Source: a virus
IMG/VR virus record: IMGVR_UViG_3300025141_000020
Coordinates: 146,569 to 210,568 of that record
Reading direction: 5' to 3' (one strand)
Length of the DNA: 64,000 nt
Shown here: one piece after another, positions 1 to 64,000 of the stretch
Numbering within the stretch: position 1 is the stretch's first letter
How the letters are laid out: the number at the start of each line of letters is the position of its first letter
Translations under genes and position numbers: made by a program
Notes under the pieces: model-generated
The model's database searches: none
What the model saw: the letters and a program-made list of their open reading frames with translations, nothing else
What the model was told of the DNA's origin: nothing

Positions 1-1
1 T

Positions 2-229
2 ATAAAACGTTTAATTAATAAGTCATTTAAATTAGATGATAACAAAAATAGAATAAGGTTTGAAGGAGCAGGTTATTATCATAATGATGAATTCTACAAA
101 GCGGTTGGTCGATATTCTTTTTTCAGAACTTGTAACTCATGGACCAACGAACTACTTAAAAAAAGTAATATTAAATCTTGTTATTGGACACCCTATAGTT
201 TTGGTGTTGTTAATAACCACAAAAATTAA
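2..229 (+). CDS. C-terminal fragment of a DUF2459-like protein
   Basis: An open frame enters from the left edge and ends with TAA at 227-229, giving the last 75 residues of a protein whose start lies outside the window. The segment reads ...YSFFRTCNSWTNELLKK... and then ...SCYWTPYSFGVV. A TCNxW motif followed by a late TP-x-x-FGVV is, from memory, the pattern of the C-terminal end of DUF2459-type proteins; this is a tentative family match. The next gene starts 5 bases downstream, so the two are probably cotranscribed. Function unknown. Confidence 0.6.
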   Translation: MKRLINKSFKLDDNKNRIRFEGAGYYHNDEFYKAVGRYSFFRTCNSWTNELLKKSNIKSCYWTPYSFGVVNNHKN

Positions 230-234
230 ATAAA

Positions 235-783
235 ATGAAAAAATTATTATTGTTATTATTCCTATTAGTTTATAGTATTAGTTATTCTTCGGGTGTGATG
301 GATTCTTTACATCCTGTTAAAGTAACTCTTTACACACCTCTAATGTCAGAAAAATATCTTCCTGGACATATAGAAGCTGAAATACTTAATGTAGATGGTT
401 TACCTAATTCTATAAAAATAAATTATGATTTCACAAAAAGTCCTCAAAAAGGTGGTGATTATTATTATGTAAATTACTGGCCTTCAGGAAATAAAAAACC
501 AGAAGTAAATCCTAGTAAAAAATATAAGGGTATAAAAACAATAATAATATATCTTAACGAGACACAATTAGTTAAATTTATTAAAAATGCTAACAAAATT
601 GCTAAGGAAATAACCAATAAAACATTTGGTGACTATAGGGTGGGTTATAACTTAATAAAGAATAATTGTGCTGACGCTTTATTACTTTCGTTAGGTTTAA
701 CCCCTAAACCTTACAAGTCTTTAGGCATTACCATTCCTGGTAATGTATATAATGGAATCGTACTAAACTTTAGTGATTACTAA
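235..783 (+). CDS. Small secreted protein, possible papain-like fold
   Basis: 182 aa. Residues 1 to about 19 (MKKLLLLLFLLVYSISYSSG) form a clear signal peptide, so the product is exported. Near the C-terminus it has NNCADALLLSLGL followed by GITIPGNVYNG. A Cys in an NNCAD context at the start of a helix occurs in papain/NlpC-like folds, and the upstream neighbour also has a TCNSW motif, so both could be thiol-enzyme-like; that is inference only. An upstream His partner is not obvious. It sits 5 bases after the preceding gene and ends at a strong terminator. No host-type promoter was seen directly upstream. Confidence 0.7.
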   Translation: MKKLLLLLFLLVYSISYSSGVMDSLHPVKVTLYTPLMSEKYLPGHIEAEILNVDGLPNSIKINYDFTKSPQKGGDYYYVNYWPSGNKKPEVNPSKKYKGIKTIIIYLNETQLVKFIKNANKIAKEITNKTFGDYRVGYNLIKNNCADALLLSLGLTPKPYKSLGITIPGNVYNGIVLNFSDY

Positions 784-814
784 AAAAAAAAGCCCTCTTA
801 CGAGGGCTTTTTTT
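784..814. terminator. Bidirectional intrinsic terminator
   Basis: Stem AGCCCTC / GAGGGCT (791-797 with 802-808) and a TTAC loop, flanked by an A run on the left and a T run on the right, so it can stop transcription from both sides. It separates the plus-strand secreted gene from the convergent major capsid gene. Confidence 0.9.
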
Positions 815-832
815 AATATATTAGATTAATAA

Positions 833-2629
833 CTATCTAAGTTCTCTAACATCAAACGTTCTAACTCCGTCAACAGTGATTCTTCCGTAGAATCTATTGT
901 TCACCATTTTCTTAGCGTATCTAGTCATGATACCTTTGATTGGTGTAAAGTTGAATGGGTTATACATTGTAGGAGTTAACTGTAATGGTACATACGGTGC
1001 GTAAACGTACCCAGTATCCAATAAAGATGTTCCTTTATGTCCAATTAACACTTGGTTAGCTGGGAAGTAAGGGTCTCTATATACAGTAAATCTTCCTGAT
1101 AATGTTCCAATTTTCTCAATACCCATATTGTATTGGTCTTGGTCCGCTGCTGCGTTAGAAACGTGGAAGTATTCCAAGTCATCAAATATCGCAGAAACTT
1201 CAGAAGAACATACAATCCAGTTAGCCCCACCTCTTAAAGTAGACTTGTGGATTTGAGCTGAAATTTGGTTAACCGCTGTGATTAATGTTTGGTTCCAGTC
1301 TTTTTGAGTATATGGAGCTTGACCAGCTGAGAATCTCTTCCAACCGTTGTAGTCCCATCTTAAATCCCAAGCTGCACCTTTTCTAAGGTCTCTTAAGATT
1401 TCTCTATCAATCTCTGCAGCAACTTCTTCAGATAATAAAGCTGTTAATTCAGCTTCAGCATCTATGTTGTGGAATGCAGAAACGTCTTGTGCAAGTTCTG
1501 GTGACCATTGAGCTCTTAATTTTCTTTCACTTACAGAAACTGTAACACCTTGAAGGTCGAAAGAAACTTCTCCCATATCTTCTTCAAATTCTAATGTAGC
1601 GTATTGTCTCCATTCTGCATTGAACTCAAAGTTTGCACCAGTTCCAGTCATACCAACATAACCATCAACTGAAGTACAACTAATACAAGCTGGACAAGAA
1701 GTATCAACCTCTAAATAGATATCTCCATTTGCGTCACACGTATCAGCTCTATCTACAATACCAAAACCGTATTTCTGTGTAACAACACGGAATAGGATTG
1801 GTGTTTGTGTTCCATACCCTAACGTTGAAGCTGCAATCTGATTACTTGTAGTTGCCGTAACAGAGTCACAACAAGATAAAATGTTAGCTGTAGTTAATTG
1901 TAATGAAGATAAGAAATCTTCTGTATCTTGCTCATTTCCATCAGGCCCAGTTAAAGTACCAACACCTGTTTGTGAGAAACCAGATAACTTAACAATAACA
2001 CCTCTAGTACAAACTGTTACATCTCTTTGACCATCACTTAATGCTGGTGGAACTGCTCCATTCCAGATAACCTCTACAGTACCTGCCGTTACGTTAGTGT
2101 ATTTACCTCTAGAATAATCATAAGTACCATTATCCATTTCTTGTGGTGAATTACCTGCATAGTAAGCGTCATATAGATTTCCTGTCGCTGCTGATACTGG
2201 ATTAGCGTTGTTTGGATTTCCTGTTGACCCCATTGGTGCTCCGTGAGTACCTGTACCAGGAGGTCCTACCTCTGTTCCTGCTACTACAGTTCTAGGTGTA
2301 ATTTTAGGTACGAAGTAGAACAATTTACCAATTGGTAAGTTCATAGCTTGTACAGAAACGATATCGTTAGCTAACAATTTCGAGAATACTCTTCTAATGA
2401 TTGGAAATACAACCGTTTCGAAGGACCCTGAATCACCAGCCGTCGTTGCTTCGTTTATTAAATTTGTTGCTTGGTTTTCATATAACTGTGCAACATTTTC
2501 TTTGACATGCCCTTTAAGTCCATCTAAGAACCCAAGACCATCCCATTTTTTTAAGGTATCTTCCTTGATAACTTTAAGGTGTTTTAAACCTATGTTACCA
2601 ACCATACCTGATTCTAATAGTGCTCCCAT
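833..2629 (-). CDS. Major capsid protein, T4 gp23 type
   Basis: 598 aa. The segment ETVVFPIIRRVFSKLLANDI continuing into VSVQAMNLPIGKLFYF is the gp23 signature region (T4 gp23 has a similar FPILRR...VQPMN...). The protein forms the capsid shell lattice. A likely prohead-protease site lies after Glu60 in NLINE|ATTAG, matching the (L/I)-x-E preference of T4 gp21 and close to the E65 site of T4 gp23. It is longer than T4 gp23 (521 aa). Part of the extra length is a Cys-rich stretch around residues 245-330 (ILSCCD..., CDANGD...SCPACISC). It is the last gene of the head operon, 34 bases after the scaffold gene, and ends before a strong terminator. Confidence 0.95.
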   Translation of the reverse strand: MGALLESGMVGNIGLKHLKVIKEDTLKKWDGLGFLDGLKGHVKENVAQLYENQATNLINEATTAGDSGSFETVVFPIIRRVFSKLLANDIVSVQAMNLPIGKLFYFVPKITPRTVVAGTEVGPPGTGTHGAPMGSTGNPNNANPVSAATGNLYDAYYAGNSPQEMDNGTYDYSRGKYTNVTAGTVEVIWNGAVPPALSDGQRDVTVCTRGVIVKLSGFSQTGVGTLTGPDGNEQDTEDFLSSLQLTTANILSCCDSVTATTSNQIAASTLGYGTQTPILFRVVTQKYGFGIVDRADTCDANGDIYLEVDTSCPACISCTSVDGYVGMTGTGANFEFNAEWRQYATLEFEEDMGEVSFDLQGVTVSVSERKLRAQWSPELAQDVSAFHNIDAEAELTALLSEEVAAEIDREILRDLRKGAAWDLRWDYNGWKRFSAGQAPYTQKDWNQTLITAVNQISAQIHKSTLRGGANWIVCSSEVSAIFDDLEYFHVSNAAADQDQYNMGIEKIGTLSGRFTVYRDPYFPANQVLIGHKGTSLLDTGYVYAPYVPLQLTPTMYNPFNFTPIKGIMTRYAKKMVNNRFYGRITVDGVRTFDVRELR

Positions 2630-2663
2630 AATTTTTTTAATTTTTTTAAGCGTTTATTTATTA

Positions 2664-4190
2664 TTATAATTTAGACATTAAGTCTTTCATTCTACTAAAT
2701 TGAGGGTTTTCATATACTTTTGATTCCAAAAGTTTTCCGCCACTCCCACTAGTAGATGATTTAGTAATTTTTCTTTCAACAGCTTCAGAAATAGTTTTGG
2801 TTTTATCCTTAACTTCTTGTGAAAACTCTTGTCTGATTACCTTATACAACCCTTTAGATTCCTTCAATGTTTTAACATTGTCGAAACGCTTTAAGATGTT
2901 GATTTTCTCCTGCTTAGTAGTTGAATGTTCAGTGAATACTCTGGTAACGTAAGCAAGGTTAGAATTAAACACACCCACTTCATTCAATTTATCTTTAAAA
3001 GTAATTAATGCTTTTTTATACTCAACATTTTTTGATTTTAAAGAGTCTACTTCTTCTTTAAGAAGATTGTAGGACTTTCTTATACGACTTTCACCTAGGT
3101 TAGCTTTTCTTGGTCTACGAGATTCTCTTTGTTTCCCCCATTTACCTTGTCCAGCCATTCTAGAAAATGAACTATTCGGTCCAGCTTTTAATCTACTAGT
3201 TTCCTCTATTTCACCTTCCATTTCATAATCCTTATAATGCCCATCGACATCACCAGATTTATGACCCTTAGTTCTTTTGTACTCATCTTTCTTACTACCC
3301 CAAGTTTCTTCAACTTCACCTTCAACATCATCGCCTTCTCTATGTAACATACCTAAAGATTCGTCTTCTCTATCATCATAACCTTGTTCACCTCCAGATA
3401 ATCGATGTAAAGCATCTGGTGTTTCACCATAATGTTTTCTCATCCCTTCTCTTTCATGTCTTCTATCACCATAAGATTGTCTTTCGTCCATTTCCATTGA
3501 GTCGTCTGTTTCGTCTAACTCATCGTCATATGAAGATAAAGCTCTTTCTGATTCAGGAGCATCTACGCCCATTACACCAGTTTCGTCAAAATCTTCGTCC
3601 ATCTCGATTTCATAGACTACTTCGTCAAGTCCTTCTTCGTTATCAGTAGTTTCGTCTTCAGTCTCAACCACTTCTTCTGTGTCATTAATGGATTCTTCTT
3701 CTCTCATGATTTTTGATTTTTTAGATTGTTCCAACTTAATTAGGTATTCAGTATCCGTATTTGTATCGGTCAAATCGATTTCATTATCGTCCTGTTGGAT
3801 AATAATTCCGTCTTCGTCACCCATGGCTTTGAATACTTTTAATACTTCAGCATCTGATGCTAATGTTAAATCTAGAGGTGGTAACTCTAGTGATACTTCG
3901 TCGTCTTCAGTATCGTCCTCCACATCAAGTCCTAAATCGAGGTCCATTGTCGGTTCTTCTAAATCCACCGTATCGGCTTCATCTTCCAAATCTTCAATAT
4001 CTAAATCGATTTCAACTTCTTGTTCGTCTTCTTGCTCTTCTAGGTAATCATTTTCGCTTAATGATTCTTTTACTAATTCATGAATTTCTTCCTTCATAGT
4101 TGATGAAAGTATTTCTTTTGCATTAGACCTCATAGTTTCTTCTAACTGTTCGGCCTCGAGCAACGCTTTTTCTAAGATTGTTTTACTCAC
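2664..4190 (-). CDS. Prohead core scaffolding protein, T4 gp22-like
   Basis: 508 aa, very acidic in its first two thirds (long D/E runs) with a basic, helical C-terminal third ending MKDLMSKL. Composition and its position between the protease and the capsid gene match the T4 gp22 scaffold, which fills the prohead and is degraded by gp21. It is about twice the length of T4 gp22 (269 aa). Many L-x-E triplets would be substrates for the protease. The start is GTG at 4188-4190; the long A/T leader and a small hairpin precede it. Family assignment is by context and composition rather than by a diagnostic motif. Confidence 0.8.
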   Translation of the reverse strand: MSKTILEKALLEAEQLEETMRSNAKEILSSTMKEEIHELVKESLSENDYLEEQEDEQEVEIDLDIEDLEDEADTVDLEEPTMDLDLGLDVEDDTEDDEVSLELPPLDLTLASDAEVLKVFKAMGDEDGIIIQQDDNEIDLTDTNTDTEYLIKLEQSKKSKIMREEESINDTEEVVETEDETTDNEEGLDEVVYEIEMDEDFDETGVMGVDAPESERALSSYDDELDETDDSMEMDERQSYGDRRHEREGMRKHYGETPDALHRLSGGEQGYDDREDESLGMLHREGDDVEGEVEETWGSKKDEYKRTKGHKSGDVDGHYKDYEMEGEIEETSRLKAGPNSSFSRMAGQGKWGKQRESRRPRKANLGESRIRKSYNLLKEEVDSLKSKNVEYKKALITFKDKLNEVGVFNSNLAYVTRVFTEHSTTKQEKINILKRFDNVKTLKESKGLYKVIRQEFSQEVKDKTKTISEAVERKITKSSTSGSGGKLLESKVYENPQFSRMKDLMSKL

Positions 4191-4218
4191 GTTTTTTATT
4201 TTTTTTAAAAATTGTTAG

Positions 4219-4239
4219 GTGCATACATAGTATATGCAC
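4219..4239 (-). other. Hairpin in the leader of the scaffold gene
   Basis: Perfect 7-bp inverted repeat GTGCATA / TATGCAC with a 7-base loop, lying between the TATAAATA box at 4248-4255 and the GTG start at 4190. If transcription starts at the box, this hairpin is in the 5' leader. Possible role in mRNA stability or translation control; unproven. Confidence 0.4.
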
Positions 4240-4247
4240 GGTTTTAT

Positions 4248-4255
4248 TATAAATA
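4248..4255 (-). promoter_or_regulatory. Repeated upstream box (sense TATTTATA)
   Basis: TATAAATA on the plus strand, so TATTTATA in the sense of the scaffold gene, 57 bases upstream of its GTG. One of 15 exact copies placed upstream of genes in this window; candidate phage late promoter. Confidence 0.55.
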
Positions 4256-4300
4256 TAAGTTTATTGTAAAAAATCCTTCTTAGGATTGAATTAAAGTGAT

Positions 4301-5002
4301 TTACTGACTTAAGAAATTATTTAATCTATTCATTAGATTAACTGACTTGTCAACATTTAGTGATTTGTTAGATTTTTTTGTTTCTACTACTGGTAATTCT
4401 TCGTCAACACTGTCAGGGGTTTCGTCCTCTTTAAATAAGTATGAACCTGGTGTAGATGGTGACGAAACTAAATCAAAACATACCAGTTCAAAGTCTTCCT
4501 GGACTTCGTTGTACTCACCATTTTTTGTTAGTGAGCCCACACCTCGAGATGAGATACCTAATGTAACACCTTGTCTTAGTAGATTAGCTGCCATATCACC
4601 AACACAAGAAATAACACCTTCTTTAAGATATCCTGGTGAAGTTAATAATTTTAATTTGCCTACTAATCTATTTCCGTCCCACCATGTCTCTGTTATTATA
4701 TGCGAAGCTCGGTCTAAATCAATTAAAGATGATTCTGGGTGGTTCAATTCTGATATAGCTCCCCCTTTCTTTATAACTTCTTGATATCTCTCATTTTCTC
4801 TTTTAAGAATACTTTCTGGATATACTCTACCATTTCTGTTTGGTACCCCGTATTTTTGTAATATAGCATTCATATATATCTCCCCGTCGAAGTTATCTTT
4901 TGCCATCTCTTTAATTATGCCCTTATTATCTATCGGTGAAATATAACCATCACTTTCGACTAATATGCCGTGACCTATCTCTCTAGCTTCTAAAATTTTC
5001 AT
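4301..5002 (-). CDS. Prohead protease, T4 gp21 type (S78-like serine protease)
   Basis: 233 aa. It matures the prohead by cleaving scaffold and capsid proteins. The fold-typical motifs are visible: ELNHPES with candidate catalytic His88, and GISSRGVGS with candidate catalytic Ser151/152, in the order and spacing of the herpesvirus/phage S78-type proteases. The N-terminal MNAILQKYGVPNRNGRVYP region is also typical of gp21. Length is close to T4 gp21 (212 aa). The C-terminal 40 residues are acidic then polar and may be an autoprocessed tail. It sits directly upstream of the scaffold and capsid genes, as in T4. Confidence 0.93.
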   Translation of the reverse strand: MKILEAREIGHGILVESDGYISPIDNKGIIKEMAKDNFDGEIYMNAILQKYGVPNRNGRVYPESILKRENERYQEVIKKGGAISELNHPESSLIDLDRASHIITETWWDGNRLVGKLKLLTSPGYLKEGVISCVGDMAANLLRQGVTLGISSRGVGSLTKNGEYNEVQEDFELVCFDLVSSPSTPGSYLFKEDETPDSVDEELPVVETKKSNKSLNVDKSVNLMNRLNNFLSQ

Positions 5003-5015
5003 ATTTCTCTTTTTT

Positions 5016-5023
5016 TATAAATA
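5016..5023 (-). promoter_or_regulatory. Repeated upstream box (sense TATTTATA)
   Basis: TATAAATA on the plus strand, 13 bases upstream of the protease ATG. Candidate phage late promoter element. Confidence 0.6.
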
Positions 5024-5069
5024 TAAAACTAGATAAAAAAAACTATTAATGTTTAAGTATTGTTTTAAA

Positions 5070-5507
5070 TTATTTTTTCTTTTTGTGAAACTTAAATGTG
5101 TTGGTTGTAGATAGTGGCCCATTTATGACTTTTCTGGTTATTTTGTTGATTGTATCTGATAATATTCTGGATTTTATGTGGTATTTATTTTTATAATTTA
5201 AAAACATTGTCACCTCACACCTCATAAAACTACGTTTCCCTATTTTCATACCACTAGCTCTAAGGTCTAAATCTACTATAGCTTTTTCTTTAAATTCAGT
5301 ATCTTTTAGTTCTTTGTGTATAAGATTATCTATGTTATATTTGAACTTTTTTATTGGGGTTGCCCAATTATCAACTTCTTCAAGCGGTTCTACCCAAGTA
5401 CTTAAATTTAAGTATAATGATTTTAATGTGGTAGAGTCTACCGTACCATATGATGTTCTAAATACATCTGAAATGTTAGTTCTAACTTCTCTTCCTTGTT
5501 TTCCCAT
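5070..5507 (-). CDS. Unknown head-operon protein
   Basis: 145 aa. Not recognised. It has no membrane segment or signal peptide; it starts MGKQGREVRTNISDVF and has a strongly basic C-terminus (TFKFHKKKK). It lies inside the head block between the protease and the 248-aa gene, in the same orientation, so a structural or assembly role is plausible. In T4 this position (between gp20 and gp21) is occupied by small head proteins (gp67, gp68), but no sequence similarity to them was visible. Confidence 0.75.
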   Translation of the reverse strand: MGKQGREVRTNISDVFRTSYGTVDSTTLKSLYLNLSTWVEPLEEVDNWATPIKKFKYNIDNLIHKELKDTEFKEKAIVDLDLRASGMKIGKRSFMRCEVTMFLNYKNKYHIKSRILSDTINKITRKVINGPLSTTNTFKFHKKKK

Positions 5508-5551
5508 AATATTAACTTTTTACTTAAGTTAATAATAACAATTGTGATGTT

Positions 5552-6298
5552 TTAGTTCAAGTCCTCTAAGAAGCCCCTAACCCTAATGTAGTTAGTTTTG
5601 GAGCTTGTTAATGTGTTAATTTCGTTCTTGGTTTCGACTAATTTAGCGGAAATATTGTCGTCTTTTGAATCGGATAGAAGTTTGTTTAATGTGGTAATTG
5701 CTGTATCTTTTACATTATTAAATTCTTTTATTATACTATCTTCAGTCATTAATAATGTATTTTTAAGGATGCCTTTTTCCGATTCAGTTAATTTACCACC
5801 AAATTCCTTTTCATAATTTTTAGAAATTACGTGTGCCAACACCTTTGGTGTTATGGTCTTCTTTATTCTCTGTTTGGTGTTTTTCTGAATCATGGCCTCA
5901 GATAAGAATTTTTTTGATTTTACATTATCCTCTAACCTTTTTACACTATTATTAAATATTAAGCTGTCTATCTCTTCGTAAATTTTATTGGTTGTGTTGG
6001 TGCATAAGTCTTTTCTATCACCGATAATTTTATCTAGTACGTTTTTAACCTTAGTTAATTCTTTTTTATTTCTTTTAAGGTGTCCTAAAGCTTCAGATAT
6101 ATAGACTCTACTATCCTCGATAGTCTCAAATCTTTTACTTTCTATTTCATTGTATAGGGTAAAGAATTCTCTAAGTGGTTTGGAAAATTTCATAGCTCCC
6201 ATAATTACAGAAAGATTTTTTTTAAAATCTTCTTTATCTCCATAAGAGTTTTCTAAAATATTGTCTAAATTTTGTTTGTATTTGGCAAATCCTTTCAT
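5552..6298 (-). CDS. Unknown helical head-operon protein
   Basis: 248 aa, rich in Lys, Glu and Leu, predicted mostly helical. Starts MKGFAKYKQNLDNIL and ends YIRVRGFLEDLN. It contains several (L/I)-x-E triplets that a prohead protease could cut. The location just after the portal gene and before the protease suggests an internal head or core component, like the small core proteins at this place in T4. No family recognised. Confidence 0.78.
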   Translation of the reverse strand: MKGFAKYKQNLDNILENSYGDKEDFKKNLSVIMGAMKFSKPLREFFTLYNEIESKRFETIEDSRVYISEALGHLKRNKKELTKVKNVLDKIIGDRKDLCTNTTNKIYEEIDSLIFNNSVKRLEDNVKSKKFLSEAMIQKNTKQRIKKTITPKVLAHVISKNYEKEFGGKLTESEKGILKNTLLMTEDSIIKEFNNVKDTAITTLNKLLSDSKDDNISAKLVETKNEINTLTSSKTNYIRVRGFLEDLN

Positions 6299-6312
6299 AA
6301 GTATGGTTTATA

Positions 6313-6320
6313 TATAAATA
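6313..6320 (-). promoter_or_regulatory. Repeated upstream box (sense TATTTATA)
   Basis: TATAAATA on the plus strand, 14 bases upstream of the 248-aa gene and immediately after the portal stop codon. Candidate phage late promoter element. Confidence 0.6.
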
Positions 6321-6323
6321 TAC

Positions 6324-8159
6324 CTAATCCTTTAATAAGGTGTCTACTTCAGTGTTAATCTTATCTATGTTCTTATTACTTTTATTGATAGCGTCTTTTA
6401 AACCCTCTAAATCCATACCTTTTCTTTCCATTAATAATGGAAGTCCTTTTTCTACATTATATCCCTCTGCAGCTGGTTCAGGTATTTCTACATCTGTTTC
6501 TGCTGTGTCTGTTTCACCACCGGTATCATCACCCATACCAAAATCCATTCCAGCATCTGAGTCATCACCAACATCTGCACTATCATCTGTAGCCCCTTCT
6601 TCACCTTCTTTTTTAGGTATGCCATATAAATTATCAATATTACTAAAGATTCCAGTTTTCTGTATTACTTCTGCCGTTTTTTCTAATTCACCAGCTAAAG
6701 CTTTTTCAAATCTTTGTTGTTGTAAATCTAATTTAATTTCTTCATCACTCATACCTAAGATTTCTTTCTTAGCCCAAGTAGTAGATACAGCCTGTAGGCC
6801 ATTTCCTGGGTCAGTTACAGCGTCTCTATATAACGCGATTCTTTCTTTCCATTGTTCTATTTTTAATAGGTCTGTTTGTGTAGATGGGTTAGATAAAGCT
6901 AATTTAAAATTAGTAAGTTCATCCTGAAAGCCTAAAACATATAAATGTATTATAGCAATTTTATTTAATTCTGCCACAATAGCTTTTTGTATTCTATTAA
7001 TTGTTCTTGCAAATCTAATGTCTAGTAAAGCTAAATTTTTACCTTCACCGACAACTTCCTCAAAACCAAGAAAGGCTTTAGGAATTCTTAATGATGCAAG
7101 TAACTTTTTTTGGATGTATTCTATATCTGCTATTTCACTTAAATTTGTAGCTCCTGGTAAGGTATCTATCGGACTTGCCGCAGCTGGGTCTCTAACCGGT
7201 ATAAAATAATCTTGGTCTACAGCCATCTGATTCATTCTTAAGTCCACATTTCCATTCTGTGGGTCTACAACAGCGTCTCTTTTAAATTTATTAGCTACTT
7301 TTTGGATGTATGCTTCAACATCTTTATCGTCCATGTTACCCACAAATACTTTAAATACTCTTCTTTCAGGAGCTCTTGACGTTCTATACACCAACATTGC
7401 GTCTTCCGCTAACAATAACTGTTTCCAAATTCTTCTTGCTTTTTCCAACATAGAAGTACCATAAGGAAGTCTTCTATCATCACCTAATATCCTGAAATGT
7501 GCTATTTCCCATGTATTAAACTCTAACTCTTTTTCTCTCCACTTAAATTCAACCTTAGGTTCTTTTTCATCTTGTTTTTCTCCATGTAATGTAAAATAGT
7601 TAGATTGGTCTCCTCTTTCCATTTCAATATTTGGTAACTGGTTACATCCTATAATACCTTTTTCTGGGTCAATTTTAAGATACACAAAATTGTCACCATA
7701 TTTACATGTGTTTCTAACCCACATAGCTAAATTAGTATTGACGTCCAATATATTATTAAATAAATCTGCTAATATAGATTTTATTCTTGCTGATTCGGAA
7801 AAAATTGTTAATGTGTGACCTTTTTCTGATGGTGTTGTACATTCCTCAGCATATATATCTAAAGCTGCGGATATTTCTGGTGTAAATTCCATAGATTCAT
7901 AATCGTAATATGAAGCTAAACGAGTTGGTTCATAATATATGGATTTAGTATATAGTTCATTATCTACTTTTTGCCATTGGTTGGCAAGATAGGCGGCTTG
8001 TTGAAATTCTAACTTTTTTTCGTCGTAATCTTGTTTATTTGTAGTTTTAAGAATTTCTTGTGACCCTACTGTAAATTGTTGTATAGAACTCTTTGGTGCT
8101 GTTGGTCCTCCTGTCCCAAAAAGCTTACCTAATCTTTGATATATTGTGAATTTTGCCAT
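6324..8159 (-). CDS. Portal protein, T4 gp20 type
   Basis: 611 aa. Forms the dodecameric portal vertex through which DNA enters and leaves the head. Typical gp20 stretches are visible: EFTPEISAALDIYAEECTTP near residue 80, GTSMLEKARRIWKQLLLAED, YRTSRAPERRVFKVFVG, and LPGATNLSEIADIEYIQKKL, followed by ALRIP-like SLRIPKAFLGFE. Length is close to T4 gp20 (524 aa) with an extra acidic D/E/G-rich tail after about residue 510 (DDSADVGDDSDAGMDFG...). It follows the terminase gene by 44 bases; the sheath and tube genes that lie between them in T4 are not here. Confidence 0.95.
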   Translation of the reverse strand: MAKFTIYQRLGKLFGTGGPTAPKSSIQQFTVGSQEILKTTNKQDYDEKKLEFQQAAYLANQWQKVDNELYTKSIYYEPTRLASYYDYESMEFTPEISAALDIYAEECTTPSEKGHTLTIFSESARIKSILADLFNNILDVNTNLAMWVRNTCKYGDNFVYLKIDPEKGIIGCNQLPNIEMERGDQSNYFTLHGEKQDEKEPKVEFKWREKELEFNTWEIAHFRILGDDRRLPYGTSMLEKARRIWKQLLLAEDAMLVYRTSRAPERRVFKVFVGNMDDKDVEAYIQKVANKFKRDAVVDPQNGNVDLRMNQMAVDQDYFIPVRDPAAASPIDTLPGATNLSEIADIEYIQKKLLASLRIPKAFLGFEEVVGEGKNLALLDIRFARTINRIQKAIVAELNKIAIIHLYVLGFQDELTNFKLALSNPSTQTDLLKIEQWKERIALYRDAVTDPGNGLQAVSTTWAKKEILGMSDEEIKLDLQQQRFEKALAGELEKTAEVIQKTGIFSNIDNLYGIPKKEGEEGATDDSADVGDDSDAGMDFGMGDDTGGETDTAETDVEIPEPAAEGYNVEKGLPLLMERKGMDLEGLKDAINKSNKNIDKINTEVDTLLKD

Positions 8160-8183
8160 TGCTTGTAATAATATATATTATAT

Positions 8184-8191
8184 TATAAATA
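8184..8191 (-). promoter_or_regulatory. Repeated upstream box (sense TATTTATA)
   Basis: TATAAATA on the plus strand, 24 bases upstream of the portal ATG, in the gap after the terminase stop. Candidate phage late promoter element. Confidence 0.6.
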
Positions 8192-8203
8192 GTATACCTT
8201 TCC

Positions 8204-9925
8204 CTAACGTCTTTTAGTGAATAGCCAGCTATTTTCGATATATTGTTTTTTTATTTCATTATTGCCTGCCCCTGTAACCCCAAATACTGGTTCAGAAGAA
8301 GGCATGTCACTATTTTCATGAGAATTTGACGTCCAACCGTCTAACATTGCTTTGGTTAAATCATTTGCCTTATTTAAATCTGTAAATGAATGTTCTCCAA
8401 CATATAAGGCCATAGCTAGTGCCATAATCAAATCATCGTGTTTTCCTTTCATATGGTTAGGTCTACCGTTTATATAAACGAAGGTATACATCTCATTTAA
8501 TAACCTTTTAGACCTAACTATAAAGTCATGTCTTAGCGCTTCTTCAAACGCTGATATTATTTGTACCCTTTTATTATTAAATGCTAACCCTGGGATTTTA
8601 TTTTGTGTGTTATTATTGTATTTCCATTTATCCGCGGTATTAATCCCTTCAACATATAAATCCTTATACCCCAATTCTTGTAATTTACGGGAAGTTGCTA
8701 CTCCCATACCTCCGGTGATATCTGTAACCACGTACGCGTTATACATACCGCCCCATTTGTATATTATATCTGCTGCAAGGTCTGGTGGTATTTTGCCTAA
8801 ATATTCTGCTACTTGGTGTCGTGTATCGAAATCAATAATAACGATAGATGTAAAATCTTCTGAGTCCCCTCTACTTACATCACACCCCAAAATGTATCTA
8901 TGACCCTCAATAGGTTTTTCCCATATCCACATTTGATTACCAACAAACATATCGTCCGGTTCTCTAATATCTTCATTTTTTATTTTTTCTATTGTTTCTA
9001 CTGGTACCACATTATCCCCGGAACCTAAAAACGCGCTTTCTAACTCTTGTTGTACTTTTCTTCTATCATATTTAAGTTTCTTAACCATACTTTCAAACCA
9101 AGAAGAACATGGTTTATACCCATTTCTCCCTAGTTCTTCAAATTTTGTTTGGTCTAATTCATGGATAAATTCTTTTTCATCATAATCTTCTCTATTTAAT
9201 AGGAAGTGTACTATGTCCTTTGTTTTTACCCAGAAAATATCTTTTGTAAATCTAGGGTCATTCTCCCAATGAAGTTCTGATATATGAAAACTGTTTAACC
9301 CTTTTACTGATTGTTCGTATATTTCATAATAAATTTTATCATATCCGTTTGGTGTAGATATTACTATTACTTTTCCTCCAGTTGATAGTGATGCCATACA
9401 AGCTGCCCAAAAATCGTCTCCCGCTTCAATATATGCAGCTTCATCAAATATAAGTGTGGTTGGTGTGTACCCTCTTAAAGCATCTACTGATGTAGCCACA
9501 GCTTTAACTTCACACCCATTATTTAATTTAAAGTGTTTTTGGGAATCCTTGTCTTTTGAAAATCCTACATTAACCCAGTCAGGCCATTGATTCAAAAAAC
9601 CTCTGACTTTATTTGCAAACTCAGATGCTGTATCTAATTTATTTGCTATAATTAATATTTTTTCTGGTCTTGTTTTGGGGGCAAATTGTAGATTTTTAGA
9701 TACCCAAGCGGCAGTAGCGGTGGATACTCCCGCTTGACGATACTTTTTTGTTATGTTGTCATTATATTTATCGAAATTGTTTAACATCATTTCCTGTTCG
9801 GGAAATAATATAAACGGCACGTATTTAGATTTGGTATTGTCATACGTTTCTAAATAAGTCTTTATAGCGTATGATGTGTCATTATAACATTGTGCGTATT
9901 CTTGTATTAATTCTTGTTGGGTCAT
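8204..9925 (-). CDS. Terminase large subunit, T4 gp17 type
   Basis: 573 aa. ATP-driven DNA packaging motor and headful nuclease. The Walker A-like loop is YRQAGVSTAT (residues 62-71); Walker B is TLIFDEAAY with Asp161/Glu162. The C-terminal RNase H-like nuclease carries ILGCDVSRGDSEDFTSI (first acidic residue), VVTDITGGMG and KGKHDDLIMALAMAL. These are the standard gp17 motifs in standard order. Length fits T4 gp17 (610 aa). It heads the head-morphogenesis run; no small terminase was recognised upstream. The box at 9930-9937 lies only 4 bases before the ATG. Confidence 0.96.
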   Translation of the reverse strand: MTQQELIQEYAQCYNDTSYAIKTYLETYDNTKSKYVPFILFPEQEMMLNNFDKYNDNITKKYRQAGVSTATAAWVSKNLQFAPKTRPEKILIIANKLDTASEFANKVRGFLNQWPDWVNVGFSKDKDSQKHFKLNNGCEVKAVATSVDALRGYTPTTLIFDEAAYIEAGDDFWAACMASLSTGGKVIVISTPNGYDKIYYEIYEQSVKGLNSFHISELHWENDPRFTKDIFWVKTKDIVHFLLNREDYDEKEFIHELDQTKFEELGRNGYKPCSSWFESMVKKLKYDRRKVQQELESAFLGSGDNVVPVETIEKIKNEDIREPDDMFVGNQMWIWEKPIEGHRYILGCDVSRGDSEDFTSIVIIDFDTRHQVAEYLGKIPPDLAADIIYKWGGMYNAYVVTDITGGMGVATSRKLQELGYKDLYVEGINTADKWKYNNNTQNKIPGLAFNNKRVQIISAFEEALRHDFIVRSKRLLNEMYTFVYINGRPNHMKGKHDDLIMALAMALYVGEHSFTDLNKANDLTKAMLDGWTSNSHENSDMPSSEPVFGVTGAGNNEIKKQYIENSWLFTKRR

Positions 9926-9929
9926 ATAT

Positions 9930-9937
9930 TATAAATA
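9930..9937 (-). promoter_or_regulatory. Repeated upstream box (sense TATTTATA)
   Basis: TATAAATA on the plus strand, 4 bases from the terminase ATG. If this is a -10-like element, the transcript would be leaderless; it could instead be a translation element. Confidence 0.55.
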
Positions 9938-9957
9938 TAATCGTTAGGTAATAATAG

Positions 9958-9979
9958 AAAAGGTCCGTAAGGACCTTTT
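9958..9979 (-). terminator. Intrinsic terminator before the terminase gene
   Basis: Stem AAAAGGTCC / GGACCTTTT with a GTAA loop, located 25 bases after the stop codon of the 438-aa gene at 10004 and upstream of the terminase. On the minus strand it ends in a short T run. It would separate the 10-14 kb transcripts from the head operon. Confidence 0.75.
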
Positions 9980-10003
9980 AAATATAATTGTGTTAATTAG
10001 AAA

Positions 10004-11320
10004 TTATAAATTATATAAAAAGTCTTTCTCTTCTTGTGTTAAAGACTCCATTCCAGTTTTATTTATTTTGTCTAAAATAGTGTCCATGTCTAAAAATACC
10101 TCTTCACTATCAGGTATGTCTATTTGTGGTTCTATAACTTCTCCTGTGGCATCCTCATAATCCTCATCTTTTAATTGTTTTTTAATATCACCAACAATTT
10201 TTGCTACCATTTCTTTACCTCTTTGTGACCCCGATAAAATTTCTTTGGCTAAACCGATAAATGGTTCTGGTTCTAAAGAAACAATATTATAATATAAATA
10301 ATTTTTTATTCTACCATAATCTTCACTATTTAATAAATCCTCAGGATAGGACTCTAAGAATTTTTCCCAAATAATCGGCCCTAATCTTAAATCCCATACC
10401 TCAGCTGGTAATGTATCTTCTGTACCAATTACTTCTTCCGCGAATTCTGGGTCTGAAGGTAGTCCATGCATTGAAACGTACTCCATAACACCTTTCCATA
10501 ATTCATGTACTAGAATAGGAAACATTATTCCTTTTGCTTTAATTGTTGGTGGGTCGGTCTCTAAATCTACCTCTTCTCGTCCCGCTGCTAATGAGTCACC
10601 ACCACCAGCACCTAACATACCTTCCATATCAGGCATAATCCAATACATTAAATCATTTACTGCCATAATTAAAGAATATAGATTTACTAAGTCTGGGTTA
10701 ATTTCATTCAGTGTTTCATTTACTAAATGATACATATAGTGAGCTTTTTTTGATGAGCCTTGTATTAAAGAATTAATTAATCGTCTTTTTTGTTTTTCTA
10801 AATCTAATTTTGCTAATCTTTCAGCCGCTTCTTTATCTTCGGTATCTGGTTGTTTAAACTCTAGTTCTTTTTTCTTTTTTTCTTTAGGTTTTTTCTGCAT
10901 TCCCTCTAAAGTGGGTTTTTCTAACTTTGCATCAAATTGTAAATCACCTTCTGGTATTGACATTTGGTCAACTACTAATGAAACCGCTAAATCCTCTAGT
11001 TTTTGTTTATTTTGGGACTCTATTTCCATTGTCCTTTGTACCGCACTCATTAACATTGGTTGTAATGACATTGCTGATTGTGGGTTTATCTCTTCTAACC
11101 CAGTAGCATCTTTAACTTTATTAATAACATCCTGAAATCTTTTTGAAGCTATAATTTCCTCAAAATTATTCTCATCTCCTTCTTCCCCAGGAAATGCTTG
11201 GTGACCGCCTAGCGGGTGTTCTCTAGACCTTAATTTTCTTTCAATGTCCGGCGACATTCTCTCTGGCCTATCATTATAGTCTATAGGGGGTGCTTCGGTT
11301 AATTTTATCTTCTTAGACAT
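10004..11320 (-). CDS. Unknown protein with Bacteroidota-type C-terminal helical motif
   Basis: 438 aa, acidic, soluble. N-terminus MSKKIKLTEAPPIDYND resembles the KIKLTE start seen in other leader proteins of this window. A Lys/Glu-rich segment (about 140-180) separates an N-terminal helical part from a C-terminal domain (MFPILVHELWKGVMEYV, IIWEKFLESYPEDLL). It ends ILDKINKTGMESLTQEEKD, then FLYNL; to my knowledge a similar ILDKI..GxxSLTxEEKxFL tail is common at the end of rhomboid-family proteins of Bacteroidota. Function unknown; its place next to the terminase suggests a virion protein. Only 3 bases separate it from the next gene. Confidence 0.8.
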   Translation of the reverse strand: MSKKIKLTEAPPIDYNDRPERMSPDIERKLRSREHPLGGHQAFPGEEGDENNFEEIIASKRFQDVINKVKDATGLEEINPQSAMSLQPMLMSAVQRTMEIESQNKQKLEDLAVSLVVDQMSIPEGDLQFDAKLEKPTLEGMQKKPKEKKKKELEFKQPDTEDKEAAERLAKLDLEKQKRRLINSLIQGSSKKAHYMYHLVNETLNEINPDLVNLYSLIMAVNDLMYWIMPDMEGMLGAGGGDSLAAGREEVDLETDPPTIKAKGIMFPILVHELWKGVMEYVSMHGLPSDPEFAEEVIGTEDTLPAEVWDLRLGPIIWEKFLESYPEDLLNSEDYGRIKNYLYYNIVSLEPEPFIGLAKEILSGSQRGKEMVAKIVGDIKKQLKDEDYEDATGEVIEPQIDIPDSEEVFLDMDTILDKINKTGMESLTQEEKDFLYNL

Positions 11321-11323
11321 ATT

Positions 11324-12292
11324 CTAATCCTCTGTTAAGTTGTCAAATTTTAGCCAATCAGGTAATTCATTGTCCCGTGCTTTAGGTTTTGGGTTTGTGT
11401 TTGGATTGGGCACTTTAAATGGCCCTCTTCTTTTTTTTTCTCCTGGTTTGGTGGTTGGTGGTGCTATAGTCGGCGTTGGGGTTTCTAATGGAGATTGTTC
11501 ATCCAATTCTTCTTCACCAACAACAACGCCATCTAAGTATACTTCACCAGATTCTTTAATAAGTAGTTCTATTACTTTTTTTTTAGATTTTAAATACCCT
11601 TTAATATTGCCTTTAATATTTTCAACAACAACTTTCATTGGTGGGTCCATTTCTTTAGCAGACTCATTAATCATTTTAAATGAGTTTTTCTGTTTATCTA
11701 TTTTTTTACCCTTCCTATTTTGTTGTGCTTCTTTTACTGTTTTAACAAACTTTGATTTTGTTATCTCAGCTGGTTGATTCTCCTCGACTAAGGACATAAT
11801 CCAATTTTCTAATATTTCTTCTTCATTAACTCTTTCAGGTAAATCTTCGTAATCTTTTTTAGTCATTTTAGACGCTAATTTTTCAGCAGCTGCTGGATTA
11901 ACAGCGTAAAGATATCCTTGTTGTGCTTTAGAAGCGAAATCTTCACTAATCTCAGTATCGTCACCAGAATTTAATAATGTTTTTTCTTCACCATCAGGAT
12001 ACTCAAATTTTGTTACAGGGTCTCCATCTTTGTCAACCTCTATTTCATCTGCTTTTTCCTCTTCAGGTATTTCTAATTTTAATGCGTCTAACTCTTCTTG
12101 TTTTGCACTGATTAAATCTTCATAAGCTTGTTTAGTTTTTTCTGTAGTATCTTGTTCAAATAATATTTTTTTACCTAATACGTTTAATTGTTTGTCTGAA
12201 AACAAAGATAGGGTCCTATGTGTGAACCCTTCATTTATTAACTTTGTTATTAATTTTTTTCTATTTTTTGGCATTTTCAAAAAGTTTATCAA
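11324..12292 (-). CDS. Unknown charged virion-type protein
   Basis: 322 aa. N-terminus MINFLKMPKNRKKLITKLI; a start at Met7 (12274) is also possible and would reduce the overlap with the upstream gene. Around residue 45 it has GKKILFEQDT, a hydrophobic-x-E-Q triplet like those ending the leaders of other genes here. The middle is acidic and helical, and the C-terminus is Pro-rich (PTPTIAPPTTKPGEKKRRG). No family recognised. It overlaps the end of the 136-aa gene, so translation is probably coupled. Confidence 0.75.
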   Translation of the reverse strand: MINFLKMPKNRKKLITKLINEGFTHRTLSLFSDKQLNVLGKKILFEQDTTEKTKQAYEDLISAKQEELDALKLEIPEEEKADEIEVDKDGDPVTKFEYPDGEEKTLLNSGDDTEISEDFASKAQQGYLYAVNPAAAEKLASKMTKKDYEDLPERVNEEEILENWIMSLVEENQPAEITKSKFVKTVKEAQQNRKGKKIDKQKNSFKMINESAKEMDPPMKVVVENIKGNIKGYLKSKKKVIELLIKESGEVYLDGVVVGEEELDEQSPLETPTPTIAPPTTKPGEKKRRGPFKVPNPNTNPKPKARDNELPDWLKFDNLTED

Positions 12293-12671
12293 ATTTTAAT
12301 ATTATATCTCTAGAATATAATTTATCTTTAACATTCTCTAGCTCGTCACCGTAGTGGAAGACTAGTCTTTCTTCGTTATCGTTTTCATACTCACCATCAT
12401 AACTTTCCCAACCTAAAGCTACAACATTGTCTAAAGCATGTTCCATTCCAAAGTAGTCAGAGTTCTGAACTAAATCTAATTTTAGACTTGTTCCTTCTAA
12501 AATCCCAACTTTTTTTATATACACCATTTCTGGTGGTCCTGGTTTTCCGTGTGCTGGACTAGAATCCCAATCTTCACCCCATAATTCATCTGAGTTTTGG
12601 CCAAATATAAATTCGTAAATATTTTCTTGTTTATAATTAGGGCCTAATTCATTAATGAATATAAGTTTCAT
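12261..12671 (-). CDS. Unknown small acidic protein
   Basis: 136 aa. Starts MKLIFINELGPNYK and contains an aromatic and acidic segment WGEDWDSSPAHGKPGPPE. No signal peptide, membrane segment or known catalytic motif. Its ATG shares one base with the stop codon of the 563-aa gene upstream, and its 3' end overlaps the next gene, so the three genes form a tightly coupled set. Function unknown. Confidence 0.75.
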   Translation of the reverse strand: MKLIFINELGPNYKQENIYEFIFGQNSDELWGEDWDSSPAHGKPGPPEMVYIKKVGILEGTSLKLDLVQNSDYFGMEHALDNVVALGWESYDGEYENDNEERLVFHYGDELENVKDKLYSRDIILKFDKLFENAKK

Positions 12672-14362
12672 TACTTTATACTACCTTCTCTCGTAATAAA
12701 TATATTTTTGTTATCTGACAATATAGCTATATCACCCCTTTTAGTTACCCCTTTAAGTTTAGAATATTTATTTTCGTTTAAATATTTTTTAACACCTAAC
12801 TCTTGTTCAACAGTTTTAGATAACTTTTTTATAGTTTCGTTAGTTTGGTTTTTTCCAATTTTTTCTTTTATGTACTGTTGTGGTGTTTGTTTTGTAACAT
12901 AAGATTCTAATAGCTTTGATACTCTATTTTTTAAGGATTTCATCGCTACACCTTCTTTTACAGCTGCTTTTCCTCCGTCTTTTGCTTTATATGTCTTTAT
13001 AATATGTTTAAGAGCTTTTAAGATAACCCCACCTGGGAACACTAACGCAGCTGCTTCAATCATTTTAATTTGTGCGGCAGTGAATTTTTGTATTGCTTTT
13101 TCATCTTTAGCTTTTTTTATTAGTTTAGCTAACTCTGGTTTTACAAATGGTAACATTGGTAGTACTGGGGCCAGCAGAAATTGTTCTTTAAGAGGTAGTT
13201 TTGTACCTTTCGTAAGAGTTTTCCCTACGAATCTGAGTGCTTTTTTACCTTTTTTAGATTTTAATGAGTCAACTGCTTTTAATATTGCTGTAATCCCGAC
13301 AAATATAGGTCCTGATGGAAATGCGGCTAGACCTGCCGTTAGTAGGGCTATCTCTGTCTTAGTTAGTGTGGATGCATCTTTCTCACCTTTAGCAATTGCG
13401 TCTTTGAGTTTCTTACTAATAAATTCTAACATCTTCTTAGCCATCTTATGTTGTTCTGACATAATATTTTTACGTCTTCTCCTTGATTCTGGTAACATTA
13501 CGTCCATATCAAATTCTTCACCTTCACCTTCATCCTCAAGACCTTCCATGTCTTCAGTATCATCTATTGCTAACTCATCGTCATCTATAGCTAATTCTTC
13601 ATCACCTAGTTCTTCATCACCGTATGCAGTTTCGTCTTCTTCGAATCTTGATAATATATCTTCTCTGTCTTCGTCATCTAACACATCTAAATCTACAGCG
13701 GATATAACTGAATTTATAACATACTTTATATCTGCACTTCCTATCTCTTCTCCAGCGTCTCTAAGTTTTTGACCTAATTTACCGGTAAGTTTTTGAATTG
13801 GTTTCATAAACCCTTCCATTTCTTCTTCCTCCTCACCTTCTTCATCATCCATCGCTAACTCTTCATCATCCATCGCTAACTCTTCATCATCCATCGCTAA
13901 CTCTTCATCATCACCTAAATCAAAATCCTCTTCACCACCAATTTCGTCAGTTGTAACATCTACTTCAGCTTCAGGTGTTTTTAAAACAAATTTGTTTTCT
14001 TCACTAGCTTGTTCAAATATTGGGTCTGATTCACCATTATTAAATTCTTCATTTATTGGTTTAAAAATTAAATTCATTCTTTTTAATGCTGAACTATAAC
14101 TTCTAAATCTATTTCTTTTTTTGTTGTGTAGTCCATCAAGATAATCTAACTCCGATTCATTAATCCCTCTTTTTAGGTAGTATCCATCTTTTTCTTGAAT
14201 AATAGCGTACGTGTTTCCATCACTAGCTTTTTTACTAAACGATAACGTTTTAGTGTGGTAAGAATCATTTTTCTTTGTCTCACCATAGGTCGCGATTTCC
14301 ATAATTCTCTTAATCTTATCTTGACCTGTTAATTTTTCACTTCCGATTGGTTTTAATCCCAT
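12671..14362 (-). CDS. Unknown acidic repeat protein with helical C-terminal half
   Basis: 563 aa. The N-terminal part (to about residue 90) contains a compact segment with YAIIQEKDGYYLKRGINESE. Residues about 150-260 are extremely acidic, with three perfect 7-residue repeats of the DDEELAM type encoded by 21-bp DNA repeats. From about residue 270 the protein becomes basic and helical with two similar hydrophobic segments (LTAGLAAFPSGPIFVGI and IEAAALVFPGGVILKAL). The C-terminus has KRGDIAILSDNKNIFITREG. It may be a core or internal head protein: an acidic spacer plus a basic domain is common in such proteins. No family recognised. Confidence 0.8.
   Translation of the reverse strand: MGLKPIGSEKLTGQDKIKRIMEIATYGETKKNDSYHTKTLSFSKKASDGNTYAIIQEKDGYYLKRGINESELDYLDGLHNKKRNRFRSYSSALKRMNLIFKPINEEFNNGESDPIFEQASEENKFVLKTPEAEVDVTTDEIGGEEDFDLGDDEELAMDDEELAMDDEELAMDDEEGEEEEEMEGFMKPIQKLTGKLGQKLRDAGEEIGSADIKYVINSVISAVDLDVLDDEDREDILSRFEEDETAYGDEELGDEELAIDDDELAIDDTEDMEGLEDEGEGEEFDMDVMLPESRRRRKNIMSEQHKMAKKMLEFISKKLKDAIAKGEKDASTLTKTEIALLTAGLAAFPSGPIFVGITAILKAVDSLKSKKGKKALRFVGKTLTKGTKLPLKEQFLLAPVLPMLPFVKPELAKLIKKAKDEKAIQKFTAAQIKMIEAAALVFPGGVILKALKHIIKTYKAKDGGKAAVKEGVAMKSLKNRVSKLLESYVTKQTPQQYIKEKIGKNQTNETIKKLSKTVEQELGVKKYLNENKYSKLKGVTKRGDIAILSDNKNIFITREGSIK
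13841..13903. repeat. Three 21-bp tandem repeats in a coding region
   Basis: Three identical 21-base units (13841-13861, 13862-13882, 13883-13903) encode repeats of the acidic DDEELAM heptad in the 563-aa protein. A partial fourth unit follows. Likely slippage-prone. Confidence 0.9.
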
Positions 14363-14392
14363 TTTAATTTCTTTTTTTTATAAATTATTATT

Positions 14393-14752
14393 TTAACTAT
14401 TTAATCCTTCACCTCCTATTATTGTTGGGGCGTACATTTGTGCCCCAGAATATGTTACTGATGATGGTGCTGTCGTACCTGACATTGTTGAATCACATGA
14501 GCAGTCGTAACAAAGAAATATTGCTTCTGCATGTGCCGTATCTAGTAGACGTGGTTCAATTATTAAATCTAATTTCGTCCCTATTGTTGCCATAGGTATC
14601 ACAACACCTTTATACGTAAATGTAGCGGCTGCACCAATTGATAACACTGAAGTACACATATAATTTGCGTATGTTGTTGCTTTTCCAGTATTTAATGTAC
14701 CTCCAGCAATAGGTGTTGTTGGTATTGAACTTCCTCCATAGTTTCCTGCCAT
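14393..14752 (-). CDS. Unknown small protein, possible virion surface protein
   Basis: 119 aa, rich in Gly, Ala, Thr and Ser, few charges, predicted beta-strand. Starts MAGNYGGSSIPTTPIAGGTL and contains FLCYDCSCDST, a Cys cluster that recalls the Cys-rich insertion of the capsid protein and the Cys-rich giant proteins downstream. No signal peptide. It has its own upstream box at 14771-14778, suggesting strong late expression, which would fit an abundant decoration or tail protein; that role is inference. Confidence 0.75.
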   Translation of the reverse strand: MAGNYGGSSIPTTPIAGGTLNTGKATTYANYMCTSVLSIGAAATFTYKGVVIPMATIGTKLDLIIEPRLLDTAHAEAIFLCYDCSCDSTMSGTTAPSSVTYSGAQMYAPTIIGGEGLNS

Positions 14753-14770
14753 AACTAAATATTCTTTTGT

Positions 14771-14778
14771 TATAAATA
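14771..14778 (-). promoter_or_regulatory. Repeated upstream box (sense TATTTATA)
   Basis: TATAAATA on the plus strand, 18 bases upstream of the 119-aa gene ATG. Candidate phage late promoter element. Confidence 0.6.
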
Positions 14779-14781
14779 GTC

Positions 14782-15528
14782 CTAACTATCAGAAACGGAA
14801 GTTTCTAATGTAAGACTTTTATCTATTAATTTATTTTTTAAATCGTTTAATTTGCCTAAATAACCATTTCTTCTTAAAAATTTAAAACTTAGGTTCTCAT
14901 AAGAGTATTCTCCTTTATCTTTAAGACCTGTACCTCTATATTTTTTTAGCTTCTTTTTTACTTCGTTAATAGCGGACATTAGAGATTCCTCATCCATCCT
15001 TTCTATATTGTCTTCAATGTTATCAATAGCTTCAATCCATTGTTTAGATTTACTTAAAATTTTATGAGAATCTAATACAACATTTTCTAACTCAGGCTCT
15101 ACAATCCATTCGTCAAACATAACTGAATACACACCACTAGCAAAATGTGGTTCATCCATATCTTGTACATAAATTTCTACTTCAAATCCCTTAACTTCTA
15201 TGTCTCGTAAAGAATTCCAAATAATTCTACGACTATCTAAATATTTTTTTAGTAAGGAATCCTTGTCACCACCAAAATCCAATAATAAATGTAAATCAAC
15301 ATCTGAGAAGTTAGACCAATTAAAGTTAGATAATGAACCTGTGAGAGTTATGTTTTCAATATCCATATCCACATCAACAAAATTACTAAAATCTTCTACT
15401 ATTGCCAATAAAGAATCCCTAATTTCTGGTTTCATCTTATAACTTCCGTCATCTAAAAACCAAATATCAGGGTTTAATTCATCATGCACTTGAAAGCTGT
15501 TCAGGATATTTTTTGAGTTGTTTGCCAT
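14782..15528 (-). CDS. Pol-beta superfamily nucleotidyltransferase
   Basis: 248 aa. The nucleotidyltransferase signature is visible: TGSLSNFNWSNFSDVDLHLL with Gly64-Ser65 and the metal-binding pair Asp76/Asp78, followed by a third acidic residue (Glu118 in GFEVEIYVQD). The C-terminal half is helical. Such enzymes transfer a nucleotide to RNA, protein or small-molecule targets; the substrate cannot be read from sequence. The GS-to-DxD spacing fits the minimal nucleotidyltransferase (MNT) type, which is found in many large tailed phages. A weaker AATAAATA box lies at 15533-15540 just upstream. Confidence 0.85.
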   Translation of the reverse strand: MANNSKNILNSFQVHDELNPDIWFLDDGSYKMKPEIRDSLLAIVEDFSNFVDVDMDIENITLTGSLSNFNWSNFSDVDLHLLLDFGGDKDSLLKKYLDSRRIIWNSLRDIEVKGFEVEIYVQDMDEPHFASGVYSVMFDEWIVEPELENVVLDSHKILSKSKQWIEAIDNIEDNIERMDEESLMSAINEVKKKLKKYRGTGLKDKGEYSYENLSFKFLRRNGYLGKLNDLKNKLIDKSLTLETSVSDS

Positions 15529-15553
15529 ATTAATAAATATATGGACTTTATTA

Positions 15554-15799
15554 CTATACCAATTTTTTATATTTGTAAGTTCTAGATATATTTTTAGAAA
15601 AATATTTACCTTGGCTTTCAGCCATTCTCATTTTAGTAAAAATAGCTATGGGCACTTTTTCATAAATGTATGACCCTCCTTTTGCAAACTCCACAATCAA
15701 TTCATTTGTTTCTGTATTATATTTAGTTTTACCTAAATTTGTAGAATTATATTCATTTATTATAAATTTGCCTTCTATTTTTTCTGATTTTATTGCCAT
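15554..15799 (-). CDS. KTSC-domain protein
   Basis: 81 aa. The pattern EYNSTNLGKTKYNTETNELI, then VEFAKGGSYIYEKVP and SQGKYFSKNISRTYKYKKL, is that of the KTSC domain: a beta sheet with xxVPxxIFxxxxxAxSxGxYF and a lysine-rich end. The domain is common in phage and bacterial small proteins and is linked to nucleic acid or lysyl-tRNA-synthetase-related functions, with no firm mechanism. Its ATG shares one base with the stop codon of the glutaredoxin gene. Confidence 0.85.
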   Translation of the reverse strand: MAIKSEKIEGKFIINEYNSTNLGKTKYNTETNELIVEFAKGGSYIYEKVPIAIFTKMRMAESQGKYFSKNISRTYKYKKLV

Positions 15800-16236
15800 T
15801 ATTGTTGTGTTGCTTGTTGTGGTATTGGGTGTGGTGGTGGTGTTACATTAGGTGTTGCTGATGCATTTACCTGTTGTTGTAAAGTTTGTAATGTTTGGTT
15901 TGTTTGATTTAGTAATAATGTTATATTCTTAACAGCATTATTTACTTGGTCTATCCTTTCTTCAAACCCTAGTCGTTTCATTGGGTGTTCAGCGAAATGT
16001 TTAACTCTAGCAATTAGTTCCTCTGCGGTTCTAAAGTCTCTATTTGGCATCCATATTTCTTCTTGGTAAACAATTGTTGGTGTCATACCTAACCCAGTAA
16101 TTCTAATTATTTCGTTCCAATCACCTATATGTTCAGAAGTAATTATTTCTTCATATTCTATTTCTGCTTTTGTTAACTCAGTTTTTATTTTATTACAGTA
16201 ATGACATGTCGGGTTTGTATATATTTTCATTTTCAT
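15799..16236 (-). CDS. Glutaredoxin-like protein with Gln-rich tail
   Basis: 145 aa. Residues 1-85 are a glutaredoxin/thioredoxin fold: MKMKIYTNPTCHYCNKIKTE has the CxxC redox pair (Cys11, Cys14) and GLGMTPTIV the cis-proline loop. The CHYC active site resembles NrdH/Grx proteins, which in phages reduce ribonucleotide reductase; no such reductase is in this window. Residues 95-145 form a helical segment followed by a Gln/Pro-rich tail (NQTLQTLQQQVNAS..., PQQATQQ), unusual for a free glutaredoxin and suggesting attachment to another protein or to the particle. Confidence 0.88.
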   Translation of the reverse strand: MKMKIYTNPTCHYCNKIKTELTKAEIEYEEIITSEHIGDWNEIIRITGLGMTPTIVYQEEIWMPNRDFRTAEELIARVKHFAEHPMKRLGFEERIDQVNNAVKNITLLLNQTNQTLQTLQQQVNASATPNVTPPPHPIPQQATQQ

Positions 16237-16309
16237 AATCTTTTTTTTTTAATATTACTAATTTATAAAGTGAATGGGAAGGTATTCCCTCCCCAAACAC
16301 ATATTATTT

Positions 16310-18181
16310 TTACTTAACTTCTTCAAATTCCACATCTGTAGAATCCTGGGGGTCATTCTCCGTAGTATCGTCATTAGATTCTTCGGTTTGCTGGTATAAC
16401 TTTGTACTAATTTCTTGCCATACACTATTTAATTTTTCTGACAAGTCTTCAATGCCTTCCATGTCTTCTGCCTCAATAACTTCTTTAAGTTCTTTAATGG
16501 TATTTTCTAATCTAGATTTATCTGTTTCCTCTAACTTATCCCCAAAATCTTCCATTTGTTTTTCTGTTTGAAATATTAGTGCGTCAACCTCATTTAATTT
16601 ATTAATTTTTTCTAGTTTTTCGTTGTCGGTTTTAGCGTTTGCTTCAGCCTCTTTTTTCATTCTTTCAACTTCTTCATCTGATAAACTACTTCCAGACTCA
16701 ATTTTAATATTTTGAGACTTACCAGTTCCTTTATCGACCGCTTTAACATCAATAATACCGTTTGCGTCAATATCAAAAGTAACCTCAATCTGTGGTATCC
16801 CTCTGTGTGCTGGTGGTATGTCGGTTAGTTGAAATCTACCTAATGTTCTATTGTCTCCAGCCATTGGTCTTTCCCCTTGTAGTACGTGAATATCTACTGC
16901 TGGTTGATTATCTACCGCTGTAGAAAATACTTGACTTTTGGATGTTGGTATTGTTGTGTTAGCGTCTATTAGTTTAGTCATTACAGCTCCCATAGTTTCA
17001 ATACCTAAGGAAAGTGGTGTTACGTCCAATAATAGCACATCATTTACATCACCAGCTAATACCCCTCCTTGAATTGCTGCTCCCATAGCTACCACTTCAT
17101 CAGGATTTACTCCTTTTGATGGGTCTTTTCCAAATAATTTTTTAACGGCCTCTTGTACCGCTGGAATCCTAGTAGAACCACCAACCAATAAAATCTCATC
17201 TATGTCACTAATCTTTAATCCAGAATCTTTTAAAGCTTTTCTACATGGTGTTAAACTTCTCTTAACTAAATTACTAACCATTGACTCAAATTTTGCTCTG
17301 GATAACGTGCGTACTAAATGTTTAGGTCCTGTACTATCTGCGGTAATATACGGTAAATTAATTTCTGTTGTTGTAGAGTTTGATAATTCTACTTTTGCTT
17401 TTTCAGCTGACTCTCTTAACCTTTGTAGTGCTGATGGGTCTTTAGTTAGGTCCATACCGTTCTCAGTTTTAAACTCGTCAACTAACCAGTCTATAATTTT
17501 TTCGTCAAAATTATCTCCACCTAGGTGAGTATCACCATTAGTAGATTTTACTTCAAATACTCCATCTCCAAGTTCTAAGATTGAAACGTCAAATGTACCA
17601 CCTCCAAGGTCATAAACGGCAACAGTCATATCTTTATCTTTCTTATCCATTCCATAAGCAAGGGCTGCAGCAGTAGGTTCATTAATAATCCTAAGAACTT
17701 TTAATCCAGCTATTTCTCCCGCTTCTTTTGTTGCATTTCTTTGTTCGTCATTAAAATAAGCCGGTACAGTTATAACCGCTTCTGTTACTTTTTCACCCAA
17801 ATAATCTTCAGCTGTCTTTTTTAAATTTTGTAATACCACAGCGGAAATTTCTTGTGGTACATAAGTTTTATCACCAACCTTTATAGTTACAACATCTTTT
17901 TTTCCTTTAAGTACTGAGTAAGGCATTTTTTTTAACTCCTTACTTATTTCACTAAACTTACTACCTATAAATCTTTTTACTGAATATATAGTATTTGTAG
18001 GGTTTGTTACAGATTGTCTTTTAGCTGGGTCACCTACACTTCTATCCCCGTCTTTAAACGATACTATAGAAGGTGTTGTTCTTCTTCCTTCTGAGTTTAC
18101 GATTATTTCTGGGTTTCCACCCTCTATTACTGAAACACACGAATTCGTTGTTCCTAAATCAATTCCAATTACTTTTGCCAT
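16310..18181 (-). CDS. dnaK: Molecular chaperone DnaK (Hsp70)
   Basis: 623 aa, complete Hsp70. The nucleotide-binding domain starts [20 protein letters not shown] and includes [14 protein letters not shown] and [14 protein letters not shown]. The conserved linker [14 protein letters not shown] is at about residues 379-392, followed by a substrate-binding domain with a helical lid and the C-terminal end EFEEVK typical of bacterial DnaK. It refolds or holds client proteins with DnaJ and GrpE; neither partner is in the window, so host cochaperones are probably used. All key motifs are intact, so it is likely active. Cellular DnaK of Bacteroidota is the obvious source. It is divergent from the ClpC-like gene on the plus strand. 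Confidence 0.97.
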
Positions 18182-18270
18182 TTTTAATTTTATTTTTAAA
18201 TTATTGTCTCTTTAAGTATAAGACATTTATTGTTATTTGTCACCCCCATATAAAAAAAATTTATATTGTT

Positions 18271-18300
18271 TTGTTGGTTAACATATTTTTATTACTTTTG
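18271..18300 (+). promoter_or_regulatory. Bacteroidota-type promoter of the ClpC-like gene
   Basis: TTG at 18271-18273, 19-base spacer, then TACTTTTG at 18293-18300, matching TTG-N17-23-TAnnTTTG used by the primary sigma factor of Bacteroidota. Transcription would start near 18305 and leave a leader of about 120 bases before the ATG at 18425. Confidence 0.75.
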
Positions 18301-18424
18301 TAGTACAAATAGTATACCGTTGGTGTACTTTTAAGTAAAGTGTGTCATAATGTCAATAGTTGGTGACAGTTTGTCAGTTATTGATATTTGTAACTTTTTA
18401 TATTAACTTTAAATAAAAAAATAT

Positions 18425-20467
18425 ATGATAGAATTTAGAGATTCAGATGCAGACGTAGAGGATTTAGGTGGTCCTGGGCAACCGGGTAAAGAATTGCCTA
18501 ATAGTAGTACCCCTATTTTAGATAATTTTTCTAGGGATTTAACTTCCTTAGCTATTGAAGGTAAGTTGGACCCAGTGATAGGAAGAACGGAGGAGGTTAA
18601 ACGTTTAGTTCAGATTCTTTCGAGAAGAAAGAAGAACAACCCTGTTCTTATTGGAGAACCTGGTGTTGGTAAGACTTCTGTTGTAGAGATGTTAGCTACC
18701 ATAATTAATTCTGGTAAGTGTCCACGTACTTTATTGGGTAAACGCATTATTTTATTAGAATTATCATCTTTAGTGGCTGGAACTAAATATAGGGGTCAGT
18801 TTGAGGAGAGAATGAAAGCTATAATAGATGAGTTACGAGATAATAAAGATGTTATTATTTTTATAGATGAGATACACACAGTTATTGGTACTGGTAATTC
18901 ATCTGGTAATTTAGATGCTGCAAATATCTTTAAACCTCCTTTGGCGAGGGGTGAAGTTCAATGTATTGGTGCTACCACATTAGATGAATATAGAGAAAAA
19001 ATAGAAAAAGACGGAGCTTTAGAAAGAAGGTTTCAAAAAGTTATTATAGAACCACCTTCGGTTATAGACACAATAGAAATATTAAACAACATAAAATATG
19101 TTTATGAAAATCATCATAATGTTAGTTATTCAGAAGAGGTAGTAAATTTATGTGTTAGATTAGCGGAAAGATATATTACAGATAGAGCTTTTCCAGATAA
19201 AGCTATTGATATACTGGATGAGGTTGGAGCTACTGTCCAAATAGAGGTTAAAACCCCCAAATCTATAACAAAACTTAAATCGGAAATAGAAAGTGTAAAA
19301 CAAGAAAAGATTAATGTTGTTAAATCACAGATGTATGAGAAAGCTGCTGACCTAAGGGATGTAGAAAAGAAATTAAAAGATAAGTTATGTAGTGTAACCA
19401 ATAAATGGGAAGAAAAACAATCTGACAATAAGATTGCCATAACTATTTATGATGTTATGTCTGTAGTATCTAGAATAACTAGAATACCTTTAAATAGGAT
19501 GGACCATGGTGAAATAAAGAATTTATTAAATTTAGATAAACAATTAAAGAAGTCTGTAATTGGTCAAGATAAAGCAATTGAAACTATAGTTAAGTCTATA
19601 AGACGAAATTCTGTCGGTATAAAAGAGTTAAATAAGCCTGTTGGTTCTTTTATTTGTCTAGGTCCTACTGGGGTTGGAAAGACCCATATTGCTAAAAAAT
19701 TAGCTGAATTAATGTTTGGTTCTGAAGAATCTTTAATCCGTGTTGATATGTCCGAATTTCAAGAAAAACATTCACTTTCTAGACTTATAGGTTCTCCTCC
19801 TGGTTATGTTGGTTATAGTGAAGGTGGCCAATTTACAGAAAAAGTAAGACAGAAGCCTTATTCCTTAATATTATTTGACGAGATAGAGAAGGGGCATAAA
19901 GATATATTTAATGTTCTATTACAGATATTAGATGATGGTTATGTTACCGACGCTTCAGGGAGGAAAATTAATTTTAGAAATACTCTAATTATGATGACAT
20001 CTAATATAGGAGTTAGACAATCTCAGGACTTCGGCACTGGTTTAGGGTTTGCAACTAAAGCAACTCAGCAGACAGATAAAGAACGTGTTAGAACAATTAT
20101 TTCTAAATCATTAAAGGATACTTTTAATCCAGAATTTTTAAATCGTTTAGATGATGTTATATTTTTTGAGTCCTTAGAGGGTGATAGTATTAAAAAAATA
20201 GTAAGATTAGAATTATCACACTTATTAGATAGGTTAAGGGAAAAGAAATATAATATTAAATTTGGCCCTAGTGTGGTAGACCATATTAGTAAGATTGGTT
20301 ATGACCCCAAATTTGGGGCTAGACCATTAAAAAGAGCTATACAATCTGAGGTTGAAGATTACATCTCTGAAGAAATTTTAAGGGGCACTATAGTTGAGGA
20401 TATGTCCTATTCTATTGGTTATAACAAATCTACTGAGAAGTTTAAACTGACAGAAAAAGGTAGATAG
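18425..20467 (+). CDS. ClpC-like AAA+ unfoldase lacking the N-domain
   Basis: 680 aa with two AAA+ modules. D1: Walker A GEPGVGKT (77-84), Walker B FIDEIH (Asp148/Glu149), pore loop KYRG. D2: Walker A GPTGVGKT (413-420), pore loop GYVGY (460-464), FDEIEK. Between them MYEKAADLRDVEKKL (303-317) is a UVR-type motif as in ClpC. A LGF tripeptide at 540-542, in the D2 loop where Clp unfoldases dock on ClpP, argues for a protease partner rather than a ClpB-type disaggregase. The usual N-terminal repeat domain (about 140 residues) is absent; only a short acidic leader precedes D1. No ClpP is in the window, so host ClpP is the likely partner. Confidence 0.93.
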   Translation: MIEFRDSDADVEDLGGPGQPGKELPNSSTPILDNFSRDLTSLAIEGKLDPVIGRTEEVKRLVQILSRRKKNNPVLIGEPGVGKTSVVEMLATIINSGKCPRTLLGKRIILLELSSLVAGTKYRGQFEERMKAIIDELRDNKDVIIFIDEIHTVIGTGNSSGNLDAANIFKPPLARGEVQCIGATTLDEYREKIEKDGALERRFQKVIIEPPSVIDTIEILNNIKYVYENHHNVSYSEEVVNLCVRLAERYITDRAFPDKAIDILDEVGATVQIEVKTPKSITKLKSEIESVKQEKINVVKSQMYEKAADLRDVEKKLKDKLCSVTNKWEEKQSDNKIAITIYDVMSVVSRITRIPLNRMDHGEIKNLLNLDKQLKKSVIGQDKAIETIVKSIRRNSVGIKELNKPVGSFICLGPTGVGKTHIAKKLAELMFGSEESLIRVDMSEFQEKHSLSRLIGSPPGYVGYSEGGQFTEKVRQKPYSLILFDEIEKGHKDIFNVLLQILDDGYVTDASGRKINFRNTLIMMTSNIGVRQSQDFGTGLGFATKATQQTDKERVRTIISKSLKDTFNPEFLNRLDDVIFFESLEGDSIKKIVRLELSHLLDRLREKKYNIKFGPSVVDHISKIGYDPKFGARPLKRAIQSEVEDYISEEILRGTIVEDMSYSIGYNKSTEKFKLTEKGR

Positions 20468-20484
20468 GGTGATATTTATTGCCA

Positions 20485-21585
20485 ATGAAACTAATAATAA
20501 CACAAAGACAATCTAACCTACTAATAAAGGAGGCTATGGGGGTACCCAAACCTATCGAATTCTGGGTTGACTCTTTATCTTCTTTAATTAGAGATGGTTT
20601 ATTAATGATGGTGTCTTCTGATAATACTTCTGAATACTTTGATGGTGAAGATGTTCAAGAAAAGGTAACTTCTTTGGGTTGGAATACTTCTAGTGAAGAC
20701 TTTATAAAATTTCCTCTTGCCGAACCAAAACTAAAATTAGACTTAGTTATTGTGCCAGATGAAGACATTAAAATTGGTGATGATTATATAAATAATGCGT
20801 CCTTTGATACTGCCGATATGGATATCAGGGATGCTACCTTTGACGATGGAACCACAAGACCTTTATTGGTTGGTGGTACCATAACCATAGAAATATCAAT
20901 CCCACAATCTTCTTACGATAGTGCGACATTTGTTGAGTTATTTGATACTGAAATTAAACCTTATGTGGAATCGGTCTTATTTCACGAACTAACCCACGTA
21001 TATGAATTCTACAATAGGTTATTAACCTCGTCTTTGGACCCTAGTTTTGAGAATATTAGTAGTGCTTCTTCTATGGTTAATAAAATGGGTTTAGTAGATG
21101 ATTGGGACGAATTGATGTTTTTAATTTATCTGCACCTATCTTTTGAGTTGAATGCTAGGGTGTCTGAGGTTTATGGTTTAATTAGAAATAAGAATATTCG
21201 GTCTAAGAAAGAGTTCTTAGATTTTTTAAAGACTTCTAGGGCTTTTTCTTACGCTAAAAGGTTAAGAAACTTCAACTCAGAAACTTACTATAATGATTTT
21301 GAGGTTCCTCAAGATAACATAGATAGGGTTAGGCAGTATGATGGTAAAGAAACCCCAATAGAAGAAATAAAAGAAATAGTTATGCAACAACTGGTTGATA
21401 ATTGGGTTGTGTCGTATAAGCAACTATTAGATGATTTTTCCGATGATGAGACTTTGTCGGTTCCAACCCTACCTTCTAAAGCAACTTCTTCACCTAAAAA
21501 CTTTTTAAAATTTTGGCAAAAAAGATTTAATAGAGCTGGTGAAGACTCAATAAGAAAAATTTCAAAACTATATTCGTTACTTTAA
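20485..21585 (+). CDS. Putative zinc metalloprotease-like protein (HELTH)
   Basis: 366 aa. The motif SVLFHELTHVYEFYNR contains HExxH (His167, Glu168, His171), the zinc-binding and catalytic core of many metalloproteases; a third ligand is not certain but several acidic residues follow within 60 positions. The N-terminus MKLIITQRQSNLLIKEAM resembles the leaders of other proteins here. The ATG at 20485 is preferred over an in-frame TTG at 20479. It starts 17 bases after the ClpC-like gene and probably shares its transcript. Family unknown; role in proteolysis or virion entry is inference. Confidence 0.78.
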   Translation: MKLIITQRQSNLLIKEAMGVPKPIEFWVDSLSSLIRDGLLMMVSSDNTSEYFDGEDVQEKVTSLGWNTSSEDFIKFPLAEPKLKLDLVIVPDEDIKIGDDYINNASFDTADMDIRDATFDDGTTRPLLVGGTITIEISIPQSSYDSATFVELFDTEIKPYVESVLFHELTHVYEFYNRLLTSSLDPSFENISSASSMVNKMGLVDDWDELMFLIYLHLSFELNARVSEVYGLIRNKNIRSKKEFLDFLKTSRAFSYAKRLRNFNSETYYNDFEVPQDNIDRVRQYDGKETPIEEIKEIVMQQLVDNWVVSYKQLLDDFSDDETLSVPTLPSKATSSPKNFLKFWQKRFNRAGEDSIRKISKLYSLL

Positions 21586-21596
21586 TATTTTTTTTA

Positions 21597-21604
21597 TATC
21601 TTTG
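21597..21604 (+). promoter_or_regulatory. Bacteroidota-type -7 box
   Basis: TATCTTTG followed by TATTATAC, 25 bases upstream of the ATG at 21630. No clear TTG at the -33 position, so the promoter is incomplete. Confidence 0.55.
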
Positions 21605-21629
21605 TATTATACAATAAAAAAAATTAAAT

Positions 21630-22232
21630 ATGGAAGGATACATTTATTTAGGAGAACATTATGATGTTCTTAATCGAGAAATAGGTATTTCTGATAAAAA
21701 AATAGGCTTGTCTATAGACCCTATTAGTAGAGAAAACTCTTTAACTAAAACTAAATCCCCTATTAGATATAGAATTGTTGCTGTTTATAAAGTAGATAAT
21801 ATGCGAAGAGTTGAAAAAATGTTACATAGTATCTTAGACAGTAGGAGGGTTTTTGGTGAGTGGTTTAAAGATGATGACGATACTTTAGAAGGCGACTTTA
21901 TTAACTTTATGAACGCATACGGGGCGGAAGTTTATAATATACAAGAAATTAAAGAAGAAAATATTTTATTAAAAGAAGATACCAGATTATTAGAAGTTGT
22001 TAAAAAACATGGAGCTCCCCTTAATTTAGTTAGAAAATATCTAGGAATAGAATATGATGTTTTACTAGATAAGAATGGTCTTCTACATTTTAATGGTGAT
22101 GTTTTTGATACCCCAAATAAACTTTACAACAATGGTATTGTCTTTCACGTTAAAAAGAAACGAGGTGGAAGTGGTACTAACAACTTATCTCAATTTAAAA
22201 TCAAAGAAACTGGCGAAAGATTAGTAGATTAA
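21630..22232 (+). CDS. T5orf172 / GIY-YIG-like protein
   Basis: 200 aa. The N-terminal 95 residues fit the T5orf172 (MUG113) branch of the GIY-YIG nuclease superfamily: GYIYLGEHYD, then KIGLSIDPISRENSL, then a conserved VEKMLHSILDSRRVFGEWF with the typical H and GEWF ending. Proteins of this type are common in phages and may bind or cut nucleic acids. The C-terminal half (residues 100-200) has a Lys/Glu-rich helix and a basic FHVKKKRGGSG segment, possibly DNA-binding. Its own TATCTTTG box lies just upstream. Confidence 0.8.
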   Translation: MEGYIYLGEHYDVLNREIGISDKKIGLSIDPISRENSLTKTKSPIRYRIVAVYKVDNMRRVEKMLHSILDSRRVFGEWFKDDDDTLEGDFINFMNAYGAEVYNIQEIKEENILLKEDTRLLEVVKKHGAPLNLVRKYLGIEYDVLLDKNGLLHFNGDVFDTPNKLYNNGIVFHVKKKRGGSGTNNLSQFKIKETGERLVD

Positions 22233-22233
22233 C

Positions 22234-22264
22234 TTGGTGGTGTCATTTATTTTTCTTATCTTTG
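22234..22264 (+). promoter_or_regulatory. Bacteroidota-type promoter giving a near-leaderless mRNA
   Basis: TTG at 22234-22236, 20-base spacer, TATCTTTG at 22257-22264. The ATG of the SprT-like gene is at 22269, only 4 bases after the box, so the transcript would start at or inside the start codon region. Confidence 0.75.
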
Positions 22265-22268
22265 TAGT

Positions 22269-22769
22269 ATGAATTTAGAAAAAACACGAAATATGGCACT
22301 TAAACTAATGAGACAACACGGTCTTATTAGTTATACTTTTAAATGGGATAGAGCGGTAAGAAGATTTGGTTCCCATAATGGAGGAAGCTGCACTATTTCT
22401 CTTTCTAGACCTTTAACTTTACACGAAACTAACGAGTGTAGAGTTAAAAATACTATTTTACATGAAATCGCACACGCTTTAGACCACCAACAACGTGGTT
22501 ATTCTAATCACGATGCTAACTGGAAAAGAATTGCAAGGTCTATTGGGTGTAATGGTGAAAGATGTAGTAGTAGTTCAGGTGTAGATAAATCTAAAATATT
22601 AAAATGGGTGGCTACTTGTCCTAGTTGTGAAAGAAAAGTTTACTACGCAAGACAAAAAGCAAAAGATGTAGCTTGTGGTAAATGTTGTAAAAAACATAAT
22701 AATAACAAGTATACCCCTGAGTATAAATTTAATTGGAAATTAAATAGAAATGTCGTAAAATATATATAA
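22269..22769 (+). CDS. SprT-like zinc metalloprotease domain protein
   Basis: 166 aa. NTILHEIAHALDHQQRGYSN carries HExxH (His65, Glu66, His69) followed by HDANWKRIARSIG, the typical SprT/Wss1-type arrangement, and a C-terminal zinc ribbon formed by CPSC (117-120) and CGKCC (136-140). SprT-like proteins include Spartan/Wss1 proteases that remove DNA-protein crosslinks; bacterial and phage members are poorly characterised. The last base of its stop codon is the first base of the next ATG (TAATG), indicating translational coupling. Confidence 0.87.
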   Translation: MNLEKTRNMALKLMRQHGLISYTFKWDRAVRRFGSHNGGSCTISLSRPLTLHETNECRVKNTILHEIAHALDHQQRGYSNHDANWKRIARSIGCNGERCSSSSGVDKSKILKWVATCPSCERKVYYARQKAKDVACGKCCKKHNNNKYTPEYKFNWKLNRNVVKYI

Positions 22770-23299
22770 TGGAAAAATTACAATATAAAATAAAAAACGG
22801 ACCAAGAGTAGAGTCTCTCAATCAATTTGAGTTGTCTGATGGTACCATAGTAGCAATCTTTCAAGGTTTTAGGGGTGAAAACCCTGACTTAGACTTTATT
22901 GTGAAATATAAAGAACCTGGGAAAAGATTAAGAACTCCGTCACATACTCATTGGATTGTTGATTTAATAGTTAAGGGTGAAATTAATAGACCTAGTACAT
23001 TAGATTTAGTTAAAGAACTAATAGAAGTTTATGATGCTATTGACCCATTTCAGACTGTAGAAGAAAGGGATAATTATGAATTGGTATACGCTAGTGAGAT
23101 AGCTAGAGATTTTTCATGGTTAGATGGAACCGGTTCTTTATCATTAGAATTAATAGGTACTTTAGTAGAATTATTCTCTAAATGTGAAAAACAAACAACC
23201 GGTGCATTTATGTTTAAAAGTATGTTAACCTTATCAAAAGATTATCTGGAAGGCAAAAAAGATTATTATCAAATAATAGGAACCTCAAAAAGAGTTTAA
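22769..23299 (+). CDS. Unknown protein coupled to the SprT-like gene
   Basis: 176 aa, soluble. N-terminal beta-rich part (KLQYKIKNGPRVESL, DGTIVAIFQGFRGENPDLDF, TPSHTHWIVDLIVKGE) followed by helical segments. No known motif; the HTHW with nearby acidic residues is not a recognised metal site. It overlaps the SprT-like gene by one base and is followed after one base by the M20-like peptidase, so the three are expressed together. It could be a partner of either peptidase. Confidence 0.75.
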   Translation: MEKLQYKIKNGPRVESLNQFELSDGTIVAIFQGFRGENPDLDFIVKYKEPGKRLRTPSHTHWIVDLIVKGEINRPSTLDLVKELIEVYDAIDPFQTVEERDNYELVYASEIARDFSWLDGTGSLSLELIGTLVELFSKCEKQTTGAFMFKSMLTLSKDYLEGKKDYYQIIGTSKRV

Positions 23300-23300
23300 T

Positions 23301-24110
23301 ATGATTAAAGAAAAATTAAAAGAATTATTGGCTATCCCAACTAAGACCTGGGAAGAGGACCGACTTATATCTTATTTAATAGAACATTTTGAGGCTCGTG
23401 GGTATCATTACGAATTAGATGAGATGGGTAACTTATATGTAACTAAAGGCATTTCCGAATACTATCCTTTAGTTTTAGCTCATACTGATAGTGTGCACGA
23501 TATTAAAGAAATGGTAGTAAAAGAAGAATACCTACCTAATTCACAGGGGGATAAAAAACTAGCCCTCAAAGCTTATACTAAAGACGGTAATCTCCCTACT
23601 GGTATAGGAGGTGACGATAAAGCAGGCGTATTTATTTGTTTACAACTTTTAGAACGGTTTAATGTTATTAAAGGGTTTTTCCCAGTCGCAGAAGAAACCG
23701 GATGTCATGGTAGTAGAGGAGCAAAAGAATCATTCTTTAATAATGTAGGTTATGCTATCCAGTTTGATTCTACCGAAAATGATACTATGTCACTCTCACT
23801 TATGGGTACGCAGTTATTTGAACAGGATTCTGAATTTTTTAATAAAGCTAAGAGTTTAATATTAGAACACGGTTTTACTGAGTGGAAACATCATCCGTAC
23901 ACCGACACAATGGTGTTAAAAGAAAGATTTAATTTTGCTTGTTTAAATTTTGCTGCGGGATATTACAACTATCACTCAGATAACGAATATGTAATTGTTG
24001 AAGATGTGTTGAACTCTATACTTTTAGGTGAGAGTGTGATAAAAAAATTAGGTAATAACTTTTACGAATTTAGGGTATCTAAAAAAGATTCTTTTGATTG
24101 GTTTGATTAG
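23301..24110 (+). CDS. M20-like metallopeptidase, short form
   Basis: 269 aa. The M20/peptidase T-like active site is visible: LAHTDSVHD (His61, Asp63), GIGGDDKAG (bridging Asp105/106), AEETG (Glu131 catalytic, Glu132 metal), an FDST near residue 156, and the final His in YYNYHSDNEYV (His225). Members act as zinc aminopeptidases or dipeptidases. It is shorter than usual (370-410 aa) and appears to lack the inserted dimerisation domain, so it may act as a monomer. Position after the ClpC-like and other peptidase genes fits a role in finishing peptide degradation (inference). It ends with a 4-base overlap with the convergent gene. Confidence 0.85.
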   Translation: MIKEKLKELLAIPTKTWEEDRLISYLIEHFEARGYHYELDEMGNLYVTKGISEYYPLVLAHTDSVHDIKEMVVKEEYLPNSQGDKKLALKAYTKDGNLPTGIGGDDKAGVFICLQLLERFNVIKGFFPVAEETGCHGSRGAKESFFNNVGYAIQFDSTENDTMSLSLMGTQLFEQDSEFFNKAKSLILEHGFTEWKHHPYTDTMVLKERFNFACLNFAAGYYNYHSDNEYVIVEDVLNSILLGESVIKKLGNNFYEFRVSKKDSFDWFD

Positions 24111-24724
24111 TAGTCTTCGTGAGGTGTAACATCAAAAAATGTTTTTGAACTTTTATAATTATCTAACTTTAACCCATGTTTTTCTTCTGATTTAACAACA
24201 TTATTTATCCATTCTGAGACAGGTTTATAGATAAACGTACCGGAATCACCAAATATTTGTTCGAAATCCTCATATTCAACCGTACCCTTTTCTGGGTTAC
24301 TTTTGAAGTCTATTTCTGGGTATAATCCTAGTTTTTCCACATCTTGTATCATATCCGCGATTGTAGACGATAACCAATGACTAACATAATTAAATCCTTT
24401 AGCTTCTCTTAATCTTTTTACTAGGGTTTCCCTCCACTCTTTATCTAAATAATTCAATAAATAAAAATCTTTAGTTTCTTTTCGTTTTTCTGGAGTTAGA
24501 ACTAAGGTTTGTTCTTCCATTGGTAATTTTCTACTTATGTCCTCTAGCCTATTAAGTGCTTCTGGATTCCAGCTAGAATCTTTATTAACAAAATGTAACA
24601 TTATAGCAGTTTTTTTATCCACATCCAATATTTCACTTATATTAGTTATTTCTATAAGAACCTCATCATCCGAATTTTCTACTATTCTACCTACCTTATC
24701 TAATATTCTACTTAATTTACCCAT
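24107..24724 (-). CDS. Unknown soluble protein
   Basis: 205 aa. Starts MGKLSRILDKVGRIVENSD, contains a charged helical middle (EKRKETKDFYLLNYLDKEW) and ends DNYKSSKTFFDVTPHEDY. No family, membrane or signal sequence recognised. The single-gene unit has its own upstream box at 24736-24743, so it probably belongs to the late minus-strand programme although surrounded by plus-strand cargo genes. Confidence 0.75.
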   Translation of the reverse strand: MGKLSRILDKVGRIVENSDDEVLIEITNISEILDVDKKTAIMLHFVNKDSSWNPEALNRLEDISRKLPMEEQTLVLTPEKRKETKDFYLLNYLDKEWRETLVKRLREAKGFNYVSHWLSSTIADMIQDVEKLGLYPEIDFKSNPEKGTVEYEDFEQIFGDSGTFIYKPVSEWINNVVKSEEKHGLKLDNYKSSKTFFDVTPHEDY

Positions 24725-24735
24725 ACTTATTTTAT

Positions 24736-24743
24736 TATAAATA
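24736..24743 (-). promoter_or_regulatory. Repeated upstream box (sense TATTTATA)
   Basis: TATAAATA on the plus strand, 11 bases upstream of the 205-aa gene. It lies next to the divergent host-type promoter at 24746-24775. Confidence 0.6.
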
Positions 24744-24745
24744 TT

Positions 24746-24775
24746 TTGTTTTATATAATAATTTACCTATATTTG
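24746..24775 (+). promoter_or_regulatory. Bacteroidota-type promoter of the ORF-tmRNA unit
   Basis: TTG at 24746-24748, 19-base spacer, TATATTTG at 24768-24775. It is the only promoter seen before the small ORF and the tmRNA, so both are probably made as one precursor. Confidence 0.75.
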
Positions 24776-24796
24776 TACTATATATAAATAAATATT

Positions 24797-24985
24797 ATGC
24801 CTAAATCAAGAAATAGAAAAAATCACAGTAAAAAAGTTTTAGCGAGAAACTTAAGGTTAAAACAACAACAAAATTCCATGAATAAACAAATGGAGTTGAT
24901 GAAAGAAGAATATATAAAAAAAATGGCTGAAAAAGCTAAAGAAAAAGAAACCGATGCTGGGGAAGTACCTTTGACATTGGGTTAG
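24797..24985 (+). CDS. Small basic helical protein upstream of tmRNA
   Basis: 62 aa. N-terminal half strongly basic (MPKSRNRKNHSKKVLARNLR), middle a Gln/Met/Lys-rich helix, C-terminus acidic. The composition suggests RNA or DNA binding. The stop codon ends 5 bases before the mature 5' end of the tmRNA and the two share a promoter, so processing (for example by RNase P) would be needed to release the tmRNA. No family recognised; a role with the tmRNA is only suggested by position. Confidence 0.7.
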   Translation: MPKSRNRKNHSKKVLARNLRLKQQQNSMNKQMELMKEEYIKKMAEKAKEKETDAGEVPLTLG

Positions 24986-24990
24986 AATAC

Positions 24991-25399
24991 GGGGGTGACT
25001 GGAATTGATTGGCGTCAGTCGATTAATGTCAGCACGTCGAGCCTGAATTAAGCTCGTAAAATCTGATTCATTTTTTTAACTGGCAAAACAATTGCTAAGT
25101 TGGCGACTTTAGGACTTGTCCGTGAGGGGTCAACAGTGGCTATCGCGTAACTAAGTTACGATATAGCTCCGTTTTCGTTAAAGTCTCTTAAGATTTGTAA
25201 CTTTATATATGAAAACGTCATTTAGACAAATCGACCCCACCCTCTACTGTTTGGGTGGTAAAATATAAGATGGTCTAGGTTACTTTGAGGGTTGTTTATT
25301 CTGTAAAAGTAACTGAATAGTTAGAATAAACTAAACGTGTAGGATAGATGTTAGTAGAAGATGAACAAGACGGGGGTTCGATACCCCCCACCTCCACCA
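24991..25399 (+). ncRNA. ssrA: Transfer-messenger RNA (tmRNA)
   Basis: About 409 nt with an encoded CCA end. The acceptor stem pairs GGGGGUG (24991-24997) with CACCUCC before ACCA. The third pair is G-U, the identity signal for alanyl-tRNA synthetase, and the discriminator is A. The T arm GGGGG-TTCGATA-CCCCC lies just before it. The resume region (TTTAACT then GGC) resembles that of Bacteroidota tmRNAs, where tags start with Gly. The stop codon region TAACTAA sits inside a hairpin (TATCG-CGTAAC / GTTACGATA), as in helix 5 of known tmRNAs. It rescues stalled ribosomes and tags the products for proteolysis with SmpB. A Rho-independent terminator follows at 25405. Confidence 0.95.
25082..25150 (+). 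other. tmRNA tag reading frame (22 codons)
   Basis: From the resume codon GGC at 25082 the frame runs 22 codons to TAA at 25148-25150. The tag begins GKTIAKLATLGL and ends STVAIA. Known Bacteroidota tags are about 9-11 residues ending ALAA, so this is roughly twice as long with a divergent but still small and hydrophobic end. The frame is chosen because its stop lies in the expected hairpin and the first codon is Gly. Confidence 0.75.
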
Positions 25400-25404
25400 A
25401 AAAG

Positions 25405-25429
25405 AAAAGGACCTAACGGTCCTTTTTTT
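25405..25429. terminator. Terminator after tmRNA and convergent gene
   Basis: Stem AAAAGGACC / GGTCCTTTT with a TAAC loop (25405-25413 with 25418-25426), followed by more T. It ends the tmRNA transcript; the A run on its left side also lets it work for the minus-strand gene ending at 25428. Confidence 0.88.
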
Positions 25430-26708
25430 ATTTTAATAGTTTTCCTAAACCAATAACCTTGGTTTCTAGTAATGTTCCCAAACCAACCGTAGTTATATTT
25501 TCTTGTAAAGTTATTTTACCATTACTATCTATGGTGATGTTTTTAACTTCTTTAAATCTATATGACCCTCTATTATTTTCTGTGTTTAGTAAATACTTTC
25601 TTAAAACATCAATATGGTTTTCTTGTGTGTAACCACCAGCGTTCTGTGACAATCTAAGATGTATTATAGGTAGTGTTAATTGTAATTTAATATCTCCAAA
25701 CCTTGGAGATGTTAAAGCTGTCCCTTTAAAAAATCCTAGGTAGTTTCCATTAGGGCTATACATAACTAAGTCACTCTCTTTACTAATATTACCTTCAGAG
25801 GCTCTATTTAAAGAGTACCTTCTATAATGTAAGATAGTTAAAGCTTTTGCTAAATCTTTAACTTCATCCGCTGTGGGTCCGTTTGGTGAATAAAATCCTT
25901 TTTCAGTACTTATTTTTGTGGTTGGTGGCGACATATTCACTATAGCGGCTATGGCATCCTGATATATAGAATTATATTTCTCTTCAAAAGATTTATAACT
26001 ACTATTACCTGATTCTATTGCTTGTTTTCCTGTAATACAATTACCCCCACCTGTTTCGTGACAAGTATCCTTAATACAAAAACAAAATTTATTTACTAAG
26101 TCTAAAACTTTAACAAATCTACACCCATAATTAACTGTTGCTAATGGGTCATAGGGAGTATCAACATGTAAGGTAACATCCTCTGGTAGTCCTTCGGGAT
26201 TTACCATACAACCTCTTATTTCTTCAACTGGTGCAACATCACCTTCTTCAATTTCCTCACACTCACACTTACTTTTAACCCATTTGAAGTCTTCTCCATT
26301 CGATATTAATGACTCACAATCTTCCTTTCTCTTATTATATTCTTTATCTCCTATTAACTCTTTACACGTTTTCTTTTTTACTACATTATCTTTACATGCT
26401 TGTTTTAGTGTTGTTATGTATGAACTAATATTGTGACCATCCCATACACGTCCCGTTACCGCTTTAACTAATGTATTGTAAATTAAACATAGGTCTGCAG
26501 CTTTTTCTTCACCCATCTTAGCCTTTTTAACCTTTTCTATTGCTTCATTAAAAGTATCACCTTTATCAAAATAATTACCGTCTTTTTGAATTGTTGCATG
26601 GTCACCAATGTCCGTTTTGGGTGCAATAGACTTAATACTCGCGTACGATTTATTAACCGCTTCCCCTTCTGGTGTACAACAACTTAATTCTCCTAACTTT
26701 GCTGCCAT
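25428..26708 (-). CDS. Unknown Cys-rich protein
   Basis: 426 aa with about 20 Cys residues, mostly between residues 10 and 230 (ELSCCTPEGE, CECEEIEEGD, NKFCFCIKDTC). The C-terminal half is beta-rich (FGDIKLQLTLPIIHLRL) and ends GLGTLLETKVIGLGKLLK. No signal peptide, so the cysteines may bind metal or form disulphides inside the particle after release. It lies 4 bases after the 796-aa gene, so they form one unit. Family unknown. Confidence 0.75.
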   Translation of the reverse strand: MAAKLGELSCCTPEGEAVNKSYASIKSIAPKTDIGDHATIQKDGNYFDKGDTFNEAIEKVKKAKMGEEKAADLCLIYNTLVKAVTGRVWDGHNISSYITTLKQACKDNVVKKKTCKELIGDKEYNKRKEDCESLISNGEDFKWVKSKCECEEIEEGDVAPVEEIRGCMVNPEGLPEDVTLHVDTPYDPLATVNYGCRFVKVLDLVNKFCFCIKDTCHETGGGNCITGKQAIESGNSSYKSFEEKYNSIYQDAIAAIVNMSPPTTKISTEKGFYSPNGPTADEVKDLAKALTILHYRRYSLNRASEGNISKESDLVMYSPNGNYLGFFKGTALTSPRFGDIKLQLTLPIIHLRLSQNAGGYTQENHIDVLRKYLLNTENNRGSYRFKEVKNITIDSNGKITLQENITTVGLGTLLETKVIGLGKLLK

Positions 26709-26712
26709 TATT

Positions 26713-29085
26713 TTATTTGGTGTTTAGTACATTTATTAGACCTTCATATATGTTTGGGCTTGGGTTCCTTCCTTTTTCTTCTTTTTTATCTTCTTTTTTA
26801 TCTTCTTCATTCCATTCGTTTATTTGGTCTCTAACAGCACCAAACCCTCCCTCCTGAAACGCTTTCGTAAGGTCTTTTATTATATTTGAGAATTCTAGCT
26901 GAATGTCTTTGATTGCTGCACCACTTCTCTTACCTACATCCTCATGGTCAGGGTCTGTCGTAAAATAAACTTCGGGACATTTACCCCCTGTTTTATTACA
27001 ACATTGTCCTTTGTTAAAGTCTTCAGAAGTTAGTCCGTTTAAAAACTCTTGGAAGTCGTTGGACCACTTATTAGTAGCGTCTCCTTCTGGTTTATAATCA
27101 TTACACATTGCTAACCTAGATAGATTATCTGTACTAATTAGAGCTTCTGGTTTGTAACGACCATATACTGTTTGACCACGTTCATTTTCTCTTGTTTCTG
27201 CGTATTCTGGCCAGAAGTCTGTCAACATTTTTGCTGCTTTATCCAGAGAATCATCGTCCGAGTCCGAACCAACTACCCACGACTTCTCCCCAATCCAATC
27301 CAACGCGTCACCTTTATCTGTTGTTACCAGATTTATCAGCAAACCTATTAGTGGGATTTTCTTATTCATTAACCCTAAATCATCTATAAATTTAGTTTTT
27401 CCAATTTTATTATAAAAGAAAACTATTTGTGACATTGCTAAAACTGTTGGTGCGGCATCTATAACCGCTTCAATACTCCAGTCATCCACACCAGTTATCC
27501 ATTTAAGGAATGTGTTTGATTCAAATACCCAAGTATCACTATATCTTGCCATCTCACCTATAAGTTCCTTTCTAAAAGCTTCTCTATCTTTGTTTGGTAT
27601 TCCAGCTATTGTTTTTTTGCCCGCGTCATCTTCTATCGCATATTTGTTAATTAATTCTGTCATGTCATCAGATTCATCAAAATCTCTAACAACCATATAA
27701 CCTCTAAGGTAGACATGTAATTTGTCAGCTAGTGCTTCTGCTTCAGAGTCTGATAGTCCACCCAGTTGATAAATAGCGTCTTTATTCCCTTGGAATTTTT
27801 TATATAGTTGTTCGGTTGCACCAGCTATTGATTTATTACTAGCTGTCAAGGTCATGAGTGATTGGATAAGTTGGTCTATAAGGACAGCTCCAGTTATCCC
27901 TAGTGCTGTATACATGAGCCCTTTTTTTGTTTTTGGGATAATTTTAAGTAAGGTACCTCCAACAGTAAATTTGTCTTTTAACATGTTTCTCAACATTGAT
28001 ATGAGGTCAGTGGTTGCGTTCTTTTCTCCACCTAACAGAGTTCTAAGTGCGGCATCGTCTAGTGTACCATTTTTAGCTGCTCTACGTGTTGCTGCATCAG
28101 AGTTTTTCCATATTAATTTAATAATGTTATCTTGTTGGTCGGACCTTGATAGTATCCCTATCAAATCATCAAGAACTTCAGGTGGTATCACTCTGTCTTT
28201 TTCAATTGCCCTACCTATAAGAGCTACTAGTTCATCTACCGACCTTGGTAACGTGTGAGTGGACTGACTTGCTAATTCCGTTAATTCTTTTTGTAATGAT
28301 TTAAGGTTAGTAACTCCATTTGTTGGGTCATCTATCCAAGCCTTAAATACTTTTTGTTTAGTTCCACTAGCACCTGCTGATTTTGTTTTCCATATAAAGG
28401 CTTTCAAATCCTTAGTAAAAGTCTCTAACCATGTGGTTGATTTAAGTGTAGTCAAGTCAACTGCTTCTTTTTCTGCCTTTTCAATTGCTTCTCTTTCTGC
28501 TTTCTCAATTGCTTCTCTTTCTGCTTTCTCAATTGCTTCTCTTTCTGCTTTCTCAATTGCTTCTCTTTCTGCTTTCTCAATTGCTTCTTTTTCTAACTTT
28601 TCCGCAATTTCTTTTTGTACTTTTGCTTCCAAAAGTTTCATTTGTTTGCTGAATGAGGTAGCAAATCCATCTCCATTTTTTAAAAAATATGGCATCCAGG
28701 CTAAAAAATCATCTAACTGCTTTCCACTAAGAGACCCATCTGCCACCTTAGTCATTACCTTTTTTATAGTTGCCATGTCATAGAGTTCTCCGTTTCTACC
28801 AACTAAAGCTATAATAGTTTCTCCATCAGCAGCAAATTTAACATTAGCTTTTCTTGTCATTCTATCGAATACGTTAGCTACTGCTTGTGAACCTTCCTTT
28901 CCTACAAGTTTTATCATCCTGTCTGCTAATGCTTGTGAGATTTCTTTTCCTCCTTTTTTAGTGAATAGTTTTTGGAAAAATTTAACTATATCATCTCTTT
29001 GTTCTGTTATTAGGTTATTAGTAGGTTGTTTTAAGCCCATTATTTCGCGGGCTCTTTCTAATTCGTATATAATTTTTTTATTCAT
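26713..29085 (-). CDS. Large leader-bearing protein with heptad-like repeats
   Basis: 790 aa from the ATG at 29085; an in-frame ATG at 29103 would add six residues and overlap the upstream gene. Starts MNKKIIYELERAREIMGLK and then NNLITEQRDD, the REIMGL-type leader ending in a hydrophobic-x-E-Q motif. Residues about 175-215 are five 8-residue repeats of the EAIEKAER type, a highly charged helix. A hydrophobic segment (YTALGITGAVLIDQLIQSLM) near the middle may insert in a membrane. The C-terminal third contains a Cys cluster (GQCCNKTGGKCPE). Candidate internal virion protein; family unknown. Confidence 0.78.
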   Translation of the reverse strand: MNKKIIYELERAREIMGLKQPTNNLITEQRDDIVKFFQKLFTKKGGKEISQALADRMIKLVGKEGSQAVANVFDRMTRKANVKFAADGETIIALVGRNGELYDMATIKKVMTKVADGSLSGKQLDDFLAWMPYFLKNGDGFATSFSKQMKLLEAKVQKEIAEKLEKEAIEKAEREAIEKAEREAIEKAEREAIEKAEREAIEKAEKEAVDLTTLKSTTWLETFTKDLKAFIWKTKSAGASGTKQKVFKAWIDDPTNGVTNLKSLQKELTELASQSTHTLPRSVDELVALIGRAIEKDRVIPPEVLDDLIGILSRSDQQDNIIKLIWKNSDAATRRAAKNGTLDDAALRTLLGGEKNATTDLISMLRNMLKDKFTVGGTLLKIIPKTKKGLMYTALGITGAVLIDQLIQSLMTLTASNKSIAGATEQLYKKFQGNKDAIYQLGGLSDSEAEALADKLHVYLRGYMVVRDFDESDDMTELINKYAIEDDAGKKTIAGIPNKDREAFRKELIGEMARYSDTWVFESNTFLKWITGVDDWSIEAVIDAAPTVLAMSQIVFFYNKIGKTKFIDDLGLMNKKIPLIGLLINLVTTDKGDALDWIGEKSWVVGSDSDDDSLDKAAKMLTDFWPEYAETRENERGQTVYGRYKPEALISTDNLSRLAMCNDYKPEGDATNKWSNDFQEFLNGLTSEDFNKGQCCNKTGGKCPEVYFTTDPDHEDVGKRSGAAIKDIQLEFSNIIKDLTKAFQEGGFGAVRDQINEWNEEDKKEDKKEEKGRNPSPNIYEGLINVLNTK
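28463..28582. repeat. 24-bp tandem repeats in a coding region
   Basis: Five 24-base units (28463, 28487, 28511, 28535, 28559), the last four identical, encode the EAIEKAER helix repeats of the 790-aa protein. A degenerate sixth unit follows. Not a CRISPR array, since there are no spacers. Confidence 0.92.
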
Positions 29086-29096
29086 AATTGTTTTTT

Positions 29097-29549
29097 TTAC
29101 CATAGAGGGTTGGATTTACCTCTACTTGGTTGGTAGCTGTCTGCCCATTTACTATTTATTATTTGGTTTGCGCTGCCTCTGGTTATTCCACTTTCCCAAA
29201 CACCGACTGATGCTGTACCAGCACCCGCTCCATCATCAGATTCACCTGTTCCTGCCCCATCATCCTGCTCCATAAATTCTTCTGGGGCATAACTATCTTG
29301 TGGACCATCACTATAAAAATCATATGCTTGGTCTTCTTTAGAGTAGTTGGTTTCTGGTTCTGTAAACCCTTCTTCATCTAGTTCTGGTTCAGAACCTAAA
29401 GCTCCTTTACTAGTAAAGTTATATTCACTTGCACCATCTGTATCCGCGTAACCACCTTGTAAGCCAGACATAATATCTTCATTTAATGGTTCACCATCAA
29501 ACATTATTTCCTTAACTCTATTTATATTTTCTTGTAACGACTCACGCAT
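29097..29549 (-). CDS. Acidic leader-bearing protein
   Basis: 150 aa. The N-terminus MRESLQENINRVKEIMFDGE then PLNED matches the NRxxEIM leader with an L-x-E-D end. The middle is very acidic and low-complexity (EPELDEEGFTEPE, DDGAGTGESDDGAGAG). The last 30 residues (GITRGSANQIINSKWADSYQ...) are polar and basic and may be the functional end. It overlaps or abuts the 790-aa gene. Candidate small internal head protein. Confidence 0.75.
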   Translation of the reverse strand: MRESLQENINRVKEIMFDGEPLNEDIMSGLQGGYADTDGASEYNFTSKGALGSEPELDEEGFTEPETNYSKEDQAYDFYSDGPQDSYAPEEFMEQDDGAGTGESDDGAGAGTASVGVWESGITRGSANQIINSKWADSYQPSRGKSNPLW

Positions 29550-29559
29550 ATCTATACTA

Positions 29560-29567
29560 TATAAATA
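29560..29567 (-). promoter_or_regulatory. Repeated upstream box (sense TATTTATA)
   Basis: TATAAATA on the plus strand, 10 bases upstream of the 150-aa gene, with a second ATAAATA partly overlapping. Candidate phage late promoter for the 150-, 790- and 426-aa genes. Confidence 0.6.
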
Positions 29568-29576
29568 TAAATACCG

Positions 29577-29599
29577 AAAAAGGTGGAATAATCCACCTT
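29577..29599 (-). terminator. Intrinsic terminator
   Basis: Stem AAGGTGGA / TCCACCTT with a 4-base loop (29580-29587 with 29592-29599) and a T run on the minus strand. It ends the transcript of the 93-aa gene, just upstream of the box at 29560. Confidence 0.8.
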
Positions 29600-29603
29600 C
29601 AAT

Positions 29604-29885
29604 TTAATAATCTAAAACTCCTTTATTTTGATTAATGTATGTGATTAACCCTTCACTAAGTTGTGATTCATCTACATCATTTTTAATTGTGGTTACTTCC
29701 ATGTCGTCATCACCATCGTTAAACCATTCTCTTTCATAAAAAAGGTCGCACAATTCTTCTAATTCTTCAAGTGGAATTTCTAACTCATACTCATCACAGA
29801 TATCCTCATAACATAAGTTAAATTCTACAAAAATTGTTCCTCTGTCCTTATATATAGAATAAGAATGTATTTCTTCAATTACCAT
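29604..29885 (-). CDS. Unknown small acidic protein
   Basis: 93 aa, very acidic (DICDEYELEIPLEELEELCD, NDGDDDMEV). Starts MVIEEIHSYSIYKDRGTIFV. No membrane or signal segment. It may be a small DNA-mimic or regulatory protein, but acidity alone is weak evidence. It is followed by a terminator and preceded by the 138-aa leader protein. Confidence 0.7.
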   Translation of the reverse strand: MVIEEIHSYSIYKDRGTIFVEFNLCYEDICDEYELEIPLEELEELCDLFYEREWFNDGDDDMEVTTIKNDVDESQLSEGLITYINQNKGVLDY

Positions 29886-29927
29886 AATATCTTTTTTAGT
29901 TTAAATATATGGTATTAAAGTAAAGTG

Positions 29928-30344
29928 CTAAAGTCTACGGGATTTTAACCAAAATATTTCTCTTCCGGCTCTAGTTTCTAACGCTCTTAATTTTTGTTTA
30001 GACTTTTTCATATCTAAGTCTTTGTTGGTGTCTAAATCCAGCATTTGATATTCGTTAAATTCTAATATGTCCGCAAGTAATTCTTCAGTATATTGTACTC
30101 TGTCTTGTAATTGTTCTATTTGGTCTTGTTGTAAGCCCATAATCTCTTCTGGTGATAAGAGTTGTTCTAACTCGTCCTCAATACCACTGATATCATCTTC
30201 AGCGTCATAAACCTCCTCCCCTTCATCATTAATCATATTAGCTCTATCTAAAACTCTAAGAACCTCATCTTCACCGGTCTCTTGTTCTAGTATGTTCTTA
30301 AGCACACCATCTAATTGTTCTTCGGAAATTTTAATTCTTTTCAT
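29928..30344 (-). CDS. Leader-bearing helical protein
   Basis: 138 aa. The N-terminus MKRIKISEEQLDGVLKNILE followed by Q is one of the clearest copies of the leader family: basic start, SExxL helix and hydrophobic-x-E-Q end near residue 21. The rest is an acidic helical segment (ISGIEDELEQLLSPEEIMGL) and a basic tail (LKSRRL). Candidate internal virion protein. Box TATAAATA lies 12 bases upstream. Confidence 0.77.
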   Translation of the reverse strand: MKRIKISEEQLDGVLKNILEQETGEDEVLRVLDRANMINDEGEEVYDAEDDISGIEDELEQLLSPEEIMGLQQDQIEQLQDRVQYTEELLADILEFNEYQMLDLDTNKDLDMKKSKQKLRALETRAGREIFWLKSRRL

Positions 30345-30356
30345 CTTTGTTTTTAT

Positions 30357-30364
30357 TATAAATA
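30357..30364 (-). promoter_or_regulatory. Repeated upstream box (sense TATTTATA)
   Basis: TATAAATA on the plus strand, 12 bases upstream of the 138-aa gene ATG. Candidate phage late promoter element. Confidence 0.6.
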
Positions 30365-30379
30365 TAACCTAATATTTAT

Positions 30380-30409
30380 TTGTCAATTAAATTATTTTTA
30401 TTATCTTTG
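30380..30409 (+). promoter_or_regulatory. Bacteroidota-type promoter giving a near-leaderless mRNA
   Basis: TTG at 30380-30382, 19-base spacer, TATCTTTG at 30402-30409; the ATG of the 53-aa gene is at 30414. Confidence 0.78.
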
Positions 30410-30413
30410 TAAT

Positions 30414-30575
30414 ATGAAAGAAAAACTTAAAACACATAAATTAGTGGGAATATCCGATGATAATCAGGAGAGACTTGTTAAAGCTGGTAAATTAGTGCAA
30501 AAAGGTTTAGCACAGAGAGCTTACTGGAGTATGGACAAATCATACTACTGGGTTAAACGAGGAAATAAAATATAA
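30414..30575 (+). CDS. Small basic protein
   Basis: 53 aa, start fixed by the promoter immediately upstream: MKEKLKTHKLVGISDDNQER... ending AYWSMDKSYYWVKRGNKI. Basic, with a Tyr/Trp-rich C-terminus. No family recognised. Transcribed from its own host-type promoter together with the following 59-aa gene, so probably an early or host-interaction gene. A longer upstream extension of the frame would read through the promoter and is rejected. Confidence 0.7.
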   Translation: MKEKLKTHKLVGISDDNQERLVKAGKLVQKGLAQRAYWSMDKSYYWVKRGNKI

Positions 30576-30579
30576 TATT

Positions 30580-30759
30580 ATGACAAGTAATCAAGAAGAT
30601 ACCATGTATACCATCCACACCCAAGTGGAAGAATTAAATATATCTAAAGAATTTCATATTCAGGTAGAAAAAATGTGTACCCAAGATAAACATAAATGGA
30701 AAGATATGTGTGAGAAATGGGAGTACGCATTTAATAAAATTAAAAATAAAGCAAAATAA
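30580..30759 (+). CDS. Small charged protein
   Basis: 59 aa, starts 4 bases after the previous stop. MTSNQEDTMYTIHTQVEELN leads into a Lys/Trp-rich part (CTQDKHKWKDMCEKWEYAF) and a basic end KIKNKAK. Two Cys are seven residues apart. Predicted helical. Shares the promoter at 30380-30409 and is closed by a strong terminator, so the pair is a discrete transcription unit. Function unknown. Confidence 0.65.
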   Translation: MTSNQEDTMYTIHTQVEELNISKEFHIQVEKMCTQDKHKWKDMCEKWEYAFNKIKNKAK

Positions 30760-30760
30760 A

Positions 30761-30789
30761 AACCTTGGCCGTCACCAAGGTTTTTTTTT
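30761..30789 (+). terminator. Intrinsic terminator
   Basis: Stem AACCTTGG / CCAAGGTT (30761-30768 with 30775-30782), loop CCGTCA, followed by a run of T to 30789. It ends the two-gene small-protein transcript. Confidence 0.92.
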
Positions 30790-30899
30790 GCAACACATAA
30801 GTTATCTAAAATCCGTTATTAGTTTCCATTTTTTGGTTGCGGGAAAAAACTTTCACTAATTGCAACCGTTTCAAATTACTTATCCTGTTATCCTGCTTT

Positions 30900-31325
30900 T
30901 TAGAATCTGTATGATAAACCAAGATTGAAAGTGCCCTCTCTTTCTTCGTTTTCATCTTCTTTTAATCCCATACTATAGTTTGGTTCAACATTAAGACCTT
31001 TCCACACATTGAAAGAATATCCGATTCCAACAGTTAAGTTGTCCATCATATCTTCTTGTGGTGCTTGTAAAGAAACATACGCATTGTTTTTCAAATTGTA
31101 TCTTCCCCAGATGTCATAAATAGTTTCACCGTCTACGTCTTCACCATTTTGAATCAAGCCTACAGTCCATGTGTCGTTAACAGCGTAACCAAAACCAACG
31201 TTTTGAGTTAACTTGTCCATAGTTTCTTCTTGGTCTCCATCATAAGTTGTTACGACCGTAAAGTTCTGAGCTGAAGCAAATAATGTTGCGAATGCTATAG
31301 CGGATGTTAAAATTAATTTTTTCAT
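30900..31325 (-). CDS. Small outer-membrane beta-barrel-type protein
   Basis: 141 aa. A signal peptide (MKKLILTSAIAFATLFASAQ) ends in SAQ, typical of Bacteroidota exported proteins. The mature part alternates polar and hydrophobic residues (NVGFGYAVNDTWTVGLI, LTVGIGYSFNVWKGLNVEP) and ends FNLGLSYRF, with the terminal aromatic residue that signals outer-membrane barrel insertion. At about 120 residues it would form a small 6-8-stranded barrel. In a phage this could change the cell surface, for example to block other phages; that role is inference. Confidence 0.83.
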   Translation of the reverse strand: MKKLILTSAIAFATLFASAQNFTVVTTYDGDQEETMDKLTQNVGFGYAVNDTWTVGLIQNGEDVDGETIYDIWGRYNLKNNAYVSLQAPQEDMMDNLTVGIGYSFNVWKGLNVEPNYSMGLKEDENEEREGTFNLGLSYRF

Positions 31326-31409
31326 TTAAATATTATTTTTTTTAACTTTTATATTTCTGATTTTTTTATATAGATGCTCAAAAATAAACATCTTCTTTTT
31401 ACTGTTATG

Positions 31410-31634
31410 TTATTTCTTAACAAAGAATGAAGAAAGTAATACTAACACTACTAATCCTACGAATCCACCATTACCTAATGATGTGATAAGTGCTGTTAAG
31501 TTAGCTACTACATCCATTCCGAAAACTGAACCACCTGTTAAGATGTACCATAAGATTGTTACTGGAAGAACTGCCATTAAGACTGTTCCTAATCCCCCAA
31601 CAAATCCTGTAATTTGTTTAATTACGTTATCCAT
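31410..31634 (-). CDS. Small protein with two membrane segments
   Basis: 74 aa: MDNVIKQITGFVGGLGTVLM-AVLPVTILWYIL forms one hydrophobic segment and LTALITSLGNGGFVGLVVLV-LLSSFF a second, ending in VKK. Gly-rich helices. Size and topology fit a holin-like, pinholin or small envelope protein, but there are no lysis neighbours recognised here. It is 85 bases upstream of the outer-membrane-type gene in the same direction, so the two may act together on the envelope. Confidence 0.78.
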   Translation of the reverse strand: MDNVIKQITGFVGGLGTVLMAVLPVTILWYILTGGSVFGMDVVANLTALITSLGNGGFVGLVVLVLLSSFFVKK

Positions 31635-31885
31635 AATTTTTTCGTTTTTTTAAATGTTTATATCACATAAGTTCCGGTTAACTTAGTGATGGTTGTACCT
31701 TTTTAACCCATGTTTTTAAAGGTTCTTACAATACATAGGTTGTTTAATTAAAAAGTCAATAAAAGTTAAAAAATCTGTGTTTTTGGGGTAATATTGGGTA
31801 TTATAATAGTAATTTGGTTTAGGTATTACGATGTATCGTACTTGATTTTTACGCTTTTTTAGCTTATTTTTAGTAAAAATAGCTT

Positions 31886-32857
31886 ATGAAACTCAAAACA
31901 TTAAAGGACCAGAACAAAAATTACAACCTATCTATCATAGATTTTATAAAACTTTTAGACCCTAGTAAGAATGGTAAATTTCTTAGAATTTTATTAAATG
32001 AATTAAAATTTTACGATAAAGCGGTGACTATATCACAAGGTAGTGTGTGGGAACTAAGTCACCAAGTAGAGGTTACTCGAGGTGTAAATGAAGAGATAAT
32101 AAACTTACTTATAGAGTGTTTAGGTGGTGTTGATGTTATAAATGATTTAGAGAAATTTGAGGTGTTGTGTGATGAAAATTTGATTTCCGTTAAAGATGTT
32201 CAAGAATATAGGTCTTTGGGTGAAATATCTTTGGCGGTTATAGATGCTGAAGAAAAACGGTGTGGTGCTAAACCTAGAAAGGAAATTGTTTTAGAAAATT
32301 CCAATTATTTAATACTTAAACCTCTTAATGTATTTGCTTCTAGAAAGTATGGGTCTTCTACAAAGTGGTGTACTTCTAGTAAAGAACCTAAAACTTTTTA
32401 TGAGTACTCAACTAATGGTGTCTTACTTTATATTATATCAAAACAAAATAATGTAAAATGGGCTGTATATTATGATATAAAAGCTAAAGAATTATCGTGG
32501 TGGGATTCTAAAGATGTTCTTACGGATGGTTATCTAGTAGATTTACCAGAAGAACTAAAAAAAGATATATTACAATATATTTTAAATGAAAATAAATCAA
32601 ATAGCTATTATTTTGATGAGGAAACTAGATTACTTTCTGAACAAGTCTTTGTTGGTGTTGTTGATGTGGATGGCGACTATCAAGAGGTTTTAGCTACACC
32701 AGAACCATTTACTGGTATATGGCGTAATGGCACTAATGGTCCTACCTGGAATCCTAATTACACCACTACAAATGATAAGATTGATGGGTTGGTTAATAAA
32801 ACATTGGAGTATTACTATACTATAAATGCTTTAAAGAAGGGTGGGGAAGAGATGTAG
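31886..32857 (+). CDS. Phage protein with WCT motif
   Basis: 323 aa. Residues about 155-185 carry KYGSSTKWCTSSKEPKTFYE followed by YSTNGVLLYIISKQ. The arrangement G-x-x-T-x-WCT...(F/Y)xxYxxxGxLxxII is one I know from many uncharacterised phage proteins. The N-terminal 100 residues are helical and the C-terminal part is polar (TPEPFTGIWRNGTNGPTWNP). No catalytic site is evident. Preceded by 250 noncoding bases; no exact TAnnTTTG was found, only a palindrome TATTTTTA-G-TAAAAATA at 31868-31884 that could be an operator. Confidence 0.75.
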   Translation: MKLKTLKDQNKNYNLSIIDFIKLLDPSKNGKFLRILLNELKFYDKAVTISQGSVWELSHQVEVTRGVNEEIINLLIECLGGVDVINDLEKFEVLCDENLISVKDVQEYRSLGEISLAVIDAEEKRCGAKPRKEIVLENSNYLILKPLNVFASRKYGSSTKWCTSSKEPKTFYEYSTNGVLLYIISKQNNVKWAVYYDIKAKELSWWDSKDVLTDGYLVDLPEELKKDILQYILNENKSNSYYFDEETRLLSEQVFVGVVDVDGDYQEVLATPEPFTGIWRNGTNGPTWNPNYTTTNDKIDGLVNKTLEYYYTINALKKGGEEM

Positions 32858-32862
32858 TTATA

Positions 32863-33171
32863 TTAACTAATGTAATATTTTAATTTTTCTTCGTATAAGT
32901 ATCCTGGTTGTACTCCCTGCATAGATTCTTGCACTTCACCATTTTTGATTATCGTTACGTTTGGAATCCCTCTTATACCATATCTTGCGGCTAATGATTG
33001 CATTTTATCAACATTAACTTTTAATATGTTATTTGGGTATTGTTCTTTTAATTTATCTATTGTTGGTGTTAACATCCTACATGGCCCACACCATGGAGCC
33101 CAGAAATCTACTAACACAACTTCTTCACTTTTTAGTTTTTGGTCAAAAACCTGTTCACTAATTATATCCAT
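32863..33171 (-). CDS. Thioredoxin
   Basis: 102 aa, a full thioredoxin fold: VVLVDFWAPWCGPCRMLTPT with the classic WCGPC site, VNVDKMQSLAARYGIRGIPN with the cis-Pro loop, and VTIIKNGEVQESMQGV. It reduces disulphides in the cytoplasm with thioredoxin reductase (not seen here). With the glutaredoxin at 15799 it is the second thiol-redox protein in the window, in a phage whose giant proteins are exceptionally rich in Cys. A weaker TAATAAATA box lies at 33211-33219. Confidence 0.93.
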   Translation of the reverse strand: MDIISEQVFDQKLKSEEVVLVDFWAPWCGPCRMLTPTIDKLKEQYPNNILKVNVDKMQSLAARYGIRGIPNVTIIKNGEVQESMQGVQPGYLYEEKLKYYIS

Positions 33172-33230
33172 TTGTTTTATTTTATATTAAAAATACTTAT
33201 TTTATTCATATAATAAATAGTCATAATATT

Positions 33231-33260
33231 TTGTTATGTCAACCCATTTAGTTATCTTTG
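33231..33260 (+). promoter_or_regulatory. Bacteroidota-type promoter of the first CAP-like gene
   Basis: TTG at 33231-33233, 19-base spacer, TATCTTTG at 33253-33260. Unlike the other CAP-gene promoters it is about 90 bases upstream of the ATG (33354), leaving a leader of nearly 90 bases. Confidence 0.75.
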
Positions 33261-33353
33261 TACTGTAAATAACTCTTATGATTGTAACAACAAAGATAGA
33301 TTTTACGTATATAATAATACCAACTAAATGTATGGTCTAACAAATAAAATTAA

Positions 33354-33830
33354 ATGAAAAAATTAACCACAATATTATTATTACTCCTTTCCATAATTTC
33401 TTATGGACAAAATAATGTAGATATGCAAGCGTTTAATAAAATAAATGAATATCGTATATCCAATGGGGTGTCTGCTATTGTCCTTGACAGTACTATATGG
33501 AAAGGGGTGAATTATCATAGTAACTATCTAATAGATAATGGTTATCCGTATAATTACCCATTAGATAATCCTCATGATGAACTGATTTTAGCTCGTCCTT
33601 CTGACAGATTATTTCAATATAATTTCGTTATGAATGGAGTTATTAGAGAGTGTATTACGGTATTTACCTGTGTTCCGGATATGGAATTAACAACGGATTG
33701 GGTTATTAAGAACTTTGATAAGTCCACTCCTCACAAAGAAGCTGTTTTAGACCCTAGGGTAATTAGGGGTGCAATTTCCTTAACTTTTTCTGGTGATTTA
33801 TGTTATGCTACATTAATTGTAGCAGAATAA
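33354..33830 (+). CDS. Secreted CAP-like protein, divergent copy
   Basis: 158 aa. Signal peptide MKKLTTILLLLLSIISYGQ, cut after SYGQ or nearby. The mature part aligns with the two downstream paralogues: FNKINEYRISNGVSAIVLDS, NYHSNYLIDNGYPYNYP, HDELILARPSDRLF, WVIKNFDKSTPHKEAVLD and RGAISLTFSGDLCYATLIV. This is the CAP/SCP (cysteine-rich secretory, PR-1) pattern with HxxY-type and PHK motifs. Several CAP-typical residues have changed, so it is probably the most divergent copy. It ends 3 bases before the convergent 528-aa gene. Confidence 0.8.
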   Translation: MKKLTTILLLLLSIISYGQNNVDMQAFNKINEYRISNGVSAIVLDSTIWKGVNYHSNYLIDNGYPYNYPLDNPHDELILARPSDRLFQYNFVMNGVIRECITVFTCVPDMELTTDWVIKNFDKSTPHKEAVLDPRVIRGAISLTFSGDLCYATLIVAE

Positions 33831-33833
33831 TAT

Positions 33834-35420
33834 CTATTTAGCAGCTGTTTTAGTAGTAATAGGGATACCACATTTATTTAATGTTAATAGTTTTGTGTTG
33901 GCTAAATCCCCTCTTTTCATTTTAATAGTAGGTTGTCCATCATAAACTTCCCCATTATAATTTTCTATAGTAACCCATGGAACATCACTATGACTACCCG
34001 AAAACCCTAAATTTAAATTTACATCCCCGTAAAATGCACAAGTATTATTAAAATTCGGAGGGGCAAACCCGGAAGGAGCGGGTGATACACCAAAACAAGG
34101 AGGTACTGATTCACCGGCGGACCCTACTTTTTTCATTACGACTAAAGCTTGCATTGAAAGTATTATCTCGTCCTCTGTTTCTGCCATTATTTGTGTAGCT
34201 TGTTCTGGGGTAACAGTAAATGTTACAGCTCTACTACCACCAAATTTACCATCATCTATACCGTCCCTATCTCTTGCGGCATATGTTGAAGCTAACATTT
34301 GTCTTGGTTTTAGGTCAAACTGATTTCTCCAATCAGGTATTTCTCCAATCATTTTTTCTCCCTCTTCATTAGTAAACTCCATAGGTTCTTGTGGACCATA
34401 ACGTATTGCCTTTCTTAACATTTTTCCTATGTCACTTTTCTTTAATACATATCCATTCTTGAGTTCAGTTCCAACATCATTTGCTGTTACGTATGCCGCA
34501 GGAAGGTCATAATATGGTATGGAATTAGCTGCTTCAGGGGTAAATACATCTAAAGCCCCATTATTTAGGTTTGCTATTCCTAAACTAACACCATTCATTT
34601 TAACATCAAAAATTGCTTCATCACAAAAATGATTATGTTGTCCTTTATTGGTATAGTATCCGATAGTACATTTTAGGTGTACTAAGCAGTCTTCTTCAAC
34701 TTCATAGATTTTTTCAATAAAAGAGAATACTAAAGTGATTATTAAAGCTTGTCCTTTTTTAGGTGCTTTAGAGTCTTCATTGTTATCATCTGTAGCTCCT
34801 CCAGTATCAATAATAAAACCTTCTGGATTTGTAGATAATTTACTAACATCTATTTTTTCCTCTTTAAACAATGGTATTATTGCCTCGATAAATCTCTTAG
34901 CTCTCCTAGTAGCTAAATCTTTGTTAGCTTCTATATTTTCACTTTTTTCGGTAAAAAAAGTTCCTGGGTATGAGCCTGCTTTTTTTAATTCTAACCATTT
35001 TTTCCAATCACCTTTATAACCATCTTTCGCCGCTAATTCTTCCCATCTTTCATCAGTAACCTCCACTAGTTTTTTATTGTCCTCACCTACGAAATCATTT
35101 CCTATTTCTGGTATCATAGGTTTCCTCCAGTAATTACTTGCTCCCGCTTTAACGTCAATAGAGTCTAACTGTAATTTACCGGCTTTTAGTAGGGCTGCGT
35201 GTTGGGTGTTACTATTAATTTCTTTGATAATACCTGCGACTACAGTGTTTATGAATGGTGAAGGGTCGTCCACACCTGTTGGGTAATTATATTCATACCT
35301 TAAGGGTATTTCTATATCTATATCGGAGACTAGTTTTCTTATATAAACCATTTCTTGTTCTCTAATAAGACCCATAATCTCTCTAGCTCTGTTAACCTCA
35401 GATAAAATATTCTTTTTCAT
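33834..35420 (-). CDS. Leader-bearing virion-type protein
   Basis: 528 aa. Starts MKKNILSEVNRAREIMGLIR followed by EQEM: the REIMGL leader with LIREQ as the putative processing site at residue about 21-22. The rest is mainly beta (DIDIEIPLRYEYNY, QALIITLVFSFIEKIYEVEE, SRAVTFTVTPEQATQIM) with a late Cys/Pro loop (PPCFGVSPAPSGFAPPNF). No known enzyme motif. It may be a baseplate or internal protein. The box at 35425-35432 lies 4 bases before the ATG. Confidence 0.78.
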   Translation of the reverse strand: MKKNILSEVNRAREIMGLIREQEMVYIRKLVSDIDIEIPLRYEYNYPTGVDDPSPFINTVVAGIIKEINSNTQHAALLKAGKLQLDSIDVKAGASNYWRKPMIPEIGNDFVGEDNKKLVEVTDERWEELAAKDGYKGDWKKWLELKKAGSYPGTFFTEKSENIEANKDLATRRAKRFIEAIIPLFKEEKIDVSKLSTNPEGFIIDTGGATDDNNEDSKAPKKGQALIITLVFSFIEKIYEVEEDCLVHLKCTIGYYTNKGQHNHFCDEAIFDVKMNGVSLGIANLNNGALDVFTPEAANSIPYYDLPAAYVTANDVGTELKNGYVLKKSDIGKMLRKAIRYGPQEPMEFTNEEGEKMIGEIPDWRNQFDLKPRQMLASTYAARDRDGIDDGKFGGSRAVTFTVTPEQATQIMAETEDEIILSMQALVVMKKVGSAGESVPPCFGVSPAPSGFAPPNFNNTCAFYGDVNLNLGFSGSHSDVPWVTIENYNGEVYDGQPTIKMKRGDLANTKLLTLNKCGIPITTKTAAK

Positions 35421-35424
35421 ATAT

Positions 35425-35432
35425 TATAAATA
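35425..35432 (-). promoter_or_regulatory. Repeated upstream box (sense TATTTATA)
   Basis: TATAAATA on the plus strand, 4 bases before the 528-aa gene ATG. Back-to-back with the host-type promoter region of the CAP gene starting at 35514. Confidence 0.55.
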
Positions 35433-35435
35433 GTA

Positions 35436-35513
35436 GAAACATTAGTTAAGTTATACCGTATAATATAATACAATTAACTTGGTCGTTTAACTTAAATTTA
35501 TTATCTTTGTAGT
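35436..35513 (+). repeat. Promoter-region repeat, copy 1
   Basis: A block of about 78 bases from GAAACATTAG to the CAP gene start is repeated at 36050-36127 with few changes, including the -33 TTG and the spacer. The two CAP genes were duplicated together with their regulatory region. Confidence 0.9.
35479..35509 (+). promoter_or_regulatory. Bacteroidota-type promoter giving a near-leaderless mRNA
   Basis: TTG at 35479-35481, 20-base spacer, TATCTTTG at 35502-35509; ATG at 35514. Confidence 0.8.
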
Positions 35514-36041
35514 ATGAAAAAATTAATCACAGTATTATTATTATTCCTTTCCATATTTTCTTATGGTCAAACTAAGTTAGATTTACTTATTTTCGAAAAA
35601 GTGAATAACTATCGTACACAAAATGGTTTATCTCCGTGGGCATGGGATAATAGGGTTTTCGTGGTGGCTGAAAAACACAATAATTATCAACTAAGTGTAA
35701 GTGATATTTCACATGACGAATTAGTTGATGTTGTAGGTCATGAAGAAATTAATAGGTTAGCTCATCGTTTTGACGCTATTTTTACTAATTGGTTACGTTG
35801 TGGGGAAAATATTGCTGTTGTAAACACATCTGATATGACATTAGAAAAAATTGCTAATACAACATTAGAAATGTGGATTGATTCCCCACCGCATAATAAA
35901 ATACTTTTGTCTGCAACTAAATATTGTGGTGGAGCTATAAGCTCTCACCACAGTACAACCTGGTCACGTTCTAAATATGCTTCTCACAATAGTTGGGTGT
36001 ACGTTACCTTAAATTTGTATGGTGGTTCTATATATAACTAA
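35514..36041 (+). CDS. Secreted CAP-domain protein
   Basis: 175 aa. Signal peptide MKKLITVLLLFLSIFSYGQ. The mature CAP domain shows FEKVNNYRTQNGLSPWAWDN, AEKHNNYQLSVSDISHDE, GHEEINRLAHRFD, CGENIAVVNTSD and TTLEMWIDSPPHNKIL, the order of conserved elements in bacterial CAP proteins (H...E...GENIA...W..SPPH). Such proteins bind lipids or metals or act as secreted effectors; the bacterial ones are mostly uncharacterised. It has its own host-type promoter, so it is likely expressed early or throughout infection and acts in the periplasm or outside the cell. Confidence 0.88.
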   Translation: MKKLITVLLLFLSIFSYGQTKLDLLIFEKVNNYRTQNGLSPWAWDNRVFVVAEKHNNYQLSVSDISHDELVDVVGHEEINRLAHRFDAIFTNWLRCGENIAVVNTSDMTLEKIANTTLEMWIDSPPHNKILLSATKYCGGAISSHHSTTWSRSKYASHNSWVYVTLNLYGGSIYN

Positions 36042-36049
36042 TATATCTC

Positions 36050-36127
36050 GAAACATTAGTTAGATTATATCGTATAATATAATACAATTAACTTGGTCGT
36101 TTAACTTAAATTCCTTACCTTTACATT
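36050..36127 (+). repeat. Promoter-region repeat, copy 2
   Basis: Second copy of the block at 35436-35513. The spacer is unchanged, but the -7 box has drifted from TATCTTTG to TACCTTTA. Confidence 0.9.
36093..36123 (+). promoter_or_regulatory. Degenerate Bacteroidota-type promoter
   Basis: TTG at 36093-36095, 20-base spacer, TACCTTTA at 36116-36123 (last base differs from TAnnTTTG); ATG at 36128. Probably weaker than the copy at 35479. Confidence 0.65.
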
Positions 36128-36655
36128 ATGAAAAAATTACTCACAGTCTTATTAACTATTTTAACTTTCTGTTCATACGGACAACAACGTATTGTAGAAG
36201 CAGAAAAAATCATTTTTAGAATGGTAAACGAATATAGAGTGTCTCAAGGGTTAGACGCTGTTGTATGGTCTGAAGACGCGTATAATGCAGCGTATCACCA
36301 CTCATCTTATATGTCTAATAAAGGTGTCCCTTATGCACACACTGAAACTGTTGATGTGGATGGTCATGAGGAGATAAGTAACCCTCAGATGAGAATAGCG
36401 AAGTATTGTAGCCCTTCTTCTTGGGGTACGGAATGTATGGCGGGTCTTCCTTTATTATCGTGGACCGTAGAACCTTGGGATTTAGAGAAAGCGTGTCGTA
36501 CAGTAGTAAATAATTGGATTAATTCTCCCGGACACAAAAAAGCTATATTATATGATAAAGAAGGTAACGGTAACCTTAGTATTGGAGCTGTGAGCGTAAT
36601 TAAGTTAAATTATTGTGAGAGTTCAATCCCGGTATTAGTCTTGGTGAACAAATAA
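36128..36655 (+). CDS. Secreted CAP-domain protein
   Basis: 175 aa. Signal peptide MKKLLTVLLTILTFCSYGQ. CAP elements: FRMVNEYRVSQGLDAVVWSE, YNAAYHHSSYMSNKGVPYAH, DGHEEISNPQM, and VNNWINSPGHKKAILYD, the best SPGHK match of the three paralogues. Cys residues in YCSPSSWGTECMAG may form a disulphide. The three CAP genes share signal peptide and order but have diverged, which suggests selection for variation. It ends 11 bases before the convergent 945-aa gene. Confidence 0.88.
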   Translation: MKKLLTVLLTILTFCSYGQQRIVEAEKIIFRMVNEYRVSQGLDAVVWSEDAYNAAYHHSSYMSNKGVPYAHTETVDVDGHEEISNPQMRIAKYCSPSSWGTECMAGLPLLSWTVEPWDLEKACRTVVNNWINSPGHKKAILYDKEGNGNLSIGAVSVIKLNYCESSIPVLVLVNK

Positions 36656-36665
36656 ACCCCTTCCT

Positions 36666-39503
36666 TTATGCTGGTTTGGTTAGTTGCTGTGAGGCATCCT
36701 TACCACATTTAACATTTAATCCCCACGCTGTACCCCCTAATGGAGCTATTACCTGTAACCAAGCAGTATCTGTACCTTCAATTTTATTAAAGGTTATCTC
36801 ACCATTAGGTCCTATCATACCCTCATCAAAACCTAATGATTCCAGCTCTGCATTAAATTCTTTTGTTCCACCAATATTATTAGAAGCATACTTTCCTCCA
36901 GTACGTACATTCCACTCCCACTCCTTCTTAGATATGTTAGCGGATTTTATTAATTGTTCTATTCTGTTTTTATTAACATTTATTTCATTTAGTATAATCT
37001 TAAGTTCATTTTCTAAATCTTGTACTACCTTCTTTTTTCTATTCGCGATTTCATTTTCCTTCACTGGTATCTCCTCCTTCATGGCCTCCAATTCATTTTT
37101 CTGGTTCTTTAACTGTATCGCTTGTAGTTTTTTCATTGTGATAAAGAACTCTTTAAGGTCATCTTTTTTGAATCCCGTTTGTTTTTTGTTCCTGTTATCC
37201 ACCAATTTATTATAACCAGTGCTTTTCTGTACTTTCGACTTATTGTCATATGGGTAAAGTTTGAAAAAATTGGTAAACCACTTTTCATCTAGTTCTCCCG
37301 CTGCTTTTAAATTATAATAAGCATTGCCAAGGTATTGAGCTCTCTTGTATTCTTCTTGAGTTTCATTGCCTCCATCTCTCTTACGTACCAACTTGTCTGA
37401 CACATCATCATCTTTATGTACAAACCAGTAAACATTAGGTACGTTTCTGTTAGGGTAATCCAGATAGTGGGTGATATACGAGCCCCATTTCTTGCCATAT
37501 TTTTTATACTTTGAATCCCCGCCCAGACCTATAGGAATACTAAAACCATACTTTTCTATTTTCTCATTAATCTTTTCTATTGATAACTTTAGGTTTTCCT
37601 CTTCCTGCTCTAATTTAGCTGTTATTTTTGCTGCTTGCTCTTCTGTAGTTGAATCTATAATTGCTTGTGCTTCCGCGTTTTCAGTTTCTAACTTTTTCAC
37701 CTCCTCTTGTGCCTTTTTTAATTTTGGTTTGACTAGGTCTAACTCTTCTTGAGACATTTTTTTAAATAAGTTTGAGACAAACCCTTCCTCCCCAGTATCT
37801 GGGTTTGAACTAACGTATTCTTTGTCATCATAAGTTAAAATAAACTTATCGGGAACAGTATACGCGTCAAACTGTAAAGTTATCTTTCCTACTCCAGCTC
37901 CTAAAGGTAATTCCATTCCATCACCTGGATATATTTTATACTCAGGACCTTGGGCTTGCCCTCCTTCTTCTGGTTTAAACTTTTTCTTACAAAAAGCTGG
38001 TAACGCTTCTAATACTTCTTGAATACCTGTGGCTTTAAAGGAGATGTTCATCTTTTGTGCTTTAGTATAATCATCGTGGTCAGCTCCTTTGTTTCGGTCC
38101 CAGGGTACAGTTCCTAAAGTAAGAATGGGTTTTGGGATAGTAACATTATCAATACCAGCCTGGGCTAATGCATTTTCTAAATATGTCTTTACTGCTTCTG
38201 TTCGTTTTTCCGCTAACCACATATTTCTTTCTTTTGCGTCTTTAGTCTCCCAGCCAGGCATTCCCATTTCTTTTGCTTTCTCATCTTGGATTGGTACAAG
38301 TGAGGCTCCACCTTCTAGTACAATCTCAAATGTTATGCCTTTTAAATCAGGAACACTAAAAAAAGTTACCATTCTTTTTGCTAGGTCTTCGACCGCGTCT
38401 AGAGACTTATCTTTTAGTTCATATACTGCCGATGCGAATTTTTGTCCTATATTAATTGGCGGTAACTCGGTTTTTATTATATCAACTATTCTTTGCTTTT
38501 TACCGTTTCTAATAACAACATCACCCTTTTGGTCTTGTTGTTCCATAAGAGGTTTTAAACCCATTATTTCACGTACTCTATTAATTTCATTTAAATAGTG
38601 ACTTTCTTCTACTTTGTATGCTTCATTTATTTCTACGTACTTTCCGTCTTTAACTAGATAAAGTATTTTATTCTTATTATTTCGGTAATATTTACCTTCC
38701 TCTGCGTTAGATACACTAGGTGTAGCTCCGAATGGGTTTTCTTTAGTCCCTTTTTCTTCCTCTCCTGTACGTACATTTTCTCCTGCTCCTATTGTGTCAT
38801 CTTTGTCAGACTCGTCTGAGTCAGACGTGGATTTTACATTGGCCTTATCATACTTTTCTCTTTCCTCCTTGGATTGATTCTTTTTTCTCACTTCGTCACA
38901 CCACTTCCATATATCCGCTTCGGTTTCTTTATCATATGGATTTTTCGGGTTATCCCCAGGAGTGTACATATGGTTCGCGTCCTTTGCCCATGGACATACT
39001 TTATCTCCTCCCCTCAGTGCTAACTGCTCTTGTTTCAATTTAGATAGGGTGCTGCCTAAGTTTTGGTCTAGGTTATATTTCTCTCCTTCGTCAAAATTCC
39101 CTGAAAGAACTAATAAATCTACAAATTTTTCGGGTTTATTCTCATTATCAGAATCTTTAAATGCAATTTGTGTTAAAGTATCTAATTCATCTAGACCCAT
39201 ATATCTTGCCTCACCCGTCAAATACTTTATTACACTGGATTCATCGACAAATATTCTATCCAACTTATTAACTAATTTCGCGAACATCCTAAGTTCATCG
39301 TCTCCAAATACTGGAGGTGTCTTCTTTCTATCACTATCCTGTATCCAAGCACTAGTTTTTCTCCATTCCACACCAGATTTAAGTATGTTATAGATATCCT
39401 CTCTTCTTTTCTTGCCACCCCATAATCTGCCCCACCAATCTTCATTCAAAAGGCCCATTATTTCTTTGGTTCTATTAATTTCTGTTAAAATTTGTTTTTT
39501 CAT
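36666..39503 (-). CDS. Large leader-bearing protein with second internal leader and OmpA-like segment
   Basis: 945 aa. It starts MKKQILTEINRTKEIMGLLN with ED following: a REIMGL-type leader. A second, equally clear leader (SHYLNEINRVREIMGLKPLM then EQ) appears at residues about 301-322, as if two leader proteins had fused. Residues about 365-500 resemble an OmpA-like peptidoglycan-binding domain (FEIVLEGGASLVPIQDEK, WLAEKRTEAVKTYLENAL, TLGTVPWDRNKGADHDD). A long coiled coil follows (residues 590-660, and again near 790-860). The C-terminus carries KCGKDASQQLTKPA. Role: probable internal or tail-associated virion protein that contacts the cell wall (inference). Confidence 0.8.
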   Translation of the reverse strand: MKKQILTEINRTKEIMGLLNEDWWGRLWGGKKRREDIYNILKSGVEWRKTSAWIQDSDRKKTPPVFGDDELRMFAKLVNKLDRIFVDESSVIKYLTGEARYMGLDELDTLTQIAFKDSDNENKPEKFVDLLVLSGNFDEGEKYNLDQNLGSTLSKLKQEQLALRGGDKVCPWAKDANHMYTPGDNPKNPYDKETEADIWKWCDEVRKKNQSKEEREKYDKANVKSTSDSDESDKDDTIGAGENVRTGEEEKGTKENPFGATPSVSNAEEGKYYRNNKNKILYLVKDGKYVEINEAYKVEESHYLNEINRVREIMGLKPLMEQQDQKGDVVIRNGKKQRIVDIIKTELPPINIGQKFASAVYELKDKSLDAVEDLAKRMVTFFSVPDLKGITFEIVLEGGASLVPIQDEKAKEMGMPGWETKDAKERNMWLAEKRTEAVKTYLENALAQAGIDNVTIPKPILTLGTVPWDRNKGADHDDYTKAQKMNISFKATGIQEVLEALPAFCKKKFKPEEGGQAQGPEYKIYPGDGMELPLGAGVGKITLQFDAYTVPDKFILTYDDKEYVSSNPDTGEEGFVSNLFKKMSQEELDLVKPKLKKAQEEVKKLETENAEAQAIIDSTTEEQAAKITAKLEQEEENLKLSIEKINEKIEKYGFSIPIGLGGDSKYKKYGKKWGSYITHYLDYPNRNVPNVYWFVHKDDDVSDKLVRKRDGGNETQEEYKRAQYLGNAYYNLKAAGELDEKWFTNFFKLYPYDNKSKVQKSTGYNKLVDNRNKKQTGFKKDDLKEFFITMKKLQAIQLKNQKNELEAMKEEIPVKENEIANRKKKVVQDLENELKIILNEINVNKNRIEQLIKSANISKKEWEWNVRTGGKYASNNIGGTKEFNAELESLGFDEGMIGPNGEITFNKIEGTDTAWLQVIAPLGGTAWGLNVKCGKDASQQLTKPA

Positions 39504-39513
39504 GGTTTTTATT

Positions 39514-39996
39514 TTAATTCCACATTACTGTTATAGTTTTATCGTCTAAATCAACGTGTAGGTTTGTAGGTAATATAGTGTGGTATCTTTCATTATCTTT
39601 TTCATCATAATAATACCACATATCTGGGTCATCACTTTTAAATCCACCCATGTCATCTACATTTAATTCAATTTCTTTTTCCACCTCTACCTTAGTGTAG
39701 TCTTCGTCATAAATCTCAATCGCTCCTTTTATCACTACACTAGTCGTGTAAATGCTTATATCTTTAATACCCCAACTTCTTACGTCTAAATCAAACCTCC
39801 AATTTACAACACAATCTAGATATGATATGTCCATATCTCGGTCTTTATATTCCGGGAAATAGTTTTGTAGTCCAGAAAAATCTATATCATCTACTTGTGT
39901 GCTAAATGAGTTTGGGTCGTCGTCCCATTGTTCTGTTATAACCTTATCTATTATTTTAACTAATTGGTCTTGTTTAAGTGATATTTTTTTTCTCAT
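39514..39996 (-). CDS. Leader-bearing acidic protein
   Basis: 160 aa from the ATG at 39996. The frame is open to an ATG at 40047, but the leader MRKKISLKQDQLVKIIDKVI followed by TEQ begins at 39996, as in the other members. The rest is acidic and beta-rich (SIYTTSVVIKGAIEIYDEDY, LHVDLDDKTITVMWN). No known family. Candidate internal virion protein, 10 bases upstream of the 945-aa gene in the same unit. Confidence 0.75.
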   Translation of the reverse strand: MRKKISLKQDQLVKIIDKVITEQWDDDPNSFSTQVDDIDFSGLQNYFPEYKDRDMDISYLDCVVNWRFDLDVRSWGIKDISIYTTSVVIKGAIEIYDEDYTKVEVEKEIELNVDDMGGFKSDDPDMWYYYDEKDNERYHTILPTNLHVDLDDKTITVMWN

Positions 39997-40052
39997 AGTA
40001 TTAAAAGCTAATTTGCTGGCTTGCTTGCATATAATAAATATAAGCATTATAC

Positions 40053-40060
40053 TATAAATA
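40053..40060 (-). promoter_or_regulatory. Repeated upstream box (sense TATTTATA)
   Basis: TATAAATA on the plus strand, 56 bases upstream of the chosen ATG at 39996; a second near-copy (ATAATAAATA) lies at 40031-40040. Confidence 0.5.
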
Positions 40061-40087
40061 TTAATATATTTTTACTATAATTAATAT

Positions 40088-40429
40088 ATGAAAAATTTAA
40101 TTCTTTGTATGGTAGTTTTTGTAATCGCTCAGACTATGGTGTGGTTACAACTAAACGGACAATTTGTCTGGGAATCTTTTCGTAAATATGAATGGGTGTT
40201 AATTCTTTTCGGACTCCCAATTAGTTGGTTGTTTTTAGAAGCCACTAGACATGGTGTAACTGCTTTTGATGGGTTGCTTTGGCCCCAAAGATTTCTTGCT
40301 TTCGCTTGTGGAATTATTATTTTTAGTTTATTTACTTGGCTATTTAAAGGTGAAGGTATTAACACAAAAACAATGATTTCTCTTGGTTTGGCTAGTTGTT
40401 TAGTTTTAATACAAATTTTCTGGAAATAA
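40088..40429 (+). CDS. Small integral membrane protein
   Basis: 113 aa with four hydrophobic segments: LILCMVVFVIAQTMVWL, WVLILFGLPISWLFLEA, FLAFACGIIIFSLFTWLF and ISLGLASCLVLIQIFW. No signal peptide cleavage site. Family not recognised; similar four-helix proteins are common in large phages of marine bacteria but have no assigned role. No host-type promoter is seen upstream. It lies between two divergent units and may be expressed from the AT-rich gap at 40061-40087. Confidence 0.75.
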   Translation: MKNLILCMVVFVIAQTMVWLQLNGQFVWESFRKYEWVLILFGLPISWLFLEATRHGVTAFDGLLWPQRFLAFACGIIIFSLFTWLFKGEGINTKTMISLGLASCLVLIQIFWK

Positions 40430-40445
40430 ACTGTAACTACACTAG

Positions 40446-40453
40446 TATTTATA
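40446..40453 (+). promoter_or_regulatory. Repeated upstream box (sense TATTTATA), plus strand
   Basis: TATTTATA on the plus strand, 4 bases before the 400-aa gene ATG. The only exact plus-strand copy; it keeps the same orientation relative to its gene, which supports a directional signal. Confidence 0.6.
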
Positions 40454-40457
40454 TAAT

Positions 40458-41660
40458 ATGCAAACGACATTTAAAGACATATTATTAAAGGAAGATTATA
40501 CAGGTAATATGATTACCGGAGAATTAAGTAAAAAACTCGATAATACCCTTTTTACCCTTATTCATGTACTTGGTGGGTTCACCACCTCAGACGTTATTAA
40601 CTTTGCAAGAAACGCAAACTATAGAGAACGTAGACTATTAGATAAGATGGTTAATGACTTACCTTTATCGGATAGACCTTTTGATAAGGAGATGATTAAA
40701 AATTCTTCTAGATATCGAGCTTTAACGGTTTTTATTCAAGTTATAGGTGACTCTTCTAATGTTAATGAATCGTATGTAATTAATAGAGATTTACCGGAAC
40801 ATATAGATAATCAATTATATTTTCTATCACACTATATAGGTGGATTTACCACAATGGATGTTGGTCGTTTTGTTAACAACTCTACTCCTAAACAAATTAA
40901 AAGACTTGGTCTATTACTTAATAGGATTCCTTCAGACCAATATGAATTAATTCCTTTAGCTGGAATGTACAAATCTATATATGATAGTCCAGACTATCAA
41001 AAACTAATATCTTTAATTCTAGGTACCTTAACTGAAGATGTACAATATGACGCAGAGGGGTATCCCACCACAGACACTAACCCATATTTTACACAATACG
41101 TTACTCCTGAAATAAAAAAACAAATATTCGGTTATTGGGGCAAACATGGAATCTGTTATGATTGTTTAAAATATTTTGGTGTCGATGTGGAGGAGGAGGA
41201 TATGGAAGGTTATACTGATTTTAGAAATATTAGTGATATTGTATACCCACTATTAGTTATGGAGTATGGTGGTGGTCTAGAAAGCTCTGAGTTTGCAAAA
41301 GCTCCGTGGAAATACACTAATGAGATGGGTTTTAATAATCTAAAGTTTAAAGTAGAACCTATTAGGTTTGACTACATGTTTGATGAATCTGAAAATTTTG
41401 GTGAGCATGGTTACGCTTGTTGGGATATTAGGGTTCTTATAGATAAGGATGGTGACTTATTTACTGGTGAACAACCAGCATCATGGGATGAACCATTTAT
41501 ACAGTCTTTATTCCCAGAAAGTGCAAGAAACAAATTAAGTTCTTATAGAAACTATAATGATGACCAAATGGAAACTATAGAGGGACTTTGGGAGTACTAC
41601 CATGAAGAAGCTAGTGAATTATCCTCACAATTCTGTAGGGTTGAGGTTGTTTTGGTTTAA
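40458..41660 (+). CDS. Unknown protein with internal duplication
   Basis: 400 aa. N-terminus MQTTFKDILLKEDYTGN has an L-L-K-E-D that fits the leader end. Two related segments follow: LDNTLFTLIHVLGGFTTSDV and, about 95 residues later, IDNQLYFLSHYIGGFTTMDV, each leading into a helical stretch ending in ...P. The C-terminal 180 residues are acidic and aromatic (CYDCLKYFGVDVEEEDMEGY). It is preceded by the box at 40446, so it may belong to the late programme although on the plus strand. It overlaps the convergent 79-aa gene by 4 bases. Confidence 0.76.
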   Translation: MQTTFKDILLKEDYTGNMITGELSKKLDNTLFTLIHVLGGFTTSDVINFARNANYRERRLLDKMVNDLPLSDRPFDKEMIKNSSRYRALTVFIQVIGDSSNVNESYVINRDLPEHIDNQLYFLSHYIGGFTTMDVGRFVNNSTPKQIKRLGLLLNRIPSDQYELIPLAGMYKSIYDSPDYQKLISLILGTLTEDVQYDAEGYPTTDTNPYFTQYVTPEIKKQIFGYWGKHGICYDCLKYFGVDVEEEDMEGYTDFRNISDIVYPLLVMEYGGGLESSEFAKAPWKYTNEMGFNNLKFKVEPIRFDYMFDESENFGEHGYACWDIRVLIDKDGDLFTGEQPASWDEPFIQSLFPESARNKLSSYRNYNDDQMETIEGLWEYYHEEASELSSQFCRVEVVLV

Positions 41661-41896
41661 CGTTCTACTTTCGCGAACATTCCTTCGAATATTTGTTCAA
41701 TAGCACCAATTACAGCATATTGGTCGTCACCCCATTTAGATTTATGTTTATCAATAATTTTATCTACGACAAATCTTAAATCCTTCTCTAATAAATTCCA
41801 TTTATCGTCATCAGTTGGTTGCCAATAATCTTCTTTTAACTGACTATTAACAATTCGTTTTAACTGTTTTTCTGATATAATTATTTTTGTTGCCAT
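41657..41896 (-). CDS. Small leader-bearing protein
   Basis: 79 aa. MATKIIISEKQLKRIVNSQL followed by KEDY is a clear SExxL-type leader; after the predicted processing site only about 55 residues remain (DDKWNLLEKDLRFVVDKIID...). The remaining part is a charged helix. A small internal virion protein is the simplest reading. Overlaps the end of the membrane-protein gene upstream (41881). Confidence 0.75.
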   Translation of the reverse strand: MATKIIISEKQLKRIVNSQLKEDYWQPTDDDKWNLLEKDLRFVVDKIIDKHKSKWGDDQYAVIGAIEQIFEGMFAKVER

Positions 41897-42153
41897 CTTT
41901 TATAAGGTCTAATATAATAATGTTTAAAAAAGGTATTAATCTTTCCCCAACCTAACTTTTTTCTTAATCTATTCTCCCATATTGTTAAAGGACAAACCAA
42001 TACTGGTGAAAATATTAAATGCATAATCCACGTATTAAGTGGTAACCACACCCAAAATGGTTCTTTAATCATCAATAATGGAGCTGAAACTAAAAAACCT
42101 AAAATTCCTAAGTGGTGAAATAAGACCAAAAAGTACAGACTAATTTTTGTCAC
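41881..42153 (-). CDS. Small membrane protein, DUF2784-like
   Basis: 90 aa, GTG start. Two or three hydrophobic segments (ISLYFLVLFHHLGILGFLV, WVWLPLNTWIMHLIFSPVLV) followed by CPLTIWENRLRKKLGWGK. The CPLTxxExxLR motif after membrane helices recalls DUF2784-type membrane proteins; tentative. The GTG overlaps the stop codon of the 41-aa gene by one base (TAGTGA), indicating translational coupling. Confidence 0.72.
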   Translation of the reverse strand: MTKISLYFLVLFHHLGILGFLVSAPLLMIKEPFWVWLPLNTWIMHLIFSPVLVCPLTIWENRLRKKLGWGKINTFFKHYYIRPYKRWQQK

Positions 42154-42278
42154 TAGACTAACACTTTTTGGTTTTTCTTACTCTCTTTTTTCTTAGATAT
42201 AGATTTAACTGTTTTAATTAATCTGTCAAGTCTTTCATTAATCTCACTATACGACATCTTTTCTATATTTTTATTCAT
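42153..42278 (-). CDS. Tiny helical protein
   Basis: 41 aa: MNKNIEKMSYSEINERLDRL then IKTVKSISKKKESKKN and QKVLV. A charged helix with a basic tail. It is supported by its ATG, AT-rich upstream region and stop-start overlap with the following membrane-protein gene. Function unknown. Confidence 0.55.
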   Translation of the reverse strand: MNKNIEKMSYSEINERLDRLIKTVKSISKKKESKKNQKVLV

Positions 42279-42298
42279 ATTATAATAATTTATCTATT

Positions 42299-45200
42299 TT
42301 AACCGTATGGGTTTTTCTTAACATACCCTAATTCTCTAAATCTACTTTCTTCTCTCTCAACCGTACATTGACCTATATTAACTTGTAACAATAATTCTCT
42401 GGTTAAATAAGCTAACGGACTATCTAGGTGAGTGTTGGTTCCGAACGCATTATATAGTGGGAACCATGTATCTCCTTCAGGACAATCCTGTAAACAGCTC
42501 TCTACATTTAATGGTCCTGATTCAATATAAGTGTATTCGTATCCTCCTGGAACTGTTGTTATAAGACTACTACAACACATAGGGATTGGGGAATAAGCTT
42601 CTCCTTCACTCTCAGAGAAACTAACCCCGTTTACTGATTGACCGAATTCACACCACATAAACCCAGCACAACCGCTATTTAAACAACCTTCTAGAGAGTC
42701 GTAATAAATACCACTTGATGGTTTTACGTCTTGTGGTGTACATGCTTGTTGTGATTCACCTACAACTGGATTTGTAGCAGTATTACAGGCGTAATAAGTA
42801 ACAATAGCATCTTGAGCACATCTTGATTCTTTATAAATACAACCATTTGCTGTGTAGTAATCATCTGTTTGGTTGTCTTCACATTGTACACAGGCACCAC
42901 CACTACTAATCTTAAACCTTTGAGTCTTGTTCGATTCCCCTTTTGGTGGTTTTGTTGGTACGTCTATTGTGCGTCCATCTGTTGTACTAAAAAGTGTTTT
43001 TGTAGTTGTTATCGCGCTTGCTTCTATATCTAACACACCTCTTGCTAAGGTCCAATCCACACTTTTATTATCGTAGTAATCCTCACTACGCATCTTTTGT
43101 ATAGCCCAATTAGGTGAACAATTACAATTAATATAATCCCAATGCCATCCCCAAGGACAAGGTTGTTGGTTACATACACACCTACAAGCGGTGTAACTCC
43201 AATGATATCCTAAAGCACAAATTACAGTAGGGTAACACGTATTTGGTTGGCAAGGTATTTGTAAACTAGTTCCAGGGCATTGACATGGGAATGTATTCGG
43301 TGTCGTCATAAAGACGTTACCAAACTGGTCCTTACAACATTTCTTACATGATGCTGGTGGACAACATAAGGGGTCACACTGAGCTTCTGTTGTGTACTGT
43401 CCTCCACCCCCTAGTACTGGGTAACAACCACATGGTTTTGCAGTACAAATACATGGAGCTTGATAAATGGTTATCACTGATGACGTTGGCATGCTAAAGT
43501 GTAAAGCTATTTGATTTACTACAACGTTGTAGCTGTTTGACAGACTAACATTTATCCCAAGATTAATACATGCATTTATAAAGTATGCCCAAACATACAT
43601 ATTTTGGTTGCTGACTATAGAACATGTAAAGTAAGCTATTCTCCATTGTGGGTGTGAACCGCCATTTGTACTAACAAAACAGTGTCCTGGTTGAGGGGCT
43701 CCTGCTTCATAGGATATCTGGTCAAATGATGCACCTTGTAATCCGTTTGCTTGATGTGCTATCCATTTTAGTGCGGAAGTTTTATCAAATACTCCTGGCC
43801 ATGGTAAAAAATGGATAACAGACTGGCATTCAGTACCTGTTGTACCTGGGTCACAATTCCACGTTATTACACAACCACCAGCACCAGCAGTTTGATTTTG
43901 GCAATTAAAGAGAGCATTAGGGCCTGTGTAGGTTCCAGTACCATTACCAGGGTCTACACAACCAGCAATATTTAATTGTGGGTTTATTTGACAATTAAAG
44001 GTAATTGGTGCTGTTATACCTGAAGCACAGGACATTTCTCCTGCCATATTTGAAGGCCATTGTACATTGTCGGCCCCAGTTACTTGTTTGGTTACATTAG
44101 TAGTAAATGGTATCGGTGAACTGTGGGTTGGTACTGGTGCAAATTGTAAAATTGGATTTTGCTCTAGCTCGTAAACTCTAGCGTCGTTGGTTATTCCGTA
44201 AACTGAATCGGTGTTAGAATCTACGAATAAAGAATCAAAATAACTTGTTCCTGTTAAAATAGTGTTTGGTATTGTTGCCTCGTCTATTAGTTGCCCGCTC
44301 ACTGTAAATTTACCTATCTTATGTGTTGTACTTAACCATGGACCAGTGAAAGGAGCTGAATATAATACTAGGAACATCCCCACACCTGTATTTCCAACAG
44401 AGCCAGTATAGAGTAAATCTCCGGTACAACTATATCCAGTTGGTAATGAAAATAACGTACTTAGTGTTCCTGTGTTAGTTGGGTTAGGTGTTATATCAAC
44501 AACTTGTACTTTGGTGTTTGCACATACTAGTTTATTAGGTCCGTAGAAAGTTAATCCTTTTCCTATATTATAACTCGGTACGGTAATTACCCTATTATAA
44601 GTTAGTGTAAATGGTGATAGGGTTATATTATATTCTTTAATATTTGTCTGATTTTGCTTATTATGTACTAAATACTCTTCAGCAAAATATGTGTGAGTAC
44701 CTTCTACTTCGAAGTTATACACAGTTTGGTTACTTATATCACTTTCAATACTTGTAATTTTATGTTTTGACCCGTCTATATGGAGTAACTCATCACCTAC
44801 TTTTAAGTTACCAGCGTCAACCCATTCCCCATTTACATAGAAAGGGTGTTCAAGTGTTGTGTTGATTTTATTATTTATTATTAATCTGTTTGAGTTGTTT
44901 GGGTGAATAAATGTTTCCGTTACGGTTGAAGTTTCCACTTGGTTAGTTTCAGTATTGAATGTTTTAACGATATCACCTGTTTTAATCTGTTCGATAGCCA
45001 TTTTACCGTCTGGGGTTTCAATCATCGTACCTGCAATGAAACATTGTGTGTAAATCCATAATTTGTCATACCCTACCGCTATATCATACTGGTCATAAGA
45101 ATTATCACTAAATAAATGAGTAGCTACATTAGTTGTAACATCGTAATGTAATACACCTTCATCATCACCAACAATTAACACATCACAAATTTTAATACTA

Positions 45201-47521
45201 GGGCCACCACAACAATCATTGTCACATTGTGTTTGGTGTGTCCAATGGTACGCGCCAGTATGTCCTGTACCAATTACTTTAATACATTCACAATCTGTGC
45301 AATGTATATTACAATCTTGTAGTGAACTATATGGGCCTAATGGACTAACAAAACAGGTATAGTTTATTGGGTCACAGTCCCAACAAACAGCTCCACCACA
45401 TCCTTGACCGACATAAGTACAACAACTGTTCCACCCAGTATTAGTTGTCCCCAAAGTTGAACCATCACAATTTTCTGTAGCCGTTGGGTCGTAGTTTGTT
45501 GCTGAACCGTCGGTACAACCGGCTATAACACCACTACCTGGGCATCGTGTATTTAAACTTTTATTTACCAAATACACATCATTAAACATACTAACCCTAT
45601 TTGGTGCGTTATCTGGATATGCTAGTGGGTTAGTTGATGTTTGTAGTCCCATTGCTGCTGAATTTGCGTTAGATTCAAACCATGGTCTAGCGTTAGCGTA
45701 GTCCATTATACTATTTGGCATTCCACAACCCCATAAGAAATTTCGTATATTATCCCAACTTCCTGAAGCAAGAACATTAGTCATTCTTGTTCCGAAACCT
45801 GAAACAGGACTTGTTATGTATTTTTCTTTTAGTTCGAAACCACCTAATAACATTACTTCTGCGGTTGGTGGTAGGGATGGTGCGTATATTTGTTGTTCCA
45901 GACAATCTGAACCAGCCATATTGCAGCTGACATTTTGAAAGTGTGGTGTGAGTGACCCATTATTGTTGAGATATATTCCTGCAAGGCTTGTATTACCAGC
46001 TGCTATCATAGCATTGTAATAATCTTGGTTGGTATATGTATTTTGTGATTCCGCGAGAGCTATTAATTGCCATTTGCTCATTGAGGTTGTGAATCCACCA
46101 GCCCACCCTTCTGTAGAAGCAACCAAATTAAACCAGTCAACTATCTCTTGGTAATTATAAAACCAATTTGGTGCTGCCCATCCTGCCCCTCCAGCCACTA
46201 TTAATGGACCATAAATAAGATTATCTGGGTCTCCAAAATTACCTATCTGTGCGACGGTGTATCTCTTCAGACAATTACCAGGAATATTAGGGTCTGCACA
46301 CTGGGTTCCCCAGGAACCAGAGGAACAACTAGAGTCTGTAGTATAATACTGGTTAAAATTAGCTGTTGGTCCATATGTATCACTAATGTACTGCATGTAG
46401 GTATTAGGTATTGGTTGTACAGAAGATGTTCCGTATAAACCTGGTGGTATATAATTATTTGGGTGTTGTATTAAACAATTACAACTACAATTATATGTGG
46501 AGGTTAGTCCACTACATTCACAACCCGTACCTCTTGGGTCTTCTTGGTAAGTAGGTGTTGTAGGTGTTTGTCCTCCCGGTTGTGGAGATATTGACGTTAA
46601 TGATGTATGTCCTGTAATAGGTATTGCTATTATACCGTCTAGAAAACTAGCTAATGACTGATTTGATATCTTGTCGTAATACGGAAAGTGTGTAGATATG
46701 TATTGATTAAATGAATGTACATCAACATGATTAGTGGTTTGTGGTAGTGTCGTACTTTGGTCCCACCCTTGAGGGTCATCCCATAAATCAATTTGTGAAA
46801 CAGTTAGGTTTCCGTTACTAACTGGTTCGTTTAAACCTCTAAAACCACAATAAGGTAACCCTATCTCATCTGGACCAATTGGAATTATATTGTTGTCTGG
46901 TAGTATCCATCCGGTTCCCCCAGCACCAATATTATTTGGTGGAAATACTTCTGTAGTTCTACCAGCATGTAATAAACCGTGTGGTCCACAACAGTCTTGA
47001 TTAGAAGAAGTTGGTGGATTTGATGTAGTAGGTGCCGGTATTCCCAGTATACAGTCACTACAATTATTTGAGGTTCCCGCGGTATGCCCAATGTATCCAG
47101 TAAATGGCCACGTCCCTAAAGTTTGAAAAGTAATACACGTTGGAGCAGTGGTTTGGCCACAAGTGTTAGTATAAACACAGTTAGTCCCACACATACTAGT
47201 TCCTGGACATGCAGTACAAGTCCCGTTGTTAAACGTTGTTTCGTCTATAATCTCTCTAACTTCATAACAGCGTATATTAGTCATTGGTGGTTGAGTTGAA
47301 GTTTGAAAGTGGAACTTTATAGTCACCCAATCACCAACTGCTGGGTGTACTCCCTCCAGTGGACTACCAACATCCCAATACGATGATTCTAACATCATAC
47401 ACTGATAGCTTGGGGAGGAGGTTAGGGTACAAACTGAATTATTAGTTACCCACTGAGAAAAAACATAAGCTCTTTCACCTGCTCCAGGTACATTAACTTT
47501 TATATCATTCCAAGTTGCCAT
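42299..47521 (-). CDS. Giant Cys-rich protein with embedded Hint domain
   Basis: 1740 aa, no signal peptide (starts MATWNDIKVNVPGAGERAYV). It is dominated by Cys-rich modules and Gly/Thr/Pro-rich linkers. Residues 827-954 are a Hint (intein-type) domain: Cys827 in QCFIAGTMIETPDG, TLEHPFYVNGEW, and the C-terminal VHN (His953-Asn954) followed by Lys. It interrupts a beta-repeat region (DKLWIYTQ | KQNQTNIKEYNITLSP). Residues about 1240-1400 form a module also found in the 2948-aa protein (HFLPWPGVFDKTSALKWIAH to CICTAKPCGCYPV). The C-terminus ends GQCTVEREESRFRELGYVKK. Likely a tail or adhesin protein contacting the host; function inferred from size and composition. Confidence 0.85.
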   Translation of the reverse strand: MATWNDIKVNVPGAGERAYVFSQWVTNNSVCTLTSSPSYQCMMLESSYWDVGSPLEGVHPAVGDWVTIKFHFQTSTQPPMTNIRCYEVREIIDETTFNNGTCTACPGTSMCGTNCVYTNTCGQTTAPTCITFQTLGTWPFTGYIGHTAGTSNNCSDCILGIPAPTTSNPPTSSNQDCCGPHGLLHAGRTTEVFPPNNIGAGGTGWILPDNNIIPIGPDEIGLPYCGFRGLNEPVSNGNLTVSQIDLWDDPQGWDQSTTLPQTTNHVDVHSFNQYISTHFPYYDKISNQSLASFLDGIIAIPITGHTSLTSISPQPGGQTPTTPTYQEDPRGTGCECSGLTSTYNCSCNCLIQHPNNYIPPGLYGTSSVQPIPNTYMQYISDTYGPTANFNQYYTTDSSCSSGSWGTQCADPNIPGNCLKRYTVAQIGNFGDPDNLIYGPLIVAGGAGWAAPNWFYNYQEIVDWFNLVASTEGWAGGFTTSMSKWQLIALAESQNTYTNQDYYNAMIAAGNTSLAGIYLNNNGSLTPHFQNVSCNMAGSDCLEQQIYAPSLPPTAEVMLLGGFELKEKYITSPVSGFGTRMTNVLASGSWDNIRNFLWGCGMPNSIMDYANARPWFESNANSAAMGLQTSTNPLAYPDNAPNRVSMFNDVYLVNKSLNTRCPGSGVIAGCTDGSATNYDPTATENCDGSTLGTTNTGWNSCCTYVGQGCGGAVCWDCDPINYTCFVSPLGPYSSLQDCNIHCTDCECIKVIGTGHTGAYHWTHQTQCDNDCCGGPSIKICDVLIVGDDEGVLHYDVTTNVATHLFSDNSYDQYDIAVGYDKLWIYTQCFIAGTMIETPDGKMAIEQIKTGDIVKTFNTETNQVETSTVTETFIHPNNSNRLIINNKINTTLEHPFYVNGEWVDAGNLKVGDELLHIDGSKHKITSIESDISNQTVYNFEVEGTHTYFAEEYLVHNKQNQTNIKEYNITLSPFTLTYNRVITVPSYNIGKGLTFYGPNKLVCANTKVQVVDITPNPTNTGTLSTLFSLPTGYSCTGDLLYTGSVGNTGVGMFLVLYSAPFTGPWLSTTHKIGKFTVSGQLIDEATIPNTILTGTSYFDSLFVDSNTDSVYGITNDARVYELEQNPILQFAPVPTHSSPIPFTTNVTKQVTGADNVQWPSNMAGEMSCASGITAPITFNCQINPQLNIAGCVDPGNGTGTYTGPNALFNCQNQTAGAGGCVITWNCDPGTTGTECQSVIHFLPWPGVFDKTSALKWIAHQANGLQGASFDQISYEAGAPQPGHCFVSTNGGSHPQWRIAYFTCSIVSNQNMYVWAYFINACINLGINVSLSNSYNVVVNQIALHFSMPTSSVITIYQAPCICTAKPCGCYPVLGGGGQYTTEAQCDPLCCPPASCKKCCKDQFGNVFMTTPNTFPCQCPGTSLQIPCQPNTCYPTVICALGYHWSYTACRCVCNQQPCPWGWHWDYINCNCSPNWAIQKMRSEDYYDNKSVDWTLARGVLDIEASAITTTKTLFSTTDGRTIDVPTKPPKGESNKTQRFKISSGGACVQCEDNQTDDYYTANGCIYKESRCAQDAIVTYYACNTATNPVVGESQQACTPQDVKPSSGIYYDSLEGCLNSGCAGFMWCEFGQSVNGVSFSESEGEAYSPIPMCCSSLITTVPGGYEYTYIESGPLNVESCLQDCPEGDTWFPLYNAFGTNTHLDSPLAYLTRELLLQVNIGQCTVEREESRFRELGYVKKNPYG
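44660..45043 (-). other. Hint (intein-like) domain coding segment
   Basis: 128 residues from Cys827 to Asn954 of the 1740-aa protein. Block A CFIAGTMIETPDG, block B TLEHPF, and terminal VHN are present; there is no homing endonuclease insertion. The +1 residue is Lys instead of Cys/Ser/Thr, so normal splicing is unlikely and cleavage or transfer to another nucleophile is expected, as in bacterial intein-like domains. Confidence 0.85.
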
Positions 47522-47553
47522 ATTTTATTAATTTATTTCTTTTTTATTTTTAT

Positions 47554-50500
47554 TTAACATACACACCCTTCTCCATATAATCTAAATTCACCATTTAATG
47601 TTCCAAAACCTAAAGGTGTGCCTAATAGACTAAAGTTTATTTCATAAGGTTGTACACCTAACATATCTTCTATACAAGGTTGTGGATTAGGTGTACCAGC
47701 AGGGAATCCCATTTGAGTGCATACCGCTGGATAAGTCATCACCAATAATTTTATTAACGCATACCATGAATGTTGTGGTGGAACTAAAACTGCTCCACTA
47801 GTTCTATCAACAACACCCATACCTGTAGGTCTCCACCACCTACCATTTGGTGATGTACAATAGTTATTTATGTTTGGACCAGTTAGTACCGATTCTGGCC
47901 CTATAATTGTAGTATCCATTTTATAATTACTTATGTCTTGTAATTGCATATTATATATACATCCCGTGGTACCAGGATTCGAACAAGGAACAGTACCATT
48001 AGTACTAGTAACCGTATTTAAAAACTGCGGATACAAGGAAGTGCCATATGGTACCCCTAGAGTTTCAGGGTTACCAAAAAAGTCTATAATTACATTACCT
48101 GGTTGTACAGCTTGTGCCCATTCCCACATAGTGTTAGCTGGCCAGTAAGGGGAAGATGAACCAGTATTATTTATATTCACATTAGTGCGAGGTTGTGTAT
48201 TAGTTAATCCTAATGCACCATATAGGTATTGTAAGTTTCCGAAAAATTCTAACGGTATTAGATTTGCACAGTTAGAGGGTATATTTTGATTATTACAAGC
48301 CCATTCCCAACACACAGCTTCACAATCTAGTAATGCGGATGCTCCTTGGAATTGCCCGTATCCACCACCTGGGTCGACACAACCATTTATTGTACAATCA
48401 TAAGTATCGGTTACTACTTGACAACATGGTGGTATACATAATGAGTATGTTGGGTATTGTCCTGTAGTACCGGGTACTTCAACACAATCACAATCTGTAA
48501 CAACACAAGTACAATGAGTTGCCATAGCTCCAATCCCCGGAAAAGGTACTGCTACTGTGTCCCAGGTAATACCCCAGTTAGGGTCAGTATCTCTCATCAT
48601 TTGTTCAATATCTGATAAGTCCATTCCTACGAAGAAAGGAGTTGTTGTAGTTTGTGAACCATTTCCTAAGGCTTGATATGTCGTATTAAGATAATCCAGT
48701 GTGTCATCCCAATTTGTATTCGACACCTGAATGTTAGCTGCGTCGTATATACCACCTGGTGTATACCAAGATGGTCGAATATCAGTTCTAAAGAAGTATC
48801 CAGTAAGTGTGTCTAAACAATAATTAGGTCCTGCTCCAAAAGAACTATTATGTAGGTTGTACATGTCGGCGTAATTTACTTGCCAATAATTAAGTAAAGC
48901 CCACTCAAGAGCTTGAACTGGTGCCATTGGAACTCCAGGGTTAATATATGTAGATGATGCGTCACAGTTAGGTGAGTCAATCCCAGCTACTTGTTCTATT
49001 GCTGGAACACAATTCCAACTTGTATCTCCAGTACAATTTATTATACATAATTGCCAAGTTGCGGATGGTCCCCATGGGACATAATTACACACACCAATAG
49101 TAGCTGGTGGTTGTGGTGGTGTACAATCCCAACCCATTGGTACTGCTGGGCAACAAACTGTTAAACAGTCTGGTTCGTTTGTATATGTCCCTCCTGGAGC
49201 AAATAATTCATAACAATAACAACCCTCATCACGACAACAATTAAAAGACTCTATCTTACAGGCGGTAGCTCCTCCTAGTTGAGACCCTATTTCAGCACAT
49301 ACGTCTAATACAGTATCTGTAGGTAGAAATGTTACTCCAGCTGTTGTAACAGCTCCAGAGAAACTTTGCCACGTATTATATTTGAGTCCACCATTTATAG
49401 CTGGGTGGTGTATATTTGCTACATACTTATATGGGAAGAAATTATTAGGAACCTGATAATGATAACAATCTTGCCAATTCCACGCTGTCCCCATAGCTGT
49501 TTGTACTTGTGACCAACTTAATGGGTTAATTCCAGCGATATTAGGTGTTGCTAACACAACTTTGGATAAACCGAATTGTGTTGTAGCAGAATTTATTCTA
49601 AAATAATCTAACGCATTAATATCAGTATTGTACATACCTATATAATCTTTGGTTAAACAATTAGGTTGGTACGTTGCCCCGTTTTGGCAATTCCATGAAG
49701 TTCCTGAATTACAACACACTTCTTGACAGTGTGTTTGTGATGTGTAAGACCCTGTTCCGTCTACTAATTCAACACAATTACAAGGAGTGTTAGTACAAAT
49801 ACATTCTGTTATTCCGTATTGTATGTAAGAAGAACAAAAAGCTGAGTAAGTTTGTATTTGTGTTTCTATAGTCGCTGCTGGCATTCCTACTGTTAAACCT
49901 AATATTGGCCCATCTGGAGCTGGTATACTTGACAGGGCTGTTATAAATGTTGCCCAACTTGTATAGTTGTTTGTTTGAATGCCGGAATTATCTAAGGTTA
50001 TTCCGGTTAACTTAAACAATTGTCCCCCGTTTGTGGGTCCTGAACAAAGAGTGGTGTTTATTGGTGGTACATTACTTTCATAGTGATACCCACTAAATGT
50101 GTTTGTACCAAGATTAATAGACATATAGTTATAAGCGTCTAATGTGGTATTATAAACACCAGGTAGTAAGGTTAACCCATCACAAGTATTTGCTTCTGTG
50201 GTTGTTTGACAACTCCAAGTAGTAGCGGTGGCCCCTGTACAACACACTTCTGTTGTTGCGGTAGAAGATGTGTACGAACCATGTGTAAATGATGGTAAAG
50301 GTAATTCGTCTATGCACCCAATCTTACAAGGTTCAGTCTCACATTGACACCATTCCCAATCACAATATATATGTGGACCAACACCATTTATAACATCTTG
50401 CCATGTACTACTATAAGGTAATGGTGGGTTAACCCAACCCAAGGTGTTACACGCATCTATAAAACTTGCCCAACTATAGTATGGGATAAAAGATAACACG

Positions 50501-53500
50501 GAAATTGATACGGACTTAATTCTTGCCCAGTGTCCTATTGGTGCCACACATGGGTTTGGTGGTAATGGTAGTTGTGTGGCTAGAACTCCTGGAGCTGGAC
50601 TATAAGCGTTTCCGGTCATATCCCACCTTAAATTACCAAATTGTGTTGTTTGCCATGTAGGGTTATTTGCTATAGCCGATATTTGTCCTTCGAATGAAAC
50701 ATTTGCTATTCCTGTTGGTGCTGCGTTTAAACAATTTGCATTAAATGTCTGTCCTGCCCCAGTATAACAATACCAATGTTCTTCACAGGATGCTGTACAC
50801 GCTATTTCTGTTAAATGTGTTGACCCAGTATTAGGGTATTGTGTACAACCTGGAACTGGGTTTAGTGGTGGGGCTGGAGTACCTATAGGTACTGGTATCG
50901 GGTAATTTACGGTACCACAAGGATTATTACATTCATAGGACTGACATTCTCCTGTACAAGCTGAATAAGAAGCGTCGGTGCCCAAAGTTTGTTGTAGTTC
51001 ATTATAATATGTTCCTCCTGTACCTATTTGTTGTAAACACCCATCTTGGGCTGGTGACATGTTAATTGGGTCCCAAACACAATTAAATGAAGTACATAAC
51101 CTATAACAATCTCCTAATATGGTAAATGTTCCACCTGTACCACCTAATGGGTTAGGATATAGGGTACCTGCAGGTGCAGATGTTAATCCATTATGGACTA
51201 ACATTTGTGGGTTAGGATAATTGTAGTTAAGACAGCCGTTATCGGTAGAACAACTCCATGACTTACAACTATATTCATAATTAGGGTCATTACATTGGTC
51301 CCAGGTTAAAGTACCTAAAGTGGATAAAGTACAACCAGTATCTGTACATGTGTATAGTTGTTGTCCTGGTGTACAATTACAACTACAACAATTTTGGTTT
51401 GCGGTAGTACAAGTTTCACATGAATATGGGTGTGTTATAGATACGTTCCATAATGTCTCTGCTGATGTACATCCTCCACCAGCACTTACCGAATTATTAT
51501 TCTGGGATAAGAATAATCCTAAGTCATTATCGAATCCATGTGAAGTAAATGATGCGAACTCTATATTGTATCCCCATCCTTTAGCTTGTAGGTTTCCAGT
51601 ACCTCCAGAATAGTATGGGTTATTATAACTTAACGTTTGTAAGTCTGCTATACCACATAATGGTGGAACACCACCTGAAACCCCTCCCGAAGCGGCCGTT
51701 CTAGGGTAGGTGCTTGTGGAAAAAGTCCCGTCTTTAACTGGTTGGTCCCCTTCTGTTATTGACGCAGCTACCTGTAAAGCAAATGTAGCATTAGAAGACC
51801 ATATTGCTTGTAATGGGTCTGTCCATACTGGGTATACAAACCCTAGTGTGGTTCCTGTTGATGCAGTAATAGTTTGGTGGGCAATTGTCCACAATCCATA
51901 ATCAGTATCCCACGCAGATGTTGGTTGGTAGGACACTGTATTGCTTCCTCCTGAATACACTGGAACATCATTAACAACACCATCGCCGTTATGATATCTA
52001 CCCGCACCATTATTAATATAAGTTACACCATCTGCTTCATCTATAAAACAAAGTATTAATGTATTTCCTGAAACTGCTGCTACAGGTGGTGTCCCTTTAC
52101 TGGTTACACTACCTAAACCAGATATGTTGTTAGTGCCTGGTACTTGGTTATCGTACCAATATGCTGCTTGGGCTGTTGTTGCTCCCCACTGAATAAGTTG
52201 ACATGTTTGCCAGTTATTTATTAGTGATGGTGTTTGTAGCCCGCTTTCTAATAGAAGTGATGTTGTCCCGGTATAAACAGCCCTACCCCAATTTAACCAG
52301 CGTTCATCATCAATTGCTATGTGGTATGTGTCTCCTGTGTGTCCTGGTATTGCATTTACCCAAGCCATAACTGAGTTATGAATGTTTTGACTAATAGATA
52401 AAGGAATAGAAGAAGTGTCGTAGAAAACATATATATTAGTGTCATTAGCTATACTGCTTTGGTCACATCCCCACCCAACACAGAAATCTTTACATTCTTG
52501 TTCAGTTGCATAATTGTTAGGTCCCGATACAAATGCTCCTGGTTGTGCAATACACCCAGCTAGTTGACATTGGAACCATCCGCCACAATTATTTGATGCA
52601 AGACATGCTGCTTCATTACTGTGTGTGTGTGCTGTATTTGGATATTTTGAACATGGGGTTGGCGGGTTTGTATTACAATCCCAAGAAATACATGAAGCTG
52701 TACAAGCACTTTCTGCTGAATAAGTTTGTCCCGTACCAATATATTCTACACAACCATCTGTTGTCCACATTAAATTAGGTGGAACATAATCACACTTCCA
52801 AGATGTACATTCTTCATTACAATCATTTTGACTTGTATATGTTCCTCCGGTACCCCCTAGTGGTGAGTTATAAGTTTCACAACCTACTGTAGTACAACTC
52901 CAAGATTGACATCCTGGAACATCTGTCATAATTCCAGCAACCATCATAACTGTCCCTCCGGTACATGCTGAGTACGAATCAAAGGTACCACCAGTACTAT
53001 TTAATACACATCCAGTATCTGTACATTCCCATTTAGGGTCACACACATCTAAACAAGCTGTTTCTGAAGTATAAGGGTAATTTACGTTAGTCGAGGTTGC
53101 TGCCGATGTACACCCAGTTGCTAAAATACTACTGCCACCAGTTAAAAAACCTTCTAAATCATTTTGTACTAGTAGGTAATCAATTACCGGGAATTCTACG
53201 TTGGCACCAAAACCGTATTGGTCTAGTCCTCCAAACCCTGCGTCCCAATAAACATTGCTGGTTTCTAATTGTGTTAAGTCTGCAATAGAGCATATTCCAG
53301 GAACACTACCACTTGCTCCACCCTGAGAGGACCTTCGTGGTGCTGTACCAGCTGACCACAAACCATCTTGTGGATATGGTAATCCAGTCGACCCATCAAT
53401 ATAATTGTCCATATTACCACTACTGATTGCCGCTAAAACTGAGAGTGCTTGGTGTTTAAATACCATTTTTGTACCACTACCCCAAGCACTATAGTTTACT

Positions 53501-56400
53501 GGTTTGGTTGGGTATACAAAGTTTGCGACACTACCGTTATTTAGAGTCACCGCGTTCCAAATTCCTACCCAATAATTGTAATCATTTATAAATGGTGGTG
53601 TTGGTTCTGGTTGATTGGATGCTACAGCTGCCCATGATGGGGCGTTAACACCAACCCTATCAACATCATAATATATTTGGGTGGTTCCAAATTCATTACC
53701 TCCTGTTGCAGCATTCCATAATGGTGAGTCAGACTCATCTGTAAACAATACATTTAATACTGGAACAGAATAATCTGGAGAGGTAAAACTTCCACCAGCA
53801 TAAGGTGGGTATCCTCTAAATTGGTATGTTCCAGCTAAAGAACCAGAACTAATATATAGATTTCCCATAGCTGGGTCCCAACCATCATACCAATTAGCTC
53901 CGTTAGGTTGTGATTGACCCCAAGCTGTTACCTGAATTGGTCTAGGACAACAATTTGCTCCTGGACACGAACTTGAGGTGTATCCATTACCATTATTAGT
54001 CAAACTAATAGACCATGCATCTTTAAGTCCTCGTGGTGTTGGTTGTTGGTATGGTATTCCTGCCCAACTTACCCACCTTTCATCAGACATATTAATATGA
54101 TATATATTCCCGGTCCAATCAGGAATGAGAGCTGTCCAATCCATCATTGCATTATGAGCGGTCTTAGTGTTCGTAAAGCTCATTGATGTGGAATCATAAT
54201 ATACGTAAATGTCCGTAGTTGGAGCGACACTCCCTGCATTACAAGACCAAGCTGTACATACTGATGTTGCTGTAGCTGCGGTACAAGCAGTATATGCGGC
54301 TGCTAGAGTAGCTGCAGTAAATGTACCACCGGTACCATAGTATGGTAGATTAAATATAGTACAATCTGGATTACCAAAACCATCATCGCCACAAACATAA
54401 GAAAAACATGAGGCGGTACAGGTAGTGAAATTTGTAAAAGTTCCTCCAGTACCGTTTTGTGGGAAACATCCATTAGAGGTACAATTGTGTGATACACAGA
54501 CAGCTTCACAGTCATTTAGTGAGGTATATTGGTGTGAAGCTAGTGTAGCTGGAATACAACCATCATCAGTACAATCGTAATAAGGTGGTATACAGAACTC
54601 ATCACAATCATTACTATCAAGATAAGTGTTTGTAGCTCCCGTACCAGGTATCTCACTACATGTGTAGGTGGTGGTATTACAAGAGTAAGAACGACATTGT
54701 CCAGTACAAGCGTCCAAAGTTAAAAATTGTCCTGGTGGTATAGTAGTGGAGGAATATACTGATTCACAACCATTAATTGTACAATCGTATGTATATTGAG
54801 AAGGGAAAACACAGTCTGGTGGTTGGGAACCACCTCTAAAATTTAATTGTTGTATATTAGTAGTACATAGTGCACTCCCATTACCTGTCGCAGATGGAAG
54901 AGCACCAGCAACTGCAGTTGGTGCTTCAAAGCTATCGATACCCATTGTTGGTGAAGCGGTGTTATACCAAAACTCATAATCTATGTAATTACCGGTACCA
55001 TCCACATTAATTGGTGCATATAAGGTACCTAGAGTATCATCAGCTTCCACATTAATTGCTGATAAATATCTTTTTCTTTGTGCTATTAAATAGTAATTAT
55101 CTGACATTGGTTCTTTAACAATAGCGACAGAACCACTAGGTGTTGTTGGGTCACCTAGAAAAGATGGTGGATTACCACCTGAGGCTGGTGATTGTGCACA
55201 AGGAGTGGTTGATACCACAAAAGTATTTAAATCAATTGGGTATTTTACTACGCTTTTACCTGATTGCATTAATGGTGGGGCACTTGCACTTATATTGTCG
55301 ATTGTTATAGCAACAGTCGGTTGTCCACCTTGTGAGGCGTCATTAGCTATAAATGTTAAATCTCCTTGTGTTCTAACAGGTTGTATATTAGTCCCAAACT
55401 GAAAGTGTGGATAATTTAAATCAATAACCTTTTTACCTACAACGGTATATACCCTATTGTTTGTTAACTGAGAGCAAACAGACCAACCATTTTCTAAGTT
55501 ATGTACATGTCCTGGTCCGGGCCATGCCCCAATTGCTGGTGCGGTAAATTGTGTGTATGTCCCCGGGACGTTTGCGTGTGATGTTTGTCCCAGTCCTAAA
55601 TTTGGGTTTTCAGAAGACCAAACATTGGCCCCCATATAATAGTTGTCTAATTTTACGTACCATATATTACCAACTCTATCATCAACTAGAACTTCCGTAT
55701 CACTAATATAACCTATAGCGTTACCTATACCAGCATGACCACCTAGGTAATTAGTTCCAAGTAGTGATTTATTGGCTGTAGCACCGTAACTTGGAGCACT
55801 TGTATTAGCTGCGGTTGCTGAGTTACCAATACCTATTAATTGCCCGTTAGTTCCATCAGCAACTACCCTATATGTTTTTAAAGCTATTCTTGAGAAAGAA
55901 GTTGCTGAAGTTGGGTCAGAAAAATTATAGCTGTATTGATTTAGGGTTAAATTAGTGTACTTACAACTATTGTTATATTCACTACATGACTGTGTACCGG
56001 CCATATCTAGCTTTTTCCTACTGGAAAGTCCGTATTCACACCCAGTAATAAATGTACTGTTCCCCATACCAATATCACTTCCTTCTGTTGGCATTGACCC
56101 AACATAGTAAGCTTTATTATCTGTTACGTCATATGCCCACAACCTGCTTTGTACTTGTGTATACCCTGATTCTACACAGTCAAAGTCATTTGCACTACTA
56201 GAACTACCATAAACAAAATTAAATTTGTTAACCGGTAATATCTGTGGGATTGCAGTTGTCATGCTGGAATCAGCATATCTAGGTTCGTTAAATCCTGTCG
56301 CTAGAGCCCCAGATGGGCCAAATTGTGGGTAGTATGGTGGCCACATGTCGTTGTTAGTACCACCATTGTCGTTCAACAACACCCAACATTTATCTGCCAT
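47554..56400 (-). CDS. Giant Cys-repeat protein (2948 aa), probable adhesin or tail fibre
   Basis: 2948 aa, the largest gene here. The N-terminal ~480 residues (MADKCWVLLNDNGGTNNDMW...) look like a beta-propeller-like virion domain. Then come more than 15 short Cys repeats of the form (W/Y)xC...GC...GTGGTY...C...C. Two long related domains follow at about residues 730-1087 and 1320-1634, each starting IYVxYDxxS and containing YHI...DERW and LxFxDE. From about 1890 to 2600 there are ~150-residue modules ending CNCVE(L/V)..GTGxY. Its end AEFRLYGEGCVC-like tail (GEFRLYGEGCVC) is Cys-rich. No signal peptide, consistent with a virion rather than secreted protein. Confidence 0.85.
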   Translation of the reverse strand: MADKCWVLLNDNGGTNNDMWPPYYPQFGPSGALATGFNEPRYADSSMTTAIPQILPVNKFNFVYGSSSSANDFDCVESGYTQVQSRLWAYDVTDNKAYYVGSMPTEGSDIGMGNSTFITGCEYGLSSRKKLDMAGTQSCSEYNNSCKYTNLTLNQYSYNFSDPTSATSFSRIALKTYRVVADGTNGQLIGIGNSATAANTSAPSYGATANKSLLGTNYLGGHAGIGNAIGYISDTEVLVDDRVGNIWYVKLDNYYMGANVWSSENPNLGLGQTSHANVPGTYTQFTAPAIGAWPGPGHVHNLENGWSVCSQLTNNRVYTVVGKKVIDLNYPHFQFGTNIQPVRTQGDLTFIANDASQGGQPTVAITIDNISASAPPLMQSGKSVVKYPIDLNTFVVSTTPCAQSPASGGNPPSFLGDPTTPSGSVAIVKEPMSDNYYLIAQRKRYLSAINVEADDTLGTLYAPINVDGTGNYIDYEFWYNTASPTMGIDSFEAPTAVAGALPSATGNGSALCTTNIQQLNFRGGSQPPDCVFPSQYTYDCTINGCESVYSSTTIPPGQFLTLDACTGQCRSYSCNTTTYTCSEIPGTGATNTYLDSNDCDEFCIPPYYDCTDDGCIPATLASHQYTSLNDCEAVCVSHNCTSNGCFPQNGTGGTFTNFTTCTASCFSYVCGDDGFGNPDCTIFNLPYYGTGGTFTAATLAAAYTACTAATATSVCTAWSCNAGSVAPTTDIYVYYDSTSMSFTNTKTAHNAMMDWTALIPDWTGNIYHINMSDERWVSWAGIPYQQPTPRGLKDAWSISLTNNGNGYTSSSCPGANCCPRPIQVTAWGQSQPNGANWYDGWDPAMGNLYISSGSLAGTYQFRGYPPYAGGSFTSPDYSVPVLNVLFTDESDSPLWNAATGGNEFGTTQIYYDVDRVGVNAPSWAAVASNQPEPTPPFINDYNYWVGIWNAVTLNNGSVANFVYPTKPVNYSAWGSGTKMVFKHQALSVLAAISSGNMDNYIDGSTGLPYPQDGLWSAGTAPRRSSQGGASGSVPGICSIADLTQLETSNVYWDAGFGGLDQYGFGANVEFPVIDYLLVQNDLEGFLTGGSSILATGCTSAATSTNVNYPYTSETACLDVCDPKWECTDTGCVLNSTGGTFDSYSACTGGTVMMVAGIMTDVPGCQSWSCTTVGCETYNSPLGGTGGTYTSQNDCNEECTSWKCDYVPPNLMWTTDGCVEYIGTGQTYSAESACTASCISWDCNTNPPTPCSKYPNTAHTHSNEAACLASNNCGGWFQCQLAGCIAQPGAFVSGPNNYATEQECKDFCVGWGCDQSSIANDTNIYVFYDTSSIPLSISQNIHNSVMAWVNAIPGHTGDTYHIAIDDERWLNWGRAVYTGTTSLLLESGLQTPSLINNWQTCQLIQWGATTAQAAYWYDNQVPGTNNISGLGSVTSKGTPPVAAVSGNTLILCFIDEADGVTYINNGAGRYHNGDGVVNDVPVYSGGSNTVSYQPTSAWDTDYGLWTIAHQTITASTGTTLGFVYPVWTDPLQAIWSSNATFALQVAASITEGDQPVKDGTFSTSTYPRTAASGGVSGGVPPLCGIADLQTLSYNNPYYSGGTGNLQAKGWGYNIEFASFTSHGFDNDLGLFLSQNNNSVSAGGGCTSAETLWNVSITHPYSCETCTTANQNCCSCNCTPGQQLYTCTDTGCTLSTLGTLTWDQCNDPNYEYSCKSWSCSTDNGCLNYNYPNPQMLVHNGLTSAPAGTLYPNPLGGTGGTFTILGDCYRLCTSFNCVWDPINMSPAQDGCLQQIGTGGTYYNELQQTLGTDASYSACTGECQSYECNNPCGTVNYPIPVPIGTPAPPLNPVPGCTQYPNTGSTHLTEIACTASCEEHWYCYTGAGQTFNANCLNAAPTGIANVSFEGQISAIANNPTWQTTQFGNLRWDMTGNAYSPAPGVLATQLPLPPNPCVAPIGHWARIKSVSISVLSFIPYYSWASFIDACNTLGWVNPPLPYSSTWQDVINGVGPHIYCDWEWCQCETEPCKIGCIDELPLPSFTHGSYTSSTATTEVCCTGATATTWSCQTTTEANTCDGLTLLPGVYNTTLDAYNYMSINLGTNTFSGYHYESNVPPINTTLCSGPTNGGQLFKLTGITLDNSGIQTNNYTSWATFITALSSIPAPDGPILGLTVGMPAATIETQIQTYSAFCSSYIQYGITECICTNTPCNCVELVDGTGSYTSQTHCQEVCCNSGTSWNCQNGATYQPNCLTKDYIGMYNTDINALDYFRINSATTQFGLSKVVLATPNIAGINPLSWSQVQTAMGTAWNWQDCYHYQVPNNFFPYKYVANIHHPAINGGLKYNTWQSFSGAVTTAGVTFLPTDTVLDVCAEIGSQLGGATACKIESFNCCRDEGCYCYELFAPGGTYTNEPDCLTVCCPAVPMGWDCTPPQPPATIGVCNYVPWGPSATWQLCIINCTGDTSWNCVPAIEQVAGIDSPNCDASSTYINPGVPMAPVQALEWALLNYWQVNYADMYNLHNSSFGAGPNYCLDTLTGYFFRTDIRPSWYTPGGIYDAANIQVSNTNWDDTLDYLNTTYQALGNGSQTTTTPFFVGMDLSDIEQMMRDTDPNWGITWDTVAVPFPGIGAMATHCTCVVTDCDCVEVPGTTGQYPTYSLCIPPCCQVVTDTYDCTINGCVDPGGGYGQFQGASALLDCEAVCWEWACNNQNIPSNCANLIPLEFFGNLQYLYGALGLTNTQPRTNVNINNTGSSSPYWPANTMWEWAQAVQPGNVIIDFFGNPETLGVPYGTSLYPQFLNTVTSTNGTVPCSNPGTTGCIYNMQLQDISNYKMDTTIIGPESVLTGPNINNYCTSPNGRWWRPTGMGVVDRTSGAVLVPPQHSWYALIKLLVMTYPAVCTQMGFPAGTPNPQPCIEDMLGVQPYEINFSLLGTPLGFGTLNGEFRLYGEGCVC

Positions 56401-56445
56401 AGTTTGTTTGTATTTAAATTTTATTGGATATCTCCATTATAAAAT

Positions 56446-56477
56446 AAATATCCCAAACATTGAGTTTAGGATATTTT
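56446..56477 (-). terminator. Probable terminator after the lipoprotein gene
   Basis: Inverted repeat AAATATCC-AAAC / GTTT-GGATATTT with small internal mismatches (56447-56458 with 56465-56476) and AT-rich flanks. It lies about 25 bases after the stop codon of the lipoprotein gene on the minus strand and before the giant 2948-aa gene. Confidence 0.6.
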
Positions 56478-56500
56478 ACAAATCAAACTTTTAAGTTATT

Positions 56501-57199
56501 TTAGATTTCTTCTAAAATTAGATATAAATAACTGTCCCACACTATCCCAGCATGTGAACCTGATTGTCTTATTTCTAATTTAAATCCACCACTATTATCT
56601 TCAATAACATCCATATAAACATCCCAGCTTATCCACACACCACTACAAGTTAACGTTGTTAAACTCATAGTTAATGTTCCCATATTGTATGTGTAATTAT
56701 CAATATACATTGTCATGAAATTAGGTGCAAAATCAAGAGCGTGTGTTGGTGACCCTGTACTGTTTTGTGGGTATACATTAACTATAAATAAGTCATGACC
56801 TTCATTAAAATAATCATTATTAAAACTTATAGTACTTGTAGATAAAAGTTGGTGTGGGTTGGATGTGTAGGTATAGGATGTGTCTACATGTGATGAGGTT
56901 AATTCACTACAATTAATTTCAAATCCAGATTCCACTATTTTCCATGTTTTGCCTTCACCTATAAATGTAGTAGATGGTGTATTTGTATTGTTAGTTGTTA
57001 CACCATAATCACTAACAACCAACTCTTCTTCTATAGACTGTATAACAACAGTATCACCATTAATGGTTGTGGTTGTGTCAGTATTTGTACTTATGTGCGT
57101 GTTTGGATTTTGGGGTATTGGCTGTATTAGGTCGTCTTCTTTTTGGCAAGATGTTAGAACTAATAATAGTGTGACTAAACTTAAAAGGTATTTTTTCAT
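56501..57199 (-). CDS. Predicted surface-exposed lipoprotein
   Basis: 232 aa. The N-terminus MKKYLLSLVTLLLVLTSCQK is a lipoprotein signal with lipobox LTSC. The residues after the lipidated Cys are QKEDD, matching the Q-K-(D/E)-D-type export signal that moves lipoproteins to the cell surface in Bacteroidota. The rest is Thr/Asn-rich then beta-rich (TMYIDNYTYNMGTLTMSLTT, GVWISWDVYMDVIEDNSGG), like a small beta-sandwich. It is expressed from a host-type -7 box upstream. A surface lipoprotein made by a phage suggests receptor masking or superinfection exclusion (inference). Confidence 0.87.
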   Translation of the reverse strand: MKKYLLSLVTLLLVLTSCQKEDDLIQPIPQNPNTHISTNTDTTTTINGDTVVIQSIEEELVVSDYGVTTNNTNTPSTTFIGEGKTWKIVESGFEINCSELTSSHVDTSYTYTSNPHQLLSTSTISFNNDYFNEGHDLFIVNVYPQNSTGSPTHALDFAPNFMTMYIDNYTYNMGTLTMSLTTLTCSGVWISWDVYMDVIEDNSGGFKLEIRQSGSHAGIVWDSYLYLILEEI

Positions 57200-57241
57200 A
57201 AGGTGTGGGATTTTAAAGGATTTATAATTTTATTTGCACTA

Positions 57242-57249
57242 CAAAGATA
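57242..57249 (-). promoter_or_regulatory. Bacteroidota-type -7 box of the lipoprotein gene
   Basis: TATCTTTG on the minus strand, about 42 bases upstream of the lipoprotein ATG. No TTG at the expected distance, so the -33 part is weak. Confidence 0.65.
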
Positions 57250-57289
57250 ATAAAAAATAATTAAATAAAGAAGTAATTATAAGTTTTTT

Positions 57290-58129
57290 TTAAATTGTTT
57301 GAGCTATAGGTGCGGTATCAAAAATCATATATTCTACACCATTTTCTATTGTTGGTTTTTCACCTGTGTTGCGGAATATCATAACGCCATCCCTACCTGC
57401 TGTGTTAAAAATATAATAGTTTACTGTTTTTGTGGGGTATGGGTATAACCCTCTAGATTGTATTTTCCATTGGTCGTCGTCTAACATTATTGCGTCCACC
57501 AAAGGTTTAGCTTGGTAGGCGTGCTCTTCACCGCTGTTTTTATTTATCATAATAATATCTGCTCCAGTTAAAGCGTCTCTAAACATTCCTGGTTCACCAT
57601 CCCATTCTGCTCCCCAATCATCACCATATAATGTTGTTAGATATTCCACTGCTTCACCTTCATTTTTAGCCCCTCTATTCCAAGTATTATGATTTAACGC
57701 AGCTAACTTTTTCACCATTGCTGTGTCCTTCCCAAAGAGTGTGTATCTTTCATCAAATATCCAATTAAGAAACTCACCAATTTTAAATTCACAAGGCTTA
57801 TACGTTTTTGACACCCACCAGGAGTATTGTTTACTGTATTCATCTATAAGAGCTTCCCTAACATTTCTGTGGGCGTTAAAGAAATTCAATATGGACCAAC
57901 CAAATGTACTACCATTGGCTACCTCATATCCAACAACACCACCACTCGACATGTGTTTTTTTGTTGGCCTTTCCCACATATCAGAATATACATCCCGTAA
58001 TGATTTATTAATGGTTTGTATCATACCTTTTCTCCACCCACTATTTTTGCCCCAATATTTAAGATTCTTGGCCCAGTTAAATGAACACTGAGTTTGTTCT
58101 ACTAATATTTTTTTAATTAGAGTTTTCAT
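57290..58129 (-). CDS. Leader-bearing protein with nuclease-like motif
   Basis: 279 aa. The short leader MKTLIKKILVEQTQ ends in I-L-V-E-Q. Residues about 155-215 show NRGAKNEGEAVEYLTTLYGD, then LTGADIIMINKNSGEEHAYQ and AKPL: an acidic helix, GAD strand and x-Q-x-K, which resembles a PD-(D/E)xK nuclease core with Gln in place of the usual acidic residue. The end contains VNYYIFNTAGRDGVMIFRN, a beta strand pair as in such folds. If so, it may be an internal virion nuclease ejected with the DNA; both points are inference. Confidence 0.75.
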   Translation of the reverse strand: MKTLIKKILVEQTQCSFNWAKNLKYWGKNSGWRKGMIQTINKSLRDVYSDMWERPTKKHMSSGGVVGYEVANGSTFGWSILNFFNAHRNVREALIDEYSKQYSWWVSKTYKPCEFKIGEFLNWIFDERYTLFGKDTAMVKKLAALNHNTWNRGAKNEGEAVEYLTTLYGDDWGAEWDGEPGMFRDALTGADIIMINKNSGEEHAYQAKPLVDAIMLDDDQWKIQSRGLYPYPTKTVNYYIFNTAGRDGVMIFRNTGEKPTIENGVEYMIFDTAPIAQTI

Positions 58130-58134
58130 TTATA

Positions 58135-59160
58135 TTAGGTCATTTTTGCCCATGTATCTGGACCAACAACACCGTCTTGTTTTAACCCATTCTTCCTTTG
58201 GTATTTCTTAACGGCTAGTTCGGTTGTTTCACCGAATACTCCATCTACTTTTATCCCTAGAGCTTTCTGTAGTTGCTCAACTCTCTTTGTATCTTTACTC
58301 CATAATTTTAACTCTACTGGTTGTTTTTTCTGTTTTAGTTCTACTTGTGCGACTATAAAATCTTCTACGGTGGGGTACTTCTTTTTATCAACCTTTTTAC
58401 TATTATAAGTCTTGGTATAATTTTGTTTTTCTTTTTCTGTTAACTTTTTGATTTGGTCTTTAACTTTATCTTTAGTTATGTTTTTCGTTGATTTATACGC
58501 TTGTCCTTTAGCTAGACCCGTAAAGAACTCTTTAATTTGTTTTATTACGAGGTTACCAGATTTAATAAACCCTGCTGGTAGATAAAAATAACCAAATGAT
58601 GCTGATTTTATCATACCGTTAACTTTTGGTATTAGTGTATCCAGAAACGTATTTATGCTTTTTGCGTTTTTGGCTATCGCTGTATATATCTCTTTAATAG
58701 CTCCTTTAACTTTACCACTTCCTTTTGTTAGAAGACTAAGAAGTATATTCGAAGCTGCTTTACCATTACTTGTCATTTTAGTAAAAACCCTAATTAGTGT
58801 TGGTCCTATAAGTTTATGTAATAATTTAAATGGGGTTGCTATAATAGAACCTACGAAAGGGACAGCAGCTACAAATGATAACCCTCCCAGTATCCATTTT
58901 TTTCTAAACAGATATAGAGTTGCGTTGAGGGCATCAAATAAATCGCCTATTCCTGGAATGAAACCAGCGTAATCTAAAACGGCTTGTACGTCATCTATCC
59001 ACCCTTCAGTTAATAAAACTTTTCCGTTGTTATCATAAACCTCTAACAATTGATTGTTCCTATATCCTTGTTGTGGCACATATGTCATACCTTCAAAAAG
59101 TAATTCTTCTTGGTGTGATGTTTCTTCTCTTATTATTTGTAAAATTCTGTTATTTGTCAC
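58135..59160 (-). CDS. Leader-bearing protein with peptidoglycan-binding domain
   Basis: 341 aa. Leader MTNNRILQIIREETSHQEE. Residues about 65-120 are hydrophobic and Gly-rich (YAGFIPGIGDLFDALNATLY, ILGGLSFVAAVPFVGSIIAT), like the pre-toxin or membrane-inserting segments of polymorphic toxins. The C-terminal 60 residues are a typical PG_binding_1 domain: RVEQLQKALGIKVDGVFGET, KKYQRKNGLKQDGVVGPDTW. Such a protein could help the phage contact or pass the cell wall. It starts 6 bases before the nuclease-like gene in the same unit; the small 72-aa leader gene precedes it. Confidence 0.85.
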   Translation of the reverse strand: MTNNRILQIIREETSHQEELLFEGMTYVPQQGYRNNQLLEVYDNNGKVLLTEGWIDDVQAVLDYAGFIPGIGDLFDALNATLYLFRKKWILGGLSFVAAVPFVGSIIATPFKLLHKLIGPTLIRVFTKMTSNGKAASNILLSLLTKGSGKVKGAIKEIYTAIAKNAKSINTFLDTLIPKVNGMIKSASFGYFYLPAGFIKSGNLVIKQIKEFFTGLAKGQAYKSTKNITKDKVKDQIKKLTEKEKQNYTKTYNSKKVDKKKYPTVEDFIVAQVELKQKKQPVELKLWSKDTKRVEQLQKALGIKVDGVFGETTELAVKKYQRKNGLKQDGVVGPDTWAKMT

Positions 59161-59166
59161 AGTGTA

Positions 59167-59385
59167 TTATATATTTAATTCTTCTTTACCTTTTTCAGTT
59201 GTTGGGATTCCTAACTTTTTAGTGAGTTCTGCTATCTTATCTTTTAAAGGTTGGTTATTAGGGTCTTTTTTTAACTCAGTAAAAAGAGTTATCAATTCCT
59301 TATTTTCTTCCTCTTTTTTTTGTTCCATAACAACTCTCTCCACAATTCTTTTTAGTGTTGATTCGGTTAATTTAATTTTTTTCAT
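59167..59385 (-). CDS. Small leader-bearing protein
   Basis: 72 aa. KIKLTESTLKRIVERVVMEQ is the most regular copy of the leader (positions 3-22). The remainder (KKEEENKELITLFTELKKD..., IAELTKKLGIPTTEKGKEEL) is a charged helix pair. Probably processed to a 50-residue peptide if the motif is cut. First gene of the 59.4-57.3 kb unit, with a box at 59399-59406. Confidence 0.76.
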   Translation of the reverse strand: MKKIKLTESTLKRIVERVVMEQKKEEENKELITLFTELKKDPNNQPLKDKIAELTKKLGIPTTEKGKEELNI

Positions 59386-59398
59386 CTATATATTTTAC

Positions 59399-59406
59399 TA
59401 TAAATA
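59399..59406 (-). promoter_or_regulatory. Repeated upstream box (sense TATTTATA)
   Basis: TATAAATA on the plus strand, 13 bases upstream of the 72-aa gene. Candidate phage late promoter for the unit down to 57290. Confidence 0.6.
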
Positions 59407-59420
59407 TTAAGGATGTGCAT

Positions 59421-59446
59421 AAAAAAAGACCCGGAAGAGTCTTTTA
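59421..59446 (-). terminator. Intrinsic terminator
   Basis: Stem AAAAGAC / GTCTTTT (59424-59430 with 59439-59445), 8-base loop, with a T run on the minus strand (A run 59421-59427 on plus). It ends the 62.4-59.5 kb unit. Confidence 0.8.
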
Positions 59447-59479
59447 TTGTTATTCGAGATTTATTCGATGTGATTAGTT

Positions 59480-60106
59480 CTATACTCCTGACCCACTAAG
59501 TAAATTAGGTGGGATACATCCCTTAATTTTAGACAAGGTCTTCATATCTATGTTTGTTGCTGCGTCATATATGATTTTTCCTATAACTGACGCTTCGTCT
59601 AAACACTCACTACACTCAGGATTTATTTTTGGTGGGAACATACCTACAGTTGGGAACATGTAACAGTTAAAACAACTTAAGGGGAATTCTACCTCGGTGT
59701 CTTTATCTATAGTTCCTTCTAATGACGTCTTTAGACATGCTGCTATCTCTTGTAGTTGGGCTTCTGTTGGTGTTGATGCTGCTTCTTGTTCTTTTATTGT
59801 TGATGCCTCTCTATGTAATTGTCTCATTCTTTCTTTTTCGTCTTCTTCAGACAAACCTATCATGTCCATTAACTCATCAACATCTAGAGTCAACTCTTCA
59901 GAGCCGTCAACAATATTATCTTCACCCTCATAATCAGCTTCAAGCGCAGAAGCTTCACATGGGGACATAGTTTCTTCTTTCCATCCTAATGGTTGTGAAT
60001 AAGAACCACTTGCTGAAGCTGTGGTAGCTTCATATAGTTTTCTTATCTCTCTTTTTTCTTCATCCTTAAAATTAGCGATGAACGAGTTTCTTTTTGTGTA
60101 TTTCAT
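59480..60106 (-). CDS. Unknown acidic Cys-containing protein
   Basis: 208 aa from the ATG at 60106; a longer open frame to 60154 would overlap the upstream gene and is less likely. Starts MKYTKRNSFIANFKDEEKRE; contains an acidic middle (SEELTLDVDELMDMIGLSEE) and a Cys cluster (FPLSCFNCYMFP, CSECLDEASV). No family recognised. The start KRNSF...EEKREIRKLYEA forms a short basic helix that could be a variant leader. Confidence 0.73.
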   Translation of the reverse strand: MKYTKRNSFIANFKDEEKREIRKLYEATTASASGSYSQPLGWKEETMSPCEASALEADYEGEDNIVDGSEELTLDVDELMDMIGLSEEDEKERMRQLHREASTIKEQEAASTPTEAQLQEIAACLKTSLEGTIDKDTEVEFPLSCFNCYMFPTVGMFPPKINPECSECLDEASVIGKIIYDAATNIDMKTLSKIKGCIPPNLLSGSGV

Positions 60107-60110
60107 ATTT

Positions 60111-60914
60111 TTATTCAAAATCCCAGTGACATGGGTCTTTATCTTCACCACCACTATATAGTATTATATCTGACGCGGTGTCAAAAGCTTGTTTCATGAT
60201 TTTAGTTCTGTCGTAATTCTCTTGGAAATCTCTAAATATTCCTTCAGCACCTCTAATATTCTTTTCGTTAAAATATTCTTTACCTTGTTTTTCCATAGTT
60301 TTTACAGTTTTACCATAACTTCTTAAAAAACCTCTAACAATTCCTTTTACAGGGCCTTTTAAATATTTGGTGTACATCTTAAGTTTGTTGATGTAAGCGT
60401 CTAAAGATATTAGCCCTTTAAGACTATCATTTTCAGCTGTTTCTGGTATGTGCCTATCATTACAATCTTTACTACTTCTAATAAAATAAGCTATTGCTGA
60501 TATTGAACCGTAAACTGTATATAATTTATTAAGAACTAATTTGTCCATAATCTTTATATAATCCTTGCCTCCGTCTTCTGTTTTGAATTCTGCTGCGTTA
60601 ACCTCTGCCGGTGTTGGTAATAATTCGGCGTACCAAGCTGGTGGTTCCGCGTTTGCAAGGTCGGTAAGTAATGTTTGGATTGAGCCTCCTCTTATCTTTT
60701 TTTGTCTTTTCTTTTCACCTTTTTCGTCTACTTCAAAATCAAACTCATCAGTTTCTATCTCCTCCTCATCTGGTTTAAGAGCTTTCTTTAAGGCTTTCCT
60801 TCTTTTATAGTTTTTGAATAATTGTTCGTCCATCTCAGAAGCTTTATTTTCTTTTACTATTTGTCGAATCATTTTTAAAAGTTCTGATTCACTTAACATT
60901 ACTTTTTTTCCCAT
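60111..60914 (-). CDS. Leader-bearing helical protein
   Basis: 267 aa. Leader MGKKVMLSESELLKMIRQIV with KEN following. Then a basic and acidic low-complexity region (KRRKALKKALKPDEEEIETD) and a helical C-terminal domain (YTVYGSISAIAYFIRSSKDC, YIKIMDKLVLNKL). The C-terminus is GEDKDPCHWDFE. No known motif. It starts the 208-aa gene 4 bases after its stop, so both are in one unit. Confidence 0.76.
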   Translation of the reverse strand: MGKKVMLSESELLKMIRQIVKENKASEMDEQLFKNYKRRKALKKALKPDEEEIETDEFDFEVDEKGEKKRQKKIRGGSIQTLLTDLANAEPPAWYAELLPTPAEVNAAEFKTEDGGKDYIKIMDKLVLNKLYTVYGSISAIAYFIRSSKDCNDRHIPETAENDSLKGLISLDAYINKLKMYTKYLKGPVKGIVRGFLRSYGKTVKTMEKQGKEYFNEKNIRGAEGIFRDFQENYDRTKIMKQAFDTASDIILYSGGEDKDPCHWDFE

Positions 60915-60929
60915 AATTTATGTTTTTTA

Positions 60930-60937
60930 TATAAATA
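60930..60937 (-). promoter_or_regulatory. Repeated upstream box (sense TATTTATA)
   Basis: TATAAATA on the plus strand, 15 bases upstream of the 267-aa gene ATG. Candidate phage late promoter element. Confidence 0.6.
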
Positions 60938-60977
60938 TCTATAAGTAATTAAAAATTACCTAATAGTCCTTTTATTA

Positions 60978-62381
60978 CTAATCAAATGTTGGTGGGGGTT
61001 TATACTCATCTTCTGTATCCCCTTCCTCCCTTTTCTTTAAAAATTCTTTCATTGTCTCAGTCCAATATTCTTCAGGAACATTTTTTCCCACTAGAAACGC
61101 TGTGTCGTATTGTAGATTTGAGTATACCCATTGTAATAATAATTCATTATCTTTATCGCTACCGTCCGACATAAAATATTTTAGTAACTCTTCGTTAGTT
61201 AATATGTCATTTATCCACTCTTTATAAGCTTGAGTACGCCACTTTTTAGCTACCAACATTTTTCCTTTTTCATATGGGTCCCATCCATCTTTTATGGCTT
61301 GCACCATTAACTCACCATCTGTTGCACTACCGCTAGACTTAAACATAGCTTTTATAAAATCCCAGTTAGTTTCGTGTTCCGATAGCTCAGCATCATGGTC
61401 TGCTAATTTTCTAAAGAATTTACCAACTTTAACTGTAGACTTATCATCAGGTTCTTTCTTCCATAATTTCCTTATTAAATCTTTTGGTCCCAGAACCCCA
61501 CTTTTTGCTACAGCGTCATATATTTCGAAGTAGGTATATGCCGCTCCTACCAGTGGTGCTGTGAATTTAGCAAACTTTATAATGAAGGCTTGTTGTTTTG
61601 CGGTGTACTTTTCAATACCTTCTATCACTTCTTTTCTAAGTCCTAATTCTACACTTTCTCGTATCAATTGTTTTTTTACTTCTACTTCTAAAAATTTTTG
61701 ATTGACTTTTGAGGTTAGGGCTTTGAACTGGTATTGTTCCAACTTAGACGGTATTTTTCCTGACACAATTTTTGCTGCCATTTTTTTTGCTCCTTTTTTA
61801 CCCCATTCTTTAACAAAAGGGAATTTTTTAACTACGGAAGGAACAGCAGGTAAAGCGGTAAGGAATAGAACTAAACCACCCATTTCTTCATCACCTTCAG
61901 CAATATATAATGCACCATCTAAAAAACCAATACTCATAGAAATAGCTAAGGCTCCTGCCCACCCTACAACAGGTATGAAAGCTAATGCTAGCGCAGCAAC
62001 TTCTAGAACGGGTAAAACACAGTGCTTCCAGTCAGCACAGAATCCTGGTTCACCTTCTTCAACATGTTGGACGTATTCATTCATCGTCTTGGTCCATCTA
62101 GTACATCCTCCTGGATAACCAACTGGTTGGTTTGCCCATTCATTATAGAAATCAGTGTCTGATTGTGTCCAGTTCTTAAATTTCATTGCAACTATTTTTC
62201 TTGCTAATTTAAGTGCTCGTGCTTTCCTAATATCACATGTGCTTTTTTGTTTACTAATATTGTCCATTCTTTCCTGCTCGAACCCACCTATGTCTAGAAA
62301 TTGTTCTTGGATATCAATAGTTTGTGACACTACAGCTTCAATTAATGTGGAATTTAATGATATTTTGTTTTTTTTGGTCAT
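60978..62381 (-). CDS. Leader-bearing protein with membrane-type region
   Basis: 467 aa. Starts MTKKNKISLNSTLIEAVVSQ and reaches I-Q-E-Q near residue 27. A hydrophobic, Gly/Ala-rich region (CVLPVLEVAALALAFIPVVG, then ALAISMSIGFLDGALYIAEG, LVLFLTALPAVP) lies at about residues 120-190 and recalls the pre-toxin-like part of the 341-aa gene. The rest is helical with many aromatic and charged residues and a late WINDILTNEELLKYF. It may insert in the host membrane during entry (inference). Family unknown. Confidence 0.77.
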   Translation of the reverse strand: MTKKNKISLNSTLIEAVVSQTIDIQEQFLDIGGFEQERMDNISKQKSTCDIRKARALKLARKIVAMKFKNWTQSDTDFYNEWANQPVGYPGGCTRWTKTMNEYVQHVEEGEPGFCADWKHCVLPVLEVAALALAFIPVVGWAGALAISMSIGFLDGALYIAEGDEEMGGLVLFLTALPAVPSVVKKFPFVKEWGKKGAKKMAAKIVSGKIPSKLEQYQFKALTSKVNQKFLEVEVKKQLIRESVELGLRKEVIEGIEKYTAKQQAFIIKFAKFTAPLVGAAYTYFEIYDAVAKSGVLGPKDLIRKLWKKEPDDKSTVKVGKFFRKLADHDAELSEHETNWDFIKAMFKSSGSATDGELMVQAIKDGWDPYEKGKMLVAKKWRTQAYKEWINDILTNEELLKYFMSDGSDKDNELLLQWVYSNLQYDTAFLVGKNVPEEYWTETMKEFLKKREEGDTEDEYKPPPTFD

Positions 62382-62399
62382 TTTTTAATATGTCTATAT

Positions 62400-62407
62400 T
62401 ATAAATA
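62400..62407 (-). promoter_or_regulatory. Repeated upstream box (sense TATTTATA)
   Basis: TATAAATA on the plus strand, 18 bases upstream of the 467-aa gene ATG and just before a terminator. Candidate phage late promoter element. Confidence 0.6.
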
Positions 62408-62420
62408 CTTGCATTGTGGT

Positions 62421-62452
62421 AAAAAAAAAAGCCTGATTTCTCAGGCTTTTTA
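62421..62452. terminator. Bidirectional intrinsic terminator
   Basis: Stem AAAAGCCTGA / TCAGGCTTTT (62427-62436 with 62441-62450), loop TTTC, A run on the left and short T run on the right. It ends the 100-aa gene transcript on the minus strand. Confidence 0.88.
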
Positions 62453-62471
62453 ATAGTAAATCTGGTTTGTT

Positions 62472-62774
62472 CTAGCCTAGACATGTTTTTACTAAACTTT
62501 TGTGTGATTTTTCTAATTTATGGTGTTCAGACCATACATTATCCAATCTTTTGTCTAGATTACGAATGTTGGTATCTTTATCTCTACCCATTTCTCTATG
62601 GATATGCTCAATGTCGTCTTCTAGTTCTTTTCTAACTCTTCTGATGTCATCGTCAATATCCATTCTAGCAACTTCCAAGTCATCGACCCTTCGGTTCAAC
62701 CTCATTACTCCCACAACCGTACCTATTAAAGACAAGACCCCAAGAGTAATTAAAACTGTTAAAATTGTTTCCAT
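62472..62774 (-). CDS. Membrane-anchored coiled-coil protein, spanin-like topology
   Basis: 100 aa. One N-terminal transmembrane segment (METILTVLITLGVLSLIGTV, then VGVM) followed by a charged coiled coil (RRVDDLEVARMDIDDDIRRV, LEDDIEHIHREMG, NIRNLDKRLDNVW). This topology is that of phage inner-membrane spanins (Rz-type), which help disrupt the outer membrane at lysis; no lysozyme or holin was identified next to it, so the role stays open. It is bounded by a terminator and is a single-gene unit. Confidence 0.77.
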   Translation of the reverse strand: METILTVLITLGVLSLIGTVVGVMRLNRRVDDLEVARMDIDDDIRRVRKELEDDIEHIHREMGRDKDTNIRNLDKRLDNVWSEHHKLEKSHKSLVKTCLG

Positions 62775-63001
62775 GATATTTTATTTTTATAATTTATGCC
62801 TCAAGGACACTGTAATATAGTTAAAATAATGGTTAAAATGTACAGTTACACAACATAAATCCCTAAAATAGGCGATAGATGTGTGTGTAAAAAGATTAGA
62901 AACTGTTCTATCTGACTATATTTACCCATTAACTTACGAAGATATTCGTGATTTTATGTCCTAGAACTGGATTTTAGCTGGTTATTTAGTATTATTAAGG
63001 T

Positions 63002-63088
63002 ATGACTACAACAATAACAACAATAGTATATATTCTAATAGCGGCATTAATGTCTTATAAATTTAGTGAGTATACGAAAAAAAAATAA
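63002..63088 (+). CDS. Tiny single-helix membrane peptide
   Basis: 28 aa: MTTTITTIVYILIAALMSYK then FSEYTKKK. One membrane helix with a basic end. It overlaps the next gene by 23 bases, which is common for coupled small membrane proteins. Too short to classify; no promoter of the host type was identified directly upstream. Confidence 0.45.
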   Translation: MTTTITTIVYILIAALMSYKFSEYTKKK

Positions 63089-63290
63089 ATCACTGAAAAA
63101 CTTTTTAAAATTTTCTTTAATATGGTATAGCCAACAATTCGCGATACCTTTTTGGGTTGTTGGTCATGTACACCTTCATTTAGTTACCTATCAAGATTGG
63201 GTGGAGTTACTCTGTTCTTTGTTCCTACACTTATCTGTTCTTTCTGGTTTCTTACTAGATTGGGTTAATTATAATAAAAGTCAAAACTGA
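63066..63290 (+). CDS. Small membrane protein
   Basis: 74 aa, GTG start (MSIRKKNKSLKNFL). Two hydrophobic stretches (LIWYSQQFAIPFWVVGHVHL and WVELLCSLFLHLSVLSGFLL) with a basic N-terminus. Holin-like size and topology, but other roles are equally possible. Overlaps the preceding 28-aa peptide. Confidence 0.6.
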   Translation: MSIRKKNKSLKNFLKFSLIWYSQQFAIPFWVVGHVHLHLVTYQDWVELLCSLFLHLSVLSGFLLDWVNYNKSQN

Positions 63291-63402
63291 TAGATGGTTA
63301 TATTAGATTGACTGGCCAATAATTGGGGGTGGGTATTATCTGGGTATTTGCTACTTTGTATGATATTTGCTTATAGGGATTTAACTAAAAACCGTTAAGG
63401 TT

Positions 63403-63603
63403 ATGGGAAAAGCTGACAAACTAATAAATAGAATATCGGAGTTTCAACGTGAATTAAAAAAAATTCAAGATACTTGTACTCACCTACAAAAAGAGGTTAA
63501 ATTTGTTAATTCTAAAGAAGGTGTTAGGTGGGTTTGTAAAGAGTGTAAATCTTTACTTGGTTGGCCTGCTCAGGACCATATAGATAAATGGTCTAATAAA
63601 TAA
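63403..63603 (+). CDS. Small zinc-finger-like protein
   Basis: 66 aa. CTHLQKEVKF and WVCKECKSLLGW provide C-x-H and C-x-x-C (Cys25, His27, Cys45, Cys48), a possible zinc site. The N-terminal half is a basic helix (MGKADKLINRISEFQRELKK). Candidate nucleic-acid binding or regulatory protein. The region before it (63291-63402) is noncoding and holds an imperfect promoter-like TACTTTG. Confidence 0.7.
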   Translation: MGKADKLINRISEFQRELKKIQDTCTHLQKEVKFVNSKEGVRWVCKECKSLLGWPAQDHIDKWSNK

Positions 63604-63638
63604 ATTTCAATGCTTAAGGGTAAGGACAATAAATTGTC

Positions 63639-63941
63639 TTAGCCTGTGTTCGGTGGAACATTAATACTTACGGACCAACCACCATTTCTTATCACTATAC
63701 ACGCACCTAATCTACACTCACCCTTAATTTCTGATTGGTTAAGACAACCACATTTAAAGTATTTTAACTCTTCTTCGGTTAGGGGTCCTTTTTCTATTAG
63801 ACTTTTAACCTCATTTTCAAAGTAAGTTCGTGGTCTATTTCTTTTATCACAAAGATAATTATAAATTTCACGCGACATTATATCTGTAGTGTATTTGGTA
63901 CTGTCCCAAGTTATTATACTTTCTCCTACTTTACATCCCAT
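63639..63941 (-). CDS. Unknown Cys-containing protein
   Basis: 100 aa. Starts MGCKVGESIITWDSTKYTTD, middle IEKGPLTEEELKYFKCGCLN, then CRLGACIVIRNGGWSVSINV and ends PPNTG. Four late Cys in two pairs (CGC...CRLGAC) could bind zinc. No family recognised. It has a weaker AATAAATA box about 18 bases upstream (63959-63966). Confidence 0.7.
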   Translation of the reverse strand: MGCKVGESIITWDSTKYTTDIMSREIYNYLCDKRNRPRTYFENEVKSLIEKGPLTEEELKYFKCGCLNQSEIKGECRLGACIVIRNGGWSVSINVPPNTG

Positions 63942-64000
63942 AGTTTTTAATGTTTATTAATAAATATCTTACATAGAACAAAACGAGATTAAATCATTAT

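Follow-up and report, generated by a model that had tools for sequence, protein, structure and literature searches.

The closest described counterpart of the locus analysed here is the bacterial tmRNA-SmpB/ClpXP system. The phage tmRNA resembles its bacterial counterparts, and in particular the Bacteroidota tmRNA, in being one-piece, in its RF00023 structure and G3-U70 pair, and in its glycine resume codon followed by an in-frame tag. By contrast, the phage tag has 21-22 residues and is not of the GENNYALAA type, the phage encodes no SmpB, and its tmRNA gene is linked to genes for a ClpC unfoldase and an M20-type peptidase. A precedent for an orthogonal tag with a dedicated AAA+ protease exists in Mesoplasma florum, in which the ssrA tag is read by mf-Lon and not by ClpXP (Gur and Sauer 2008, reviewed in PMC8138137); this pair is cellular and Lon-based, whereas the phage island has ClpC/ClpP and tag recognition there is putative. 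Complete phage tmRNAs occur in the mycobacteriophage Bxz1 group, Bacillus phage G, the OM43 phage Melnitz and huge phages (PMC4131195, PMC9004378, PMC7162821). The Melnitz tmRNA is two-piece and accompanied by a glutamine riboswitch, and a role of this tmRNA in host protein recycling was proposed earlier (PMC9004378), while huge phages carry SmpB in places (PMC7162821). A linked ClpC-M20 island was not found in the portions of the three papers that were considered. Phage tmRNA, phage ClpP and phage chaperones are already known singly. The author of a preliminary description of the DNA analysed here was not aware of an account of its DnaK, unfoldase, peptidases and tmRNA as one system, and a search of open-access papers on phage-encoded tmRNA or phage ClpP likewise gave no description of a linked tmRNA-ClpC-M20 island with a private tag.

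The window, i.e. the whole stretch of 64,000 nucleotides that was analysed, comprises positions 146569-210568 of a 210,568-base virus record (210.6 kb). This record is a phage, as seen from its T4-like head module with terminase, portal, major head protein and prohead protease. Because the terminase is at most 28% identical to those of reference phages, the group is essentially uncultured. The closest cellular relatives of the window ClpC are Bacteroidota ClpC proteins (54-59% identity in a genome scan) and, together with the Bacteroidota-type glycine resume codon of the tmRNA, this kinship points to a member of the Bacteroidota as the most likely host. The family with the island would then be uncultured giant phages of Bacteroidota bacteria. 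Elsewhere in the window, TATTTATA (in the sense of transcription) is located 12-32 bases 5' of about a dozen minus-strand gene starts, mostly of structural genes (e.g. 5016-5023, 6313-6320, 8184-8191, 9930-9937, 14771-14778 and 60930-60937), with 24 matches compared to 14.3 expected on both strands of the window. It may function as a late promoter or as part of a leader and is absent before the ClpC and DnaK genes. Three look-alike secreted-type proteins with N-terminal signal-like stretches (MKKL...SYGQ) are encoded at 33354-33830, 35514-36041 and 36128-36655, interleaved with minus-strand genes.

The preliminary description placed DnaK, an AAA+ unfoldase with an LGF motif, HELTH and HEIAH proteins, an M20-like peptidase and a tmRNA with a divergent 22-residue tag at 16310-25399, and all of these parts were confirmed there. 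It missed a GIY-YIG-like ORF, the ORFs at 22769-23299 and 24107-24724, and a 62-residue ORF. The one-piece tmRNA gene (ssrA; 24991-25399, plus strand) encodes its CCA end, matches RF00023 over positions 1-374 of 374 (123.3 bits, E 1e-47) and was independently called by ARAGORN. It is followed on the same strand by an intrinsic-terminator-like hairpin, identified by eye (25409-25429; GGACCTAACGGTCC and then TTTTTTT). The 62-residue basic ORF (24797-24985, plus strand) stops 5 bases 5' of the tmRNA gene and is kept in six neighbourhood loci, all from near relatives; its product is a candidate RNA-binding partner. The G3-U70 acceptor pair is kept in all 40 phage tmRNAs while the remaining acceptor pairs covary; this is the hallmark of alanine charging, which is predicted here. 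RF00023 scored above cut-off in 39 of 49 records having the phage ClpC. Among the remaining 10, two (G022 and G028) have the tag and an intact 5' half of the gene together with a divergent 3' end that is unscored by Rfam (in L114 at 12602 and in L124 at 14427), and most of the others stop shortly past ClpC. The scoring of G022 and G028 as tmRNA-less was therefore rejected; their genes with the divergent 3' end could be pseudogenes, could be split or could have a 3' end of a new type.

The tag reading frame (25082-25150, plus strand) encodes GKTIAKLATLGLVREGSTVAIA, i.e. 22 residues at 25082-25147 followed by a stop codon at 25148-25150. ARAGORN reported only the last 18 residues; this shorter tag was rejected based on the UAACU/GGC resume site and 40 related tmRNAs, which have tags of 21-22 residues and support the length of 22 given in the preliminary description. 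Over all loci, there are 46 distinct phage tags of 21-22 residues with the consensus GNTFAKMAALGL(T/I)REE..V-x-A, i.e. a core of AK(M/L)xxLGL and an xxA end. Across 36 DNA variants, Gly11 and the final Ala are invariant, Leu12 is nearly so, and Lys6 and Met/Leu7 are strongly conserved. The pN/pS ratio is 0.52 in frame and 0.82 and 1.48 in the shifted frames; with synonymous sites near saturation these figures are rough, but the contrast is clear and indicates purifying selection on the tag frame. The host tags are different. In a sample of 28 tmRNAs from Bacteroidota genomes, including one Chlorobiota MAG, ARAGORN read 27 tags, all of 9-10 residues with an LAA or MAA end (GENNYALAA, GETNYALAA, GEDSYAMAA, DNTSYRLAA and the like), so that the phage tag is about twice as long. 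A regular expression for the tag, searched in six frames over 3.7 Mb of loci including host loci, matched only in phage loci and only at the place of the tmRNA, and the main form of the pattern gave no match in 396 Bacteroidota genomes. A tblastn search with the tag in reference phages gave no match either, as expected for such a short query.

The ClpC-type AAA+ unfoldase (18425-20467, plus strand; 680 residues) matches the Pfam domains AAA, AAA_lid_9, UVR, AAA_2 and ClpB_D2-small and aligns with host ClpC. Phage ClpC proteins retain two AAA modules, the Walker A motif, the GYVG pore loop and the UVR/M-domain, all in common with Bacteroidota ClpC, and the [LIV]GF loop is present in all aligned phage and host ClpC proteins; in the window protein, the ClpP-docking LGF motif is at residues 540-542 (20042-20050, plus strand). 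What sets the phage form apart is that the N-terminal Clp_N domain of about 170 residues, the adaptor-binding domain, is missing in the aligned phage proteins while it is present in host ClpC. As a result, the phage proteins resemble a delta-N form, with a median length of 672 residues compared to 849 in the host. ClpC adaptors bind the N-domain. A ClpC without this domain would therefore have to read its substrates directly, and a dedicated tag would be well matched to such a mode. The preliminary description had the unfoldase feeding host ClpP, and this was half right: ClpP is encoded in 15 of 32 related records, with intact Ser-His-Asp motifs in the eight sequences read, while none was found in the window's record or in its near relatives, all of which are partial or of uncertain completeness. 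Where the two genes are close, ClpP is roughly 11-26 kb from the tmRNA; in G012, it is far away. SmpB is encoded in none of the 32 records and, therefore, must come from the host.

The M20-type di-metal peptidase (23301-24110, plus strand; 269 residues) matches PHROG 4191 'peptidase' (1.5e-34). It has no Pfam match itself, and a relative with 45% identity passes PF01546 (27.5 bits compared to a cut-off of 24.6). Ligand-type residues are kept at H61, D63, D105, D106, E131, E132, D156 and H225; in 15 sequences, H61, D106, E132, D156 and H225 are invariant together with the catalytic-type residues D63 and E131, with the metal ligands assigned by motif and not by structure. Relatives with solved structures include PepT and Xaa-His dipeptidase. 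In most distant loci, a protein family of about 350 residues without a Pfam match (F8; e.g. L105:13485-14531, minus strand) is encoded between M20 and the tmRNA.

In about half of the loci, ClpC is directly followed by a gene for an HExxH protein. In the window, this is a 368-residue candidate zincin metallopeptidase (20479-21585, plus strand) with a HELTH motif at residue 169 that is invariant in 8 sequences. The protein has no Pfam or PHROG match and its AlphaFold model has low confidence (pLDDT 58). It is present in near relatives only, and an HEIRH protein holds the slot in many distant loci. The second such protein of the window, an SprT-like metalloprotease with the motif HEIAH (22269-22769, plus strand; PF10263, 2.6e-12, 47.0 bits compared to a cut-off of 25.6), is lineage-specific, being present in near relatives and in the more distant L089 and L092. 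SprT proteins are better known for DNA-protein crosslinks. For these two reasons, SprT was rejected as a member of the tag route.

Divergently from ClpC, the window encodes DnaK (Hsp70; 16310-18181, minus strand; 623 residues; Pfam HSP70, 6e-261). Among relatives, the occupant of this slot depends on the lineage, with DnaK in 10 loci, Hsp20 in about 20 and a protein with two UVR motifs in about 10. The middle domain of ClpC itself and McsA, a factor linked to ClpC, also have UVR motifs. Because DnaK, Hsp20 or UVR proteins and HExxH proteins fill these slots, the proteostasis theme is kept even though the genes change, and the chaperone theme of the preliminary description held among relatives. 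The same record also encodes a complete DnaJ with J, zinc-finger and C-terminal domains (G000:16174-17199, also L172:16174-17199, minus strand); in its linear form, about 146 kb separate this gene from DnaK. The remaining ORFs are of narrow distribution. The GIY-YIG-like ORF (MUG113/T5orf172 in Pfam; 21630-22232, plus strand; 200 residues) is present only in the window's phage and in the L087 record and is an insertion. Over 21630-22769, the GIY-YIG-like protein is 94% and SprT 93% identical to the L087 counterparts, compared to 64% for the neighbouring HELTH gene, and the GIY-YIG and SprT block may represent a recent transfer or homing. Two ORFs without assigned function, one of 176 residues (22769-23299, plus strand; no Pfam or PHROG family match) and one of 205 residues (24107-24724, minus strand), are present in near relatives only.

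Scattering of these genes among relatives had been set beforehand as the result that would speak against a common system. It was looked for, and the core was found linked. ClpC, M20 and the tmRNA are close to each other and in this order in 45 of 45 loci, which were picked through ClpC or HELTH and selected for carrying the tag; the tag is 2.3-9.9 kb past ClpC, and M20 is on the plus strand in the window as well as in the five relatives closest to it, and on the minus strand elsewhere. The genes between and beyond these three turn over. In other words, conservation of the gene set holds for ClpC, M20 and the tmRNA and not for the whole 9 kb, in which HELTH, SprT, GIY-YIG and DnaK are restricted to near relatives or replaced. 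Because the 45 loci had been picked via ClpC or HELTH, a reverse scan was performed that started from two tag DNA patterns and did not use ClpC. It gave 36 contigs, 34 of which have ClpC; of the other two, one is a fragment of only 4.3 kb and the second a 48-kb record having M20. Similarly, in a scan starting from the terminase, the loci that extend past DnaK have ClpC. Of the 20 ClpC loci without the tag, 15 extend less than 3.4 kb downstream; in L092, the tmRNA is just outside of the locus, and the downstream span is 3.5 kb in L109 and L141, 8 kb in L095 and 10 kb in L120. Because all loci belong to one clade, these data indicate strong conservation and not many independent gains. Outside of this clade, relatives of the M20 protein in Bacillus, Brevibacillus and Vibrio phages are not accompanied by a tmRNA over the cut-off, and in huge phages related by ClpC, the tmRNA and ClpC are unlinked or there is no full tmRNA. 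LR756508 and LR756504 have tmRNA, ClpP and ClpC, all unlinked; in LR756508 (L385, tmRNA at 92434), a tag of about 36 residues extends from a GGC resume-like site (GVNNADYESAG...KPAAV), while ARAGORN gives 8.

Based on these data, we suggest a model in which the core of the island is the tmRNA, the N-domain-less ClpC and M20, joined by a variable chaperone and often an HExxH protein, and in which the phage tag is a degron that is added with the help of host SmpB and fed to ClpC/ClpP. We give this model a probability of roughly 0.5. In this model, ribosomes would stall during infection on truncated host or phage mRNAs, and nonstop messages would be plentiful once the lytic phage degrades host mRNA. 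The phage tmRNA would be charged by the host alanyl-tRNA synthetase and delivered by host SmpB, and the ribosome would move to the phage frame and add (Ala)-GKTIAKLATLGLVREGSTVAIA, replacing the GENNYALAA-type tag of the host. This tag would function as a phage-specific degron taken up by phage ClpC, which would dock via its LGF loop on ClpP, encoded by the phage in many relatives and probably by the host in the case of the window phage. Finally, the M20 enzyme would trim the peptides that are released, yielding amino acids for reuse. The sequences supply the parts and the linkage between them, a tag that is conserved and under selection, the alanine identity pair, the loss of the N-domain, the docking motif, ClpP in relatives and the absence of SmpB; from these, we infer that ClpC may recognize the tag, that M20 may act on the products and when this may happen. 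Several observations weigh against the model: tag distances follow ClpC no more closely than they follow structural genes, the 45 loci come from a single clade and were selected by the tag, at least one record with ClpC and M20 seemingly lacks the tmRNA, M20 relatives in other phages and the huge phages do not show the linkage, and ClpP is missing from the window's record. A more specific version, to which we give somewhat less than an even chance, is that of orthogonal trans-translation, in which the private degron would be read only by the N-domain-less phage ClpC, working with ClpP of the phage or of the host, and proteins from stalled ribosomes would be channelled into M20-dependent recycling under phage control. 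Overall, the interpretation in the preliminary description is partly supported, i.e. its core idea survives in a narrowed form.

The main rival to the degron model is that the tag is protective. In this scenario, the tag would be poorly read by host ClpXP, ribosomes would be freed, phage fragments would be spared, and ClpC and M20 would have different substrates, for example proteins of the host or capsid parts damaged by heat. None of the 46 distinct phage tags ends in LAA or MAA, i.e. the LAA-like end of ClpXP-type ssrA degrons is absent, and the endings are VAA, AVA, VGA, VVA, VTA, VEA, VKA, AIA, SVA, ATA and similar; this scenario accounts for the missing LAA equally well. It would also fit a record with ClpC and M20 and no tmRNA, and among the loci without the tag, a true loss is most plausible for the record containing L120 (G025), in which the tmRNA is seemingly missing. 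In a mirror-tree comparison, tag distances correlated with those of ClpC (r 0.56) about as they did with those of structural genes (0.46-0.54; partial correlation 0.15); no ClpC-specific co-variation with the tag was seen, which counts in favour of this scenario, and the comparison is otherwise uninformative. However, a protective tag needs no conserved internal core, and Gly11, Leu12, Lys6 and Met/Leu7 are kept over very diverged phages; moreover, the tmRNA remains linked to the unfoldase and the peptidase. We consider this scenario unlikely, while it is the strongest competitor.

A somewhat less likely scenario is that the phage only boosts the supply of tmRNA while host mRNA is being destroyed, with the tag being of minor importance and the neighbouring genes a by-product of a conserved region. 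The other components of the pathway, SmpB among them, are provided by the host, conservation extends to the structural genes on the left flank, and phage tmRNAs are known for which no Clp island is reported (PMC4131195, PMC9004378). Nevertheless, a minor tag is difficult to reconcile with purifying selection on a frame of twice the host length, and a by-product with a trio that persists while the genes around and between its members turn over.

Slightly lower still, we rank the possibility that the genes have separate jobs, i.e. that DnaK, Hsp20 and ClpC function in virion assembly or stress, M20 and the HExxH proteins in scavenging, and that the tmRNA is present by chance or descent. Chaperones commonly aid virion assembly, and the terminase and head genes are only a few kb from the island. 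By contrast, the tmRNA adjoins ClpC and M20 in all 45 loci, even across the M20 inversion. Also, in the unrelated, cultured crAss-like Cellulophaga phages phi38:1 and Calle_1 (Pervagoviridae), the tmRNA is close to an M20 peptidase, at a distance of about 1.3 kb. These phages differ in having genomes of 73 kb, no ClpP and a long tag ending in AVGV that is only loosely similar to the tag of the island, and Cellulophaga is missing from the organism names tallied for ClpC; they represent a partly independent case of tmRNA-M20 linkage. Finally, phages often integrate at ssrA, and the tmRNA might be a relic of such an event at the host gene, but this reading is already disfavoured and very improbable because the tags are unrelated to those of the host, selection acts on the gene, which is complete, and 40 phage tmRNAs separate completely from 22 host tmRNAs in a tree (support 0.73, hard alignment), which argues for an old phage lineage and no recent loan.

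The neighbourhood of the tmRNA gene, with an unfoldase, a peptidase, often ClpP and a tag that is unlike that of the host, offers a likely answer to the question of why phages carry tmRNA. If phage ClpC reads the tag, then the island would be a virus-encoded tag-and-destroy pathway, through which these phages would control the turnover of proteins and the supply of amino acids in a new way. It would also provide a new orthogonal degron-protease pair that could be used as a tool.

Follow-up and report, generated by a model that had tools for sequence, protein, structure and literature searches.

The locus described here lies in a window of 64,000 nucleotides (the whole stretch of DNA that was analysed), taken from a phage contig of 210,568 bases that is probably a fragment. 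The contig is of phage origin, as evidenced by a terminase, a portal protein and a major head protein that are all of the T4 type, and its terminase shares ∼27% identity with the terminases of a 484-kb uncultured phage and the Flavobacterium immuto phages. No tRNA genes were found in the window contig or in a 232-kb relative. The genes leading up to the tmRNA encode, in order, DnaK, a ClpC-like unfoldase, an uncharacterized protein, a T5orf172-like protein, an SprT-like protein, a second uncharacterized protein, a PepT/M42-like peptidase, a third uncharacterized protein and a basic protein of 62 residues, and this order is largely retained in related phages (Table 1).

ARAGORN predicts a single tmRNA with exactly the span given in Table 1, and the Rfam model RF00023 matches it over its full length (1–374) with an E value of 1e-47 and a score of 123.3 bits, far above the gathering score of 47. 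The original prediction had described a complete tmRNA gene, and all of the parts it named were recovered, namely the G-U pair of the acceptor stem, the T arm, the encoded CCA (25397–25399), the stop codon (TAA, 25148–25150) lying inside a hairpin (25146–25160) and the terminator.

Table 1. Features of the tmRNA locus; positions are those of the window, except for the last row
Feature	Position	Strand	Basis
DnaK (Hsp70)	16310..18181	-	PF00012; NF001413 over its cut-off
ClpC-like AAA+ unfoldase, no N-domain, LGF loop	18425..20467	+	Best solved relatives are ClpC
SprT-like metalloprotein	22269..22769	+	PF10263; kept in relatives
PepT/M42-like metallopeptidase	23301..24110	+	phrog_4191; invariant metal-binding motifs; fold match
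Candidate Bacteroidota-type promoter, TTTG-N19-TATATTTG	24745..24775	+	Before the 62-residue gene in 10/10 contigs with this arrangement
62-residue basic protein	24797..24985	+	Ends 5 bases before the tmRNA
One-piece tmRNA gene (ssrA)	24991..25399	+	ARAGORN; RF00023, 123.3 bits; covariation in 10 relatives
Acceptor stem, 5' strand (pairs with 25389–25395; G3-U70)	24991..24997	+	One pair changed from GC to AU
Pseudoknot 1	25038..25070	+	Compensatory changes in both stems
Tag reading frame, GKTIAKLATLGLVREGSTVAIA plus TAA, 22 codons	25082..25150	+	TAACT before GGC as in bacteria; same register in relatives
Stop-codon hairpin	25139..25167	+	Compensatory changes
Pseudoknot 2	25170..25232	+	Compensatory changes in both stems
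Last pseudoknot (PK4 position)	25279..25331	+	Second stem nearly invariant; first only 70.5% paired in relatives
T stem and loop	25372..25388	+	RF00023; one GC to UA compensatory change
Rho-independent terminator	25402..25429	+	Directly 3' of the tmRNA
ClpP of the 232-kb relative (G023)	L289 1486–2157		PF00574, E 4e-61; not over NCBIfam cut-offs

RNA structure and the tag reading frame

Across ten phage tmRNAs, the 88 proposed base pairs show standard pairing in 96.6% of cells. Two-sided changes were seen at 25 of these pairs, compared with 10.6 in shuffled alignments (none of 500 reached 25) and 3–10 in slid controls, so the pairing exceeds what would be expected by chance. The G3-U70 pair is kept in all ten RNAs and the T stem is paired in every one of them, whilst covariation is found in the first and second pseudoknots and the stop-codon hairpin, and in part in the last pseudoknot. 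The RNA therefore resembles the one-piece tmRNA of Bacteroidota (RF00023) in its fold, G3-U70 pair, T arm and pseudoknots, as well as in a GGC resume codon after TAACT, a stop codon within a hairpin and an encoded CCA. It differs in being carried by a phage, in its tag of 20–23 rather than 9 residues, in the loss of the ALAA end and in its position on a separate branch of the tmRNA tree.

The tag was originally proposed to run from GGC at 25082 to TAA at 25148, giving 22 codons with the C-terminus STVAIA, and comparison with bacterial tmRNAs and with the phage relatives upholds this frame. Of 71 tmRNAs from Bacteroidota and Ignavibacteria, 68 have a tag that begins at GGC, in most cases preceded by TAACT or TATCT, although the uniformity of this set is partly by construction, as it was retrieved by a tag pattern that itself contains GGC and an ALAA end. 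A second set of 32 tmRNAs from Flavobacteriales-type genomes, which was retrieved by the RNA model alone, agrees with the first, with GGC at the start in 32/32. GGA replaces GGC once among the bacterial tag starts compared, and the stretches preceding the bacterial resume codon include TAACT, TATCT and TAAAT; in the phage, GGC directly follows TAACT. In E. coli the five bases that precede the resume codon set the frame, the A four bases upstream having the greatest weight (PMC2481249), and this A is present in the phage tmRNA. The tag is therefore read as GKTIAKLATLGLVREGSTVAIA. Judged on the RNA and the frame alone, an intact tmRNA with a tag frame from GGC 25082 is almost certain.

ARAGORN itself placed the tag start at GCT 25094, four codons after 25082, giving 18 residues; this start was rejected as being out of register with the bacterial tmRNAs and the phage relatives, and it indicates that the program can misplace the starts of long phage tags. 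The possibility that a covariance model would move the resume codon and yield a normal short tag ending in ALAA was also tested, but no such tag resulted, and it was rejected on both the register and the relatives.

A tag family in related phages

Relatives were identified with RF00023 on contigs with a related terminase, with tag patterns, and with two patterns taken from the 3' and 5' parts of the RNA, the last of these being a less biased search than the tag patterns. Together with that of the window, 26 phage contigs (25 relatives) carry such tmRNAs, and the tag frame is open in all 26. They encode 21 distinct tags of 20–23 residues, examples from relatives being GNVLDTMTTLGLVREESTVAVA, GELFANLVNEGLLKTEGQEVAIA, GETIAKLQAVGLLRTEEVTVA and GDVYSQMELMGLVSVDSKVAVA. 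The positions that are kept are G at 1, L or M at 7, G at 11, L or I at 12, V, L or I at 13 and the final A. All have a hydrophobic end, usually VA[VI]A or TVA, and ALAA occurs in 0/21, whereas the bacterial tags read here have 9 residues and end in ALAA or AMAA. With its 22 residues and VAIA end, the window tag does not fall among the short ALAA- or AMAA-ending tags of Bacteroidota hosts, and the suggestion of a phage-borne, long and altered tag is borne out on this T4-type contig. The terminal CCA is not encoded in five of the relatives (L314, L315, L316, L324 and L326), where the gene ends CTCCACTA or CTCCACTG.

Among six diverged tags, the position-by-position likeness exceeds that of 20,000 residue shuffles at both ends of the tag, part of which shared descent alone could yield. 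The ratio pN/pS is 0.66 for the 22-codon tags and 0.46 for codons 9–22, against 0.97 and 1.33 for the other frames; shuffled columns equalled the overall tag value in 15 of 200 trials, so that this single weak test gives a modest signal of selection. None of 84,980 bacterial and archaeal genomes matched a pattern describing the C-terminal half of the tag, though variants outside the pattern could exist there, and the tag peptide, a query so short as to be insensitive, had no match in 50,697 phage records. Tag-like C-termini are present in 1 of 619 open frames among the phage proteins, which is an uninformative result.

In a quick tree constructed without the tag codons, a single branch (SH-aLRT 93) separates 22 phage tmRNAs from 100 bacterial tmRNAs, with several long host branches among the latter. 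This placement points to an old phage lineage as opposed to recent host capture, and suggests that the RNA was acquired once, long ago, from a source resembling Bacteroidota. A functionless remnant picked up from a host is scarcely plausible here. Pieces of ssrA can be picked up by phages (PMC9004378), and some relatives end in CTA or CTG instead of CCA, with one (L325) lacking an intact 3' end, but compensatory changes have kept the pairs, the tag frame has stayed open throughout, a candidate promoter and a terminator are retained, and the tmRNA has been kept even though the window contig and the 232-kb relative show no tRNA genes.

Phage tmRNAs as such have been described before (PMC4131195; PMC7162821), with 402 of 18,146 phage genomes carrying one (PMC9004378). 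Mycobacteriophages of the Bxz1 and Wildcat types, represented here by Momo and Cosmo, likewise carry one-piece tmRNAs with long tags (according to ARAGORN, 25 residues for Momo and 22 for Cosmo), but their tags (ATDTDATVTDAEIEAFFAEEAAALV; AVDTDVDFAMWEAELASDLVAA) are unrelated in sequence and their hosts are actinobacterial. Huge phages (PMC7162821) offer another parallel, as large phages with tmRNA whose genomes also hold ClpC-like and DnaK genes; the tags read in two of them do not follow the present pattern, with ANPEFAMAA in LR756511 and a 36-codon frame starting at GGC after AACT in LR756508. The latter frame, from the 484-kb uncultured phage (L234, record positions 92434–92880), was read manually as GVNNADYESAGFTAEDFAQMDGESLYHGSERKPAAV, and ARAGORN gives GRRKPLSW for the same gene.

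Neighbouring protease genes and the fate of tagged products

The ClpC-like protein has two AAA+ modules, with Walker motifs at residues 77 and 413, a D2-small domain (PF10431) and an LGF loop at residue 540, and its best solved match is ClpC. The LGF or IGF loop is where ClpC docks to ClpP, and an [LI]GF loop is retained at this position in contigs of the group. A Clp N-domain is absent from the families matched by the window protein, and its alignment to ClpC starts at residue 140; it is therefore named only ClpC-like. A UVR motif scored below the cut-off. The gene is near the tmRNA in many contigs, at a distance of 4.5 kb in the window and 8.2 kb in the 232-kb relative, distances at which the link between unfoldase and tmRNA is one of neighbourhood only.

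The peptidase is closer: in 17 contigs 64–921 bases separate it from the tmRNA, with the gene in either orientation, and in three more it is 3.9–4.6 kb away. Its structural model matches TET aminopeptidases and PepT in fold comparison. The same peptidase is also found in other phages, and its role may be unrelated to the tmRNA. The 62-residue gene lies 3–15 bases from the tmRNA in nine contigs, and no family was matched by its product in family-profile searches; searches with the neighbouring proteins yielded little overall. In one contig (L102) a cluster of tRNA genes stands in place of this gene, just upstream of the tmRNA.

The 232-kb relative, with the tag GKTLAKLATLGLVREESAVTVA, encodes an intact ClpP in addition to the ClpC-like protein, DnaK, the peptidase and the tmRNA. 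This ClpP has the Ser-His-Asp residues in ClpP context, within the motifs AASMG, MIHQ and AERDNWM. A search of the whole window contig, which is a fragment, found no ClpP, and the ClpP-bearing stretch of the relative has almost no counterpart there, so that its gene may lie outside the fragment, or the window phage may lack it. A second, different ClpP-like protein, which is 201 residues long and contains the motifs AASAG and MLIHQ, is encoded in another phage contig (L318, 2491–3093), near DnaK, the peptidase and the tmRNA. SmpB was not found in any of the phage contigs searched, all of which are fragments.

With the tag family present in 25 relatives, in many of them beside unfoldase and peptidase genes, these findings suggest a tag-and-recycle route run by the phage. 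The sequences show an intact and conserved RNA, its reading frame, a tag pattern kept across relatives, the surrounding genes and the active-site residues in the encoded enzymes; every biochemical step of the route is inferred. In this reading, large T4-like phages of one lineage would have long retained a working tmRNA of Bacteroidota type. The host would load this RNA with alanine and supply the SmpB that binds it. Once charged, the RNA would enter ribosomes halted on mRNAs that are cut or incomplete; GGC 25082 would serve as the resume codon, and Ala followed by GKTIAKLATLGLVREGSTVAIA would be added to the stalled product. The hydrophobic VA[VI]A end, along with the conserved front half of the tag, may then be read as a degron by a Clp unfoldase. 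The simplest reader would be the phage ClpC-like protein together with host ClpP, or with a phage ClpP where relatives have one, after which the neighbouring peptidase could trim the peptides to amino acids. During infection, the gain would be freed ribosomes and recycled amino acids.

A functional phage tmRNA whose tag is a Clp degron is the favoured reading, held with modest confidence, whilst the proposal that the tag is read by the phage's own unfoldase is a tentative one and on balance doubtful. A more specific form of that proposal, considered unlikely, is that the front half of the tag (L or M at 7, G at 11 and the hydrophobic residues at 12–13) binds to the phage ClpC-like unfoldase or to an adaptor, for which the 62-residue protein next to the tmRNA might be a candidate, with products being drawn away from host quality control into a phage line of Clp and peptidase.

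Alternatively, host proteases such as ClpXP may simply treat the tag as an ordinary degron; its length would then have no special reader, and the chaperone and peptidase would be unrelated housekeeping aids of a large phage. Known phages do have long tags with no such gene block reported, and E. coli ssrA variants ending in LVA, AAV or SVA serve as degradation tags (PMC9382460), so in E. coli degradation is not necessarily lost when V precedes the final A. This explanation is nevertheless thought rather unlikely, given that the front half is conserved across diverged relatives, which would be needless for a plain C-terminal signal, and that the peptidase lies by the tmRNA in 20 contigs.

It was also proposed originally that the altered tag might steer stalled products to a different protease or protect them. 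Steering appears possible from the encoded proteins, considering the ClpC-like unfoldase and the ClpP of the relative; protection of the products found no support. In a protective or competing role, the phage RNA would outcompete the host tmRNA and host ClpXP would read the tag poorly, sparing the products or freeing ribosomes without costly proteolysis. The replacement of the ALAA end in 21/21 phage tags, when the bacterial tags here keep ALAA or AMAA, would agree with this, yet it is decidedly improbable, as all phage tags retain the hydrophobic end and terminal alanine that degrons have, incomplete proteins would serve little purpose, and an unfoldase and a peptidase are close by.

A switch to a protease outside the Clp system is very improbable. 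Its precedent is the ssrA tag of Mycoplasma and Mesoplasma, which is similarly long with an altered end, and in which the change of end goes with a change of protease (PMC3985003; PMC9382460). That tag is cellular, ends in AFA and is read by Lon, whereas the present one belongs to a phage and ends in VAIA, and neither Lon (Lon_C) nor S41 (Tsp/Prc) was matched in seven phage contigs; a ClpC-like unfoldase is present instead. Because of this, and the ClpP of the relative, any change of protease is more likely to be one within the Clp system.

Phage tmRNAs, long phage tags and the long altered tag of Mycoplasma with its other protease are already known. What is new is a family of conserved tags that share a pattern of their own, together with its place next to phage genes for an unfoldase and a peptidase and, in a relative, for ClpP; a limited literature search found no prior report of a tag family in such a gene setting. 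A whole phage lineage keeps one non-bacterial tag family, and nearby genes encode proteins that might recognise the tag and complete the breakdown of the tagged products. The tags are also candidate degrons, and the question of why phages carry tmRNA becomes testable through the tag family and the neighbouring unfoldase and peptidase.

Candidate promoters and other signals

The consensus behind the candidate promoter before the 62-residue gene is that of Bacteroides promoters. In most relatives the tmRNA is followed by a terminator-like stretch. A further motif, TATTTATA, occurs on the coding strand within the 40 bases before the start codon in 14 of 50 window genes (for example at 8184–8191, 9930–9937, 40446–40453 and 62400–62407), compared with five or fewer in shuffled upstream stretches, and it is also seen ∼26 bases before the tmRNA in several relatives without the 62-residue gene. 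It may be a phage promoter or an initiation motif. The window also encodes three small proteins that resemble one another and begin with signal-peptide-like segments (33354–33830, 35514–36041 and 36128–36655), and the latter two genes, as well as the SprT-like gene at 22269, are preceded by similar promoter-like stretches beginning TTAACTTGGT.
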